Part shown: piece by piece, positions 1 through 58,492 of the stretch
Numbering within the stretch: the first letter of the stretch is position 1
Layout of the letters: every line of letters starts with the position of its first letter
Source of the DNA: Porphyromonadaceae bacterium
GTDB taxonomy: Bacteria > Bacteroidota > Bacteroidia > Bacteroidales > UBA12481
Assembly (NCBI GenBank): GCA_007280905.1
Contig: QYQM01000026.1
Span: 1 to 58,492, forward strand
Direction: 5' to 3'
DNA length: 58,492 nucleotides
Notes under the pieces: generated by a model
Seen by the model: only the letters and a program-made list of their open reading frames with translations
Database searches by the model: none
Told to the model about the DNA's origin: nothing
Made by a program: the position numbers and the translations under genes

Positions 1-135
1 ATTTTCCAAGCTGCAAAAGCTAAAGCAAGAGGTTATAAAAGAACTGATACTATCAAAGCAATAATTTATCTGCTTACTGGGAAACTCGACTTTAGTAAAA
101 TTAATCCCTATTATGTTACCCACTCGAAATTATAA
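1..135 (+). CDS. Transposase C-terminal fragment (5' end outside window)
   Basis: The first 135 bases encode 44 residues without a start. They contain ARGYKRTDTIK, then IIYLLTGKLDF, and end in THSKL before TAA. The basic-aromatic tail with a hydrophobic strand resembles the C-terminus of DDE transposases of the ISL3 kind. No catalytic residue is visible because the rest of the gene lies upstream of the window. The stop overlaps the proposed terminal inverted repeat, as in compact insertion sequences. The family assignment rests on this tail and on the GGCTCTTT-type end. Confidence 0.5.
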   Translation: MFQAAKAKARGYKRTDTIKAIIYLLTGKLDFSKINPYYVTHSKL

Positions 136-141
136 AGAGCC
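1..141 (+). mobile_element. Right end of an ISL3-like insertion sequence
   Basis: The window opens inside an open frame that reads to a TAA at 133-135. Directly over that stop lies AAAGAGCC (134-141), the reverse complement of GGCTCTTT, which I recall as the typical outer end of ISL3-family inverted repeats. The element would therefore end at 141. ISL3 elements usually make 8-bp target duplications, so 142-149 would be one copy. The other end and the matching repeat lie outside the window, so the family call is inference. Confidence 0.55.
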
Positions 142-155
142 GAAAAAACTATCTA

Positions 156-980
156 TTGTTGATGGGATTAGCAGTTCTTTTATTATCGTTTAGCGCTTGT
201 AAAAAAGATGATTCAGGCGATCTGGCTGCTTTTGATGCAGCAAATGGAGTTAATGGCGCACAAATTTACGATCATGCACTAAACTATGTTGGTGCCAGCC
301 AAACTGACTACCCAAATGCTAAGACAAATTTTTTTAGATGTAAAAGTTGCCATGGTTGGGATTTGAAAGGGCAAAGCGGAGTGCTAATTAATAAGCCTTC
401 GTCTGCTACTTATCCTATTGCAGTTGATGGTAATTTATACACATGGTCGCAATCGAAAAGTATTAGAGAAGTTTTTGATGCAGTTAAAAATATGGGAGGC
501 AGAACAAAAACAGCTCCATATGATGCTACCATGCCTGATTATACTACAATATTAACCGATGCTCAAATTTGGGATGTTGTAAAGTTTTTAAAGGAAACGG
601 CTCATGATGTTAATGATTTTTATGATATGACTACTACAGGAGCTTATCCAACAGGGACTAAAACCTTCTCTAATATTGGTAAAGGAGGAAATGCTGCAGC
701 CGGCTTAGTAACATATAATGCAAAATGTGCAAGTTGCCATGGTGCCGATGGTTTGAAAATTGATATATATTGCCAGGGTTTATTTCTTGGTGAAATGTTT
801 AGACAAGATCCGCACGAAGTGCAACATAAAGCAATTTGGGGTATGCCAAATGATCGTGAGCATATCGATGCCGGATGTACTTTTGCAGGTGCAATGCCAT
901 CAATATCTATTACCGACCAAGATATTAGAAATATGATGGTAATGGGACAAGATAAAACTCTTTTCCCGGACCACAAATAA
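156..980 (+). CDS. Di-heme cytochrome c lipoprotein, 5' end cut by an IS
   Basis: The protein has a lipoprotein-type leader (LLLSFSAC, then KKDD) and two class I c-heme sites, CKSCH at residues 62-66 and CASCH at 191-195, each in a domain of about 100 residues. It is probably an exported di-heme electron carrier. The frame stays open leftwards to the IS end at 141, and residues before the leader (RKNYLLLMG) look like the natural basic n-region. No ATG exists at the right place. The usable starts are TTG at 156 or ATG at 162, both of which give an unusually short n-region. The gene is most likely 5'-truncated by the insertion. It is clearly more AT-rich than its neighbours. A hairpin terminator follows at 1036. 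Confidence 0.75.
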   Translation: MLMGLAVLLLSFSACKKDDSGDLAAFDAANGVNGAQIYDHALNYVGASQTDYPNAKTNFFRCKSCHGWDLKGQSGVLINKPSSATYPIAVDGNLYTWSQSKSIREVFDAVKNMGGRTKTAPYDATMPDYTTILTDAQIWDVVKFLKETAHDVNDFYDMTTTGAYPTGTKTFSNIGKGGNAAAGLVTYNAKCASCHGADGLKIDIYCQGLFLGEMFRQDPHEVQHKAIWGMPNDREHIDAGCTFAGAMPSISITDQDIRNMMVMGQDKTLFPDHK

Positions 981-1035
981 AGGCAAAACTTAACCTGGTC
1001 TTTGAGCAATAGTGTAAATAGGATTTAGTTGGTTT

Positions 1036-1065
1036 GAAAAGGCCGGATTGATTTCCGGCCTTTTT
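1036..1065 (+). terminator. Rho-independent terminator after the cytochrome c gene
   Basis: The stem GGCCGGA (1041-1047) pairs with TCCGGCC (1054-1060) around a six-base loop. A-rich bases flank it on the left and a run of five T (1061-1065) on the right. It lies 55 bases after the cytochrome stop. Confidence 0.85.
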
Positions 1066-1169
1066 GTTAACCATTACATGACTTCGGAACCGCACACGTG
1101 CGGAAAATTGACAGGCCCGGAATTTTGCTGACCTGCAAGAATTAAGTTATTTTGTTAGAAAATCCTAAT

Positions 1170-2000
1170 ATGACCAGCCGGCAAATCGAAATTAAAAATA
1201 AACTGGACCCCGGATCGACTTTTAAAATTTCCCGATTTAAGGAGCAGATCAAAAGAACTGTACCACACAAGCATGTTGATTATCACGAGTTGATATTCCT
1301 CAGTGAAGGAGAAGGCTTTCATTGGATTGAATCAGAAAGATATTTGGTTTCCACACCTGAATTCTATTCGCTGAAACCCGGGCAATTGCATTATTGGCAA
1401 TTTACATCTATCCCGAGAGGTGCAGTGATCCTTTTCAAAGATTCCTATTTCAATGGGATAAAAGAAATTGACCTGGTTAACCTTAACAGGCAGTTAAGCG
1501 AAAACCCGAGAATTAAAATACCCGAAGGAGATTTCCCGGACTATATTTTAAATGAAATCGCACAGGAATATAACCTGAATTCTGCCTACTCAGAACATAT
1601 TATTCATGGGTTACTTCGGGCCCTGTTTGGAAAACTTCTACACTTATCTGATAATAATTCACATGGAGAAAATTTGCCGGAATCGCAGTTTGATAAATTT
1701 CAGGCTCTTTTAGCAAAGGAATGTCCCAGGCTTCACAAAGTGAATGATTTTGCTGATTTGCTTAATAGTACTCCACAACATCTGAACACAATTTGCCGTA
1801 AACATTCAGGCAAAAGTGCAAGCGAATTAATTGCTGCTCAAATTTTACTTGAATCAAAAAGATATATCCTTCATACGGAAAATACCATCAACGAAATAGC
1901 CGATATTCTTTCATTTAACGATGCATCCTATTTTGTTAAGTTCTTTAAGAAAGCCGAGGGTTTAACTCCTGTTCAGTTCAGGCAACAGTATTTTCAATAG
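1170..2000 (+). CDS. AraC family transcriptional regulator
   Basis: This is a DNA-binding regulator of about 276 residues. The N-terminal half is a cupin-like sensor domain containing HKHVDYHELIFLSEGEG, a histidine-rich strand typical of AraC ligand-binding folds, and LKPGQLHYW. The C-terminal 100 residues form the double helix-turn-helix, with INEIADILSFNDASYFVKFF and LTPVQFR typical of AraC/XylS members. The ATG at 1170 is preferred to the TTG at 1152 because it starts a normal-looking N-terminus. It lies 78 bases upstream of a TauE-type permease on the same strand and may control it or the RND pump beyond. The ligand is unknown. Confidence 0.88.
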   Translation: MTSRQIEIKNKLDPGSTFKISRFKEQIKRTVPHKHVDYHELIFLSEGEGFHWIESERYLVSTPEFYSLKPGQLHYWQFTSIPRGAVILFKDSYFNGIKEIDLVNLNRQLSENPRIKIPEGDFPDYILNEIAQEYNLNSAYSEHIIHGLLRALFGKLLHLSDNNSHGENLPESQFDKFQALLAKECPRLHKVNDFADLLNSTPQHLNTICRKHSGKSASELIAAQILLESKRYILHTENTINEIADILSFNDASYFVKFFKKAEGLTPVQFRQQYFQ

Positions 2001-2078
2001 TACCAAATTTTCGCTTTTTCTTACCACAACGGTAGGCCTCATGCTGCATATTATTGTATTTTATAAACTTGTAGCATT

Positions 2079-2852
2079 TTGGAAATTGTCATTATTTGTT
2101 TAGCAGCCTTTTTTACGGCCATTCTTACTTTCTTTTCAGGGTTTGGCCTTGGGACTATCCTGGCTCCTGTCTTTGCTATCTTTTTCCCGATCGATGTGGC
2201 AATTGCATTAACAGGAGTCGTTCACTTTACCAACAATCTTTTCAAAATCATTTTAGTCGGTAAAAATGCAGACAGATCGGTTTTACTGAAATTCGGCATT
2301 CCTGCAATTCTGGCCTCGTTTATAGGAGCATGGTTGTTACTTAAGATTACCACATTGCCTTCATTGATCCAATATCAGATTAGCACACACGAACACTATA
2401 TTACTCCTGTTAAGGTTCTTATAGCAATGATTCTGATATTTTTCTCCATACAGGAAATTGTCCCATCTTTTCAAAAAATTCAGTTTGGCCGAAACAAACT
2501 GGTTCTGGGTGGAATATTGAGTGGTTTCTTTGGCGGTTTATCGGGCATACAAGGAGCTATCCGCAGCGCGTTCCTCGTCAAAAGCGGTTTAACGAAGGAG
2601 GCATACATTGCCACCGGTGTTGTTATTGCCTGTTTGGTGGATTTCACCAGGCTTTCCGTGTACGCCACTCGATTAACCTCATCGAATCTGTCTGATAACC
2701 TTGGGTTGCTGATCGCTGCAACTACGGCAGCCATTGCAGGAGCTATTATAGGAAAAAAATTACTCAAAAAGATAACACTCAAGTTCATACAGAATCTGGT
2801 CGGGGTTATGCTGATTCTTATTTCAATAGCATTGGGAACCGGTTTAATTTAA
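2079..2852 (+). CDS. TauE/SafE family membrane permease
   Basis: This is a hydrophobic protein of 257 residues with about eight membrane segments. It has the duplicated TauE/SafE pattern: FFSGFGLGTILAP near the N-terminus and a repeated GGILSGFFGGLSG around residues 145-157. The family exports or imports sulfite, sulfonates or other organic anions. The substrate cannot be read from the sequence. The reading frame starts with TTG at 2079, with no upstream ATG in frame nearby. It sits between an AraC regulator and an RND efflux operon on the same strand. Confidence 0.85.
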   Translation: MEIVIICLAAFFTAILTFFSGFGLGTILAPVFAIFFPIDVAIALTGVVHFTNNLFKIILVGKNADRSVLLKFGIPAILASFIGAWLLLKITTLPSLIQYQISTHEHYITPVKVLIAMILIFFSIQEIVPSFQKIQFGRNKLVLGGILSGFFGGLSGIQGAIRSAFLVKSGLTKEAYIATGVVIACLVDFTRLSVYATRLTSSNLSDNLGLLIAATTAAIAGAIIGKKLLKKITLKFIQNLVGVMLILISIALGTGLI

Positions 2853-2865
2853 AAAGCAATGTATC

Positions 2866-3000
2866 ATGGAAATCACTAAAGGATTTAAAGCCATCATTCT
2901 AACAACAGTGAATGACAACAGGGCAATAATCATCAGGCTGATTTATGGCGGCGGCAGGTGGTCGCTGGATTCCTTATTCTTTAAATTGCACAAAACATGA
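2866..3000 (+). CDS. Small hypothetical ORF, 44 residues
   Basis: A short ATG-initiated frame fills the gap between the permease and the TolC-like gene. Its TGA overlaps the next ATG in an ATGA arrangement. The product is basic and partly hydrophobic (ILTTVNDNRAIIIRLIYGG) with no recognised domain. The overlap suggests it could couple translation to the efflux operon, or it may be a decayed gene end. There is little direct support that it is made. Confidence 0.3.
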   Translation: MEITKGFKAIILTTVNDNRAIIIRLIYGGGRWSLDSLFFKLHKT

Positions 3001-4244
3001 AGACAAACCGGATTTTCTCCCTGATACTTATTTGTCTGAGCATAGGACAACTTTCCGCTTTTACGCAGGTAATCACATTGGAATCTTACATTGAGCAAGG
3101 CCTTATTCACAGTCCGGTGCTGAAAGATCTGAATAACCAGATGTATTCAAATTCGGTCGACAGCCTGCTGATTAAGGCTGGTCAAAGACCGCAGGTCAGC
3201 TTTAACGGGTCGCTGTATTATGCCCCGGTAATCGGCGGCATCGGATACAGTGAGGCGCTTACGGATATCAGCCACATATCTTCGGTGGTGTATGCTTCAC
3301 AGCAGATTTTCAACCAAAAGACCATCGATGCCCGGTATTCACAAATCGGCATTCAAAACCAGGCGCTTCGGGTTTCATCTAAAATAACAGAAAAAGACTT
3401 GAAAAAGGCCATTACCCTGCAATATCTATCGGCCTGCTCGATTTCGAACGAGATAGCGTTTAACCGCGACTTACTGTCTTCATCCGTTGATGAAGAACTC
3501 ATCCTAAGGCAATTAGTGGAAAAGGGCTTGTACAAACAGGTCGATTATCTCTCATTTATGGTGGAGCTCAAGGGACAGGAGCTTATGCTGAACGATTTAC
3601 AGCTGCAATACCAGAAAGAATTGTCGGCCTTGCATGTTCTGTGCGGATTGCCTGGTAAGGCCGATGAACAATTAGTATTACCCGATATTAGGCTGAATTC
3701 TCCAATAAGCGCAGCCAATTCGCCGTTTTTCTCCCGGTTTGTTTTAGACAGCCTGAAAATTGAAAACGAAAAAGTATTGATCGACCGCAACTATAAACCG
3801 GCCATCAGCTGGTTCTCCGATGCGGGTTTGCTGAACAACTTTCCGCGCGACATCGGTAAAAACTTCGGCATCAGCATGGGATTGAGCCTATCGGTGCCGA
3901 TTTACGACGGGCATCAGCGAAGTTTAAACCACGAAAAGCTAAAAATCGCCGAAGACACCCGGAAAAATTATGCCGGTTATTTTCAGCGGCAGTTCAGTCA
4001 GCAACTGCAGCAACTCTATCTGGAACTGCAGAAAACACAGGAAATTATCCCCAGGGTAAACCAGCAGGCGGGCTTTGCAGAACCAGTTGTAAATCAAGAG
4101 AAAAATCTCGTAAATGCGGGTATTGTTTCCATGACCGATTACGTGGCTGCCTTAAGGAACTATATAACCGTAAAACGAAGCGTGAATCAATACCAGCTTA
4201 GAATTCTTCAGATCATTACCGAAATAAATTACTGGAATCAATAA
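2997..4244 (+). CDS. TolC-like outer membrane efflux protein (OMF)
   Basis: The protein of 415 residues has a cleavable signal peptide (ILICLSIGQLSAFTQ) and the long alternating helices of outer membrane factors. Examples are ITLESYIEQGLIHSPVLKD at the start and VNAGIVSMTDYVAALRNY near the end, both typical OEP repeats. It would form the trimeric outer membrane channel of the RND pump encoded downstream. The next gene, the adaptor, starts eight bases after its stop, and the RND gene overlaps the adaptor, so the three form one operon in channel-adaptor-pump order. Confidence 0.88.
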   Translation: MKTNRIFSLILICLSIGQLSAFTQVITLESYIEQGLIHSPVLKDLNNQMYSNSVDSLLIKAGQRPQVSFNGSLYYAPVIGGIGYSEALTDISHISSVVYASQQIFNQKTIDARYSQIGIQNQALRVSSKITEKDLKKAITLQYLSACSISNEIAFNRDLLSSSVDEELILRQLVEKGLYKQVDYLSFMVELKGQELMLNDLQLQYQKELSALHVLCGLPGKADEQLVLPDIRLNSPISAANSPFFSRFVLDSLKIENEKVLIDRNYKPAISWFSDAGLLNNFPRDIGKNFGISMGLSLSVPIYDGHQRSLNHEKLKIAEDTRKNYAGYFQRQFSQQLQQLYLELQKTQEIIPRVNQQAGFAEPVVNQEKNLVNAGIVSMTDYVAALRNYITVKRSVNQYQLRILQIITEINYWNQ

Positions 4245-4252
4245 AAGACCTC

Positions 4253-5188
4253 ATGAACCCAAAAATAAAGCCAAGCATCGTAGCCTGCATAATCGGGCTG
4301 ATCATTGTATCCGGCTGTAAACAGGCAGCAACCAACTCCGAAAAAGCAATCCCTTCCAAACTTCCGGTAACTGTTTCATCCGTGCACACCGGCCAAATGG
4401 TTTCTTCCATTGAGCTAAGCGCGACATCAGCCTTTCTGTTCAAAGCCTCCATTAAAGCCCCGGTTACGGGATATATCGACGATATGCTTATCAACCAGGG
4501 AGATGCCGTAAAGAAGAATCAATTGCTGTTCACCATAAAAACAAAAGAAGCATCTGCCTTGATGGATGATTCTTTAAATACCCTGAAATTCAGCGGCATT
4601 GTGAATGTCAATGCTGGCACTGCGGGACTGATTTCATCCATCGAGCACCCCAGGGGCGATTTTGTAACCGAAGGTGACCCGTTGGGTCAGATTGCGATTC
4701 CCGGAAGCCTGGTATTTATCCTGGATGTGCCTTTCGAGTTATCAGGTTCCATAAAACTAAATACCCCGTGCGAAATTGAACTGCCCGACAAACAAGTGAT
4801 TAAGGGGATTATCCAATCACGTTTCCCTTCCATGACCGGCATTTCCCAAACCGAACGTTTTATCGTGCGGTTAACCGGTTCTAAAAGCCTGCCTGAAAAT
4901 CTGGTGAGTAAAATTAGAATCGTGAACGAGTTGTTTAAGAATGCTGCCAGTATTCCAAAAGGGTGCATCCTGACCGATGAAACGATGCAAAGTTTCTGGG
5001 TAATGAAACTGGTTAACGATTCCACTGCCATTAAGGTGCCTGTTACTACCGGTATTACCGCGAACGATTCTGTTCAGATAACCGGTCCGGTATTTAATGC
5101 CACCGATCTCTTCTTATCATCAGGTAATTACGGCTTAGGCGATACCGCTTCTGTAAAAGTCATTAAAACTGTGATCCATGAACAATAA
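4253..5188 (+). CDS. RND efflux periplasmic adaptor lipoprotein (MFP)
   Basis: The protein of 311 residues begins with a lipoprotein signal (GLIIVSGCKQ, cysteine at about 22). It has a biotinyl-lipoyl-like segment (IKAPVTGYIDDMLINQGDAV) at about 68-87 and a second half-motif (GLISSIEHPRGDFVTEGDPLG) later, with little coiled hairpin between them. It should bridge the inner membrane pump and the outer membrane channel. It is shorter than usual adaptors (350-400 residues) because the helical hairpin is reduced. Its end overlaps the RND gene by 11 bases. Confidence 0.85.
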   Translation: MNPKIKPSIVACIIGLIIVSGCKQAATNSEKAIPSKLPVTVSSVHTGQMVSSIELSATSAFLFKASIKAPVTGYIDDMLINQGDAVKKNQLLFTIKTKEASALMDDSLNTLKFSGIVNVNAGTAGLISSIEHPRGDFVTEGDPLGQIAIPGSLVFILDVPFELSGSIKLNTPCEIELPDKQVIKGIIQSRFPSMTGISQTERFIVRLTGSKSLPENLVSKIRIVNELFKNAASIPKGCILTDETMQSFWVMKLVNDSTAIKVPVTTGITANDSVQITGPVFNATDLFLSSGNYGLGDTASVKVIKTVIHEQ

Positions 5189-8100
5189 TAGCTTTTACAG
5201 GTTCTTTCTGAAGCCCATTCTGTTCATTTTAATGGCTGTTTTGCTTTGGGGGATTTACTCATACCGCAAAATGCAAACATCCCTGTTCCCCGATGTAACG
5301 TTCCCGAAAATAACCATTATTGCAGATAACGGCGAGCAGCCGGTTGACAAGATGATGATCACCGTGACCAAACCACTGGAGATTGCCATTAAAAGGGTGA
5401 ACGGGATTACTTCGGTGAGGAGCAGCACCAACCGGGGAAGCTGCACTATCGACGCTTTTTTCGATTGGAATCAGGATATGAACCTGGCCAAAACCCAATT
5501 GAATGAGCGTATTAATGAAATAAAAAATATTCTCCCCGCTTCAGTGAATATCGTGGTGGAAGCCATGAGCCAATCTATTTACCCGGTCATCGGCTTTACC
5601 ATAGAAAGTGATAAATACGGTCAGATTGAGTTAAAAAACAGGGCGCTTTTTTCAATCCGGCCGCAGTTTTCGCAAATACCCGGCATCTCAAACGTCATTG
5701 TCAGGGGCGGTAAAACCAAAGAATTTGTCATTACCCCGTTACCTCAAAAACTGATTTCGCTCGGGCTGACTCCTCATGATATCATTGCTGCATTGGGAAG
5801 CACCAATTTCATTGAATCGACCGGATTACTGTCGGATTACCGGCGTTTATACCTTTCCCTAACCGACACGCGGTTTAAAAATATTGATGAATTGAACGGC
5901 GTTGTCATCAAAAACGATGGTCACAGGACGGTCAGGCTCTCGGATATTGCCAGCATCGGTCTTGAGGAACAACAGGAGTTTATCCGGATAAATGCCAATG
6001 GCCATGACGCAGTGATTATCGACCTGGTAAAACAGAAAGGCGTGAACCTGGTGGATTTTGCTGATAATGTGAACGCTAAGGCCATCGAAATTCAAAAGCA
6101 ATTACCCGATGGCATGAAGTTAAAACCCTATTATAACCAATCGGCTTTTGTAACCAGCTCGATCGATAGCGTGTTAAAAAGCATTTACGAAGGGCTGTTC
6201 CTGGCCATGATTGTGGTGATCCTGTTTTTGCGCTCCTTCAGGGCAAGTCTGAACATCATTATCATCATCCCTATTACGCTGGCGCTAACTTTTACCGTGT
6301 TGCATTTTGCTCATATTACGCTCAATATTATGTCATTAGGGGCAATTGCAGCATCCATAGGCCTGATTATAGATGATGCAATTGTGATTATTGAGCAGTT
6401 TCACCGCCTGCACGAGGAAAATCCCGAAAAGGACAAATATGACGTGGTACTTGAAACCATGAAAATGTTTTTACCGGCCATGGTGGGATCTTCACTCAGC
6501 ACCATTGTAATCTTTCTTCCCTTTGTGATCATGAGCGGAGTGGCCGGGAGCTTTTTCAAGGAGCTCACGCTGACTATGGAGATCACCCTGATCTGTTCCT
6601 TCGTTGCAACCTGGATCGGATTGCCGGCCCTGCATCTGCTATTTGGATATAAACCCCATAAAAAGGCGCGCAAAACATTGGTAACCGACGAAAAACAGCA
6701 ACGGCAAAAGCTATGGTGGCTGGTCTGGTTTTTCAACAAACCCTGGTTCGCGATTGGGTTTATCATTCTTTTGATCCTCTCTTCCATTGTGTTGATTAAC
6801 AAGCTGGAAACCGGCTTTTTGCCGGAGCTTGACGAAGGCTCTATCGTGCTAGACTATATAGCACCTACCGGAACAACCCTCGATGCCTCTGATGCCATTC
6901 TGAAAGAAGTTGATAAGGTTGTGCTGAGTCACCCGGATGTTGAAACCTATATGAGACGCACCGGAACGAACATGATTTCGGGGATCAGCATGGCCCAGGG
7001 AATCGTACCACCGAATTATGGTGATTACCTGATCCAACTTAAGCACGGGGTAAACAGAAAAACAGAGGATGTAATATCAGAGCTTCGCGAACAGGCAACT
7101 GCTGTTGCCCCGGCCCTGGAAATTGAATTCGGCCAGAGGATAGCAGATTTGCTTGGCGATTTAATCGGCCGGCCTCAGCCTGTTGTCGTTAAAATATTTG
7201 GCGATAACCAGGCAACTTTGCAGGAACTGGCGTTAAAAGTGCAGGAAAACCTCAATACGATTGACGGGGTTGCCGATGTGATGAACGGCATTATATATGA
7301 TGGCCCCACGGTTAGCATTTTTCCCGATCAGGAAAAGCTGGCTCAATACAAAATTACACCGGCTGATTTTCAAACCCAGCTCAGGGCTTATAATGAAGGG
7401 GTACCTGTTGGAGAAGTTCAGGAAGGGGAGCAGATGCTAACCATTCTTCTGCGTAATACCACGTTTAAAAACAACAGTATCGACCTGATCAGCAACCAGC
7501 CGGTATTTGCGCCTGACGGTTCCTACCGTCCATTAAAATCTTTTGCCAGGGTTGAATTATCCACCGGCGACCCGGAGCTTACGCGCGAGGACCTTAAGTC
7601 GAACATTGAAGTAACGGCCCGGCTGGAAAACAGGGATTTGGGCAGTGCAATCAGCAACATAAAAGAGGTTATCGCCCAAAACGTACCGCTCCCGCCCGGT
7701 TATTATGTTGAGTATGGGGGAACTTTTGAGCAGCAGCAGTCATCGTTCAGGGAGCTCTTACTGATCCTGTTAATAGCTATTATATTGGTATTTACGGTGT
7801 TATTGTTTCTATTCAGGAATCTTCATCTGGCTTTGCTGATTATCTTTATTTCGATTCTGGGCATTGGCGGATGTATATTAGCCTTGTTTGTGACCGGGAT
7901 ACCGCTGAATGTTGGCAGTTATACGGGTATTATCATGATAGTGGGCATCATTGCCGAGAATGCAATTTTCACGGTCAACCAGTTCCTGACCACATTGAAG
8001 AGAACATCCGACATAGATCAATCGATAAATTATGCTATTTCGCTGCGTATCCGGCCGAAGCTTATGACAGCCATCGGGGCCATTCTGGCATTGACACCAT

Positions 8101-8270
8101 TGGCACTCGGAATCGGTGTGGGGGCACAAATGCAACAACCGCTTGCTGTTGCTGTAATCGGAGGTTTCATTATGGCCATGCCGCTTTTGCTGATGGTTTT
8201 TCCGTCGCTGCTTAGATTAACATACAAGAACAGCAGCCTTTCCAACTCAAATGCAATTTTGTATGTTTGA
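5178..8270 (+). CDS. RND family efflux transporter permease
   Basis: This is a full-length RND pump of 1030 residues with the duplicated twelve-helix layout and two large periplasmic loops. It has TM1 near residues 12-28, then the porter motif FPKITIIADNGEQPVDKM. The TM4 proton-relay segment ASIGLIIDDAIVIIEQF carries the paired aspartates, and FLPELDEGSIV opens the second half. It uses proton motive force to expel substrates through the TolC-like protein encoded upstream. The DD pair in TM4 does not settle drug versus metal. The operon sits next to an AraC regulator and a NarX-like sensor. Confidence 0.92.
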   Translation: MNNNSFYRFFLKPILFILMAVLLWGIYSYRKMQTSLFPDVTFPKITIIADNGEQPVDKMMITVTKPLEIAIKRVNGITSVRSSTNRGSCTIDAFFDWNQDMNLAKTQLNERINEIKNILPASVNIVVEAMSQSIYPVIGFTIESDKYGQIELKNRALFSIRPQFSQIPGISNVIVRGGKTKEFVITPLPQKLISLGLTPHDIIAALGSTNFIESTGLLSDYRRLYLSLTDTRFKNIDELNGVVIKNDGHRTVRLSDIASIGLEEQQEFIRINANGHDAVIIDLVKQKGVNLVDFADNVNAKAIEIQKQLPDGMKLKPYYNQSAFVTSSIDSVLKSIYEGLFLAMIVVILFLRSFRASLNIIIIIPITLALTFTVLHFAHITLNIMSLGAIAASIGLIIDDAIVIIEQFHRLHEENPEKDKYDVVLETMKMFLPAMVGSSLSTIVIFLPFVIMSGVAGSFFKELTLTMEITLICSFVATWIGLPALHLLFGYKPHKKARKTLVTDEKQQRQKLWWLVWFFNKPWFAIGFIILLILSSIVLINKLETGFLPELDEGSIVLDYIAPTGTTLDASDAILKEVDKVVLSHPDVETYMRRTGTNMISGISMAQGIVPPNYGDYLIQLKHGVNRKTEDVISELREQATAVAPALEIEFGQRIADLLGDLIGRPQPVVVKIFGDNQATLQELALKVQENLNTIDGVADVMNGIIYDGPTVSIFPDQEKLAQYKITPADFQTQLRAYNEGVPVGEVQEGEQMLTILLRNTTFKNNSIDLISNQPVFAPDGSYRPLKSFARVELSTGDPELTREDLKSNIEVTARLENRDLGSAISNIKEVIAQNVPLPPGYYVEYGGTFEQQQSSFRELLLILLIAIILVFTVLLFLFRNLHLALLIIFISILGIGGCILALFVTGIPLNVGSYTGIIMIVGIIAENAIFTVNQFLTTLKRTSDIDQSINYAISLRIRPKLMTAIGAILALTPLALGIGVGAQMQQPLAVAVIGGFIMAMPLLLMVFPSLLRLTYKNSSLSNSNAILYV

Positions 8271-8295
8271 AGGATATCCGGATAAATAACAGGTT

Positions 8296-10050
8296 GTGAA
8301 AGTCAAGCTTGGAATAGTTCAACGACTGGTTTACAGCTGCATCATCGTGCTGATCTTCATTGGCATGATAGCTGCCTCCGGACATATTTGCATCCGGATT
8401 TTAAAAAAAACCTCTCATTTGATGGTCGTTGAGTTTAAAGAACTTGAAAAAATACAGGATGTTCTATTGGCTGTTTCCGAGATTAAATCACCGGCCCAAG
8501 CTTATCTGAACAACAGTGACCAGCAGGAGTTTGTTGTTTTTAAGTCCCGCGTTTCGATTGCGAAGGAACGGGTTGAAGAATGCCTTATGGTGCTGACGGA
8601 TCGGCATAACAGGGAGTATCTGGATCAACTTCTTACCTCCCTTCAAAAAGTTGAATCCCTGGGTGACGCTTTATTTCGGTCTGAATCAAACCTTAAGCCC
8701 CACGAAAGATATTCTATCTTTTTAAAAATGTCAGAAGCCACCGTGGCAGACCTTACCAGACTACAAGGTTTGCTTGCAGAAACAAAGCAGGAAGTTACCA
8801 GCTACATCAAGACCAATGAAACAGCCATCCTTCACAGTACGATTACCATTGCGGCATTAGGGCTCCTTCTTACTTTTCTGGTCATTTATGGCAGTTTTTT
8901 ACTCATTAACAGAATCACTAAATCGAGTAAACAGTTATTGACTACCATCACGGAGGTTACTCAGGGAGATATCCATACCAAGGTTGATTTAAAGAGCCAT
9001 GATGAATTCGGAGAACTGGCGCAGGCGTTTAATCTGATGCTGAAGTGCATTGACGAGATTACAGTATCACGGAATCGCTATGATAATATTCTCAACAGCA
9101 TGTTCGATGGGCTGATCGTGCTCAACCGGAACGGATCCATTACTTCATTAAACCGTAAAGCCTGTCAGTTAATCGGTGACTCAATGGATGGTTTGGTTGG
9201 ATCAAGCCTGTCGGAATTCATTAAACCGGTGGAGGAAGTTCTTGCTGAGTCCCAACTATTGAGCCGGCAGGGAATGAAGATTCCGGTTCTCTATTCCTTC
9301 ACGGATCTTATAAATGATGATGGTGAGATCATTGGAAAGGTTATGGTAATCCATGACCTTTCCCACCAGAAAGAGATTGAAGGTCAGATGGATCAAATCA
9401 AAAAGGATCGGTCTGTTGCCATTCTCGAAGCCCAGGAGAAGGAGCGGTTGCGAATTGCGACCGATCTTCATGACGGGATCGTTCAAATGCTCACGACTGT
9501 TAGTTACTCCATAGAAAGCATGGAGAGGGAATTGGTGTGTTTGAATGAGGAAGCTATTGCCAAACTGATGGAAACGAGAGGTCTGGTCAATACAGCAATC
9601 GCCGAATGCAGAAGAATTTCCCACAACTTAATTCCACTGGCTTTACATGACTTCGGGCTCATACCTGCATTATCTCAAATGGTTAACCAACTTAACCATC
9701 AATATCAGATTGATTTTCAATTTCAGTCTTTCGGTTTTGAAAATCGTGTGGATACCAAGATCGAAAAGGTTTTATACCGGATTTGTCAGGAATCCGTCAA
9801 CAATATCTTAAAGCATTCAGAAGCCACTCAGGCATATATACAATTAATCAGGCATGAAAAAAGCATTGTCTTGATTGTTGAAGATAATGGGATCGGCTTT
9901 GAAATGAAAGATCTCATCGGCCAAACTACCGGTATTGGATTGGACACCATGAATGAACGTGTGGCAAATTTTGGAGGAATCCTGACTATCCAGTCGTCAA
10001 AAAACAGCGGCACAGAACTGACTATTGAGCTACCCTGTATAATCAACTGA
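8296..10050 (+). CDS. NarX-like sensor histidine kinase (HAMP-PAS-HisKA_3)
   Basis: This is a membrane sensor kinase of 584 residues starting with GTG. TM1 is near 8-30, followed by a mainly helical periplasmic sensor. TM2 is near 177-203, followed by a HAMP domain (SHDEFGELAQAFNLM) and a PAS domain (ILNSMFDGLIVLNRNGSI). A NarX-type dimerisation helix carries the phosphorylated histidine in ATDLHDGIVQMLTTVSYS. The HATPase domain has DNGIGFEMKD and GIGLDTMNERV. One base separates it from the cognate LuxR-type regulator. Neighbouring RND and multiheme cytochrome genes are candidate targets. Confidence 0.92.
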   Translation: MKVKLGIVQRLVYSCIIVLIFIGMIAASGHICIRILKKTSHLMVVEFKELEKIQDVLLAVSEIKSPAQAYLNNSDQQEFVVFKSRVSIAKERVEECLMVLTDRHNREYLDQLLTSLQKVESLGDALFRSESNLKPHERYSIFLKMSEATVADLTRLQGLLAETKQEVTSYIKTNETAILHSTITIAALGLLLTFLVIYGSFLLINRITKSSKQLLTTITEVTQGDIHTKVDLKSHDEFGELAQAFNLMLKCIDEITVSRNRYDNILNSMFDGLIVLNRNGSITSLNRKACQLIGDSMDGLVGSSLSEFIKPVEEVLAESQLLSRQGMKIPVLYSFTDLINDDGEIIGKVMVIHDLSHQKEIEGQMDQIKKDRSVAILEAQEKERLRIATDLHDGIVQMLTTVSYSIESMERELVCLNEEAIAKLMETRGLVNTAIAECRRISHNLIPLALHDFGLIPALSQMVNQLNHQYQIDFQFQSFGFENRVDTKIEKVLYRICQESVNNILKHSEATQAYIQLIRHEKSIVLIVEDNGIGFEMKDLIGQTTGIGLDTMNERVANFGGILTIQSSKNSGTELTIELPCIIN

Positions 10051-10051
10051 A

Positions 10052-10717
10052 ATGAAAAAAATCCGTATTCTGATCGCCGATGACCATTTGCTGATCCTGA
10101 AAGGGATTCAGTCAATGCTGCAATCGGTTGATAACCTTGAAATTATTGGAGAAGCAACCAATGGCAAGGAAGCCGTGGAAAAGGCTTTATTGCTTAGACC
10201 TGAAATCCTGTTTATTGACATTACAATGCCTGGCCTGTCTGGTATTGAGGCTTGCCGTCAGATCACTTCGCAAAACCGTGCAATCAAAGTTATTGCCCTC
10301 TCACAGCATGAGGATGAAGCCTATGTTTACCAGATCATCAAAGCAGGAGCCTACGGTTATATGCTTAAGAATTCGACCCGGGAAGAGCTGATAACGGCAG
10401 TAAAAACAGTTTTGTCGGGAGAGAAGTATTTCAGCCCTCAAATTTCGGACAGATTGATCAATGATCTTTTTATAAAAAAAGACAGGGAGCGAAATTCGGT
10501 CGAACAAGGTATTCACCTTACTCAACGGGAGCTCCAGATTATCAAGATGATTGCTGAAGATCTGTCTAATCACGAGATAAGTGATCGGTTAAGCATCAGC
10601 CTTCGAACAACGGAGACTCACCGGCGCAATATCATGCTCAAGTTAAAAGTCAACAGTGTTGTTGCATTGGTAAGATATGCCCTCAAGCATGAATTGATCA
10701 CCCTGGACGACCAATAA
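10052..10717 (+). CDS. NarL/FixJ-type response regulator
   Basis: The protein has 221 residues: a receiver domain with acidic pocket DD (10-11), phosphoacceptor Asp56 (FIDITMPG) and a lysine near 106. A C-terminal LuxR helix-turn-helix follows, with LTQRELQIIKMIAEDLSNHE and LSISLRTTETHRRNIM. It is the partner of the kinase one base upstream. A perfect inverted repeat at 10750-10772, between this gene and the multiheme cytochrome, could be one of its targets. That link is inference. Confidence 0.92.
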   Translation: MKKIRILIADDHLLILKGIQSMLQSVDNLEIIGEATNGKEAVEKALLLRPEILFIDITMPGLSGIEACRQITSQNRAIKVIALSQHEDEAYVYQIIKAGAYGYMLKNSTREELITAVKTVLSGEKYFSPQISDRLINDLFIKKDRERNSVEQGIHLTQRELQIIKMIAEDLSNHEISDRLSISLRTTETHRRNIMLKLKVNSVVALVRYALKHELITLDDQ

Positions 10718-10749
10718 GAATTTACCTTCTCGTTTCTTTTCTACGTGTT

Positions 10750-10772
10750 TTCCGGTATCGGAAATACCGGAA
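10750..10772. promoter_or_regulatory. Inverted repeat upstream of the multiheme cytochrome gene
   Basis: TTCCGGTAT (10750-10758) is perfectly complementary to ATACCGGAA (10764-10772) around a five-base centre. No T-run follows, so an operator is more likely than a terminator. It lies 33 bases after the NarL-like gene and about 80 before the cytochrome start. Confidence 0.45.
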
Positions 10773-10850
10773 TCATGCGATTGCCTTGTTCGGACCAGCA
10801 CAGTATTTTTAAAACAAAATCGAAAAGCAAAACAACTTAAACCTCAAACT

Positions 10851-12230
10851 ATGAAATACAGAATTATTGGTAAATCAGAACTTAATTTAAAACCGTTTCT
10901 TCCTTTAATTATCTCAATGATGATCCTGTTAATGGTTAACAGCTGCAAAAAGGACGACCCGGATGAGGGCGGGTGGAAAACAGCCAACTCAGGCTGTGTA
11001 ACAGCCAGCTGCCATGGAAACCCGGCACTAAAAAAGGATATAACGGTTACCGGAAAGACAATTGAATCGATCCCTCTCTATGTCGATTCCGCTGCTTATG
11101 TCAATACCCAGCACAAAGGCCAACTCTGTACTGCCTGCCATACCGATATCGTTGTGAAGAGCGGCGCTCACGGACCCAGTACAAAAGTATTCGGCGGATG
11201 GGCAAGGTTCTCCAAAACATCTGGTACCAAGGCGTTAGCGACACCTGACAGTACCAGAAATTACAGTACCGCTGCATCTACATCATGTACAACCTGCCAT
11301 GCAGAACAGTACAATGAAAATTCTGCGCACATCAAAATCCCGCGACTTCGGGAGGCTTCAATCCGTGATTTTGGAAATCATAAGGTGGGTGAGGCATACG
11401 AAGATAACAACTGCAGCCGATGCCATGCCACCTGTGCAACCTGTCACTTTAGATCAGAGATAACTCCTAAAGTTGCTTTTTATGGAGATCTGCTGGCCCA
11501 GTCTAACTGGGATGGAGTTCAGACTTCAGGCGATAATTATAATAACACTGTTTGGGCGGATGCAACGGAATGGAGAATGGATTGGACTAAAAATGTCAGC
11601 AGCCATGAGTTCCGAACCAAAGCTGACCTAAATGCATCCAATGATGTTTGCAGATCCTGCCATATTGGTTTCTACCGTCCTCCGGTGCAAGGATTTGCAA
11701 TGCGAAACGGAACGGTTGACAGTATGTATGCAACAGGGATCAAACGTCATCCGCAGTATCAGGAGCTGTCAATGGGGACTGCTCACAAGACCACTACCTG
11801 TGGAACTTGCCATGGCGAAAGTCTCCATAATCAGGTTAGCATTGCCGGCGGACCCGAATGTGTCAACTGCCATGCTGCGCAGGGTGCGAATCATCCATCG
11901 GTCAACCATATGAACCTTAAGGATGGGGTCAAGATCAAATGCATTTCATGTCACACCAGCCACCGCGCATCAGATTTCAATGGCTCAGGCCAGAGCAACT
12001 GGATCAACCCCGAAGTCACTTCCCATAATGAGATCGGACCCGTTGTGGTTAAGTACAGCGAATTGCTGAATTGGTATCCTCACTATATGACAAAGTCAGT
12101 GAATTGCACGGCACTTTGCCATTTTGATGGGAACCGTGTAGGGGCGCATGTTATTGGTGCAGAGTCAATCCCGGCTAGTCCAAAGATACCGTATGCCATC
12201 CCGATTCGTCCCGGTGAAACGGACGAGTAG
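10851..12230 (+). CDS. Multiheme c-type cytochrome lipoprotein, ten candidate hemes
   Basis: This exported lipoprotein has 459 residues (lipobox NSC at 30-32). Eight canonical CXXCH sites end in histidines 97, 150, 192, 199, 271, 321, 341 and 368. Two are unusual: a CX4CH at 49-55 (CVTASCH) and a CX3CH at 419-424 (CTALCH). Scattered distal histidines are available as second ligands. It probably acts in periplasmic or extracellular electron transfer, for example to nitrogen or sulfur oxyanions or metals. The exact substrate is not readable. It follows a NarX/NarL-like pair on the same strand. The complete heme operon lies about 16 kb downstream. Confidence 0.85.
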   Translation: MKYRIIGKSELNLKPFLPLIISMMILLMVNSCKKDDPDEGGWKTANSGCVTASCHGNPALKKDITVTGKTIESIPLYVDSAAYVNTQHKGQLCTACHTDIVVKSGAHGPSTKVFGGWARFSKTSGTKALATPDSTRNYSTAASTSCTTCHAEQYNENSAHIKIPRLREASIRDFGNHKVGEAYEDNNCSRCHATCATCHFRSEITPKVAFYGDLLAQSNWDGVQTSGDNYNNTVWADATEWRMDWTKNVSSHEFRTKADLNASNDVCRSCHIGFYRPPVQGFAMRNGTVDSMYATGIKRHPQYQELSMGTAHKTTTCGTCHGESLHNQVSIAGGPECVNCHAAQGANHPSVNHMNLKDGVKIKCISCHTSHRASDFNGSGQSNWINPEVTSHNEIGPVVVKYSELLNWYPHYMTKSVNCTALCHFDGNRVGAHVIGAESIPASPKIPYAIPIRPGETDE

Positions 12231-12467
12231 GCATTTGTGTTGATAGTTTTAGTTTTAAGGTTGGACTTCCAAACTCATCATAGGGGTAGATGAGGTATTG
12301 CTTGATAAAGAGGAAGATGCTGAGCGGATCAAAAACTTGGCGACCGCCAGGAGAATAAAAACAGAAACTAAGGGTAAGGATAAAGTGGAGCAGGAATTCT
12401 TCGGGAAATTCATTCTCTCTCCAATAAAGATTTGATAGATAATAATTCAAATTGATAAGTAAATCTA

Positions 12468-14657
12468 CTACAAACCAATGCCATATGCCAGTTTAATGAT
12501 CAATTGGTTCGACTCATACGTTGGCCACCGCTCTTCAATCGGCTTGTGCATATTATGGTTATAAACAATAAACAGGTCTCCACGGGGTGCGAAGGTCCAT
12601 CTGATCCGATTGTTGGTTCCGAAGGATTGACTTTCACTGTCAAATTGAACAAAAGAACTGACATTCAAATCGGAATTGATATTGAGCTGCAGCCGAATCC
12701 CATAAAGATTTTGAATAAAATCTCCATAAGGTAAAGCACCTACATTCCGCTCGAAATTACCCTCAATGGCAAACATGCCAAGAAACCGGCAATTCACCAA
12801 AAGTTCCAATTGATCCAATCTTCCTCCATAAAATCCGCCAAACCACCAGGTTGCCTGGCCATTTATTGGCCGCTTGGTTGCCGTACCAGCCTCCAGGCGA
12901 AACCGGGTCCAATTATAAGCTTTCGCAGAAATAACCACTCCGTCGGATATTTCGAAAGGCTCTTTAAGGAATTCCCCGGCTGGAACGATATTGAATTCTA
13001 CCCGGTCACCGCTTTCAAATCGTGTGTTAATAGGAGCCAAAAACACGCGATAACTTTCCCAATGATTGAATAAGTCCGTGATGAGGCTGAACGATGACTC
13101 GAAAAACCACTGCCGGATGTACCATTTCCCGGGTCGGGGTGAAAAATCACAGGAGAGCCGGTAATTTGAAATCCCTATCCGCGGAATCAAACCCAATGAT
13201 GGATCGAAAGCATCTCCCAACCGATAATAGGTCATTGATATATCCAATAAGTCATTGGGATAATTTATGGTAAGTCCGTAACCTGACCGGTCACCTTCAA
13301 GGCTATCACGGCGGGTTAGCATTCCCCATGCTCCGATTAAAAGATTTTGATCGGTTAGAAATTGAGAATTCTGATAAGTAAAGTCGGCACCGGCAGCCCA
13401 GCTATGCGATCGGTTTAAAGGATCGCCATACATGCCCATTAACCCGATAGTTGACTCTTTCAGGATATTTTGCTTGACCCGGATCACCCCCATGTTGGCA
13501 GGTGCTACTAATCCTTCCGCCGCACCGGTCCGGGTTACCAGTGCTCCAAATTGTGTTTTCCCTACCTTCCCATTCATCTTGCCGCCTATTGTCAGCGGAA
13601 CCGCCTTGCCATTGACAAGTCCTATTTTCCGGCTTTGAAAAGGAAGGAAATCTTCACTCAAACCTAATCCAAAATCATAGATGTCTGATCCTTCCAGGAA
13701 GAACTGCCTTTTTTCAGGAAATAACAAGGAAAACCGGGTCAGGTTGGTCCGCCGGGTATCCACCTCAGTTTCCGCAAAGTCAGTATTAACCGTCAATTGT
13801 GCGGAAATGCCGGGAACAATCCGTTGTGTCAGATCAAGGCTGCCATCCCATTTAAACTTGGAGGGAGAGGTTATACTCCGGTTGAAGTCGCCAATCGTTG
13901 AAGCTTTTGCAATCAGGCCAATACCCAAATTGAAAACAGGCAAATGGCTGATCTGTCCGGAATGCAGTGTTTGTGTAAGCTTATAGTCCTGTGATATTGC
14001 GGTCCATCGGTCGACCTCCATGAACCGCTGAATACGCCTTTCAGCATTGAATCCCCATGAATCCAGACCTTTCCGGAAAGTCATGGTATTTACAGGAATC
14101 CGAATCTCAGCAGTCCAACCATTTTCCCCCACCCTTGTTTTCGCCTCCCAGATCCCGTCCCAATTTGAATCTTCACTTGCACCCCGATTTGAAATAAGGG
14201 CATCGTACCGGGCCCCATACGGATTTACAGCAAAAATATACGCGTTCCGGCCATCCTGATAGGTATCAAAAACGAATTTGATATAGTCTTCATTCAGCAG
14301 GCTCGCATCACGCGCTTTTGAAAAGGCCGTGATTAAATCCGGGCTGGAGTCATAGCAGGTGAACCCCAGATAAATATTTTTGGAATCGCATATGATCTTA
14401 ATCGTCGTTTCGAAAGATGGATTTTCGTTTACCCGTGGTATTACCATTCTGAAAACCGCCAGGGAGTCACAATTCTTCCATTCTGTCTCATCCAGAATAC
14501 CATCGAGGTGCATTGGGCTTTTAACGATTCCACATTGAATCTCAGGTCTTGGTCCATTCAGCACCTGGGAAGCAATAGGCAAAGTGTAAATCAGCCAGAA
14601 ATGTTGGAAAAAAAGGAAGGTTTTGAGCAGCTTATCGAATCGTAACACTCTTTTCAT
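12468..14657 (-). CDS. DUF5916 outer-membrane protein with CBM9-like domain
   Basis: The protein has 729 residues with a signal peptide (LIYTLPIASQ). It has an N-terminal carbohydrate-binding-module-9-like domain, with LDGILDETEWKNCD at about 50-63 and YLGFTCYDSSPD. Then comes a DUF5916 region with NWDGIWEAKTRVGENGWTAE and FLEGSDIYDFG, which usually forms an outer membrane beta barrel. The C-terminus is rich in alternating aromatic strands. In Bacteroidota such proteins are common but their role is poorly known. It is convergent with the multiheme cytochrome gene and divergent from the metal efflux operon. Confidence 0.82.
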   Translation of the reverse strand: MKRVLRFDKLLKTFLFFQHFWLIYTLPIASQVLNGPRPEIQCGIVKSPMHLDGILDETEWKNCDSLAVFRMVIPRVNENPSFETTIKIICDSKNIYLGFTCYDSSPDLITAFSKARDASLLNEDYIKFVFDTYQDGRNAYIFAVNPYGARYDALISNRGASEDSNWDGIWEAKTRVGENGWTAEIRIPVNTMTFRKGLDSWGFNAERRIQRFMEVDRWTAISQDYKLTQTLHSGQISHLPVFNLGIGLIAKASTIGDFNRSITSPSKFKWDGSLDLTQRIVPGISAQLTVNTDFAETEVDTRRTNLTRFSLLFPEKRQFFLEGSDIYDFGLGLSEDFLPFQSRKIGLVNGKAVPLTIGGKMNGKVGKTQFGALVTRTGAAEGLVAPANMGVIRVKQNILKESTIGLMGMYGDPLNRSHSWAAGADFTYQNSQFLTDQNLLIGAWGMLTRRDSLEGDRSGYGLTINYPNDLLDISMTYYRLGDAFDPSLGLIPRIGISNYRLSCDFSPRPGKWYIRQWFFESSFSLITDLFNHWESYRVFLAPINTRFESGDRVEFNIVPAGEFLKEPFEISDGVVISAKAYNWTRFRLEAGTATKRPINGQATWWFGGFYGGRLDQLELLVNCRFLGMFAIEGNFERNVGALPYGDFIQNLYGIRLQLNINSDLNVSSFVQFDSESQSFGTNNRIRWTFAPRGDLFIVYNHNMHKPIEERWPTYESNQLIIKLAYGIGL

Positions 14658-14731
14658 CCGGCTGTATGTCTTTAGAAATTTGAGCGCGTTAAAATAGAGT
14701 TAAAAGCTGGATATGTGAATGTTGAAAAGAT

Positions 14732-14761
14732 TGTATTATTTAGATAAAAAGTTAGCTTTGG
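14732..14761 (+). promoter_or_regulatory. Bacteroidota-type promoter of the metal efflux operon
   Basis: TTG at 14732-14734 and TAGCTTTG at 14754-14761 are separated by 19 bases. They match the phylum -33 TTTG and -7 TAnnTTTG pattern with the usual spacing. Transcription would start near 14768, which favours the ATG at 14784 over the one at 14769. Confidence 0.6.
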
Positions 14762-14783
14762 CACCTTAATGTTCCTATGGGAA

Positions 14784-15212
14784 ATGTTTAAAAGATCAGC
14801 TGGTTTGCTATTTATTCTCATTGCCAATATTTTATTGGTCGCCCATAGCATTCTTCCACACCAACATTTTGGCGGATTTGCCTGGATTCATGCTGATCAT
14901 TATGAAGATCAAAACGAGCCAGCCGGAATTCACACTGAAGATGCTGATCACAAACATGAGGATCACGATAACGATCAGGCCTGCTTATTAAAGCAAGCCT
15001 ACCTGGTTCCGGCGAATTCATCCAGGCTGGACTGTCCACTGGTTGATCAATTGAACCAAAATTTTGATTTTCAGCTAATATATACTAATCAGGATACTTC
15101 AAGATATCTTCCATTCTTTTATAAAATTCCTGTCCCTCCGCTATTACTCCTTGGGAGATATTCTTTGCTCGTAACCTGTTGTGTTGGGTTGCGTGCTCCG
15201 CCTGCCCTTTAA
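14784..15212 (+). CDS. Small exported His-rich protein of the metal efflux operon
   Basis: The protein has about 142 residues and an N-terminal membrane segment (SAGLLFILIANILLVAHS). A histidine- and acid-rich stretch follows, with HQHFGGFAWIHADHYED and then HTEDADHKHEDHD, suited to binding divalent metals in the periplasm. The C-terminus is hydrophobic and ends LRAPPAL. Such short proteins often precede CzcCBA/CusCBA genes in Bacteroidota (I recall DUF6769, not certain). I chose ATG 14784 because the predicted transcription start is near 14768. ATG 14769 is the alternative. Confidence 0.7.
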   Translation: MFKRSAGLLFILIANILLVAHSILPHQHFGGFAWIHADHYEDQNEPAGIHTEDADHKHEDHDNDQACLLKQAYLVPANSSRLDCPLVDQLNQNFDFQLIYTNQDTSRYLPFFYKIPVPPLLLLGRYSLLVTCCVGLRAPPAL

Positions 15213-15307
15213 GATTTCCAACCCTTTTGTAAAGCAATAGTCAAACGGCTATTGCTATGCTCTCTGCATGCTTTTAATTGTAATCCAACATTTTAATACT
15301 TCATTCG

Positions 15308-16807
15308 ATGAAAAAGACACTGTTTCTTTTTGCTTTACTTGTCCTGGTAGTGGCAGGTTGCAAAAACAAGAAAGAAGAAATTCCGGTAATAGCCGAACAA
15401 GTCAACCTACAACTTACCGCGTATTCCAATGAATTCGAAGTTTATGCCGAAGCTAAACCGTTTGTAGTTGGCAAGATGTCCAATGTTCTGTCACATTTTT
15501 CTCATCTACCTGATTTTAAAGCCTTTCAAAAAGGTGTGATGACGATCAGGTTATTGGTAGATGGGTCAGAAGTGAATCAGGTTTTAGACAAACCCACCCG
15601 GAAAGGTATTTACAGCTTCGACCTCACGCCGAAAACTCCGGGTGCGGGGAAAATAATTTATGATATCAATGTTGATGGGGCAGAATATCAGGTTGTTGTG
15701 CAAGATATTGTAGTGTATTCCGATGAGTCAGCCGCTTCAGAAGCAGCCAAAATTAAGGGTGCTTCCAGAACCAATGCCACGTAATTTACCAAAGAACAGA
15801 CTTGGAAAATAGATTTTGCCACCGAATTTCCTGAGTCAGGAAGCTTTGGACAGATGATCAAAACAACCGGCAGGGTGGAATCAGCCCAGGGGGACGAACA
15901 ACTGATCGTTGCAAAAACGAGAGGAATTGTCACTTTCCGGGGAGATAACCTTCTGGCAGGTAACCCTGTTACTAAGGGTAATACCCTCGTGACCATAGCG
16001 GGAAGCGGATTGGCTGATAATAATTCAGCAGTCCGGTTTGCCGAAGCACAGAATAATTATCAAAAAACAAAAACCGACCTGGAACGGGCGGTGAAACTGG
16101 CCAAGGATAAAATCGTTTCCGACAAAGACCTGGCGAAAGCACAGAATGATTTCGATAACGCCAGCGCCATCTTTGAGAATCTGAGAAAGAATTTCAGTGC
16201 TACCGGGCAATCGGTAACGAGTCCGATCACCGGTTTTATCAAACAGCTTTTCGTTCACAACGGTCAGTTTATCGAAGCCGGACAGCCGGTTGCTATCGTT
16301 TCACAAAACAAAACCCTGTTGATCAGCGCCGATATACAGCAAAAATATGCGTCGATCCTCGGGTCAATTGTCTCCGCCAATATCCGGACACTCCATGATA
16401 ATAAGGCGTATACACTCGAAAAACTAAATGGCAAAGTGCTTTCTTTCGGGCGTTCAGCCAACAGCGATAACTACCTGATTCCATTAAGTCTTCAGATTGA
16501 TAACACCGGCAGTTTTATCCCCGGTGGATTTGTTGAAATATACCTCAAAACTGTAACCGTTGCAGATGCTATTACGGTGCCTAACAGTGCCATCATGGAA
16601 GATCAGGGAAACTTTTTTCTCTATATTCAGATTCATCCTGAATTATTTGAAAAAAGGGCTGTAAAAATCGGTTCTACCGATGGAATCCGAACCGAGATCA
16701 GAGATGGAGCCTTGATCACGGACCGCATCATTACGCAGGGAGCGATTCTTGTAAAATTGGCGCAGGCAACCGGAACACTGGATGCACATTCCGGTCACAA
16801 TCATTAA
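15308..16807 (+). pseudogene. CusB/CzcB-like efflux adaptor gene with an in-frame stop
   Basis: One reading frame encodes a periplasmic adaptor of about 499 residues but is broken by TAA at 15782-15784 (codon 159). Before the stop come a lipoprotein leader (LLVLVVAGCKNK) and an N-terminal adaptor domain. After it, in the same frame, come FTKEQTWKIDFATEFPESG, a lipoyl-like half with GQMIKTTGRVESAQ, a coiled hairpin (about 245-290), a beta-barrel domain and a metal-type tail ending HSGHNH. No shift in frame occurs. The internal ATG at 15854 has no clear ribosome site. Causes could be a nonsense mutation, a sequencing error or readthrough. The pump and channel genes downstream look intact. Confidence 0.85.
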
Positions 16808-16819
16808 TCATTTGAATCT

Positions 16820-19800
16820 ATGATAAATACAATATTAAAATTCTCGCTGAACAACAGGTTTTTTATCTTGTTGTGTGCAGTGGTGTTGGTGATTGTGGGT
16901 TTACGTACCGCATCCAATATGGACGTGGATGTATTCCCTGATCTGACCGCCCCCACCGTGGTGGTTATGACCGATGCCCACGGAATGGCTCCTGAAGAAG
17001 TAGAGCGAATGGTCACTTTTCCAATCGAGACTGCTGTGAATGGAGCGACCGATGTTCGCAGGGTTCGCTCGGTATCTTCCCAAGGCTTCTCCTTTGTTTG
17101 GGTTGAATTTGATTGGGGTGCCGACATCTTCAAGGCCAGACAGATCGTGAGTGAAAAACTCATTACGATTTCATCCCAGATGCCTTTGGGTGTTGGTAAG
17201 CCTACTTTGGCCCCACAATCCAGCGTGATGGGAGAAATGTTCTTCATCGGTATTCAGGCCGATAGCACCAGCCTGATGGATCTGCGGACCATTGCTGACT
17301 GGAATATTAAACCGATGCTGCTTGCCACGGGAGGGGTTTCTCAGGTAACTATTATCGGCGGTGACTATAAACAATACCAGGTATTGGCTGATCCGCAAAA
17401 GATGAAGTTTTATGGAATTTCAATCAGTGAGCTGACTGAGGTTTGCCAAACCATTAGCCGCAATTCCACCGGCGGAGCGGTCCGGCAATTTGGTAATGAG
17501 TACCTGGTAAGGGGTATGGCCCGAACTTCCGATCTTGATGCTCTTGGCAATTCATTTATTAAAAACATTAATGGAAAGCCGGTTAAGATTAACGACGTGT
17601 GCGAAGTGCGGATCGGCGGTGCCATTAAAATGGGTTATGCTTCCGAAAACGCCACGCCATCGGTGATCATTTCGATATCGAAACAGCCCCGTACCAATAC
17701 CGTTGATTTAACCAAACGGATTGAAGCCAACCTGGCCAACCTGAAAGAAACACTGCCTGCTGATGTCAGATTGGATACTCATATTTTCAGGCAGGCGGAT
17801 TTTATCGAAACTTCGGTGAATAACGTTAAAGACGCCCTTTTGGAAGGCTCAATCTTTGTCATTCTCATACTTTTCCTGTTTTTAGGGAGTGTAAGGACAA
17901 CCCTGATATCCCTCCTGGCTATTCCGCTATCCCTTTTGGGTGCCATTCTCGCGCTTAAAGGATTGGGTCTGAACATAAACACGATGAGTTTAGGGGGGAT
18001 GGCAATCGCGATCGGTGTGCTGGTTGACGATGCAATCATAAATGTTGAGAATTGTTTTAAACGATTGCGCCAGAACCATCTGAAACCGCCGGAGGAACGA
18101 CAATCTGCCTTTACCGTTGTATTTAATGCCTCTAAGGAGATCCAGGCATCTATCGTAAATGCTACCCTGATCATCATTGTTGCATTTTTGCCACTGTTCT
18201 TTCTTTCCGGTATGGAAGGCCGGATGTTGAAACCGTTGGGAATTGCCTTTATCGTTTCATTGTTTGTATCGCTGGTGGTGGCGATGACGCTCACACCTTT
18301 GCTGTGCAGACTCCTGTTATCCGATAAGAAATACCTGACTAAGAACCAGAAAGAAAAATGGCTCACACGCCAATTGACTCAATATTATCAAAAATCACTG
18401 GTATGGGCTTTGTCGCATAAGAAGGTCGTCCTATTATCATCGTTGGGTCTTTTGGTGGCGGCAATTATCGCATTTACTTCTCTGGGTCGCAGTTTTCTTC
18501 CGGAATTTAACGAGGGTTCACTTACCCTTTCAGTGGTTTGCAAGCCCGGAGCCTCGCTCGATGAGAGCAACCGACTGGGTAATCTGGTGGAAACGGAGCT
18601 GTTATCAATCCCCGAAGTAACCAGTACCGCACGCCGTACCGGCCGCGGAGAGCTGGATGAACATTCCCAAACGGTTAACAGTGCCGAGGTGGATGTTAAT
18701 TTTACTGTCAGGGACCGGCCTCGCGAGGACTTTATGGCTGAAGTCCGTTCAAAACTGGCTGGCATCCCCGGTATAGCTGCCACGGTTGGACAACCGCTTG
18801 GCCACCGGATTGATCATATGCTTTCAGGAACACGGGCAAACATTGCCATAAAAATCTTCGGTTCTAATCTAAATGAGATGTTTTCAGTTGGGAATCAGGT
18901 TAAAAGCGTAATTAAAGACATTCCTGGTCTGGTGGATGTTAATGTGGATCAGCAGATTGAAATTCCGCAGATTCAGATTCGTGCCAATCGTGAAATGTTA
19001 TCGCAATACGGAATCTCAATAGGCCAGTTTAACGAATTTGTTGATATCGCCTTCGGTGGTGAGAAACTGGCCGACATTTATGAAGGCCAGCGCCGGGTTG
19101 ATCTGGTCTTGCGGTTGAATCAGGATTATACCGAAACCATTGATGGTATCCGGTCGGCTTTAATTGATACGGAAGATGGGAAACAGGTCCCGCTCGAAGA
19201 GGTTGCCTCGATTGTTTCCGTTGCAGGTCCGGGGACGATCAGCCGGGAGAATGTCCAGCGGAAGATTGTGGTATCGGCCAATGTCACGGGCAGGGATATC
19301 CGGAGCGTAGTGAAGGATATTCAGAAGAATGTCAATGAAAAGATCGTTTTACCTGAAGACTTTCGAATTGAATATGGCGGTCAGTTTGAGAGTGAAGCGC
19401 GTGCCTCACAATCCCTGCTGATCACATCGATCCTGGCTCTGTTTGTTATATTTCTCCTTCTATTCCAGGAGTTTAAGAACTTTCGGTTAGCCGGGATTAT
19501 TATGTTGAACCTTCCGCTCGCATTGATCGGCGGGGTCTTCTCCATTTACTTTACTTCCGGAATACTGAGCATTCCCGCTATTATTGGTTTCATTACCCTG
19601 TTTGGCATCGCCACAAGAAATGGAATCCTTTTGGTAGCTAACTATCAGAATTTGGAAAAGCAGGGTTCTCCTCTTTACACCATTGTAACCAAAGGCTCAA
19701 CAGATCGATTGAACCCGATTCTGATGACCGCTCTGACCGCTGCATTGGCTCTGATACCACTGGCCATGAAAGGAGATTTATCCGGTAATGAAATACAGAG

Positions 19801-19921
19801 CCCCATGGCGAAGGTGATATTAGGCGGACTATTGACATCCACATTACTCAACATTTATGTGGTACCCATCATGTACAGCATATTTAAAAAGTCGGGAACT
19901 CCAAAAATTGAAACATTATGA
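16820..19921 (+). CDS. CusA/CzcA-like heavy metal RND pump
   Basis: This is a full-length RND transporter of 1033 residues. TM1 is near 13-30, followed by VDVFPDLTAPTVVVMTDAHG, which is close to the HME subfamily. TM4 carries IAIGVLVDDAIINVENCF, and the second half opens with FLPEFNEGSLTL. It has the duplicated fold with two periplasmic porter loops. Together with the adaptor upstream and the outer membrane channel overlapping at its 3' end it would expel monovalent or divalent metal ions (copper, silver, zinc, cobalt). The His-rich proteins in the operon and the neighbouring CusSR-like genes support metal export. Confidence 0.9.
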   Translation: MINTILKFSLNNRFFILLCAVVLVIVGLRTASNMDVDVFPDLTAPTVVVMTDAHGMAPEEVERMVTFPIETAVNGATDVRRVRSVSSQGFSFVWVEFDWGADIFKARQIVSEKLITISSQMPLGVGKPTLAPQSSVMGEMFFIGIQADSTSLMDLRTIADWNIKPMLLATGGVSQVTIIGGDYKQYQVLADPQKMKFYGISISELTEVCQTISRNSTGGAVRQFGNEYLVRGMARTSDLDALGNSFIKNINGKPVKINDVCEVRIGGAIKMGYASENATPSVIISISKQPRTNTVDLTKRIEANLANLKETLPADVRLDTHIFRQADFIETSVNNVKDALLEGSIFVILILFLFLGSVRTTLISLLAIPLSLLGAILALKGLGLNINTMSLGGMAIAIGVLVDDAIINVENCFKRLRQNHLKPPEERQSAFTVVFNASKEIQASIVNATLIIIVAFLPLFFLSGMEGRMLKPLGIAFIVSLFVSLVVAMTLTPLLCRLLLSDKKYLTKNQKEKWLTRQLTQYYQKSLVWALSHKKVVLLSSLGLLVAAIIAFTSLGRSFLPEFNEGSLTLSVVCKPGASLDESNRLGNLVETELLSIPEVTSTARRTGRGELDEHSQTVNSAEVDVNFTVRDRPREDFMAEVRSKLAGIPGIAATVGQPLGHRIDHMLSGTRANIAIKIFGSNLNEMFSVGNQVKSVIKDIPGLVDVNVDQQIEIPQIQIRANREMLSQYGISIGQFNEFVDIAFGGEKLADIYEGQRRVDLVLRLNQDYTETIDGIRSALIDTEDGKQVPLEEVASIVSVAGPGTISRENVQRKIVVSANVTGRDIRSVVKDIQKNVNEKIVLPEDFRIEYGGQFESEARASQSLLITSILALFVIFLLLFQEFKNFRLAGIIMLNLPLALIGGVFSIYFTSGILSIPAIIGFITLFGIATRNGILLVANYQNLEKQGSPLYTIVTKGSTDRLNPILMTALTAALALIPLAMKGDLSGNEIQSPMAKVILGGLLTSTLLNIYVVPIMYSIFKKSGTPKIETL

Positions 19922-21099
19922 AAGCACTTGTTATAGTAATATTCTTCCTGACAACCGGTTATTCCTCCCTCCTGGCCCAGGGAAGCGTGGACCGGATTGT
20001 GGCAGAGATTGAAAAAAACAATACCGGTTTGTCGGCATTGCGCAAGAAAGCTGAAGCACAAAAACTGGGAAATAAAACAGGAATCTATCTGAAGAATCCT
20101 GAAATCGGATTCAATTACCTGTGGGGCAACCCAACGATGATCGGAAACCGCGTGGACCTGAGTTTTGAGCAAACTTTTGATTTTCCTACGGCTTACCGCT
20201 ACAAAAGTCAGATTGCCGATGGTCGTGATCAACAGGTTGATATTGATTACCAGCAACAAAGATTAGGGCTGATCACGCAGGTTAGGATGCTTTGCATTGA
20301 TCTGGCTCATACCTATGCATTGGAGAATGAATTTGCCAGGCGGCTGGAGCATGCACAAAGTATCGTCAAATCGTATCAGGCGAAATTCGACCAGGGAGAT
20401 GCCGGGATTCTGGAACTGAATAAAGCCCGGTTGAACTTTCTGGGTATCCGGAAGGAAGCTGAAGCCAACGGCATTGAATATCAATCCCTGCTTGCAGAAC
20501 TTGCAACTCTAAATGGTGGAATACCTATTGCATGGAGTGAAAGTATCTATCCATCGCGTGAGATACCGGCTGATTTTGAACAATGGTACCAGCAGGCCGA
20601 AAAGAGCAATCCAATGTTAACCTGGTTACGAAAAGAGCTTGAGATCAGCCAGCAACAGGAGAAACTGCAATTTGCGCTTGGTCTGCCCAAATTTTCAACC
20701 GGTTATCTCAATGAGAAAATCGTTGGAGAGCACTTTCAGGGGGTCACGTTGGGTATGTCTATCCCTCTTTGGGAGAACAAGAATGCGGTAAAGCAAGCCA
20801 AAGCACAATTTTTGGCGGTGCAGGATGTTGAACGTGATCGTAAACTAATGTTTTACAATCAGCTGAAGATGTTACATGCCAAAGCTGTCCGTTTACAGCA
20901 ATCAACCGGTGATTACCGGTTGGCTCTGCAAACTGTCGATAATGGCAGTTTCCTTGGTAAAGCACTTGAAGCCGGAGAAATCTCGTTGATTGACTACATT
21001 CTCGAACTATCCCTGTATTACGAGAGCCAAACAAGGCTTTTAGCCGCTGAGCGCGACCTGAACAGGGTGATCTCAGAGTTATACCAATTTCTGGAATGA
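19918..21099 (+). CDS. CusC/CzcC-like outer membrane efflux protein
   Basis: The protein has 393 residues with a signal peptide (VIVIFFLTTGYSSLLAQG). Outer membrane factor repeats include VDRIVAEIEKNNTGLSALRK at the start and AGEISLIDYILELSLYYE near the end. It starts inside the stop of the RND gene (ATGA overlap), so it is translationally coupled as the last gene of the metal efflux operon. It would form the channel through the outer membrane. The operon converges with a two-component operon about 45 bases further on. Confidence 0.88.
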   Translation: MKALVIVIFFLTTGYSSLLAQGSVDRIVAEIEKNNTGLSALRKKAEAQKLGNKTGIYLKNPEIGFNYLWGNPTMIGNRVDLSFEQTFDFPTAYRYKSQIADGRDQQVDIDYQQQRLGLITQVRMLCIDLAHTYALENEFARRLEHAQSIVKSYQAKFDQGDAGILELNKARLNFLGIRKEAEANGIEYQSLLAELATLNGGIPIAWSESIYPSREIPADFEQWYQQAEKSNPMLTWLRKELEISQQQEKLQFALGLPKFSTGYLNEKIVGEHFQGVTLGMSIPLWENKNAVKQAKAQFLAVQDVERDRKLMFYNQLKMLHAKAVRLQQSTGDYRLALQTVDNGSFLGKALEAGEISLIDYILELSLYYESQTRLLAAERDLNRVISELYQFLE

Positions 21100-21143
21100 T
21101 GTTGATGGACAAGACAGGAGAAAATTTATATTATTCACACATT

Positions 21144-22472
21144 TTATAATTTGCATCGGATCACAAACCGGGTGCCTTCCCGGGGCTTCGAAAAAACCTT
21201 AATATTGAAATGCAGGTAATCAACAATTTTTTTAACCAGGGCCAGCCCTAGCCCGAAATTATTCCCGCTCTCCTGAAATTTTTTGAACCGGGTAAAAATG
21301 TTAGGAAGGTTTTCCTCCGGAATTCCGATTCCATTGTCCACGATCTCAACCACTGGGGTATCGCTTTCCGAAAACAGTTGAACCATGATCCTGCCTCCGT
21401 CAGGCGTATATTTTATTGCATTATTCACCAGGTTGAAAAACAAAATATGCAGCAGCTCCCGGTTACCCTGAATGTAAATAGGTTCATCCGGAATTCTAAG
21501 CTCAAATTCCTGATTCTTCTGCTCAAAATGTTCCTGGAAATCGGTGGCCAGGCTACCAAGCAATTCGTTAAGGTTTACCTGGTCCGCCAGCAGATATTCC
21601 TCATTATCGATCCTCGACAATAAAAGAAGAGTCCGAACCATTTTGGTCAATCTTCCCAGTGTGACTTTTGACTCGATGATTTTTACCGTTTCATCATCAG
21701 TAAGTTGAGTGGTGTTTATGAAATTATCGAGTTTGGTCCTGATGATGCTGATCGGGGTTAGCAATTCGTGGGAAATATTACTGATATAATCCCTTTCCTC
21801 ATTAAATGCATGTTCAATTTTTCTCATCAATCCGTGAATATTTTCTTCCAGATCTTTGAAATCCGAGGTTGAGGTCTTTACCGGGGTATAATCAAAATTT
21901 TTTGGGTGATCGGAAGCTTTCAGGCGTTCGATAATCCGGCCAAATGGCCTTAAAAGGTATTGGGTAGTTAATAACTCAAACAGGATGGTAACCGCCAGCA
22001 AAACCAGCAGAAAATAAAAGGTGAATTTTTTGATCAGCTTTTGAAATGCAATAATACTGTTGATGCTTTTGCCGATTTCAATCAAATAGAAACTACCCTT
22101 TGATTCAAAGGTTGCACTGATCATGCGGTATTCGAAAGTTTCACCCTCGATAGCCCTTTCGGAATAATCGATCTCCTCAAACAGCGTGGTATCGGTAACC
22201 TTCTCAATGGAAATATACTCCTCTTTAAGAATGTTGTAGCTGCCAAACGCTTGCTTGTCGCTACCTTGTTTGATAAATTCTTCTACACCGTACTGCTCAA
22301 CCAGTCCATACGTTTTATCGAGACTAACAATCAACTGATTATCAAGATCTTTTATCGACATCTGATTAACCAGCCATGGAATAATGAAGACAGAAATTGC
22401 TATGATCAAAGCCTTTGAGAGGGCACTGATAATGGATATTTTATTTTTAAGCTTTATTCTGTCGGTGAACAT
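21144..22472 (-). CDS. CusS-like sensor histidine kinase
   Basis: The protein has 442 residues. TM1 is near 15-36, followed by a periplasmic sensor of about 115 residues and TM2 near 151-172. A HAMP-like linker precedes the dimerisation helix with ISNISHELLTPISIIRTKLD (phospho-histidine near 235). The ATPase domain has NLVNNAIKYTPDGG, DNGIGIPEENLPNIFTRF and FGLGLALVKKI. It shares a TAATG overlap with the response regulator gene upstream. Position next to the Cus-type efflux operon suggests it senses periplasmic metal. The sensor domain itself has no obvious metal motif. Confidence 0.9.
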   Translation of the reverse strand: MFTDRIKLKNKISIISALSKALIIAISVFIIPWLVNQMSIKDLDNQLIVSLDKTYGLVEQYGVEEFIKQGSDKQAFGSYNILKEEYISIEKVTDTTLFEEIDYSERAIEGETFEYRMISATFESKGSFYLIEIGKSINSIIAFQKLIKKFTFYFLLVLLAVTILFELLTTQYLLRPFGRIIERLKASDHPKNFDYTPVKTSTSDFKDLEENIHGLMRKIEHAFNEERDYISNISHELLTPISIIRTKLDNFINTTQLTDDETVKIIESKVTLGRLTKMVRTLLLLSRIDNEEYLLADQVNLNELLGSLATDFQEHFEQKNQEFELRIPDEPIYIQGNRELLHILFFNLVNNAIKYTPDGGRIMVQLFSESDTPVVEIVDNGIGIPEENLPNIFTRFKKFQESGNNFGLGLALVKKIVDYLHFNIKVFSKPREGTRFVIRCKL

Positions 22473-23149
22473 TACACGTCTTCGAATTTATAACCTAATC
22501 CCCGTACGGTTTTTATATAGTTGGCCGGGTCGAAATCCCCAAGCTTTTTTCGAATGTTTTTAATATGTACATCGATATAATTCGAGTCGAAATCATCCTC
22601 GTAAAAACTGCCCCAGATATGCTCAACCAGCTGAAGCCGGTCAAGCACCCTGCCCTTATTGAGAACCAGATAGCTGAACAGGTCATACTCCTTCTTTGTG
22701 AGGTTGACGGATGATTCCAGGTAAAGCAGCTGAAGCTTGTTGATGTCGAGGGCAAAATCGCCGAATTTGATAATGGAGCTGGATTGCCCGAATTTTCTTC
22801 GTGTGATGGCCTGAAGCCTGGAGTGCAATTCAAGAATCGAAAAGGGTTTTGCCAGATAGTCATCGGCACCCGAATTAAATCCTTTCAATTTATCATCCAG
22901 TTCGCCCCTGGCAGTAATGACGATAAAATAGGCTTCGGAATTATATTTTTTGGCTTCTTTAATGAGGTCCAACCCGTTATAATCCGGCAACCCGATATCC
23001 AATAAAACAAAATCGTAAAGATTTACAGCAAGCAATTCCGAGGCATCCCTCCCATTGAAAGCGATATCGCAGTTATATTGCTCGTTTCGTAAAAACAGGG
23101 CCATTTCTTCGGCCAGACTATTTTCATCCTCAACAATTAAAATCCTCAT
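22472..23149 (-). CDS. OmpR/CusR-like response regulator
   Basis: The protein has 225 residues. The receiver has Asp8, phosphoacceptor Asp51 (LLDIGLPDYNG) and a lysine in DYLAKPF. A winged helix effector follows, with VNLTKKEYDLFSYLVLNKGR and VHIKNIRKKLG. The upstream extension of the frame is ignored because MRILIVEDEN is the standard beginning. Only two bases separate it from the stop of the beta-barrel-like gene upstream, and its stop overlaps the kinase start, so all three genes are probably co-transcribed. Confidence 0.92.
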   Translation of the reverse strand: MRILIVEDENSLAEEMALFLRNEQYNCDIAFNGRDASELLAVNLYDFVLLDIGLPDYNGLDLIKEAKKYNSEAYFIVITARGELDDKLKGFNSGADDYLAKPFSILELHSRLQAITRRKFGQSSSIIKFGDFALDINKLQLLYLESSVNLTKKEYDLFSYLVLNKGRVLDRLQLVEHIWGSFYEDDFDSNYIDVHIKNIRKKLGDFDPANYIKTVRGLGYKFEDV

Positions 23150-23151
23150 AT

Positions 23152-23982
23152 CTAAAATATTATCGCGTAACTTAAAGAAACCAGGAAACCGGACTGGTTG
23201 GTCCAGCTTTGTTCCTTCAAGGTTTTGGAAGGGATGGCATAGAACCATCCGCCGCTTAGTGTAAAACTGCCCACCGTATATTGCACAGGCAGGATCAGGC
23301 TGATATACTGATAATCAAAATTCCTTTCGGGCACATATTCACCCATATGATTCCCACCCGTATGATGAATTCCCCAGGTATGGTCGATGGTACCCGGAAT
23401 CCAGAATGTAGTGCCGAAGGAGCTCGTGAAGGTCGGCGAAAATGCCAGATAGCCGGATTTCAGGAGGAACCGGTCGAATTCGAAATCGTAGGAGAGACTG
23501 AGATCGAGGAAATAGTTATTCGTTTGTCCGATCATATAGCTGTTATCCACGGTCGCTGTAAAATCCCGGAGCCGGTAGGAGCCCGACAATTCCAGGTCAT
23601 GGTTGTAGGAGATTCCTTCGTATGCCAGATCGCCCTTGAAATGCCGGTTCGTGTAGGAAAAATCAACGTCGAATTTATCCAGGAAGGTCTTTTCATATCC
23701 AACCTGAAGTTTAAACTCATAGGTATTCGTGGTTGGAGCCAGGTATTTAAAATAATCACCCGAAGCGTACAGGCCGATATTGCTATAGTAGGCCATGTTG
23801 GCCTTTAGTGCAGGCATCTTGATGGCATTGGCCGGTCGCGAACTGTTATTGTTGCTGGTATAGCTCAGGCTGGTCAGCAAAAAACCGGGATCTTTCGTTA
23901 CCCCGGCTGATTCGGATTCTCCCTGTGCAAGGAGCGCATGGGGCAGCACGAACAGTATGATATAGGCAAAAAAGATTCGCAT
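23152..23982 (-). CDS. Putative outer membrane beta-barrel protein
   Basis: The protein has 276 residues with a signal peptide (FAYIILFVLPHALLAQ). It is then dominated by alternating amphipathic strands with aromatic ends, such as YEFKLQVGYEKTFLDKFD and FLLKSGYLAFSPTF, and ends in FLVSLSYAIIF, a typical barrel C-terminal strand. I do not recognise the family beyond that. It is encoded two bases upstream of the CusR-like gene and may be a porin or a surface component linked to the metal response. Confidence 0.7.
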   Translation of the reverse strand: MRIFFAYIILFVLPHALLAQGESESAGVTKDPGFLLTSLSYTSNNNSSRPANAIKMPALKANMAYYSNIGLYASGDYFKYLAPTTNTYEFKLQVGYEKTFLDKFDVDFSYTNRHFKGDLAYEGISYNHDLELSGSYRLRDFTATVDNSYMIGQTNNYFLDLSLSYDFEFDRFLLKSGYLAFSPTFTSSFGTTFWIPGTIDHTWGIHHTGGNHMGEYVPERNFDYQYISLILPVQYTVGSFTLSGGWFYAIPSKTLKEQSWTNQSGFLVSLSYAIIF

Positions 23983-24015
23983 GGAGAGTAATTGGACTTT
24001 AAGACAATCGATGAA

Positions 24016-24297
24016 TTACTTGTGTTTGTGTACGGTCATGGATTTCCGGATGGCTTTGTTTATCGTATGCATCTGGCCCATGGTAGCCTTTCTATTCTGA
24101 AGCCGGATAGCTTCCATCGTTTTATCGGTGATCGGAACAGATTTGATCATATCCGCCCTTTTTTTCTGCTGGTTATCCTGCAATGCCTTGGCCGGAACGG
24201 TCTTATCGGCTGGCTTAACAACTTTTTCCTGACCGAACCCGTAAATCGGGAGGGCCAGGGTAAAAACCAGGATCAGTATAAGTCTTCTCAAATGCAT
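24016..24297 (-). CDS. Small secreted hypothetical protein with basic tail
   Basis: The protein has 93 residues. The signal peptide LILILVFTLALPIYGFGQ is followed by a lysine-, glutamine- and threonine-rich body, and it ends MTVHKHK. ATG at 24297 is preferred because the longer frame begins within a strong hairpin at 24339-24379. There is no known domain. Met, His and Lys in the tail, and position between a Met/His-rich lipoprotein and the CusSR-like genes, hint at a role in metal handling, but this is only context. Confidence 0.6.
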   Translation of the reverse strand: MHLRRLILILVFTLALPIYGFGQEKVVKPADKTVPAKALQDNQQKKRADMIKSVPITDKTMEAIRLQNRKATMGQMHTINKAIRKSMTVHKHK

Positions 24298-24338
24298 GAT
24301 TTTTTTATCATGATACAAATATAACACCTTGAAAAACA

Positions 24339-24379
24339 AAATCAATAAGGCCGATGTACGATATCAGCCTTATTGATTT
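24339..24379 (-). terminator. Terminator after the Met/His-rich lipoprotein gene
   Basis: Two 13-base arms (24339-24351 and 24367-24379; core AATCAATAAGGC) pair perfectly around a 15-base loop. On the minus strand the stem is followed by a T-rich tract (complement of 24331-24338). It separates the lipoprotein gene from the genes toward the CusRS pair. Confidence 0.75.
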
Positions 24380-24402
24380 CTTACTTGCCTTAGCCGATGC
24401 CG

Positions 24403-25476
24403 TTAATGACGACGGCCATGCATCGGAAGGAAGCTTTCCAGAGTGATTGTTTCGCTCACTCCGTTGATTGTTACTGTAGCGAAGTTATCGCAGGTGCCGT
24501 CACCATAGTCGACGGTGATTTCCGTACCGTCGCTGACGCTGATTTTGGTTATCCCTGAGATAAATACTCCCCGGCAATCCTTCTGCTGGTCACGAACCAG
24601 AGGGGACTGGGTTTGGCTGGTGAAAGTATTCCCGCTTACCAGGGTGCCCGAGGAAGATCCTGTAACCGAGATCACATCATCATGCCTTCCAAAGGTTTTT
24701 GTGCCGGCTGTTACGATGCGGGTTTTCTCCGAGCTCCAGATGATCGTTCCGCTACCGTCGCCAAGGACGATAGAACCCTCTTCTTTTATCTGGCTCTCAC
24801 GGTATCCGTCAGCATTGATTTTGGACGTAACGTTTGAAGTACCCAGAACCTGATTGTTATCGACATAATAATCTTCGCAGTTGAAGGTTACCACAGCTTC
24901 ACCGGTCCAGTAATCACCGATGCTGGTCATGATGATTTTCCCACGGCGCACTTTTCCGTCAGATGCAACACAACTGTCGGTACCATAATTGATTGTAGTT
25001 ACGAGAGTATCACCGGCCCATACGTGGGAAATTTTGGTGCAGTTGCCGAGTCTGAAATGTCCTTCATTCGGTCCCATGCTGTAGCGCATATGATCGAGGT
25101 CCCCAACACGCAAGGAATCTCCATGGTGCCAGATACTATCGAGGGTATGCCTGTCGGATTGCCCACCCATGCCATGATGGCCGCGGCCATGGCCCATGCC
25201 CATGCCCATGCCCATGCCCACGAAATCACGGTTCAGGGTATCATTGCCGTGGATTAAACTTTCATAAAGACTTAGCGTTTCATCGCCGATTTCCATAATC
25301 TCATCAAACACCTCTGATGTGGCGGTCAGAGAGGCCGCCTTAAGCGAATTCTCGCTCAAAAGGGCAGTTGGTGTGGCGGTTTCAATTTTTTGGCAGGCGA
25401 AAAGGCCCACCAGGGCAACCCCACAAAAGAGAGCAACCTTTTGCATAACTTTTCTGTTTTTCATAATCCGGTTCAT
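24403..25476 (-). CDS. Lipoprotein with Met-Gly/His tract, possibly metal-binding
   Basis: The protein has 357 residues. The lipoprotein signal is VALFCGVALVGLFACQK, with the lipid cysteine near 28. Around residues 86-100 lies a low-complexity GMGMGMGMGHGRGHHGMGG tract, rich in methionine and histidine as in copper-binding periplasmic proteins. The rest looks like beta-strand repeats with paired YGTDSCVASDG and YGDGTCDNF segments, each with one cysteine. The function is not known. It heads the minus-strand genes leading to the CusSR-like pair and ends in its own terminator. The first ATG (25476) is used; 25464 is also plausible. Confidence 0.7.
   Translation of the reverse strand: MNRIMKNRKVMQKVALFCGVALVGLFACQKIETATPTALLSENSLKAASLTATSEVFDEIMEIGDETLSLYESLIHGNDTLNRDFVGMGMGMGMGHGRGHHGMGGQSDRHTLDSIWHHGDSLRVGDLDHMRYSMGPNEGHFRLGNCTKISHVWAGDTLVTTINYGTDSCVASDGKVRRGKIIMTSIGDYWTGEAVVTFNCEDYYVDNNQVLGTSNVTSKINADGYRESQIKEEGSIVLGDGSGTIIWSSEKTRIVTAGTKTFGRHDDVISVTGSSSGTLVSGNTFTSQTQSPLVRDQQKDCRGVFISGITKISVSDGTEITVDYGDGTCDNFATVTINGVSETITLESFLPMHGRRH
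25192..25221. repeat. 6-bp tandem repeat inside the lipoprotein gene
   Basis: About five copies of CCCATG (minus strand CATGGG) encode the alternating Met-Gly tract. Slippage here would change the length of the Met-rich segment in steps of two residues without a frameshift. Confidence 0.8.
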
Positions 25477-25537
25477 TATTGACAGTATTAAATTTTATTA
25501 TTACGGTACAAGGATAAATCAGGAAGATGAAGCGAAC

Positions 25538-25807
25538 ATGAAGAAGCCGGAACCTATTCCTCCCACGGCCTACCGGATGACCGATTCAACCGGAGACGGG
25601 ATTCTTGAGCTCCTCATAAACATTGACCCGGCAATTACCCCTCATCTGGTAGATAAATTCATTCCGGATGGTGACCGGGGCCTGGCCCTTTCAGATCCCA
25701 ATAATCCGCATGAATCGTGCTCGAAATGGGGACTTACACACGAGATATTTTCCTTGATAATCTGGTGCCGGAAAAACAGATGGCCAATGGGGTCAATCTT
25801 TAGATGA
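25538..25807 (+). CDS. Hypothetical ORF, possibly frameshifted at its 3' end
   Basis: This is a frame of 89 residues starting MKKPEPIPPTAYRMTDSTG and rich in acidic and prolyl residues, not recognised. Near 25740 the reading changes character: the frame used ends in IIWCRKNRWPMGSIFR, whereas the shifted frame gives RDIFLDNLVPEKQMANGVNL and then TAG at 25801. The second version looks more natural, so a one-base indel or a decayed gene is possible. It is divergent from the lipoprotein gene and upstream of the DoxX fusion. Confidence 0.35.
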   Translation: MKKPEPIPPTAYRMTDSTGDGILELLINIDPAITPHLVDKFIPDGDRGLALSDPNNPHESCSKWGLTHEIFSLIIWCRKNRWPMGSIFR

Positions 25808-25836
25808 CCACCTAATCTTGATTGGCCGAATTATGG

Positions 25837-25900
25837 GTAAGCTTACAGAACCCTGATGATAATGGAAGGAGAAAAAAGTATCTTTGGTAATCAGCTTACC
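25837..25900 (+). promoter_or_regulatory. Candidate promoter with flanking dyads
   Basis: TATCTTTG (25879-25886) matches the Bacteroidota -7 box. No good -33 box was found. A ten-base palindrome GTAAGCTTAC lies at 25837-25846, and GGTAA/TTACC half-sites lie at 25886-25890 and 25896-25900, so a repressor could bind across it. It would serve the DoxX fusion gene at 26024. The rest of 25808-26023 holds no gene that I can support. Confidence 0.35.
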
Positions 25901-26023
25901 AGTAACCTGAATGGACGATTTAACAATTGATCAGGGAAGGTGGTCAGCCACATCAGCCGGAGGGGATCAATATGGCCGGCTGATGCAATGGATAAGTTTG
26001 TATTGAACAAACAGGCAAAAAAC

Positions 26024-27535
26024 ATGAAGAAGTATGTAATCTATATTCTAACCGGATTGAGGATCCTGGTCGGATGGCATTTTCTGTACGAAGGGATTGC
26101 CAAATTAATGGCCCCCGGGTGGAGCGCCAAAATATACCTGATGAGTTCGAACTGGATCTTTTCCGACATCTTCCAATGGATGTCCGATTCCCCCGGACTC
26201 ATAAAAACGGTAGACTTTCTGAATACCTGGGGTCTCATTCTGATTGGCTTATCCTTGTTTACCGGATTGCTGGTCCGCTGGTCTTCTATAGCCGGTGCGC
26301 TGTTACTGGTGTTTTACTTTGCGGCTTATCCGCCAATCCCGGGCCACACTTTCGGGGCAATCACCGAAGGCAATTATATCTGGGTCAACAAAACGCTGAT
26401 AGAGCTTGTCATGTTACTGGTTTTCGCCACCCTCCCGGTGGATTTTTTCTTTGGAGCCGACCGTTTGATCAGGCGGTGGAAAGAAGAAAAACCCCATCCC
26501 CCGATAGCCCCTGTAAAAAATGATAGAGCATTTCTGCAACGACGTGAAGTCTTGCGAGATCTGATTTCCCTGCCATTGCTTGGCGCTTTTGCTTATGCTG
26601 TTTACAAAAAGAAGAGATGGGACAGTTATGAAAACAAGTTTCTGGTGGAAAAAGCAGATGCGCTTTCAGGAGCAACCCTTAAAACGTTCACATTTTCTTC
26701 ACTGGGTGACCTCAAGGGGCAGATACCGAAAGGGAAGATTGGTGATCTGGAAATCAGCCGCCTGATCATGGGGGGCAACCTGATCGGTGGCTGGTCGCAT
26801 GCACGCGATCTGATCTACACCGACAAGCTGGTGAAAACCTACCATACCGACGAGCGGGTGATGATGACCATGCAGCTGGCCGAAAAGTGCGGCATCAATG
26901 CCCTCATCACCAATCCGTTGCTTTGCAGAATCATTAATAAATACTGGCACGAGACCGGCGGAAAGATGCAATTCATCTCGGATGGAGGAAATTCCAGGGA
27001 GTCGATTGAAAGATCGGTGGAGGGTGGTGCCTCTGCAATCTATTTCCATGGAGGCGTTGCAGACCGGACAACGAATGAAGGGAAATACGATGAGATTATA
27101 AAGAACCTGGAACTGATCCGCTCCTATGGAAAACCCGCCGGGATCGGAGCGCATCGGATCGAAACCGTCAAGGGTTGTGTGGAGCGGGGAATTAAACCGG
27201 ATTACTGGGTTAAAACAATGCATCACCATGATTACTGGTCGGCGATGGTCGACCTCGAACGTCAGACCACCGTTGACAAAGGGTTTAAAGACAATGTATT
27301 CGATTTCACCCCGCAGGAAACCATCGATTTTATGAATACGCTGGAAGAACCGTGGATCGGATTCAAGATACTGGCTGCAGGGGCCATCCATCCGAAAGAG
27401 GGTGTTCAATATGCGTTCAACAACGGTGCAGACTTCATCTGCGTGGGCATGTACGATTTCCAGGTGGTAGAAGACTGTAATATTGTACTCGATTCACTGG
27501 CAAATGTTAACCGCACAAGGCCATGGCGGGGATGA
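26024..27535 (+). CDS. DoxX-like membrane domain fused to a TIM-barrel-like domain
   Basis: The protein has 503 residues. The first part (about 1-145) is a DoxX-type four-helix membrane domain, with LTGLRILVGWHFLYEGIAKL and later WVNKTLIELVMLLVFA. After a basic linker comes a soluble domain of about 310 residues, with GDLEISRLIMGGNLIGGW resembling the first strand of aldo-keto-reductase-like barrels. It also has SAIYFHGGVADRTTNEGK, IGAHRIETVKGCVERG and ILAAGAIHPKEGVQYAFNNG. Histidine-rich MHHHDYW may form an active site. The start at 26024 matches the usual DoxX N-terminus. The reaction is unknown. The fused arrangement suggests a membrane-tethered enzyme. Confidence 0.75.
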   Translation: MKKYVIYILTGLRILVGWHFLYEGIAKLMAPGWSAKIYLMSSNWIFSDIFQWMSDSPGLIKTVDFLNTWGLILIGLSLFTGLLVRWSSIAGALLLVFYFAAYPPIPGHTFGAITEGNYIWVNKTLIELVMLLVFATLPVDFFFGADRLIRRWKEEKPHPPIAPVKNDRAFLQRREVLRDLISLPLLGAFAYAVYKKKRWDSYENKFLVEKADALSGATLKTFTFSSLGDLKGQIPKGKIGDLEISRLIMGGNLIGGWSHARDLIYTDKLVKTYHTDERVMMTMQLAEKCGINALITNPLLCRIINKYWHETGGKMQFISDGGNSRESIERSVEGGASAIYFHGGVADRTTNEGKYDEIIKNLELIRSYGKPAGIGAHRIETVKGCVERGIKPDYWVKTMHHHDYWSAMVDLERQTTVDKGFKDNVFDFTPQETIDFMNTLEEPWIGFKILAAGAIHPKEGVQYAFNNGADFICVGMYDFQVVEDCNIVLDSLANVNRTRPWRG

Positions 27536-27612
27536 TCCTCGCCAAAACCCGATACACTAAATCCTTCAGGATCCCGATCATCGAACTATTACGTGAAATT
27601 CTAAACGTTCGC

Positions 27613-27738
27613 CGCGACTATTCATCCGTAATTAAAGAAATGTTGGCCCACACCAAAGAGGAAACAACTGTAATCTACCTGAAGCAATTTGAAAATGCCA
27701 CCCTGGACAAAGCCAGTGAGCTGCTCAATCTGAAGTGA
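27613..27738 (+). pseudogene. Tyrosine recombinase 3' end, copy 1
   Basis: The last 41 codons encode RDYSSVIKEMLAHTKEETTVIYLKQ and continue to ELLNLK before TGA. This is the end of a phage-type integrase, with the post-histidine box (GHT, here AHT) and the region after the catalytic tyrosine (TTVIY). The frame continues upstream but without integrase features. It is more than 90 percent identical by eye to the copy at 40604. Confidence 0.75.
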
Positions 27739-27832
27739 CGGGTACTGCCATTGGAGCCGCATTCCGTTTGGACGAGAAAGAACTGTTAGGGTCGGCAAAA
27801 CAAAAAATTCGGAAGGTTTTGTTACTTGATTA

Positions 27833-27859
27833 AGCCCGGATCAATTGTCCGGGCTTTTT
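27833..27859 (+). terminator. Rho-independent terminator upstream of the heme operon
   Basis: AGCCCGGA (27833-27840) pairs with TCCGGGCT (27848-27855) around a seven-base loop, followed by TTTT. It insulates the heme operon from the left. The following 170 bases to hemA hold no clear promoter that I could pick with confidence. Confidence 0.85.
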
Positions 27860-28030
27860 CGTTTCATCGCTTTCAACTCCATCCTCCAATATATCAGGAC
27901 TGTCGAACCTCTGCTGAACGCCAAATTTATCAATCCATCAGCCATGGGTGCCGGCTCTTCAAATTTGCTTAAGATTTGCTTCTTACCATTGTCACCGGAT
28001 AAAACCTGGTTGATCGTTTATAATGGATAG

Positions 28031-29311
28031 ATGATGGAAAGAACAATTGGTGTCATTGGTTTGAATTATAAATCTGCCCCTGTCGCAATCAGGGAAAAGG
28101 TATCATTCTCCGAGCAGCAAATCACTCTTTTTATTAGAGCCCTGAAGCAGATCGAGCCCGTAGCCGGAGTGGTGGTGCTCTCAACGTGCAACCGCGTTGA
28201 AATCTATTTTCACACCAAGGCGGTTTCTGTTCATCAGGGTTTTGAAATAGTCCTTCATCAGTTATTCGAATTCAAAAGCCTGAATAGTACCGTTTTAGAA
28301 CACTTTTATTTTTTTAATGGCAAGGAGGCAGTTAACCATTTATTTCAGGTTGCTTCCGGTTTGAATTCGATGATTTTGGGCGAAGATCAGATCATTGGTC
28401 AGGTAAAAAATGCCTTTCTCCTCAGTTCTCATGAGCATTGTGCCGGACCAGTTTTGACCCGGCTTTTTAACCTTTCGTTCAATGCCGGCAAACAAGTCCG
28501 TACCGAGACAAAAATCAACGAAGGATCGGCATCGGTTAGCTCGGCAGCTGCTTCTTTGGCCAAACAATTGTGCCCCGATATTGAATCGCGCTCGATTCTG
28601 CTTATCGGAGCCGGACAAACAGGCAAGTTGTCATTAATGAGTTTGATCGAAAAAGGGTGCCAAAACCTTTTTATCACAAACAGAACTTTCGAAAGGGCGG
28701 TTGAGATTGCTAATGAATTTAATGTAAAAGCCTTGCCAATCAATAAAATAAGTGAATGCCTGCTCACCTGTGATATTGTAATGTTGGCTACCGGCTCCCC
28801 GGAACCTTTGATCGGTCTGACCATGATAGAAGAGGTTATGCCGGCGAGGAATTACCGGCCGATGGTCATTCTGGACCTTTCAGTACCAAGAAACGTGGCG
28901 GCGGAGGTTGGCCGGGTTGAAAATGTTACCCTATTTGATGTTGATGATACTGAAGCCGTCATTCAGGATACATTTAAAAAAAGACAGACAGAAATTGCCA
29001 GAGCAAAAGAAATTGTATCCTGCTTAGCCGACGAATATATGGAATGGCTGGCATCCCTCAGTTTAACTCCGACCATCAGGCAGATCCAGGACAATTTCCG
29101 TAAGATAAATGACAATGAGTTTGAACACTATAGAAAGTTTAAGAACGGCATTGACTGTAAAATCTCAAGAGAATATGGAAATCATATTTCAGATAAATTC
29201 TCCCGGTTAATTATCGAAAATTTAAAACAATTAACGGATAATGGCAAGAAGGTTGAACTTCTTAATTTGTTAAATGAACTTTTTGAATTAAAAATCGCTG
29301 ATGAAAAATAA
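28031..29311 (+). CDS. hemA: Glutamyl-tRNA reductase
   Basis: This enzyme makes glutamate-1-semialdehyde from glutamyl-tRNA with NADPH and is the committed step of the C5 tetrapyrrole route. The protein has 426 residues. The catalytic domain shows VIGLNYKSAPVAIREK and the nucleophile cysteine in STCNRVEIY (about 50). SMILGEDQIIGQVKNA follows, then a Rossmann domain with LLIGAGQTGKLS, and a C-terminal helical dimerisation domain. It is the first gene of the heme operon and overlaps hemC by 11 bases. Start 28031 is used; a second ATG follows immediately. Confidence 0.96.
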   Translation: MMERTIGVIGLNYKSAPVAIREKVSFSEQQITLFIRALKQIEPVAGVVVLSTCNRVEIYFHTKAVSVHQGFEIVLHQLFEFKSLNSTVLEHFYFFNGKEAVNHLFQVASGLNSMILGEDQIIGQVKNAFLLSSHEHCAGPVLTRLFNLSFNAGKQVRTETKINEGSASVSSAAASLAKQLCPDIESRSILLIGAGQTGKLSLMSLIEKGCQNLFITNRTFERAVEIANEFNVKALPINKISECLLTCDIVMLATGSPEPLIGLTMIEEVMPARNYRPMVILDLSVPRNVAAEVGRVENVTLFDVDDTEAVIQDTFKKRQTEIARAKEIVSCLADEYMEWLASLSLTPTIRQIQDNFRKINDNEFEHYRKFKNGIDCKISREYGNHISDKFSRLIIENLKQLTDNGKKVELLNLLNELFELKIADEK

Positions 29312-30248
29312 GATTATTCGTATTGGGACCAGAGGCAGTGAACTTGCTCGTTATCAGGCCGATCAGGTAAGGTTGGAGATAGAAAAAAACTTTCCGGGAA
29401 TCGAAGTTGAAATTGTTGTAATTATTACTCAGGGCGATAAAAACTTAGAGGTTTCATTATCAAAGATGGGAGATAAGGGTGTTTTTACCAAAGAGCTGGA
29501 AATTGCCATGCTCAACAATGAAACTGATATGGCTGTCCATAGCCTGAAGGACTTGCCGACTTCATTCCCGCCTGGACTTAAATTAGGTGCTGTGCTGAAA
29601 CGGGCTGAAGTCCGGGATGCGCTGGTAAGTAAAAATGGCAAAACCCTCAGCCAATTGGGTCCCGGTGATGTTATTGCTACATCCAGTTTGCGCAGGAAAT
29701 CACAGTTATTAGCCTACAATCCCGATTTTAATATTATCGACATCCGGGGCAATGTAACTACTCGTCTGGCGAAAATGGACAAAGGATATTGTGATGCCCA
29801 GATCATGGCCGCTACCGCTTTACAACGTTTGGGACTGGATGAAAGAATAACACAAATAATTGATCCTGATATTATGTTCCCCGCGGTAAGTCAGGGCGCT
29901 ATTGGCATTGAAGTTCGGGAAGGAGACCCGTTGATCGATGAAATTATGACAGGCATCAATCACGAAGAAACCATGCTGATCACTAAAGCCGAAAGGGCCT
30001 TCCTGAGGTCAATGGAAGGAGGTTGTCAGATCCCGATCGGTGGCTATTCCATAATAAACGGTAACGACTACCATTTTACGGGTTTTATTGCCGACTTAAA
30101 TGGGAAAAAATCTATTAAAGTCTCATTATCTGGAAGATTGGAGGAGGCTGAAACTATAACGCTCGCTGTTTCAAAACAAATGATGGTGGCTGGAGCTACG
30201 GAAATATTGGCCGAAATAAGAAATGCTGCAGGTTATATAGCTGATTAA
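29301..30248 (+). CDS. hemC: Porphobilinogen deaminase (hydroxymethylbilane synthase)
   Basis: The enzyme polymerises four porphobilinogen molecules to hydroxymethylbilane. The protein has 315 residues. It has RIGTRGSELARYQADQV at the start, KDLPTSFPPGLKLGAVLKR, the arginine-rich ATSSLRRKSQLLAYNPD and IRGNVTTRL. The dipyrromethane cofactor cysteine is in MEGGCQIPIG. The length matches the family. It lies between hemA (overlapping) and hemD (directly adjacent). Confidence 0.96.
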   Translation: MKNKIIRIGTRGSELARYQADQVRLEIEKNFPGIEVEIVVIITQGDKNLEVSLSKMGDKGVFTKELEIAMLNNETDMAVHSLKDLPTSFPPGLKLGAVLKRAEVRDALVSKNGKTLSQLGPGDVIATSSLRRKSQLLAYNPDFNIIDIRGNVTTRLAKMDKGYCDAQIMAATALQRLGLDERITQIIDPDIMFPAVSQGAIGIEVREGDPLIDEIMTGINHEETMLITKAERAFLRSMEGGCQIPIGGYSIINGNDYHFTGFIADLNGKKSIKVSLSGRLEEAETITLAVSKQMMVAGATEILAEIRNAAGYIAD

Positions 30249-31004
30249 ATGCTTAAAGGAAAGATAATAATCAATACGAGGCCCGAGGGGGCTGATGACT
30301 CGATCAGCCTTGCCCTGGAAGAACTTGGTGCTGTCGTTTTTACTATGCCATTAATCGAAATTATACCGATTAATCTTTCACCAAAAATCAGTTTGGATAT
30401 TTTGAAAAATAAAATTTATCAATGGCTGGTTTTTACCAGTAAAAATGGCATCGACAACCTTTTTAGTCAACTGAAAGAGAATTTATTAACCACTCCATTG
30501 CCTTTTAAAACGGCTGTTTTTGGGGAAAGAACCGCGATGTCATTAAAAAAATGGGGATTTACACCCGACCTGATAAATACAGGAAATACATCTGAAGATT
30601 TATTGAACGATTTGCTTCCAACACTTCAGCCTTGTGACAGGGTTCTTTTAGTGGTGGGGGACCTTGCTTCCGGATTGCTCGGGGACGCGATTAAACAGAC
30701 AGCTCAGGTTGACAGGGTTGATGTCTATCGCACCGTTTTCGTTCAGTCCCTTGACGGGGAGATACTTCATCGCATTAAAGAAAACAGTTATGATATGATC
30801 ATTTTCACCAGTCCGTCAGGATTCAGAAGTATTAAGTACCACACTGACCGTGTGATTAGTCTGAACAAATTGAAAACAGCCTGTATCGGACCAACCACCG
30901 AAGAGGCTGTACTAGCCGAAGGATTAACCCCTTTGGTAGTCGCCAGGCCCTCAGGGAAAAGCGGTCTTATCAGCGGTCTTGAGCAATATTTTGCCACCCG
31001 GTAA
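30249..31004 (+). CDS. hemD: Uroporphyrinogen III synthase
   Basis: This enzyme closes and inverts ring D of hydroxymethylbilane. The protein has 251 residues with the two-domain HemD fold. Its weakly conserved family marks include INTRPEGADDSI, WLVFTSKNGIDNLFSQ, VDVYRTV and IIFTSPSGFRS, with TACIGPTTEEAV at the second domain. It starts one base after the hemC stop. A 44-base gap separates it from hemB. Confidence 0.93.
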   Translation: MLKGKIIINTRPEGADDSISLALEELGAVVFTMPLIEIIPINLSPKISLDILKNKIYQWLVFTSKNGIDNLFSQLKENLLTTPLPFKTAVFGERTAMSLKKWGFTPDLINTGNTSEDLLNDLLPTLQPCDRVLLVVGDLASGLLGDAIKQTAQVDRVDVYRTVFVQSLDGEILHRIKENSYDMIIFTSPSGFRSIKYHTDRVISLNKLKTACIGPTTEEAVLAEGLTPLVVARPSGKSGLISGLEQYFATR

Positions 31005-31048
31005 CCTTCTAAACATTTTATATACAACAATTTACAATAAATAAAATT

Positions 31049-32044
31049 ATGTCATTCCCAACCACCAGACTCAGAAGACTAAGGAGCAAAGAAATCCTTA
31101 GAAATATGGTAAGAGAAACTAAAGTGTCGATGGATGATTTAATCATGCCGCTGTTTGTTTGTCCGGGCACGAACGTTCGAAACCCGATATCCTCCATGCC
31201 CGGAAACAGCCAGTTATCGGTTGATTTATTGGTTGAAGAATGTAAAGCATTGGTGGCTAAAGGGGTCAAATCTGTATTATTATTCGGGATTCCAGAATCC
31301 AAAGATGAGCATGGGCATGTTGCCTGTGTTGCTGATGGCATTGTTCAAAAAGCTATCAGGGCCATAAAAGCTGAAATAAAGGATATCATCGTTGTGGCCG
31401 ATGTCTGCAACTGCGAATATACCACGCACGGCCATTGCGGTACGATCGTAGATGGCGACGTTCATAACGACCTGACCCTGGAAACGCTGGCAAAACAATC
31501 TGTTTCGCTCGCCGAGGCAGGTGCTGATATCATTGCACCCAGCGATATGATGGATGGCCGTGTTGGAAGAATCAGGCAGGCGCTCGACGAAAACAACTTT
31601 TATAATATCCCGATTATGGCCTATTCTGCTAAATATGCTTCAGCATTTTACGGGCCATTTCGGGAAGCTGCTGAAAGTGCGCCAAAATTCGGGAATCGAT
31701 CTACTTATCAGATGGATACGGCCAACTCCAACGAGGCCCTGCGTGAAATAGAACAAGATATCGAAGAAGGTGCTGACATTGTGATGGTTAAGCCGGCTTT
31801 GAGTTATCTGGATGTGATCAGAAGGGTGAAGGACACTTATAATATTCCCATTGCTGCCTATAATGTCAGCGGTGAATTTTCCATGGTGAAAGCAGCTGCC
31901 GCCAATGGCTGGATTGATGAAGAAAGGATTATAAAAGAAATATTAACCTCGATAAAAAGAGCAGGGGCCGACATTATCATCACTTATCATGCTCCGCAAA
32001 TGGCTGATATTCTTAGAAAAGAACAACAACTTAAGGGATATTAA
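31049..32044 (+). CDS. hemB: Delta-aminolevulinic acid dehydratase (porphobilinogen synthase)
   Basis: The enzyme condenses two aminolevulinate molecules to porphobilinogen. The protein has 331 residues. The cysteine-rich loop [14 protein letters not shown] is the zinc-site form of the active site. Other landmarks are [32 protein letters not shown] with a Schiff-base lysine, and [15 protein letters not shown] with the second lysine. It lies between hemD and hemL, three bases before hemL. Confidence 0.96.
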
Positions 32045-32047
32045 TAA

Positions 32048-33370
32048 ATGAATCGGGAAAAAAGCCGCGAAGCTTTTGCACAAGCAAGACAGGTAATACC
32101 TGGTGGGGTAAACTCGCCCGTCAGAGCATTTAAAAGCGTGGGTATTAACCCGGTAGTGATCGACAGTGGCAAAGGCTCAAAAATCAGGGATATTGATGGA
32201 AACGAGTATATCGATTTTGTATCTTCCTGGGGACCACTCATTCTGGGCCATGCCCATGATGCTATTTTAGACGCTATACAGGCTGCCGCCAGGAAAGGCA
32301 CCAGCTTTGGCGCTCCTTCAAAAATGGAAACCGAGATGGCGGAGCTTATTGTTGAAATGGTTCCATCGGTTGAAAAAGTGCGAATGGTTAACTCGGGAAC
32401 CGAAGCAACCATGAGCGCTTTGAGATTGGCCAGGGGATATAATCACCGGGACCTGGTGGTGAAGTTTGCCGGTAATTATCATGGCCATGCTGACAGTTTC
32501 CTAATTAAAGCCGGCTCAGGCGCCATTACTTTGGGATTACCCGATAGCCCCGGGGTAACGGTGGCGACTGCCAGGGACACGCTCATTGCGACCTATAACG
32601 ATCTCGAATCCGTTGAAACCCTGTTCAGGGAACACGGTTCCTGGATCGCTGCAATAATCGTTGAACCGGTAGCTGGAAATATGGGTGTGGTTTTACCCAA
32701 AAAGGGATTTCTTGAGGGGTTGAGAAAACTGGCGGATAACTATGGTGCCCTGCTTATATTCGATGAAGTGATCACGGGGTTCAGGCTGGCAAAAGGGGGT
32801 GCTCAGGAGGTTTTTGGGGTCATGCCTGATTTGACTACCCTGGGTAAAATAATTGGTGGAGGATTACCCGTTGGGGCCTATGGCGGCAGGAGAGAGATCA
32901 TGGACCTGCTTGCTCCTGATGGCCCGGTTTATCAGGCAGGAACCTTGTCGGGCAATCCTCTGGCCATGGCTGCAGGATTGGCAATGTTGAAGATTTTGAA
33001 CGGCACCCCGCATTTATATGATGAGCTGGAAAGAAAAGCTGCCCGTATGGAGCAAGGCCTGAAAACAAATTTGGAGAAAACCGGTACCAAAGGTATTATA
33101 AATCGGGCAGGCTCATTGATGACCCTGTTCTTTACCGGACCTGACCAGGTTACCTCATTTGATGAGGCCATGCAGTCGCATACGGACCGGTATGCCAATT
33201 ACTTCAGAAGTTCACTGGAAAATGGCATTTACCTGGCGCCCTCGCAATTCGAAGCCATGTTCGTTTCGATGGCACATACGGATCAGGATATCGACACCTG
33301 TATCGAAGCCTCATTGAGCGCTATGGAGAATTTAAAAACCAAAACCAGATCGTTTGTAACTAAAACCTGA
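32048..33370 (+). CDS. hemL: Glutamate-1-semialdehyde 2,1-aminomutase
   Basis: This is a PLP enzyme converting glutamate-1-semialdehyde to 5-aminolevulinate. The protein has 440 residues. [15 protein letters not shown] lies at the N-terminus, then [30 protein letters not shown] and [16 protein letters not shown] with the PLP lysine. [15 protein letters not shown] follows. All are family hallmarks. Its stop overlaps the hemE start (TGATG). Together with hemA it shows that the organism uses the C5 route and not ALA synthase. Confidence 0.96.
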
Positions 33371-34404
33371 TGATGAACAACATTTTTGTTGATACAATAA
33401 ATGGAATAAAACGGGAAAGGCCGCCGGTATGGTTCATGCGGCAAGCGGGAAGGATTATCCCTGAATATCTGAAATTGAGGGAGAAGTACAGCTTTCATGA
33501 ATTGCTGTATACCCCTGAGCTGGCTGCTGAAGTCACCCTGCAACCTGTTCGCTCACTGGGCGTTGATGCTGCGATCCTTTTTTCGGACATTCTGGTAATA
33601 CCAGAAGCAATGGGTATGAAAGTCGTATTTACCGACCATGGTCCCCGCTTTGAAACGCCACTGAAAGAGGTAAAAAATCCGGTTGGATTTCTGGATCCGG
33701 ACCCGGAAAAACTCCATCCGGTTTACCGGGCGATTGATGCCGTTATGGCCGCAAAATCCGCGGATACCCCGTTGATAGGATTCTGTGGTTCACCTTTGAC
33801 CACCCTGTTATACATGGTGCAGGGCATCAGCTCAGATCATCAGTTTCCGGCTGTAGTCGACCTGATGTACTGCGATCCGGAGACTGCCGACAAACTGCTT
33901 GAAATGGTTGCCGATCTTTCCATTGAATACGCTTTATCGCAGGTCAGGCATGGCATCAGTGCATTCCAGCTATTTGAAACACATGCCGGTCTGATACCCT
34001 ACCCGCTGTATATCGAACGGGTGATGCCTCATGTCAGGCGGATCCTCAGTGCGGTCAGGAAAACCGGGACACCGGTTATCTTCTTTCCCAAGGGTTTAGG
34101 AAATGGGATGCGTGCACTCAAAGGTGAACCGATTGATTTTGTCAGCGTCGACTGGCAGATGTCCATCGAGGATGCCTGTGAAATGGTTGGCCCCGAAATA
34201 GGTGTTCAGGGAAACCTCGATCCCAGGATCCTTACCACTGATCAGGGTACTATAAAAAAGGAATTAGAGAAATATTTGCCCTTTGGGAGCAGAGAGCACA
34301 AATGGATATTCAACCTGGGTCATGGAGTACTTCCGAATATCCCCTTTGAGAACATGAAATTTGTTGTTGATTGGATTAAATCAGCCGACTGGAAAAGGTC
34401 GTAG
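33370..34404 (+). CDS. hemE: Uroporphyrinogen decarboxylase
   Basis: The enzyme decarboxylates uroporphyrinogen III to coproporphyrinogen III. The protein has 344 residues. The substrate-binding PPVWFMRQAGRIIPEY lies at 18-33, with AAILFSDILVIPEAMGM and LIGFCGSPLTTLLYMV later and IFNLGHGVLPN near the end. The first ATG overlaps the hemL stop. A gap of five bases leads to hemN. Confidence 0.96.
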   Translation: MMNNIFVDTINGIKRERPPVWFMRQAGRIIPEYLKLREKYSFHELLYTPELAAEVTLQPVRSLGVDAAILFSDILVIPEAMGMKVVFTDHGPRFETPLKEVKNPVGFLDPDPEKLHPVYRAIDAVMAAKSADTPLIGFCGSPLTTLLYMVQGISSDHQFPAVVDLMYCDPETADKLLEMVADLSIEYALSQVRHGISAFQLFETHAGLIPYPLYIERVMPHVRRILSAVRKTGTPVIFFPKGLGNGMRALKGEPIDFVSVDWQMSIEDACEMVGPEIGVQGNLDPRILTTDQGTIKKELEKYLPFGSREHKWIFNLGHGVLPNIPFENMKFVVDWIKSADWKRS

Positions 34405-34409
34405 TAATT

Positions 34410-35786
34410 ATGAAGATCAGAAAGGACTTAATTTTAAAATATAACCAGGCCGGACCCCGGTATACCAGCTATCCTCCGGCCAACTACTTTCATGAAGGTA
34501 TTGCTGCTGATGACTTTAAAAGGGCAATCAGCCAATCCAACCATGAGCGGCCGCAAAACATTTCGCTGTACGTTCATATTCCGTTTTGCCCCCGGCTGTG
34601 CCATTTCTGCGGGTGTACAACATCTGGCAGTAAGGACATTAATGTATTCAGAAGTTATATTGATGCATTAAAAACAGAAATCAGCCAGGTTGCTCAATTG
34701 CTGGATCCTGGCCGGAGTGTAACCCAGATACACTGGGGTGGCGGCACTCCCAACTCCATTCCGCTGGATATGGTGCAGGAGGTTATGGACCTGTTCCGGT
34801 CGCACTTCAAAATTGAACCACATGCTGAAATTGCGATGGAATGCAGCCCTGCCTATTTGGAGTTTGAGGATATCGACCGGTTAGCAGCCATGGGCTTTAA
34901 CAGGCTCAGCCTGGGAATCCAGGATTTTAATGATGATGTTTTGAAAAATGTCAACCGCGAACCGTCCAAACATCCTGTTGACCAGCTGGCAAACAGAATG
35001 AATGAAAATGGGTTTAAAGGGTTGAATCTCGATCTGATCTATGGATTGCCGGGACAGACTCCGGAGAATTTCAAAAAAAGCATTGAAAAGGCTATTGAGG
35101 TCAATCCCAACCGTTTGGCGACTTTCTCCTATGCACATGTACCGTGGGTGAAAAAGGCCCAATCGGTCCTGGAAGAAATTGGCATACCCTCTGCCGGGGA
35201 AAAGCTGGCACTCATGGAAATAGCTTACGGACTCCTGACCGAAAATGGCTATATGTCCATTGGCATGGATCATTATGCTAAACCGGATGACGATCTATAT
35301 CAGGCATTTTTAGACAAACAGCTGCACCGGAATTTCCAGGGATATTGCACCCGTGCAACCACCGGACAGGTTTACGGTTTTGGCTGTTCATCCATTTCCC
35401 AGCTGGATAGCGGCTATTATCAAAATAAAAAAACCATAAAAGGCTACATCGAAAGTATCGGCAATACCGGATGGGCTGTTGAGCGTGGTTACCAGGTTAA
35501 TACCGATGAAAAGATAACCCGTACCGTCATCAATGAGGTGATGTGTAATCTTTTTGTCGATTTTAATGAAATTGGAAAATTGTTCGGTAAGGATGCTGCT
35601 GAAGTGAAGGAAATTGTTGGTTACGATGTAGATAAACTGGCACTATTTTTAGCAGATAATTTACTCGGGATTAAGGAAGAAAAAATAAAAATAAATGCCG
35701 ATGGCTCTTTAGTTATTCGAAATATAGCCATGACTTTTGATCCGCAACTTTCTGTTAATCAAAATCAATACTCAAAAACGATTTAA
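34410..35786 (+). CDS. hemN: Oxygen-independent coproporphyrinogen III oxidase
   Basis: This radical-SAM enzyme oxidatively decarboxylates coproporphyrinogen III to protoporphyrinogen IX without oxygen. The protein has 458 residues. It has the N-terminal RYTSYPPANYF and the cluster motif HIPFCPRLCHFCGC (CX3CX2C plus the extra cysteine that marks true HemN rather than HemW). IHWGGGTPNSIP and RLSLGIQDFNDDV follow, then LIYGLPGQTPE. Its stop overlaps the start of the next gene by one base. Confidence 0.95.
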   Translation: MKIRKDLILKYNQAGPRYTSYPPANYFHEGIAADDFKRAISQSNHERPQNISLYVHIPFCPRLCHFCGCTTSGSKDINVFRSYIDALKTEISQVAQLLDPGRSVTQIHWGGGTPNSIPLDMVQEVMDLFRSHFKIEPHAEIAMECSPAYLEFEDIDRLAAMGFNRLSLGIQDFNDDVLKNVNREPSKHPVDQLANRMNENGFKGLNLDLIYGLPGQTPENFKKSIEKAIEVNPNRLATFSYAHVPWVKKAQSVLEEIGIPSAGEKLALMEIAYGLLTENGYMSIGMDHYAKPDDDLYQAFLDKQLHRNFQGYCTRATTGQVYGFGCSSISQLDSGYYQNKKTIKGYIESIGNTGWAVERGYQVNTDEKITRTVINEVMCNLFVDFNEIGKLFGKDAAEVKEIVGYDVDKLALFLADNLLGIKEEKIKINADGSLVIRNIAMTFDPQLSVNQNQYSKTI

Positions 35787-37147
35787 TGAAACAAACAGAT
35801 ATCATAATTTTAGGCGCTGGTCTGACTGGCTTAACCTGTGCCCACTATCTGAATAAAAAAAACCTTGATTTTTTATTGGTAGATAAGCAATCCAGAATTG
35901 GCGGAGTCATCCGGACCCATAAAGAAAAGGGGTTTGTCTATGAAAACGGCCCGAATACGGGTATCATTTCCCATCCTGAAGTAGCTGATCTTTTTAATGA
36001 CTTGAAAGAGTATATGGCTCTTGAGATAGCAAATGAAAAATCAGACAAGAGATATGTTCTGAAGAAAGGGAAATGGCACGCCCTGCCGTCTGGATTATTT
36101 TCAGGAATATCCACTCCCTTGTTCAGCTGGAAAGATAAGTTCCGTTTGCTGGGAGAGCCATTTCGGCCACCTGGAAAAAATCCGGATGAAAATCTGGCTG
36201 ATATGGTCAGGAGAAGGATGGGGGTAAGTTTTTTAAATTATGCGGTTGATCCTTTTATCCTCGGGATTTATGCCGGCGATCCCGCCCAGCTGGTGACCAG
36301 GTATGCCTTGCCCAAATTGTACAATCTTGAGCAGGATTACGGCAGTTTCATCGGAGGTTCAATCCGGATAAAAAGACCTGAAAATGTGTCCGAAGCAAAG
36401 AAGGCAACCCGAAAAACATTTTCGGTTAAAGGGGGTTTATCGGGCCTCGTTGAATCATTGCAGCAATCAATCGGTGCCAGTAAATGCCTTTTGGGTGTTG
36501 AGAATATCGTTATTGAACAGGCCGATGGCGGGTACCTGCTCAAAGGAACGGACTCCAACGGTGATCCGGTTGAAATTAAAACAAAAAAGATCGTAAGCAC
36601 AGTCGGGGCCTATGCTATCCGGAGCCTATTCCCATTTTTTGATGCTGATCACCTTGCAAATGCTGAAAATTTGCACTATACGCGTGTTATCGAGGTGGCA
36701 GTCGGGTTTAACGAATGGAAAGGCCGGCCGCTTGACGCTTTTGGAGCATTAATTCCTCATCTGGAAAAGAGGGACATACTGGGTATCATGTTTATGTCCA
36801 GCCTTTTCGAGGGCCGTTGCCCTGAAAACGGAGCCCTGGTAACGATATTTATCGGTGGTGTCCGGCGTCAGGACCTTTGTGATTTGAATGATGCACAGGT
36901 TAGGGAATTGGTTGAAAGAGAACTTAAAGACTTGCTGGTGTTGGATGATTTTAATCCGGATTTGTTCAGGATCATGCGTCATTCTCATGCCATTCCACAG
37001 TACCGGGCTGAGAGTAAGCAACGTTATGAATCGATTGATGCTTTGCAGAATAAATATCCCGGATTGATTTTAGCGGGCAATATCCGGGATGGAATTGGGA
37101 TGGCTGACCGCATTAAACAGGGAAAAACTATTGCCGAAGGCTTGTAA
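35786..37147 (+). CDS. hemG: FAD-dependent protoporphyrinogen oxidase (HemY/HemG type)
   Basis: The enzyme oxidises protoporphyrinogen IX to protoporphyrin IX with FAD. The protein has 453 residues. The dinucleotide-binding GAGLTGLTCAHYLNKK lies at 10-25, RIGGVIRTHKEKGFVYENGP follows, and YAGDPAQLVTRYALPKL is a typical porphyrin-site region. The C-terminal LAGNIRDGIGMADRIKQG closes the FAD site. This class is usually oxygen-dependent, although it sits beside the anaerobic HemN. The symbol follows Bacteroidota usage; the enzyme class is that of B. subtilis HemY. Confidence 0.93.
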   Translation: MKQTDIIILGAGLTGLTCAHYLNKKNLDFLLVDKQSRIGGVIRTHKEKGFVYENGPNTGIISHPEVADLFNDLKEYMALEIANEKSDKRYVLKKGKWHALPSGLFSGISTPLFSWKDKFRLLGEPFRPPGKNPDENLADMVRRRMGVSFLNYAVDPFILGIYAGDPAQLVTRYALPKLYNLEQDYGSFIGGSIRIKRPENVSEAKKATRKTFSVKGGLSGLVESLQQSIGASKCLLGVENIVIEQADGGYLLKGTDSNGDPVEIKTKKIVSTVGAYAIRSLFPFFDADHLANAENLHYTRVIEVAVGFNEWKGRPLDAFGALIPHLEKRDILGIMFMSSLFEGRCPENGALVTIFIGGVRRQDLCDLNDAQVRELVERELKDLLVLDDFNPDLFRIMRHSHAIPQYRAESKQRYESIDALQNKYPGLILAGNIRDGIGMADRIKQGKTIAEGL

Positions 37148-37157
37148 ATTATAAAAT

Positions 37158-37619
37158 ATGGCTATTTTAGACATTATGGAATTCAGCGATGTAGTCATCA
37201 ATATTCACCGCGTAGTCAGCACCATTTTCACCGTGACGGCTATCGTTCTTTTAGTTCGTTCTGCCAGAGGGTGGAGGCTAAAGAAACCGTACCTGAAACA
37301 GGACCGGAATCTCTCAGCTTTCCTGCTCGGCCTGTTATATGTCCAATTGGTTGCCGGTTTATTATTATACTTTGTGCTTGACAGCCAGCGGGGCGGAGCG
37401 GCCAGCATGACCGAAGCAACCCGCGCAATGTCCATGCGATTCTGGGCTTTAGAGCATTTCATTATCATGATGTTTGCCCTGCTATTATCACAACTGGGCT
37501 GGATATTTATAAGCAAATCGAAACTGGACCGGAACAAGCATAAGAACACCCTGTTTTATTTCGGTACCTCAATTCTTCTCATCATCATCACTACCAGTAT
37601 CGGGCTTATCCTGAGATAA
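37158..37619 (+). CDS. Four-helix membrane protein in the heme operon
   Basis: The protein has 153 residues with four predicted membrane segments (about 13-36, 54-75, 96-116 and 130-151). Conserved-looking histidines are in INIHRVVSTI and LEHFIIMMFA, a pattern often labelled 'cytochrome B' in Bacteroidota. Position between the HemG-type oxidase and hemH, with gaps of 10 and 16 bases, ties it to late heme steps. Paired histidines could bind heme or quinone. It does not match the HemJ signature I know. Function is inference. Confidence 0.65.
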   Translation: MAILDIMEFSDVVINIHRVVSTIFTVTAIVLLVRSARGWRLKKPYLKQDRNLSAFLLGLLYVQLVAGLLLYFVLDSQRGGAASMTEATRAMSMRFWALEHFIIMMFALLLSQLGWIFISKSKLDRNKHKNTLFYFGTSILLIIITTSIGLILR

Positions 37620-37635
37620 TTAATGATTTAGCCTG

Positions 37636-38595
37636 ATGAAAACAGTGGTTCTGTTAATGAATCTGGGCTCCCCTGATTCACCAAATCCGGTTGACGTGCG
37701 GAAGTACCTGAGTGAATTTCTGAACGACAGCCGCGTAATTAACCTGCCATGGCTGTTCAGAAAATTATTGGTCAATCTGATCATTGTTCCGGTCCGGTCG
37801 TTTAAATCCGCCCGATTATACCGAAGCATATGGACGCCACAAGGATCACCGCTGGTTATTAATACACAATACCTTAGTGAGGGGTTACAAAACAAATTGG
37901 GGGAGGAATATGTGGTTGAAATGGCCATGCGCTATGGCAATCCCGGGTTGAAAAACAAGCTGGTGCAATTGGAGAAGCAGCGACCTGACCGGATTATTCT
38001 GGTTCCATTATACCCTCAGTATTCATCAGCAACAACAGGCTCAACCCTTGAACTGGCCATGCGATACATCGGTAAATGGAAGTATATACCCAGCCTGCAG
38101 ATGATTCATCATTTTCATGACCATCCCGCGTACATTAAGGCCTTTGCTTTTAGAATCCACTCCTGCCATCCACAGGGATATGACCATATTATCATGAGTT
38201 ATCACGGGTTGCCCCTGAGCCATATCCATGATGCCCAGGGTAGCAGCTTTTGCTACCAGGCATCCTGCTTTGAAACATCAAAATTGCTGGCCCGGGAGCT
38301 GAATTTAAAAGAGGAAGATTATACAGTCAGTTTCCAATCGCGATTAAATGGGGATTGGACCAAACCATTTACCGATGAAGCAGTCAGAGATTTGGCAAAA
38401 AAAGGTAAAAAGCGCATTTTGGTCGTCAGTCCATCGTTCACCTCAGATTGCCTTGAAACGCTGCATGAGTTAGGTAAAGAACTAAAAAAGGAATTCGAGG
38501 AGAATGGTGGCGAGCAGCTTACGCTGGTTGAAAGTTTGAACGACCTGCCCATCTGGGTTGACGGATTGGCAAAGATGATAGCAGCTAATGGCTGA
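37636..38595 (+). CDS. hemH: Ferrochelatase
   Basis: The enzyme inserts ferrous iron into protoporphyrin IX. The protein has 319 residues. It has LLMNLGSPDSPNPVDVRKYL at the N-terminus, then RIILVPLYPQYSSATTGSTL, the catalytic histidine in SYHGLPLSHI, and SRLNGDWTKPFTDE. SPSFTSDCLETLHELG appears toward the end. It is the last gene of the operon and converges with a histidine kinase gene, with an 11-base overlap of the two ends. Confidence 0.95.
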   Translation: MKTVVLLMNLGSPDSPNPVDVRKYLSEFLNDSRVINLPWLFRKLLVNLIIVPVRSFKSARLYRSIWTPQGSPLVINTQYLSEGLQNKLGEEYVVEMAMRYGNPGLKNKLVQLEKQRPDRIILVPLYPQYSSATTGSTLELAMRYIGKWKYIPSLQMIHHFHDHPAYIKAFAFRIHSCHPQGYDHIIMSYHGLPLSHIHDAQGSSFCYQASCFETSKLLARELNLKEEDYTVSFQSRLNGDWTKPFTDEAVRDLAKKGKKRILVVSPSFTSDCLETLHELGKELKKEFEENGGEQLTLVESLNDLPIWVDGLAKMIAANG

Positions 38596-39850
38596 AGCTG
38601 ACCGTCACGGTATGAAGTTCATCCGTGTTAAAATAACGGACATCAAAATCATACAATTCACAGATCTTTTTTACCAGGGATAATCCAAGACCAAGGGAAT
38701 CCCCGGTATTTTGCGTTCGCACAAACCGATTAAAAAGCTGGTCAGCCGGAATATCGTGTTTTGGGCCGGTATTAATTATTTCAAGAGTACTATTCCCAAG
38801 ATTAATCTTCAGCTTCCCGTTGTCGAAATTATGCCTGATTGCATTTTTTATCAGGTTTATAATGAGGATATCGGCCAAACCTGTATTTACGGTGATTTCA
38901 ATATCTGAATTTAATGTACACTCAACTGAAATATTCCGGGCCTCAATTAACTCTTTAAAATTACCCAAATGATATTCAATTCTTTCTTTCAGATGCACCG
39001 TTGACAACTCGGGGAATTGATTATTCTCGATTCGCGTAAGCAGGATAAGTACCTTATTGATAGAAGATAATCGATTTACGGCATCACCAAGTTTGGTTAT
39101 CTGCGATATCTGTTCTTCCGAATAATTTCCATGCTGCAGTAATAATTCAATTTTGGAATGCATGACCGACAAAGGGGTCTGTATTTCATGAGAAGCATTC
39201 TCGGTAAATTCCTTCAGGTTATTGTAATCTTTATGAATTCTTTCCGTCAGCTTTTCGAATACCTGATTAAGTATCTGGAACTCTTCTACTTCAGAATAAG
39301 GTAAATCTAAATTTGGGTCATCCCGCAGATTGTATTTCTTTGCTTTATTAACTGTGAAAAAAAAGTCATCCCAGATTTTTCGAAAAAAATATCGATTTAA
39401 AAAAAACAGGGCTAAAATAAAGGCCAACAACATCAGCATCATGGTCAGCACTATTTTTTCTATCAGATTTTCGGCATCAAACATTGAACGGAAAACCGAA
39501 ACCTTAAAATTCTTTTCCATTACAACAGTTGTAAACTCCAGGAGCCTGTACGGTGAATACAGTTTCTCCCTCTGATCGTATAATACGGTATCCTTAAATG
39601 ATTCCCTGATCTGAAGACCGGAATCCGCGGGCTTGATCAGAAACTTACCTACGGTGACCGGGTAAGCATTGTCAACCATGTGCATAGCATTCAACTGGTC
39701 AACAATATCATTTTTCTGGCTGATCAATTCCCGATCAACCCGCTTTATGATCATAGTCTGGATGATTTTATAAAAGGTTATTCCACCCAGGAAGAAAATA
39801 AACAGGGTTATGGTTAAAATAATAAGGCTCGTTTTGTTCAGCAGTTTCAT
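38585..39850 (-). CDS. Sensor histidine kinase of the OmpR-partner class
   Basis: The protein has 421 residues. TM1 is near 8-30, with a periplasmic loop of about 100 residues and TM2 near 130-152. The HisKA helix carries FTENASHEIQTPLSVMHSK. The ATPase domain has NLIKNAIRHNFDNGKL and DSLGLGLSLVKKI. The G1 box is present in degenerate form (LEIINTGPKHDIPADQ). It is encoded downstream of its response regulator with a 20-base gap. Target and signal are unknown. The convergent position next to hemH is not evidence of a shared role. Confidence 0.9.
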   Translation of the reverse strand: MKLLNKTSLIILTITLFIFFLGGITFYKIIQTMIIKRVDRELISQKNDIVDQLNAMHMVDNAYPVTVGKFLIKPADSGLQIRESFKDTVLYDQREKLYSPYRLLEFTTVVMEKNFKVSVFRSMFDAENLIEKIVLTMMLMLLAFILALFFLNRYFFRKIWDDFFFTVNKAKKYNLRDDPNLDLPYSEVEEFQILNQVFEKLTERIHKDYNNLKEFTENASHEIQTPLSVMHSKIELLLQHGNYSEEQISQITKLGDAVNRLSSINKVLILLTRIENNQFPELSTVHLKERIEYHLGNFKELIEARNISVECTLNSDIEITVNTGLADILIINLIKNAIRHNFDNGKLKINLGNSTLEIINTGPKHDIPADQLFNRFVRTQNTGDSLGLGLSLVKKICELYDFDVRYFNTDELHTVTVSFSH

Positions 39851-39870
39851 ACCAAAGGGGTTTCATCCGT

Positions 39871-40548
39871 TTACAGCGTATTGAATTTATACCCGACACC
39901 GTACACATTTTGCAGATAATCCTTAGCACCGTTATCAATTAATTTCTTTCGAAGGTTCCAGATATGCGTATAAATAAAGTCCAATGAATTCAACGTATCC
40001 GCATAATCGCCCCACACATTTTCACCAATGGATTCTTTTGTCAGGACCCTGTTTTTGTTCGAGATAAAAAAGAGCAGCATGTCGTACTCCTTTTTGGTTA
40101 AATTAATTAATTTATCGTTCACAAAAACCTGAATAGCACTGGTATCGATCCGAATTTCATTAAAAATTATTTCGTTGCTTCCACTGAAAAAAATCCTTCT
40201 TACAACAGATTTGAGACGGGCATTTAATTCTGAAAGGTTGAACGGTTTTATCAGATAGTCATCTGCACCAATATTAAGACCTGCTATGCGATCATTCAAT
40301 GAGTCCCGGGCAGAAATAATGATAATACCGGAAGTGGTGTGATATTCCTTCAATTCACGGATAAGATCAATGCCATTCCCATCAGGAAGGTTAATATCAA
40401 TAATCGCGCAATCATACTGATAGCTGTTAAATTTATCGGAGGCACTGGTATAATCGAAAGCCAGTTCACAAACATAACCTTCGCCACTCAGGTATTGTCC
40501 GATTGATTCGGCTAAAGCAACCTCATCCTCTACGATCAGTATCTTCAT
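39871..40548 (-). CDS. OmpR-family response regulator
   Basis: The protein has 225 residues. Its receiver has Asp8, phosphoacceptor Asp51 (IIDINLPDGNG) and lysine in DYLIKPF. The winged-helix output domain has INLTKKEYDMLLFFISNKNR and YTHIWNLRKKLI. It is the partner of the kinase encoded next. It closely resembles the CusR-like regulator at 22472 in length and motif placement. The intergenic stretch to its right holds a recombinase remnant. Confidence 0.92.
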   Translation of the reverse strand: MKILIVEDEVALAESIGQYLSGEGYVCELAFDYTSASDKFNSYQYDCAIIDINLPDGNGIDLIRELKEYHTTSGIIIISARDSLNDRIAGLNIGADDYLIKPFNLSELNARLKSVVRRIFFSGSNEIIFNEIRIDTSAIQVFVNDKLINLTKKEYDMLLFFISNKNRVLTKESIGENVWGDYADTLNSLDFIYTHIWNLRKKLIDNGAKDYLQNVYGVGYKFNTL

Positions 40549-40603
40549 TTGCCATCAAATTTGCCATTTCAATCAAGCAAATCTATGAAAAAATCAAAGC
40601 CAG

Positions 40604-40729
40604 GGTAATTATTCAGCGGTAATCAAGGAAATGTTGGGCCACACCAAAGAGGAAACAACTGTAATCTACCTGAAGCAATTTGAAAATGCGATCCTGGACA
40701 AAGCCAGTGAGCTGCTCAATCTGAAGTAA
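40604..40729 (+). pseudogene. Tyrosine recombinase 3' end, copy 2
   Basis: A 41-codon tail reads GNYSAVIKEMLGHTKEETT, continues through VIYLKQFENAIL, and ends ELLNLK before TAA. It retains the GHT box and the tyrosine region. It is not preceded by an intact recombinase: upstream lies the start of the response regulator on the other strand. It is the most complete of four copies in the window. Confidence 0.8.
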
Positions 40730-40756
40730 TGCTGACATAGACAGTGGAAATTCAGA

Positions 40757-40787
40757 TTGCCAGGATTAGCTAACATCATTAACTTCG
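40757..40787 (+). promoter_or_regulatory. Possible promoter of the AlbA fragment
   Basis: TTG (40757-40759) and TAACTTCG (40780-40787) are 20 bases apart and match the phylum promoter pattern with one mismatch in the -7 box. The ATG at 40838 follows at a normal distance. Confidence 0.35.
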
Positions 40788-40837
40788 TACCATGGCAAAC
40801 CACGAACAAGTTGAGACAATGAAAAAGATTGAATTCA

Positions 40838-41242
40838 ATGGCACTTCACATTAACTTAGAGGATTTACTATCCGCACGAAGGGTCGAATCTGACCGGATC
40901 GAGTGTAAAGAAGGCTGGAACCCGGATGCAACCTATCGTAGCATTTGTGCTTTTGCCAATGATTTTGACAATACCGGAGGCGGCTATATTCTTATCGGGG
41001 TAGCTAAAGATCATATTGGATTACTTGAACTTTGCCAAACAGCGATTCTAAGGAAAGATTTATTTGAATTTTTGAACCTTGCTAACCATCCTGCAAACTT
41101 TAAAATCTATATCAAACCACTGTTAAGCAGCAATTGGCTCGCTATGACCATCCCCAGCAAGCCGACAAGTCCAAAACAACAATACCTGACCACAAAACCA
41201 ATCACTCCTGGCCCCTCAGCCAATCTTCACACCATCCAATAA
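40838..41242 (+). pseudogene. AlbA-domain protein with large internal deletion
   Basis: The N-terminal 70 residues carry the AlbA_2/Schlafen-like pattern: RIECKEGWNPDATYRSICAF, then NTGGGYILIGVAKDH. It then jumps to a C-terminal winged helix, RKDLFEFLNLANHPANFK, PLLSSNWLAMTIPSKPTS and QQYLTTK. The GHKL-like ATPase domain and middle region of the usual protein of 450-500 residues are missing. It is a shorter paralog of the gene at 48820. Its end overlaps the opposing 471-residue gene by 41 bases. Confidence 0.6.
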
Positions 41243-42617
41243 CCTTTGGTATCTTGGTAAACTTTGCAACAAACACTTCGTAGTCGGAAATTATACCGGG
41301 GTGATGCACCGCCATATATTGGAACAACATTTCAACCATAGCGGTTTCACCCGACAAGCCATAGTTAGTGGTGAGCAGTTGAGTATAAAGCAAAACCTCA
41401 TGACGGCAAAAGGTGGTTTTTCCCGGATAAAAGTTTTTCAGATGCAGGCTTTCTGAAATGGGATCCGGCTTATCCTCACCATGATCAATGAGATTTGCCA
41501 TGGCATATTTATATGCAAAGGGAAGATATTCCGGATACTTGTCAGCATAGTACCTGTAATTGGATAATGCCAGCCGCTTGTCGGATTTCATCTCAAGAAG
41601 CAGAAGTTTGAGATACAGAAAAACCGGTACATCCGAATATTCATTTATGTACCTGTCGGATTCTTCAAGTCCCTCAGCAATTTTATCGTTGGTTAACAAT
41701 TCAATTAGCCGCTCGGCCATTCTTCTTACTTCATCAATGTTTTCACGGATGGCTGCATTTCCGAAAAGAAGATCATCCGAGAAGATTTCATCGGAAATAT
41801 TGAAATCAAATAGCTGGACAATGGTTCCCATGGCTTTATTCAACTCTTCCTCTGTAACCATGTACTCAAAGAAAATAATTTCTGCGACCTGCATTAATTC
41901 AGCTATTTTGTCCATTTTCTTCGAAATGGATCTTTTAGGAATCTTGGACTCAGCAAAAAATCGACTGATCAGGTCCTTCTTTACCACTGGGTCATGGTAA
42001 TCAATTTTGTTGCTATCATCCTTATCCTCCCGGTCAAAAAAATCATCAGCTTCAGCCTCCATGATGAAATTGTAATTATCGCGGCCAATTTTTTTATCCA
42101 GGTGAGCCAGCACCCTGTTCTTTTCACCAGGATTTTCGGGCGTGGAGATGTAAAGTGGCTTCCCTTTAAACCCAAACTCAATATCGATCAGTTTTACGTG
42201 TTCATCATCTTCCTCAAGTATATGCTTAGTCAATTCAAATGATTTATGCGGACTGAAGCCTAGCTCACCGGCATATTCAACAGCACCGTAAATGATGTTA
42301 TGTACCCGTACATAGCTTATGGCAATCATCTTGAAGCCAAGGTCGTTTGTATTTAGCTGATGGTCCAGAAAATCCTTGAAATCAAGAGGATTCTGGTTAA
42401 AAATCCAATTTGATTCTTTTACCCCAAGACAGAATAAGTCGATGATATAATTTCCATGGGTGATGTTTCCGTTGATGTGGTCCCTCGTGACGATGATCAT
42501 GGCAGATCCCGTATCGCGCCAGGAATCGTTGATATAACAGGTGCCGAGGGGAAGGTTCCTGGCACGCGTACGAATGTAATTTTCGGGCGATAAAAGTTGA
42601 TTTTTCTTTTTGTTCAT
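41202..42617 (-). CDS. Hypothetical partner of the helicase, 471 residues
   Basis: There is no signal peptide or membrane segment. The N-terminal half has ENYIRTRARNLPLGTCYIND and NITHGNYIIDLFCLGVK, a motif I have met in uncharacterised Bacteroidota proteins. The middle is acidic (ADDFFDREDKDDS), and the C-terminal half is helical and TPR-like (YINEYSDVPVFLYLK, ALSNYRYYADKYPEYLPFAY). It starts four bases after the stop of the large helicase gene, so the two form an operon. I do not know its function. A defence or DNA-processing partner role is inference. Confidence 0.75.
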   Translation of the reverse strand: MNKKKNQLLSPENYIRTRARNLPLGTCYINDSWRDTGSAMIIVTRDHINGNITHGNYIIDLFCLGVKESNWIFNQNPLDFKDFLDHQLNTNDLGFKMIAISYVRVHNIIYGAVEYAGELGFSPHKSFELTKHILEEDDEHVKLIDIEFGFKGKPLYISTPENPGEKNRVLAHLDKKIGRDNYNFIMEAEADDFFDREDKDDSNKIDYHDPVVKKDLISRFFAESKIPKRSISKKMDKIAELMQVAEIIFFEYMVTEEELNKAMGTIVQLFDFNISDEIFSDDLLFGNAAIRENIDEVRRMAERLIELLTNDKIAEGLEESDRYINEYSDVPVFLYLKLLLLEMKSDKRLALSNYRYYADKYPEYLPFAYKYAMANLIDHGEDKPDPISESLHLKNFYPGKTTFCRHEVLLYTQLLTTNYGLSGETAMVEMLFQYMAVHHPGIISDYEVFVAKFTKIPKVIGWCEDWLRGQE

Positions 42618-42621
42618 TTCA

Positions 42622-45486
42622 TTAAGACTTATTAAACCATTCCTGCCTTTTCCGTCTCATCATTTCCTCACGGCCACGCTTCTGGCTTTCTTTCTCCCAC
42701 TGACGTCTGATCTCTTCATATTCTTTGGTTTGTTTTTCCACTGAATGATTGATCATATCCTCCAGGCTGATTCCTTGGCTGTTAATGACTTCATGCGCGG
42801 GTATCCAGACATCGCGGTAACGGATCTGCATGATGGGGTTCAGGATATATACACCGCGTTCGATTCGCCTGAAAAGTTTTCTATTGTAAGGATTATTGCC
42901 GTTGATTTCGTGTTTTGCCAGAATGGACAGCCAGTATTCGCGCCTTTTGCGGTAGGATAGCAACACATTTCCGGGGAAATCCTGAAGTTTATCGATGAAA
43001 TCGTCCACCTGGATACCGATGGCCTGGTGATGACGCTTCGACTGCTGAATGGCAGATTGCACAGCAACAAAGAGATGCACCAGCAGAAACTCGACTTTGT
43101 GCGGTTCGATCTTAATCAGTTGACCATTAACCTGCAGGCTCAGAGAATCGGTAAGCAGTAATGGATAAATCCTACCCAGCCTGGTTTTCGCGTATTCCCT
43201 GTTCACAAAGGCTTGCAGGAGGGCGATTTGTACAGGGATCTTGTAAAAGGTATCGGGCAAACCGGGATCTGCCCCGTTCCCGAGAAGGGATGCGGTGATA
43301 TTTACAGCGCCGGAAAAGACTGCTGCATGAAGAGGGGTGAAATTATGGATGTCGCGGCAATCAATCCCGTATTTGTTCACTTCCTGCATCACCATCTTGA
43401 GGTTATCGTCGCGGTAATACTGGTAATACTTACGTAAGATGGAGCCACTTTCGGTTTCATATTTTTCTGCCCGGCGGTAATTCAGGCCCGCGAGCTTCTC
43501 CAGGATCAGTGTCTGATTATGTATCAAGGCAAAGTCGAACAAATGATCCTTGGCCTTTTTATTGAAGTGTTCCGGGTCGAGCGCCTCATTTTTCAAGGCC
43601 ATATACCGTTCAATGGTTAAAGGTTCCCAGTTCGGTTTTACTGTGACCAGGATATTCTTCCGGATCGCCTCAGCCTGTTCCGACTTGCCCATCATCTCGA
43701 GCCGCCTGGATTCACGTTTCCAGTCATCAGACGATGAAACCTCTTCGCGGATGACCCGGTTCTTAACCTCTTCGGAAATGTCCATTAACCGGATTAGCTT
43801 GTGCCCGCGGGTTTGCTCCACGATATACACATTTTTAACGGCCCGCGTGATGGCCACGTACAAGGCATTGATGTAAAACTTGTACGCATCCAGCGATTTG
43901 TCGGATTTATCCCTGCCACGTGCATAAACCAGATCATCGGTAGCCAGATCTTCAGCGGTCACTCCCTCACAGATATTGTTGAATTCAGTGGCACTGCCGG
44001 AGATGAAATTATACAAAATAATATTTTCATACTCCAGTCCTTTGGATTCCTGTACAGAGAACAAAAGTGGCGAAGGGAAAATGTTGCCAGCCTTTGCCTT
44101 GTCCTCGTTGCGCAACACCAGCACTGCATAATTGACTGACCTGCGGGTCTTCCTGGAAAGCTCATTGACGGTCTTGTCTTTCTCCTCCAAAAAGACCATC
44201 TCTCCCTCCATTTTTGATACGGTACTTACAAGATAATTGCTCTCTTTATCGAGCGATCCGAAACGGGCAGTTTTGATCTTCAGCAGCCGGTTGGCAAGCT
44301 CAGAAATAACCGGGCTGTTTCGATAATTGGCGTGAAGTATTCTGATCTCATCACCTTTGAGGCGGTTCTGGTAAAACATGCTCTTCAGGTGCGACCAGGA
44401 AAAGAAATTGGGATGAACCACCTGGTTGGCATCACCACAAAGAATGAAATTGGCTGGCCTATTAAGTGATTTCAGTATCAGGTTAAGTTGCGTGTTGGTA
44501 AAATCCTGCACCTCATCCACCACGATGAAGTCATAATCCGGCCGGCATTCTTGTAGAAGCCGGTGCGAATAGACGTTGACATCAAAAAAACCATTTTCAT
44601 CAAGCATCAATAAATATTTCCCGAACAGGGAGTAAACCGTTTCACGCTCGGAGGCAAGAAAGATCGATTGTTTTACTCCCAGTTCCAGGTAATCTTCGCG
44701 GGTGAGATATTCTTTTGATATGTCGAGGCCGGTAATAACACCCCTGAACTCCTCGAACACTTTGTGAACATCTTTTAACTTTGTTGATTGCCTGAACCCG
44801 GAAAACCAGCCATTGAACGTTCTGAAATCCATCTCCTTGCCTTCCGGTATACGGATGGTTTCGAGGAATTCCCGGTAGGAGAGAAAATCTACCTCCTGTT
44901 TTTCATTCTCGTAATGGTTGGCAAAGTACCAATGCGAGGAGTTTTCGGCCAGGTAGGCTGAAAGGGTGACATACAGGATCCTCCCGGTCAATGTTTTGAT
45001 TTTTTCGAGTGTCAGCGCGGTTTTTCCGCTTCCTGCCGAGCCGATGATAATCTGGGGAACCGGGTGGTTAAGTATCTCCTCCTGGTTGTCGTCGAAGGAG
45101 AGGAACTTGTCGAGCAGATGGAATTTCGGGTAGCGTTTGTTGATATATGCCATGCGAACCGCTTCCTGATCCGGAGGTGGAAAACGGTTCTGAATGGCGA
45201 CCAGTTTCGATTCATCAACGACAGCGCCACGCAGGAACCTGGAATTACTGTAATCATGATTGAGAATCAGCTCGAGTACCATCAGCACCGCGTGTTGTTC
45301 ATACTGCCCAAAACGGAAGAGCAGCCGGTTTTCATGGTCAAGCCTGGCACGATAAAACACTGTTCCGGTCATCTTTTTCACCTCCGCTGCGGTAAAATTA
45401 CCAGCAGCAAGCTCATCGAGCGTTTTATCAAATTGTTTCCGGAGTTTTCCCGGATTCAAATCATGAAGTAGCAGAATTTCGTACAT
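42622..45486 (-). CDS. UvrD-like SF1 helicase with RelE-like and ankyrin regions
   Basis: The protein has 954 residues. Residues 1-90 resemble a RelE/ParE-type RNase fold (LAAGNFTAAEVKKMTGT, then VFYRARLDHENRLLFRFG). Walker A GSAGSGKT is at 149-156, Walker B IVVDEVQDF at 321-329, motif III CGDANQVVHP at about 350-359, and the late motif LYVAITRAVKNVYIVE. A region near 705-790 carries an ankyrin-like repeat (NFTPLHAAVFSGAVNITASL). A charged basic tail ends the protein. It would bind nucleic acid and hydrolyse ATP. The fused toxin-like head suggests regulated nucleic-acid attack, which is inference. Confidence 0.78.
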   Translation of the reverse strand: MYEILLLHDLNPGKLRKQFDKTLDELAAGNFTAAEVKKMTGTVFYRARLDHENRLLFRFGQYEQHAVLMVLELILNHDYSNSRFLRGAVVDESKLVAIQNRFPPPDQEAVRMAYINKRYPKFHLLDKFLSFDDNQEEILNHPVPQIIIGSAGSGKTALTLEKIKTLTGRILYVTLSAYLAENSSHWYFANHYENEKQEVDFLSYREFLETIRIPEGKEMDFRTFNGWFSGFRQSTKLKDVHKVFEEFRGVITGLDISKEYLTREDYLELGVKQSIFLASERETVYSLFGKYLLMLDENGFFDVNVYSHRLLQECRPDYDFIVVDEVQDFTNTQLNLILKSLNRPANFILCGDANQVVHPNFFSWSHLKSMFYQNRLKGDEIRILHANYRNSPVISELANRLLKIKTARFGSLDKESNYLVSTVSKMEGEMVFLEEKDKTVNELSRKTRRSVNYAVLVLRNEDKAKAGNIFPSPLLFSVQESKGLEYENIILYNFISGSATEFNNICEGVTAEDLATDDLVYARGRDKSDKSLDAYKFYINALYVAITRAVKNVYIVEQTRGHKLIRLMDISEEVKNRVIREEVSSSDDWKRESRRLEMMGKSEQAEAIRKNILVTVKPNWEPLTIERYMALKNEALDPEHFNKKAKDHLFDFALIHNQTLILEKLAGLNYRRAEKYETESGSILRKYYQYYRDDNLKMVMQEVNKYGIDCRDIHNFTPLHAAVFSGAVNITASLLGNGADPGLPDTFYKIPVQIALLQAFVNREYAKTRLGRIYPLLLTDSLSLQVNGQLIKIEPHKVEFLLVHLFVAVQSAIQQSKRHHQAIGIQVDDFIDKLQDFPGNVLLSYRKRREYWLSILAKHEINGNNPYNRKLFRRIERGVYILNPIMQIRYRDVWIPAHEVINSQGISLEDMINHSVEKQTKEYEEIRRQWEKESQKRGREEMMRRKRQEWFNKS

Positions 45487-45554
45487 GAGATCTTTGTTGG
45501 TACAAAAGTAATTTTTTTGGACTCACCCTTCCTAAAGTAATGACAGCCGAACAC

Positions 45555-45619
45555 TAATCTACCTGAAGCAATTTGAAAATAAAACGCTGGACAAGGCCAG
45601 TGAGCTGCTCAATCTGAAG
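45555..45619 (+). pseudogene. Tyrosine recombinase 3' end, copy 3 (partial, no stop)
   Basis: This 65-base piece matches the last 21 codons of copy 2, from the IYLKQFEN region to ELLNLK. It continues straight into an AlbA-linker remnant without its own stop. It is a chimeric junction of two decayed genes. Confidence 0.75.
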
Positions 45620-45758
45620 CTCGTTGAGAGGTTCAGTGAGAGGTTCGGTGAAAATCATTGAACTTATCGAAGCGAACAATTTTATCACTATTACAGACCT
45701 TGCCGAAATGCTTGGTAATTCAACTTGTGCAATTGAAAACAAATTACATTTTCGTTGA
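45620..45758 (+). pseudogene. Remnant of an AlbA-protein linker and winged helix
   Basis: The frame RGSVRGSVKIIELIEANNF, then ITITDLAEMLGNSTCAIE, reads to a TGA at 45756-45758. It matches the C-terminal linker and winged helix of the intact AlbA ATPase at 56136 (RIIELVKTDKFITISNLAE). It begins with degenerate 12-base repeats (GGTTCAGTGAGA, GGTTCGGTGAAA). The helix is cut before its recognition part. Confidence 0.7.
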
Positions 45759-45815
45759 AATGTTTATTTTTATCTTTTGCTACGGATAACCCGAAATGAT
45801 AAAATTATTTGAAAA

Positions 45816-46439
45816 ATGAGCACTGTCCAGCTGGATCTTTGGAATGACCGGATTGAAGATCAATGGCTTTCCTTTGAAGAAGCAAAAGCAATAGTACATA
45901 CCTGGTGTTTGGAATACCAAAAAGATTGGGCCGCTTTAATATCAAATACAACCGGGTTGAATCATCCGGGAATACCACCGAATCCTGAATTTATTTATCG
46001 TCACACGGGATGGAAAGATTGGATGGACTGGCTTGTTCATCCGGATCTCCAGATACCTTACACTCTTTTTTATGAAGCCCGGGAATTTACCTGGTGTTTA
46101 AGAATTCAGAATGAAGATGCATGGTTGCAATTTGTTTGTAATGAGGCTTCAATCTACAAATCATATGGGCTGAATATCCCGTCAAGGCCATTTATTGAGT
46201 ATAAAGGAAAGGGATGGGTTGATTGGACCGATTGGCTGGGCCATAAAATCGCTTTCAGAAATTACGAAGAAACAAAGAAGTTCATCCATACCCTACACCT
46301 TAAATCTCAGGAGGAATGGAATGCTTATTGTAATGGAAAATTGAACCGCCCGTTAAAAAAACCACGGGTTATTTACCGGTATCCCGACCTCGCTTATCAT
46401 GGGCATGGTTGGATCAGCTGGAAGGATTGGCTTGGTTAA
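45816..46439 (+). CDS. Protein of three integrase-repeat units (INT_rpt-like)
   Basis: The protein has 207 residues and consists of three related units of about 60 residues. Each starts with a helical FEEA- or YEEA-type segment, carries a W in the middle and ends GWxDWxDWL: 18-78 (GWKDWMDWLVH), 84-145 (GWVDWTDWLGH) and 147-207 (GWISWKDWLG). This matches the phage-integrase repeat unit I recall (PF14882), normally found before a tyrosine recombinase. Here no recombinase domain follows. It could be a DNA-binding remnant or a stand-alone protein. Confidence 0.75.
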   Translation: MSTVQLDLWNDRIEDQWLSFEEAKAIVHTWCLEYQKDWAALISNTTGLNHPGIPPNPEFIYRHTGWKDWMDWLVHPDLQIPYTLFYEAREFTWCLRIQNEDAWLQFVCNEASIYKSYGLNIPSRPFIEYKGKGWVDWTDWLGHKIAFRNYEETKKFIHTLHLKSQEEWNAYCNGKLNRPLKKPRVIYRYPDLAYHGHGWISWKDWLG

Positions 46440-46553
46440 ACCCATTTGATTACCTGAATTTAACAAGAAAGACCATGGATATAAAAGAACAATTATATAC
46501 CTCGACATCAAGGGATTCTTGCAGTAGGTATTTTCACCAATTAAAATCAAATT

Positions 46554-47957
46554 ATGCCTAAACCATCGGCTGGAAAGCCTTCAAAAAAGAAAACCGTTGA
46601 AGAACAGGTTAGTGAATTACTTAGGAAACTTTCACATAACGATTTGAAACAATTTGTTTTAGAGCAATGTATTGGAAATCCTTCCTTCCGGCAAATATTT
46701 ATTTCCGGATTCGCCTACCTGGTTTCAGAAGAATCAAAGGAGATGTACAAGAAACAAATCCGGTCATTCATTGCCAGTGTTGAAGGAGAATGGGGTTATA
46801 TTAATTGGTCGGGAGCCGAGGTGGTAATTAAAGCAGTTGAAAGTTTACTTTCCACCGCTCAAAAGCATCTTGATCAGGGCCGCTACCAAAGCACGATCTA
46901 TATTGCCTGTGCTGTGATGGAGGAAATGACACCACAATTAGAATATGTGGACGACAGTGATGGTTCTTTTGGGGGGCTGATAAATCAGGCTTTCGAATTA
47001 TTGAACCAGGTTGCTCAGGCGGAAATACCGGATAACCTCCGATTGGAATTGTTGGGTTATTGTTTAACCACTTTTGGTAAAAACATTTACGAGGATTGGG
47101 ATTGGCATCTGGGTATGCTGGATCTAGCCTCCCGCATAGTCAAAACAGAATCAGAAGGCAATAAGGTTATTGCCCTGATTGATAAGCCAATGGATTCGGA
47201 CTATACCAAAGAAAGGGCTCAGCTTATCAAATGGGAAATCCTCTTGAAAATGAAGGGAACAGAGAAAGCAGAAGAATTCATTAACCAGAATCTGGCCAAT
47301 TCCCGCCTTCGGACAATTGCTATTGAAAGCGCTATCAGAAATAAAAAGTACGAAAAAGCCATCGGGATTGCCCAGGACGGAGTCAGGTTTGACGCGAAAG
47401 ACAAACCGGGCTTAGTCTATACCTGGTACGACTGGCTGCTTAAAATTGCTGCCATTCAGAAAGATACTGATCGAATCATTGAATATGCCCGGATTCTATT
47501 TGTTGATTCTAATCACCATGGTCAGGAATACTACAAATTATTAAAGGCAAAGGTGGCACCCGACCGTTGGAAGGAATTTGTCGAAGCCATCATTGCCGAT
47601 TTTCAAAGAGAATCAGGAGGGTCCAATTTTGACCAGATTTCTGGAATTTACATCAATGAAAAATGGTGGGACCGGTTGTTTGCTCTTTTAAAAACAAAGC
47701 CATCACTTCATAATATTGAGGCTTTTGACAAATATTTAGCCGCCGGTTATTCTAATGAACTTGTGGAAATGTATTCCACCGGGATCGTTTACCTGCTCAA
47801 GAGGAGTACAAATAGAGATCATTACCAGGAAGCCTGCCGGTACCTGAGACGGATGATCAAGCTTGGAGCCAGAGAACAATGCGATGAGCTCATCCGGAAG
47901 ATACGAGTTGAGTATCCCCGGCGAAGCGCCCTTTTGGATGAGTTAAACCGGGTTTAA
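46554..47957 (+). CDS. Helical-repeat protein with SWIM-protein-like C-terminus
   Basis: The protein has 467 residues, is soluble and mostly helical. A lysine-rich N-terminus is followed by VSELLRKLSHNDLKQFVLEQ and many helix pairs. The C-terminus (YLRRMIKLGAREQCDELIRK, then VEYPRRSALLDELNRV) matches the tail of SWIM-zinc-finger proteins, but no SWIM CXCX(n)CXH motif is present. It may be the helical part of a formerly larger protein, or a free-standing scaffold. It shares the ending RRSALxxEL with the opposing protein at 50825. The function is unknown. Confidence 0.65.
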   Translation: MPKPSAGKPSKKKTVEEQVSELLRKLSHNDLKQFVLEQCIGNPSFRQIFISGFAYLVSEESKEMYKKQIRSFIASVEGEWGYINWSGAEVVIKAVESLLSTAQKHLDQGRYQSTIYIACAVMEEMTPQLEYVDDSDGSFGGLINQAFELLNQVAQAEIPDNLRLELLGYCLTTFGKNIYEDWDWHLGMLDLASRIVKTESEGNKVIALIDKPMDSDYTKERAQLIKWEILLKMKGTEKAEEFINQNLANSRLRTIAIESAIRNKKYEKAIGIAQDGVRFDAKDKPGLVYTWYDWLLKIAAIQKDTDRIIEYARILFVDSNHHGQEYYKLLKAKVAPDRWKEFVEAIIADFQRESGGSNFDQISGIYINEKWWDRLFALLKTKPSLHNIEAFDKYLAAGYSNELVEMYSTGIVYLLKRSTNRDHYQEACRYLRRMIKLGAREQCDELIRKIRVEYPRRSALLDELNRV

Positions 47958-47981
47958 TAAATCAGACGAAATGGAAATGAA

Positions 47982-48339
47982 ATGATTATCAGGGCAACAC
48001 ATCAGCTTTTTCGGATATCCGGAAGTTTTTTTGCTATACACTTTCTTCACAATCCAACAAGAATATCGGTATTGGTTCCGGGAGCTGTTTCGGTATAGTC
48101 TGTTGAGCCCGACTGAGTTTTATTCAACAAACAGCCGGAGTATAATTGCTTTTATGAACCAAATGAGGTATGAAATTGAATATCACCTGGCCTTACCGGA
48201 AACTATTGAAGATATTGATTTAGACCGGATCGAGGATTTGCAATTTGAATACATTTTCAGAACCGGCAGCAAAACCATGGATATCACAACCCCGGGCAGA
48301 ATATTGGGCGATTTATTGTCCAACCAGTCTTTAAAGTGA
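47982..48339 (+). pseudogene. DUF6933-like gene, internally deleted (copy 1)
   Basis: It starts ATGATTATCAGGGCAACAC, like copy 2 at 57536. About 115 bases are missing after codon 13, and further damage breaks the frame. The 3' half (from 48154) reads MNQMRYEIEYHLALPETIED and ends in TTPGRILGDLLSNQS, matching copy 2. DUF6933 is a small nuclease-like or reverse-transcriptase-associated-looking family of unknown role in my memory, so I make no functional claim. No intact copy exists in the window. Confidence 0.65.
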
Positions 48340-48387
48340 AAAGGCCAAGGCTTCGAAACCGGAAATATAGTACAACTAAAAGAAGCA

Positions 48388-48610
48388 CCGAAAGAAACTG
48401 TGAAAGAAACTGTGAAAGAAAACTGGGAAGAACACTGAGAAGAAAACTAGGGTAAAAACTAGGGTGAAAAGTTCGGTGATAGGTTCGGAGACAGGTTCGG
48501 AGAAAAGTCCAGAGAAAATTATTGAACTTATCGAGGCAAACAACTTTATCACTATTCCGGAACTTGCCGAAATGCTTGGGGTTACAACTCGAACCATTGC
48601 AAGAATTTAA
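48388..48610 (+). pseudogene. Remnant AlbA-protein linker (12-bp repeats) and winged helix
   Basis: Degenerate 12-base repeats run to about 48510 (for example GAAAGAAACTGT twice, then GGTTCGGAGACA). The frame SPEKIIELIEANNFITIPEL, then AEMLGVTTRTIARI, follows and ends TAA at 48608. It is very close to the remnant at 45620 and similar to the C-terminus of the AlbA ATPase at 56136. The bases to 48819 contain only further debris, including a Gly-Ile-Ala repeat frame (GGIAEGIAGGIA) near 48690-48732. Confidence 0.7.
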
Positions 48611-48819
48611 AAAATGTCGGTGCATTTGTCGGTGTAAGTTGACCAGCTACTGATCGAAATACTCTAAGAAGAAGGTATTCGCAAAACGGGAGGTATAGCC
48701 GAAGGTATAGCTGGTGGTATAGCTTGGATGATGGATTCGTGGACCATTAAAATGAAAACCTTGATAAGAAATGTTTTGCTCAATATCAGTAACTTTCGAT
48801 TTTGATAAATGCGTAAATC

Positions 48820-49545
48820 ATGGCTCTACCCATTAACATAAAGGAATTAGTGCACGGTAAGGTTGTAGAATGGGAGCGACTGGAGTTTAAGGCCGGTTGG
48901 AATCCCGAAAACATACTGCATTCAATCTGTGCTTTTGCCAACGACATCAATAATTGGGGTGGTGGCTACATTATTGTTGGGATAGAAGCGATCGACGGGG
49001 TGCCTCAGTTTCCGCCTAAAGGCCTGCCGCTAAATAAGCTCGATGAGATGCAAGGGGAATTGATCAACATTTGTCATAAAATCCAACCCAACTATTTGCC
49101 GATAGTGCAACCTTATATTATTGAGGAGCAGCATATTCTTGTTATATGGGCCCCGGCAGGTGACATGCGCCCCTATTCCGGGCCTTCCACTTTGGGAGAC
49201 GATGCCCGCCGGCAGATGCAAATCGCCCGTGGACCGGTTGAGTTTTTACGGCCGGTAAATGTGGGTCTAATGTTTTTCAATCGCGAACCGCACAAATTCT
49301 TTAACCGTGCCTGGATCGAACTGGCCATTCATCCTGATGATACCGGCCGGAATTTCATAACCGAAACATTATCAAGAAGGGAAATCCTTAGTTTTCTTGG
49401 ATTGGCTAACCAAACTAATAACTTCACTAATAACATCAAACCATTAATAGATATGGGTATCATTGAATTGACCATTCCCAATAAACCCAATAGCCGCCTG
49501 CAAAAATACAAGCTAACATCAAAGGGAAGAAAGCTATTAAAGTAG
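48820..49545 (+). CDS. AlbA-domain / winged-helix protein, short form
   Basis: The protein has 241 residues. An AlbA_2/Schlafen-like domain fills about 1-150 (WERLEFKAGWNPENILHSIC, GGGYIIVGIEA, then RPYSGPSTLGDDARRQMQ). REPHKFFNRAWIELAIHPDD follows. It then jumps to a C-terminal winged helix, LSRREILSFLGLANQTNNFT and PNSRLQKYKLTSKGRKLLK. Full-length relatives carry a GHKL-type ATPase between these parts, so about 200 residues appear lost, yet the frame is intact. The next gene starts seven bases later. It could be a functional short regulator or a decaying gene. Confidence 0.65.
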   Translation: MALPINIKELVHGKVVEWERLEFKAGWNPENILHSICAFANDINNWGGGYIIVGIEAIDGVPQFPPKGLPLNKLDEMQGELINICHKIQPNYLPIVQPYIIEEQHILVIWAPAGDMRPYSGPSTLGDDARRQMQIARGPVEFLRPVNVGLMFFNREPHKFFNRAWIELAIHPDDTGRNFITETLSRREILSFLGLANQTNNFTNNIKPLIDMGIIELTIPNKPNSRLQKYKLTSKGRKLLK

Positions 49546-49551
49546 TATACC

Positions 49552-50772
49552 ATGAAAAACTTTGAAACTATCCGAAAGACCTGTGAGACAAGCAGCAGTA
49601 TTTCAAAAACCGTCATTGACGAATTTCTTCTATACTATGCTGCCGCTCTATACAAACTTGACCGAACCATGACTGAAGCATTTTCAGCTTACAGGCATGT
49701 AACAAAAGAATTTGAAAAGGAGTGGGTCAACAGGTTAAAGGCTCAGTATCTGGCCCATAAAATCTTCAAGTCTGGCGGTCTGATAAGGAAAATAATCACT
49801 CATACGGAATTAAAGAAGCTAAGCCGGTCCGAAATGGATTTTCTTGAACATCATGCCAGGCAGCCCTGGCGGTTTTGCTTCAGCATTATTATTGAAAACC
49901 CTGCATCGGATTTCTTCAACATGGAAGATATTCTCACAGGGGAACGATTCACCCTGTTCTCCCAAGGAACCTCAGATATCATCAAAAGCCAGACAACATC
50001 CATCTGGTTCAACCTGATCGGCTTTAACGGCGCCTGCTGGCAAACCTTTGGCCCGATTGCGGCTTACAAGAGTTTCGAACCAGATGATATCTTTTTTTTC
50101 GCAACTGAGCTTGACCGAGGAATTGAAACGGAAGAAGACATTGTCCAAAACCTCGAAAAGAATCCCCTGCCCTATATGATGTTATTGTCAGGGGCAAATA
50201 TTCCGTTTACGGCCCATAAACAGGACCAGATGGTACAGGTTTATTCAGAATACCCTGTGGATAAGGTTGATACCGTGGAGTTAAAAAGAAGTTTCACGTC
50301 GGAGTTTTGTAGTGGGATTTACCGGTTAACACTGAAGAGATGGGGGGGGCATCCTCATTTCGCGCAGGTTTATTATGATGAGAATAAAAAAATTGTTTTA
50401 CTTTCCGCTTCCACCGATCGCGGATTTCTGGCATTGGTGAACGCCATCAATCAATTCGGTTACAAGTTTTCAGAAGAACCCGATATACGTGTAAATATGT
50501 CCATGCTGATCACATCAAAAAAGATCCTGACGAAAGAGATCAAAATAAATGAATACGATCACCTGTTCCAGGTAGACACTCCGCCGGAGAGAAAGGAAAT
50601 GCTGGATAACCTGAATTACTTTATGAGTCTGATTCTTCCTGATATTAACGCAGGCCGGGTACCGGATATTGAAAAAAATGCCGCCAAAGCCGGCATCGAT
50701 GTTGAAACGGCCCGGAATTTTTATAAAGCAGTTTCTGATAAATTCGGGCAAATGGATCGGCGGAAGGGCTAG
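49552..50772 (+). CDS. Hypothetical protein, 406 residues
   Basis: No domain is recognised. The first 120 residues are helical and basic (ETSSSISKTVIDEFLLYYA, then RLKAQYLAHKIFKSGGLIRK). The middle holds mixed alpha/beta segments with FNLIGFNGACWQTFGPIAAY and LPYMMLLSGANIPFTAHKQD. The end is helical (NAAKAGIDVETARNFYKAVS). There is no signal or membrane helix. It sits six bases after the short AlbA gene and is probably translated from the same mRNA. It ends 52 bases before the opposing gene. It could be a partner or effector of the AlbA protein. This is context only. Confidence 0.6.
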   Translation: MKNFETIRKTCETSSSISKTVIDEFLLYYAAALYKLDRTMTEAFSAYRHVTKEFEKEWVNRLKAQYLAHKIFKSGGLIRKIITHTELKKLSRSEMDFLEHHARQPWRFCFSIIIENPASDFFNMEDILTGERFTLFSQGTSDIIKSQTTSIWFNLIGFNGACWQTFGPIAAYKSFEPDDIFFFATELDRGIETEEDIVQNLEKNPLPYMMLLSGANIPFTAHKQDQMVQVYSEYPVDKVDTVELKRSFTSEFCSGIYRLTLKRWGGHPHFAQVYYDENKKIVLLSASTDRGFLALVNAINQFGYKFSEEPDIRVNMSMLITSKKILTKEIKINEYDHLFQVDTPPERKEMLDNLNYFMSLILPDINAGRVPDIEKNAAKAGIDVETARNFYKAVSDKFGQMDRRKG

Positions 50773-50824
50773 CCGTTCTTCCTGAAAGATTCCATCAGGT
50801 GACTCATGTCGGCTGAACTATCGC

Positions 50825-51991
50825 TCATATTAACCCCTCCTTCGCTAATTCAGCCCGCAGAGCGCTACGACGGGAATGGATGACCATTAAATTCCTGGCG
50901 AACAGCCGTACCTCCGGTTTCAGCTCCTTATGAGTACCGACCAACCTGAGCAAGGAGGCGATTCTGGAATAGGTGTGGCGATTCAGCTTTGAATTCTTCA
51001 TTTCGTACTCAGTCCGGCGCAGGGCAATTTTAAGGCAATCCCTGGGTTCGATCAGCTTGGCCAAAAAATCAACCAGTTCCCTCGGATGAATGGGAAAAAG
51101 GACCCGGGCATTCCGGTAAAATGAGTCGCTTTTCTGTTCACTCTGATACTCAAGCAATTCTTTTGCAATTTGGTGGTCAGTGACCGCAAACCGCTCCGAT
51201 TCCTTAATCCAGGCAAATCGGTCGAGGTTTCTTAGGACTGTCAGATAAGTGCGCGGAAAATTTTGCTCAACTCCTTCCGGTCCCGAAAACAGGAACCGAA
51301 GCCCAGCCAGGCTTTCTCCGTGTGTTAGTGCAAGCTTACTACAGAGCCGATCATGATAGACAGCCGGTGAATTCCCTTGGTTTTGCTCAAGAAACCAATG
51401 CACGACACTTGTAACTGATTCAACCACCTTCGATGAACTGAGTACTACGGCCGACAGATACACTTCCATTTCTGCCGTGAGTTCCTCAAACAGGGCGAAC
51501 AAGGCTTCTTCAGGATCGGCCAGTGTTTCATTCGGATCGAGGAAAGTGACCTTCTTGCAACCATCCAGTGCACCAGTGAAAGTTGTGAAAAAGGCCTGTA
51601 AGTCACCTGCCAGGATTTGTTTCTCGCATTCCCTTCGGGTATGATTAAAAACCTCCTGGATCTCCTCCTTAGCGAGCTCCATGTCAATCTCCCAATACTC
51701 CAGGTATGTACCGCGGGGAGTTCTCCACCGGCTGTAGTCAAGGTCTTCCAGATCAATCGATTTCAATAACTTTTGGAAGACCTTAGAATAGGACTGCACC
51801 CGTTCGGCAAAAGAACCGGAATTTTTTTTACGCCGTATCGTTGGAGCGGCAAAGTAAGCGATCAATTGGTCCTGCAGTGCTTCTGAACGTGTCAGCGCTT
51901 TCCTTAAGAACTCTATCTTTTGATCGGAACTTATTGAATCAAAGAGTTTTTCGTATTCTGCCATGGAATGAGGAACTTGGTTAAAAGCCAT
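50825..51991 (-). CDS. Helical-repeat protein related to the 46554 product
   Basis: The protein has 388 residues, almost all predicted helices with paired motifs (MAEYEKLFDSISSDQKIEFL, FQKLLKSIDLEDLDYSRW, FYRNARVLFPIHPRELVDFL). It ends LFARNLMVIHSRRSALRAEL, the same RRSALxxEL ending as the product at 46554. I do not recognise a named family. A protein-interaction scaffold is possible. The divergent gene to its right is a recombinase remnant followed by the RloAB locus. Confidence 0.6.
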   Translation of the reverse strand: MAFNQVPHSMAEYEKLFDSISSDQKIEFLRKALTRSEALQDQLIAYFAAPTIRRKKNSGSFAERVQSYSKVFQKLLKSIDLEDLDYSRWRTPRGTYLEYWEIDMELAKEEIQEVFNHTRRECEKQILAGDLQAFFTTFTGALDGCKKVTFLDPNETLADPEEALFALFEELTAEMEVYLSAVVLSSSKVVESVTSVVHWFLEQNQGNSPAVYHDRLCSKLALTHGESLAGLRFLFSGPEGVEQNFPRTYLTVLRNLDRFAWIKESERFAVTDHQIAKELLEYQSEQKSDSFYRNARVLFPIHPRELVDFLAKLIEPRDCLKIALRRTEYEMKNSKLNRHTYSRIASLLRLVGTHKELKPEVRLFARNLMVIHSRRSALRAELAKEGLI

Positions 51992-52031
51992 CGTGAAAAT
52001 ACTATTTCAGGGCCTAAGTCGAACAACCAAA

Positions 52032-52124
52032 ATGCACGCCAAAGAGGAAACCACCGAAATCTATCTGAAAGGATTTGAGAATAAGATATTGGACGATGCC
52101 AGTGAGTTGCTTAATCTGAAGTAA
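52032..52124 (+). pseudogene. Tyrosine recombinase 3' end, copy 4
   Basis: An ATG-initiated frame encodes HAKEETTEIYLKGFENKILD, then DASELLNLK, and stops TAA at 52122. It aligns with the last 30 codons of copy 2 but has diverged more (KGFENKILDD). It lies directly upstream of the RloAB operators, as copy 2 lies upstream of an AlbA gene and copy 3 upstream of the integrase-repeat gene. Confidence 0.75.
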
Positions 52125-52166
52125 CGACATTATACCATGCCGAGAACCAAGACGATGTTTAATGGT

Positions 52167-52193
52167 GTATAAAGAGAAATTTTCTCTTTATAC
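52167..52193. promoter_or_regulatory. Palindromic operator 1 of the RloAB locus
   Basis: GTATAAAGAGAAA (52167-52179) and TTTCTCTTTATAC (52181-52193) are perfectly complementary around a single central T. It lies just upstream of the -7 box at 52216, where the -33 region would be. Confidence 0.7.
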
Positions 52194-52215
52194 ATGATGA
52201 TAATTAGAAATTGTG

Positions 52216-52223
52216 TAATTTTG
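52216..52223 (+). promoter_or_regulatory. Bacteroidota -7 box of the RloAB promoter
   Basis: TAATTTTG matches TAnnTTTG exactly. The start of transcription would be near 52230, between the two palindromes. A weak ATG at 52194-52196 occupies the -33 position in place of TTG. Confidence 0.6.
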
Positions 52224-52230
52224 GTCTTGT

Positions 52231-52253
52231 TTAAAGAGAAAATTTCACTTTAA
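52231..52253. promoter_or_regulatory. Palindromic operator 2 of the RloAB locus
   Basis: TTAAAGAGAAA (52231-52241) and TTTCACTTTAA (52243-52253) are complementary with one mismatched pair around a central A. They share TAAAGAGAAA with operator 1. The centres (52180 and 52242) are 62 bases apart, close to six helical turns. It covers the predicted transcription start. Confidence 0.65.
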
Positions 52254-52264
52254 TTCTTATCATT

Positions 52265-53614
52265 ATGCTACTTAGCTTCAGCCTCGAAAACTGGATGTCA
52301 TTCAAAGGAAAGACTTCCTTTTCCATGGTGGCAACAAAAGAACGTCAACACGGCGAAAGGATTCCGAAAGTTGACAAGTACCAGACCAGAATCTTGCCGG
52401 TTGCAGCAATATATGGTGGCAATGCATCCGGAAAAACAAATTTGTTCAAGGCTTTGAATTTTGCCAAATATCTGATTGTTAAAGGAACCCAACCTGACAG
52501 CCTTATCCAGGTTGAGCCTTTCCGGTTGGATGCTACCGGGACCGAATTGCCTACTCGCCTGGGCTTCGAAATTCTTGTTGATGATACCATTTATGCTTAC
52601 AGTTTTACTGTCAGCAGAAAAACTGTTCTGGAGGAAAAACTGGTTCTAATTTCCAGTACAAGCGAGAAAGTACTCTTTGATCGTCGTGGAGATAAGCCTT
52701 ACTTTGACAAATCTCTCCAGGATGATCGGTTTCTTGAATTTGCATTCAGAGGCACCAGAGACAACCAATTGTTCCTGACCAACTCAGTATCCCAGAAAGT
52801 TGAAAATTTTCGTCCGGTCTATAACTGGTTCAAGGAATCACTTGAGCTGATCGGTCCCGATTCAAGATTTGAACCCTTTGAGCAATTTCTTGACGAGGGA
52901 AATCCATTGTATTCAACCATGAACGAAGTTCTTCAACAGTTGGACACCGGAATTATTCATCTTGGCAGTGAGATTGTTCCATTCGAAAATGTCCCTTTAA
53001 ATTCTGCTCTCAAAACAAGGATTCAAGAAGAGGTCAAGGAAGGAATGACGGTTCGCCTGATGTCTGAAACAATGAATGAGCGGTACATTATTAGGCGCAC
53101 CAATGGTGAACTGGTTGCTAAAAGACTGGTTACATTCCATCCAAAATCCGACGGCACCGAAGTCCGGTTCGAAATAAGAGACGAAGCTGATGGTTCACAA
53201 CGGGTTATTGACCTCCTGCCGGCATTTCTTGATATTTCAATAACCAATGCTAAGAAGGTCTTTGTCATTGATGAAGTCGACCGAAGCTTACATACATTAC
53301 TGACCAGGCAGTTACTCGAGATTTACCTGGCAAGTTGTACCGCTGAAAGCCGTGCTCAATTACTGATAACAACCCATGATGTGCTCCTGATGGACCAGAA
53401 TTTGCTTCGTCGGGATGAAATGTGGATAACAGAACGGGATTCATCCGGGATCTCGACCATGGTTTCTTTCAGCGAATTTAAGGATGTTCGTTATGATAAG
53501 GATATCCGGAAAAGCTACTTGCAAGGGCGTCTTGGTGGTATTCCCCGAATTTTGGTGAAAGGACCATTACCAAAGCTTACCCTCACAGAAACAGGCAGGA
53601 GGAAGGTCGGATGA
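52265..53614 (+). CDS. RloA-like AAA ATPase (AbiL-type, first subunit)
   Basis: The protein has 449 residues. Its AAA15/AAA_21-like ATPase has an SMC/ABC-style layout: Walker A GGNASGKT at 51-58, a long insert, and Walker B VFVIDEVD with DE at 336-337. A switch histidine lies in TTHDV (about 371). It is encoded with an RloB-like protein that starts inside its end (ATGA overlap). Pairs of this type (RloAB, AbiL, and the related PARIS) are known or suspected anti-phage modules, in which the ATPase holds a TOPRIM nuclease until triggered. The specific trigger here is unknown. Confidence 0.82.
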
Positions 53615-54207
53615 CAGCTGCCAGAAGGAAATTTCAACGGCCGTTGGGTGAACGCCGCTATCGCAAGCTGTTCGTCATCGCAACCGAGGGATATATAACC
53701 GAACCTCAGTATTTTGCATTATTCCTTAAATACCAGCCGATTGTACATATCAAATGTTTGAGGGATAAATCTAAGAATTCGCCACTCCAGGTTCTTAAGA
53801 GGTTAAGGACTCAACTTAAGAATGAAAATTTCATGAAGTCGGATGAGGCCTGGCTGGTGGTTGATAAGGATAAATGGACAGATAACCAGTTAGGTCAGCT
53901 ATTTGCATGGTCAAATCAGTCTGACCAGTTCGGATTTGCTTTGAGTAATCCCAAATTTGAGTTTTGGCTATTGCTGCACTTTGAAGATGGTAACGGTATA
54001 GCCAGTTCTCAAGATTGCTCCGGCCGCTTGCAAGTTCATTTACCTGATTATGATAAGAATATCGACTCTCGAAAATTCACCCGCGAATTGATGGAAGTGG
54101 CAATTCATCGTGCAGAGGTTCGTGATAATCCTCCATGCGCTGATTGGCCAAAAGTTATCGGAACCACAGTTTATAAGTTGGTAGCTAAATTTCTATCGGT
54201 CAACTAA
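53611..54207 (+). CDS. RloB-like TOPRIM protein (effector candidate)
   Basis: The protein has 198 residues. The TOPRIM-like fold shows [15 protein letters not shown] (glutamates 26 and 31), then the acidic [10 protein letters not shown] (aspartates 85 and 87) and [13 protein letters not shown] at 112-124, as in RloB family members. It is expected to act as the nuclease arm of the pair with the ATPase encoded upstream, and four bases of overlap couple their translation. Metal-ion dependence is typical of TOPRIM nucleases and is inferred. Confidence 0.82.
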
Positions 54208-54218
54208 ATGGCAGTGTG

Positions 54219-54254
54219 ATATGTCAAGTATTTTGCGCAAGATACTTGACATAT
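54219..54254. promoter_or_regulatory. 36-bp palindromic operator before the DUF6088 gene
   Basis: Arms of 13 bases (54219-54231, ATATGTCAAGTAT; and 54242-54254) pair perfectly. The centre TTGCGCAA is itself palindromic, leaving one mismatched pair in the whole 36 bases. The right arm contains TTG (54246-54248), which fits a -33 box. It most likely binds the AbiEi-like protein encoded downstream. Confidence 0.75.
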
Positions 54255-54275
54255 GTGTAATTTGTTTTACCTTTA
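54246..54275 (+). promoter_or_regulatory. Promoter of the DUF6088 gene overlapping its operator
   Basis: TTG (54246-54248) lies within the operator. TACCTTTA (54268-54275) matches the -7 box in seven of eight positions, with 19 bases between them. The start codon follows at 54305. Confidence 0.5.
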
Positions 54276-54304
54276 TCCTTGTTAAAGAAAAGTTTTAGTG
54301 GCCA

Positions 54305-55030
54305 ATGAATATCGCAGAGAAAATAAAGAAAAAAATAAGTAGCATGAAGGATGGCATAACTTTCAAGTATCAACAACTTGGTATTACCCCGGATGAATAC
54401 GGTGCTGCTGCAAAAGCTATTGAGCGCCTGATCCGTCAAGGTATAATTAGAAGGGCCACCACCGGCGTATTTTATAAACCCAAGCAATCCACCTTTGGCG
54501 AATTGCGACCTCGGGAAGAGGAACTGCTGAAACCTTACCTTTTTGAAGACAACAAGCGAATTGCTTACGTCACCGGATTAGGCCTTTCTAATCGACTGGG
54601 CTTAACTACGCAAGTCCCCAAAACGATTAAAGTAGCCAGCAAATCCAGGAGGGTAACCACGCGAATTGGCCAGGTGGCGGTGAAACCGGTGACCAGCTAT
54701 GTGGAAGTTAGCAATGAAAACTACCGCCTGTTGGAGCTATTGGATGCACTCAAAGATTTTAAGACCATCCCGGATTTATACAAAGAATCTGCCATTACCA
54801 TATTGCGCAATAAGATCAAAACACTTGAGATAGCTGATCTGGCTCGGTTGATCCGGTATTCTTACAAATACCCACCACGAACCAGGGCCTTTCTCGGGGC
54901 AATATTGGCAGAAACGAAAAAATCCGAAAACGACATGGCACTGCGTGAAAGTTTGAACCCACTGACAAGCTATAAGTTAGGTATTAACAGCAAAATGTTA
55001 CCGTCAGCAACAAAATGGAATATTGAATAG
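54305..55030 (+). CDS. DUF6088 family AbiEi-like antitoxin/regulator
   Basis: The protein has 241 residues. The N-terminal winged helix has ITPDEYGAAAKAIERLIRQG, then IIRRATTGVFYKP. The central domain has PYLFEDNKRIAYVTGLGLSN and VASKSRRVTTRIGQVAVKPV, as in AbiEi-like type IV antitoxins. It normally acts as antitoxin and repressor with an AbiEii nucleotidyltransferase toxin. Directly downstream there is no such gene, only a second antitoxin-like gene (55148). A strong palindromic operator lies upstream, consistent with autoregulation. The toxin may have been lost, or be encoded elsewhere. Confidence 0.75.
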   Translation: MNIAEKIKKKISSMKDGITFKYQQLGITPDEYGAAAKAIERLIRQGIIRRATTGVFYKPKQSTFGELRPREEELLKPYLFEDNKRIAYVTGLGLSNRLGLTTQVPKTIKVASKSRRVTTRIGQVAVKPVTSYVEVSNENYRLLELLDALKDFKTIPDLYKESAITILRNKIKTLEIADLARLIRYSYKYPPRTRAFLGAILAETKKSENDMALRESLNPLTSYKLGINSKMLPSATKWNIE

Positions 55031-55085
55031 ATGAACCTGCACAATGGAGGAAACAAGTAAAAAATGCTGATTAAAATGTCACTCT

Positions 55086-55110
55086 TGCCAATAAATTTAT
55101 TTTATTGGCA
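55086..55110. promoter_or_regulatory. Inverted repeat 1 upstream of the DUF6577 gene
   Basis: TGCCAATAAA (55086-55095) and TTTATTGGCA (55101-55110) are perfectly complementary around a five-base centre. It lies just upstream of a -7-like TATCTTCG (55120-55127). Confidence 0.65.
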
Positions 55111-55127
55111 TTTGTGACATATCTTCG

Positions 55128-55147
55128 CTATGGATTGTAATCCATAG
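55128..55147. promoter_or_regulatory. Inverted repeat 2, directly before the DUF6577 start
   Basis: CTATGGATT (55128-55136) and AATCCATAG (55139-55147) are perfectly complementary around GT and end one base before the ATG at 55148. It may be an operator over the transcription start or a leader hairpin that hides the ribosome site. Confidence 0.65.
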
Positions 55148-55897
55148 ATGAAAACAAAAGCAAACGATCTGGCAGCTGCATTAAAAAACAAACCAGCCGT
55201 AACAACTAAGGAACTGGCTGATTTATACCATAATGAGAACAACCGGGCTGGCTGTGCCAGTATCCGCAAGCGGATATCCCGGTTGAAAATGGCAGGCCAA
55301 CTAGCCACTATTAGGAAGGGGGTGTATGCCGTCTCTAAAAAACCGGTCTACAGTCCAAGGAATGATGAATTTATTGAATCCCTTATCAATACTTTCAAAG
55401 CAATTTATCCTGAAATCACTGCTTGTTGCTGGTCATCCGGTTGGTTGAATTCCTTCATGATTCATCAACCAGCCCGGTATTTTTACCTCTTCGAGACAGA
55501 ACCCGACATGGTCAAAACTACGTTTAACCTGTTTAAGGGCAGCAAGCTGAATGCCTGGCTCAACCCGGATGAAAATACCATGCTGCTTTACGTCCTTGGT
55601 TCATTGGATCCTATCATCGTTAAACCGTTAGTATCCAGAGCTCCCCTAATTAAAACTGGTACAACAACCCTGCCGACTCTTGAAAAGATACTGGTGGATG
55701 CGTGGGCAGATAAAAAAATATTTCATTTCATCCAGGGTGAGGAATTGGTGAACATATTTGATTTTGCATTCGCCCACTATACTTTAAGCTATTCCCGCCT
55801 TATTGGGTACGCCCGAAGAAGAGGGATCGATCAGGAAATCGATCAGTTTGTCAGGAAAACAGTTCAACCACAAAACAGAACCTTTTTAAATGATTAA
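55148..55897 (+). CDS. DUF6577 family AbiEi-like protein
   Basis: The protein has 249 residues. The N-terminal helix-turn-helix has TTKELADLYHNENNRAGC, then RKRISRLKMAGQLATIRKGV. A central domain carries CCWSSGWLNSFMIHQPARYF and LFETEPDMVKTTFNLF. The final domain has TLPTLEKILVDAWADKKIFH and YSRLIGYARRRGIDQEID, the pattern I associate with DUF6577. Relatives usually precede an AbiEii-type nucleotidyltransferase toxin, which is absent to the right (55898-56135 holds only debris). Two palindromes upstream suggest autoregulation. It follows the DUF6088 gene in the same orientation. Confidence 0.72.
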   Translation: MKTKANDLAAALKNKPAVTTKELADLYHNENNRAGCASIRKRISRLKMAGQLATIRKGVYAVSKKPVYSPRNDEFIESLINTFKAIYPEITACCWSSGWLNSFMIHQPARYFYLFETEPDMVKTTFNLFKGSKLNAWLNPDENTMLLYVLGSLDPIIVKPLVSRAPLIKTGTTTLPTLEKILVDAWADKKIFHFIQGEELVNIFDFAFAHYTLSYSRLIGYARRRGIDQEIDQFVRKTVQPQNRTFLND

Positions 55898-55916
55898 TCC
55901 GGAAACTTTTGATGGT

Positions 55917-55982
55917 GTAACTAAGTCATTAACTAAGTCTTAACTGAGTCAGGGACTATGATAGGGATTATCAGGGCAACAC
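55917..55982 (+). repeat. Debris of an AlbA linker and of a DUF6933 start
   Basis: Three 11-12-base units (GTAACTAAGTCA, TTAACTAAGTC, TTAACTGAGTC) encode Thr-Lys-Ser linkers of AlbA proteins before a one-base loss brings in TAA. Then 55967-55982 repeats ATTATCAGGGCAACAC, the start of the DUF6933 genes at 47982 and 57536. The region to 56135 holds nothing else that I can support as a gene. Confidence 0.55.
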
Positions 55983-56135
55983 TTGATAACCAGCATTAAT
56001 TTATTGATTGGTATATAAGAATCTTGCCAATGACTACTTTTAACCTGAAGTTTAATTGAGATATGGGTATGGTCCGACGGAATAGAATATTCAAAAATTA
56101 TAATGTCATAGCTGATAATCAAAGAGTGTCATTAA

Positions 56136-57509
56136 ATGGAAGAAAATCAAATTGTTGAGTGGAAAGAAAGCTGGCGTGATGAATATCTGAAATGGATTTG
56201 CGGATTTGCCAATGCACAGGGCGGAACACTCGTGATTGGAAAAAACGACAAGGGCAAACCGGTCGGCCTGGCAAATTCAAAAACGCTTTTAGAAGACATT
56301 CCAAACAAAATAAAAAGCATTCTGGGCATTGTGGCTACTGTAGACCTGAAAAAAGCCGATGGCCAGGATTTTATAGAAATCCATGTTGATGCCTATCCTT
56401 ATCCGATCAGCTATAAAGGCCAATACCATTTTCGCAGTGGAAGCACCAAGCAAGAACTTTCGGGCAATGCATTAAACACTTTTTTGCTCAAAAAGTATGG
56501 TCTGCACTGGGATGCCGTTCCTCTGCCCTATCTTACTCTAGAAATGCTGGAACCAGCCGCGTTCAAACTTTTTGTCCAAAAGGCAGTAAAAAGCAAGCGG
56601 CTTGGGGAGGAAGTGTTGCAAGAAAGCCATGAATCAATTTTAACAAAATTGCAGCTTCTTGAAGGAACTCACCTTAAACGTGCAGCAGCTTTACTCTTTC
56701 ATGACGACCCCGAGGAATTTGTAACAGGTGCGTACATAAAAATCGGATTTTTCAGGACTAATACGGACCTTGTTTACCAGGATGAAATCCATGGAAACCT
56801 ATTTCAGCAAGTCGACAAAACTTTGGATCTGCTGCTTACTAAATACATGAAAGCCTTCATAAGCTACGAAGGCCTTCAGCGGATAGAACGTTATTTATTT
56901 CCAGCCCCAGCATTGCGCGAAGCCTTGTTAAATGCCGTTGTCCATAAGGATTACGCCAGCGCCAATCCAATTCAGATAAGCGTTTATGAAACCAAAATCA
57001 TATTCTGGAATGCCGGAAAACTTCCGGAGGAATTGCCAATTGCAAAACTGAAATCGAAACATCCTTCTATTCCCTTTAACCCGCTTATTGCCGCCGCCTT
57101 TTTCAGAGCCGGCTACATTGAAACCTGGGGCAGAGGTATCGAGAAAATCATGGAAGAATGCACCATGGCAAATGCCCCAATTCCTGAATTCAACTCCGAT
57201 TACGCCGGCCTGATGGTCATTTTTGATGCCGGAAAGGTTGAGAGTTTAAATGAAACACCTGGCCAAAGTTCGGAGACAAGTTCGGAGAGGGGTTCGGAGA
57301 CAAGTTCGGAGACAAGTTCGGAGAGAATCATTGAACTGGTTAAGACGGACAAATTTATTACCATTTCCAATCTTGCCGAAATAATTGGCATTTCAACTCG
57401 AGCAATTGAAAAACAGATTAAAAGACTGCAAGCTGACAAGAGACTTAAACGTATTGGCCCAGATTTCGGCGGTCATTGGGAAGTGATAGAAACGCCAACA
57501 AAAAACTAA
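56136..57509 (+). CDS. AlbA-domain ATPase with winged-helix tail, complete
   Basis: The protein has 457 residues. The N-terminal AlbA_2/Schlafen-like domain shows VEWKESWRDEYLKWICGFAN and GGTLVIGKNDKGKPVG. The GHKL-type ATPase domain has ALREALLNAVVHKDYASANP and IIFWNAGKLPEE. The segment GYIETWGRGIEKIMEE follows. A Ser/Glu/Thr-rich linker made by five 12-base repeats then joins a C-terminal winged helix (TISNLAEIIGISTRAIEKQI, KRLQADKRLKRI). Such proteins act as DNA-binding ATPases, often in accessory regions. It is the reference copy for the broken relatives elsewhere in the island. Confidence 0.82.
   Translation: MEENQIVEWKESWRDEYLKWICGFANAQGGTLVIGKNDKGKPVGLANSKTLLEDIPNKIKSILGIVATVDLKKADGQDFIEIHVDAYPYPISYKGQYHFRSGSTKQELSGNALNTFLLKKYGLHWDAVPLPYLTLEMLEPAAFKLFVQKAVKSKRLGEEVLQESHESILTKLQLLEGTHLKRAAALLFHDDPEEFVTGAYIKIGFFRTNTDLVYQDEIHGNLFQQVDKTLDLLLTKYMKAFISYEGLQRIERYLFPAPALREALLNAVVHKDYASANPIQISVYETKIIFWNAGKLPEELPIAKLKSKHPSIPFNPLIAAAFFRAGYIETWGRGIEKIMEECTMANAPIPEFNSDYAGLMVIFDAGKVESLNETPGQSSETSSERGSETSSETSSERIIELVKTDKFITISNLAEIIGISTRAIEKQIKRLQADKRLKRIGPDFGGHWEVIETPTKN
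57267..57326. repeat. Five 12-bp tandem repeats in the AlbA linker
   Basis: Units AGTTCGGAGACA, AGTTCGGAGAGG, GGTTCGGAGACA, AGTTCGGAGACA and AGTTCGGAGAGA encode Ser-Ser-Glu-Thr/Arg steps. Copy-number change would lengthen or shorten the linker in frame. The same unit appears in the remnants at 45620 and 48388. Confidence 0.85.
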
Positions 57510-57535
57510 CCAGAACATGTAAACCGGGTTGCAAA

Positions 57536-58047
57536 ATGATAATCAGGGCAACACAACAGCAATATCGGCTATCCGGAATTCCTCCGGTTAAAAACACCAA
57601 TGAACCCGCATTACCTTTTCCGGGTGATTGGTATGCCAGCCTGGTGACCCGATTCGATGAGAGTTATACTGCCATACACTTTCTTCACAACCCGACAAGA
57701 ATTTCGGTATTGGTTCCGGGAGCTTCCCTTGATTCTGCGATAACTGTTATGAGGAACCGGGCCGCCGCGCTGCTGATGAGAAAAGGTTACGGGCGGTTGC
57801 TGTTTCAATATAGCCTGTTAAGTCCCCATGAGTTTTTACAACGAACAGCCGGAGCGTAATTGCTTCCATGAATCAGATGAGGTATGAAATTGAATTCCAA
57901 CTTGCCTTGCCAGAAACTATTGAAGATATTGATTTAGCCCGGATCGAGGACTTACAATTTGAGAACACGTTCAGAACAGGGAGCAAAACCAGAGATATCA
58001 CAACCCCGGGCAGAATTCTGCGCGAACTCATGTCGAAACAATCATGA
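57536..58047 (+). pseudogene. DUF6933-like gene with a one-base frameshift (copy 2)
   Basis: The first frame runs 57536-57859 and encodes IIRATQQQYRLSGIPP, GDWYASLVTRF and SVLVPGASLDSAI before TAA. From about 57835 the second frame reads TTNSRSVIASMNQMRYEIEF and continues to TGA at 58045-58047, matching copy 1. Alignment with copy 1 (GAGTTTTATTCAAC there, GAGTTTTTACAAC here) shows one lost base. The joined protein would have about 170 residues. Its TGA overlaps the start of the ParB-like gene. Confidence 0.72.
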
Positions 58048-58484
58048 AAAAAGAGAGAACTCTCAGGCTGAATAAGAACTTCATCCCTTGCATTGCCTAT
58101 GAAAATGAAGAAATTTACCCGAACGGCATTTTTCATTTCAATATTTCGAGAATCTTAGAACATATAATCTCCGGTCAGCTTATTGTGGAGCAGGAAGATA
58201 TCTGCGTTCCGGATTGGTACAAATCGCATTTCACTAGCCACGATTTTAATGAGGATCATCTGAAGACAGTTAATCTTGAAAAGCCTGTAATCCAGGCGGA
58301 GATAAGCCCGGGAAGATATAATATCATCGACGGCAACCATCGATTGGAGAGAGCCTACCGAGATAATGTCAAGTCTATAAAATCTTACAAACTGAAAGGT
58401 GAGCAGCTGGTCGATTACTTCATTGATGTAAAAGGTTATCAAGCATTTGTGGGATACTGGAACGACAAGCTGTCGGATTTATAA
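58044..58484 (+). CDS. ParB/sulfiredoxin-fold-like protein
   Basis: The protein has 146 residues. IEISPGRYNI-like strands precede DGNHRLERAYRDN, which matches the GxHR-type nucleotide-binding motif of ParB-N/Srx-like domains. A helical tail (DYFIDVKGYQAFVGYWNDKL) follows. It is much shorter than plasmid ParB and lacks a recognisable helix-turn-helix, so it is probably an accessory nucleotide-binding protein rather than a partition factor. The start overlaps the stop of the broken DUF6933 gene (ATGA), suggesting former translational coupling. The window ends eight bases after its stop. Confidence 0.65.
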   Translation: MKKERTLRLNKNFIPCIAYENEEIYPNGIFHFNISRILEHIISGQLIVEQEDICVPDWYKSHFTSHDFNEDHLKTVNLEKPVIQAEISPGRYNIIDGNHRLERAYRDNVKSIKSYKLKGEQLVDYFIDVKGYQAFVGYWNDKLSDL

Positions 58485-58492
58485 TAATTTAA

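Follow-up and report, generated by a model that had tools for sequence, protein, structure and literature searches.

Why does the gene for the periplasmic adaptor of a bacterial metal exporter carry an in-frame stop codon, when the pump and channel genes beside it are open? This question is raised by a locus in the 58,492 nucleotides of contig QYQM01000026.1, from a Porphyromonadaceae bacterium, the whole of which is referred to here as the window. A sequence-only reading had offered three options: a sequencing error, a recent loss of the adaptor, or stop readthrough. The comparisons described below favor the second, in which the adaptor gene of this CusA/CzcA-type tripartite metal exporter probably acquired a nonsense mutation recently; they leave error with a smaller but real share and disfavor readthrough.

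An interrupted adaptor gene in a heavy-metal exporter operon

The adaptor frame (15308-16807, forward strand) spans 499 codons plus a normal stop, and its translation contains a single internal stop, a TAA at codon 159 (15782-15784), exactly where the sequence-only reading had placed it, with the same reading frame on either side. The 5' part (15308-15784) encodes 158 amino acids, comprising a leader that is lipoprotein-like by eye (LVVAGC) and an N-terminal domain, while the 3' part (15785-16807), 340 codons plus the normal stop, encodes an RND adaptor body that scores above the cutoffs for TIGR01730 (RND_mfp; 119 bits versus 94.9), HlyD_D23 (39.1 versus 30) and HlyD_3 (45.9 versus 22.2). These matches bear out the earlier identification of the gene as an adaptor. 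Its placement within the family is looser, as it scores 87.1 bits against a cutoff of 319.3 for the CzcB/NccB subfamily (TIGR00999), for which the intact orthologue L068 reaches 106.6 bits; the protein is called CzcB-like by its operon only and is not assigned to this subfamily.

The genes that follow on the same strand are uninterrupted, as had been claimed: a CusA/CzcA-family heavy-metal RND pump of 1033 amino acids (16820-19921; TIGR00914, 814.7 bits versus a cutoff of 701.45) and an outer-membrane channel of the OEP family of 393 amino acids (19918-21099; 94.9 bits versus 22). With the pump adjoining the adaptor and a channel behind it, the locus is a tripartite heavy-metal RND operon, and the relatives L068 and L071 also have reading frames for adaptor, pump and channel in this order, judged by position and length. 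A two-component system adjoins the operon on the reverse strand (21144-23248; sensor kinase 21144-22472, response regulator 22472-23248), and the best 25 family matches of each protein all fall under the curated cutoffs; from its position, this system could possibly regulate the pump operon.

Two genes upstream were also observed. A small forward-strand gene (14769-15212) encodes a 147-amino acid protein with a histidine- and acid-rich stretch and a weak likeness to DUF6769 (21.5 bits versus a Pfam cutoff of 27), and similar DNA occupies the same place in a congener (L072; blastn, window 14744-16089, 75%). Further away, a 459-amino acid protein (10851-12230) contains several CxxCH motifs and reads like a multihaem cytochrome.

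The N-terminal domain has a homologous counterpart in intact orthologues, with no significant Pfam match for either form: the 158 residues of the window adaptor match no Pfam family at 0.001, and the domains of four orthologues have no Pfam match above cutoff (one of the four has three matches, none exceeding 14.5 bits, and the other three have no match). A structure prediction for L068 from four sequences is poor overall (mean pLDDT 56.7, pTM 0.31) and good mainly in a helical hairpin and in the N-terminal domain (blocks 41-150 at 71-90), in which beta strands are predicted with fair to good confidence (residues 35-138; domain at L068:7521-8000, corresponding to window 15308-15781). Confidence in the model is low at residues 150-182, which include residue 160, the counterpart of the premature stop, so the stop looks to be placed in an apparent linker between the N-terminal domain and the adaptor body. 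ZneB is the best solved relative of L068, and the PDB matches add little given the poor model. Like the heavy-metal RND adaptors CzcB, CusB and ZneB, the window adaptor has an RND_mfp/HlyD_D23 body and is encoded before a CusA/CzcA-family pump and a channel. Unlike them, it has an extra N-terminal domain without a Pfam match at 0.001, is truncated by a stop behind this domain, and scores under the cutoff of the CzcB/NccB model.

Relatives of the gene and selection around the stop

The sequence-only reading had proposed inspecting the same locus in related genomes, and the adaptor 3' part was used as a query against 41 genomes, seven of them from the same genus; as this query starts after the stop, codon 159 itself lies outside that search. 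It returned close copies in two congeners, both metagenome assemblies. The copy in G006 is 86% identical across the 104 residues that follow the stop, at which point its contig ends, and that in G005 is 87% identical over the last 84 residues. When the gene was aligned with G006, 263 codons matched without an indel and a serine codon stood opposite the TAA, a one-base difference. Five more distant orthologues (L002 and L068-L071) are open end to end, with valine or serine opposite the TAA. The stop thus occupies a column that holds sense codons in six aligned relatives, the pattern expected of a nonsense (pseudogene) allele. The indel-free alignment also agrees with the earlier description of a lone in-frame TAA without a frame shift, and the claim of family-typical sequence on both sides was upheld by the N-terminal domain, which aligns with intact orthologues, and by the 340-codon 3' part, which aligns end to end. 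This alignment and the adaptor score of the 3' part show that the locus is not simply two reading frames that adjoin by chance.

The G005 copy is broken in a different way from the window gene, with most of the middle of the adaptor missing and further losses in the pump. Relative to the window, the G005 operon (L073, on the same contig as L015, 1-3539) has four internal losses, near 15462/16555, 17022/17208, 17854/18512 and 18816/19433, between which coding sequence is well conserved. They may be true deletions in series or damage in the metagenome assembly, and have more the look of the latter. Among the congeners, support for an intact gene comes from one partial copy, that of G006, with the five distant orthologues behind it.

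When the intact L002 protein was used as a query (E ≤1e-20) against 393 genomes sampled evenly across the order, three candidates being scored in each, 128 matches were obtained in 124 genomes, and 127 of these matches lack an internal stop, the sole exception being the window adaptor; the G005 and G006 copies are not among these 128. In the 41-genome search, four other rows contain one internal stop, namely the G005 copy, in which a TAA falls at a deletion junction, and distant matches in G040, G017 and G007 (20-23% identity).

Selection appears to have acted alike on the two parts of the gene. Relative to G006, codons 1-158 gave a dN/dS of 0.067 and codons 160-263 one of 0.070; relative to G005, the ratio was 0.089 for the first 50 codons and 0.045 for the last 83, compared with 0.042 for blocks of the pump (538 codons) and 0.074 for the channel (391 codons). 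These ratios are rough, since dS is near saturation (0.5-2.0 overall, 0.9-2.0 for the adaptor). Of the columns invariant in five relatives, the window protein retains 98 of 105 downstream of the stop and 16 of 18 upstream of it; in leave-one-out runs the five relatives themselves retain, downstream of the stop, between 105 of 112 and 105 of 128 columns, on a different denominator because each omits itself. A relative-rate count assigned no change after the stop to the window lineage, six to the congener and nine to neither, a small count, and before the stop the corresponding numbers were five, 11 and 19. Constraint on both sides of the stop counters the idea of an old pseudogene, and these patterns indicate an adaptor that was selected as one protein until very recently, or still is. 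The lack of decay past the stop implies that the stop is either very recent or an assembly error; if real, it is a young nonsense allele, in a gene whose remaining sequence is still free of decay.

Error, recoding and gene splitting as alternatives

The main competitor is a sequencing or assembly error, with the organism carrying a sense codon and an intact adaptor. An error would be expected to leave the gene equally undecayed, the TAA is one base away from the congener codon, and the source genome is in draft form, with 185 contigs, a completeness of 99.27% and a contamination of 0.56%; in addition, both congeners that carry the locus are metagenome assemblies, one of them with visible damage in this same operon. 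To set against this, 324,075 bases of the source genome (the window and 14 further stretches) were scanned mechanically for pairs of open reading frames in which each part had a coding-like codon score and a length of at least 80 codons, a design blind to frameshifts, and no second in-frame stop of comparable kind emerged. The scan yielded 14 same-frame pairs of coding-like reading frames, among which the adaptor was alone in having no start codon within the first 12 codons of the second part. Of the 13 others, four were tested with Pfam and each half proved to have a family of its own, one consisted of the adaptor 3' part and the pump, and the remaining eight include 24345-23152, with the next longest gap (a start after 11 codons). 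Moreover, of the 22 match rows for the RND family in the source genome, 21 are free of internal stops, and the exception, which has one TGA, is partial and weak (35.4 bits). Taken together, the clean scan and the largely stop-free RND rows suggest that the assembly is not error-ridden, and it seems not to be visibly full of false stops; a single error is compatible with both observations. An error is accordingly regarded as unlikely, though well ahead of any recoding or splitting of the gene, and the weights given to it and to the young nonsense allele are judgements rather than computed odds, with one genome of the species compared.

Readthrough, in which decoding of the TAA as an amino acid would be frequent enough to supply the full adaptor, would account for the purifying selection seen both before and after the stop, and is nevertheless the least credible proposal. 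The TAA is followed by T, a strong terminator context (UAAU is proposed as the most efficient bacterial termination signal in PMC5289835), and the RNA fold around and after the stop is ordinary relative to shuffled sequences (z -0.46 and 0.24). None of the 35 tRNA matches found by ARAGORN, an incomplete set from 150 of 249 first-look candidates scored, has the anticodon TTA, CTA or TCA. The stop is not conserved, the other 127 order-wide matches being stop-free, and TAA ends many ordinary reading frames of the source genome. Context, tRNA set, RNA fold and relatives all argue against a programmed readthrough gene. As a separate observation, tRNAs for Ala, Ile and Asn are absent among the 35, which may reflect a draft that lacks rRNA operons or the incomplete scoring of candidates.

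The stop could also divide the adaptor into two functional proteins, the first a small lipoprotein made of the N-terminal domain and the second an adaptor with a new start downstream. The apparent inter-domain linker in the L068 model would suit such a division, as would the extent of the 128 order-wide matches: 62 begin before query residue 61 and so include the N-terminal domain, 61 begin at residues 127-159 and do not, and five begin later, indicating that the adaptor body can probably exist without this domain. The window sequence offers little to support re-initiation, as the first in-frame start after the stop is an ATG at 15854, 23 codons on and inside the adaptor body, its product would have no signal peptide (by eye) and no visible route to the periplasm, and no promoter-like site was found at 15600-16000. 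For these reasons a two-protein split was rejected as very improbable. Slightly more speculative still is the notion that the stop is a first step of such splitting, with the N-terminal domain becoming a free lipoprotein (a metal-binding or scaffold partner) and a re-initiated or partly read-through body still serving the pump. The interrupted adaptor gene itself is most likely a young loss-of-function allele of an ordinary kind, with error as the alternative, and the locus holds little prospect of a new mechanism.

Predicted consequences for the exporter

If the recent nonsense mutation is real, translation would halt after the N-terminal domain, at the stop observed here, and the cell would make just a 158-residue lipoprotein fragment; the 3' part would not be expected to be produced as a portion of a lipoprotein. 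With the adaptor body missing, pump and channel would not be joined and this one exporter would be inactive, by analogy with Cupriavidus metallidurans, in which the absence of CzcB leads to complete loss of efflux by the Czc pump according to PMC3870273. By this analogy, loss of the adaptor should disable the window pump.

The source genome contains other RND systems, represented by 11 further match rows that score 371 bits or more, of which one is incomplete and stops close to the end of a contig. These include a CzcA-like match in a 1466-codon frame on C171, which is 32% identical to the window pump and has an open 404-codon adaptor frame behind it. A spare copy of the interrupted adaptor was also considered and rejected, as the five other adaptor matches within this genome (E ≤0.001) are just 20-25% identical to it and none is close. 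A megablast search for plasmids gave no match, and among the literature matches listed, from queries without the organism name, no report on this adaptor gene appeared.

Natural loss of an efflux adaptor has a precedent in Neisseria gonorrhoeae, in the gene for MtrC, the adaptor of MtrCDE. As in the window, gonococcal mtrC alleles have an efflux-pump gene cut by early termination, with probable loss of MtrCDE pump activity (PMC7431566). The gonococcal losses described there arise mostly by a two-base deletion in a repeat, occur in 185 isolates (3.82%) and have a susceptibility phenotype, whereas the window stop is of the substitution type and is known here from the sequence of one genome. MtrCDE is a drug pump, while the window operon is of the heavy-metal type.

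If real, the stop shows a single bacterial population that has recently lost one metal exporter and whose operon has yet to decay. Exporter losses of this type may hint at relaxed metal stress, and the present case also shows how an annotation based solely on the pump gene would assign this genome a function wrongly.
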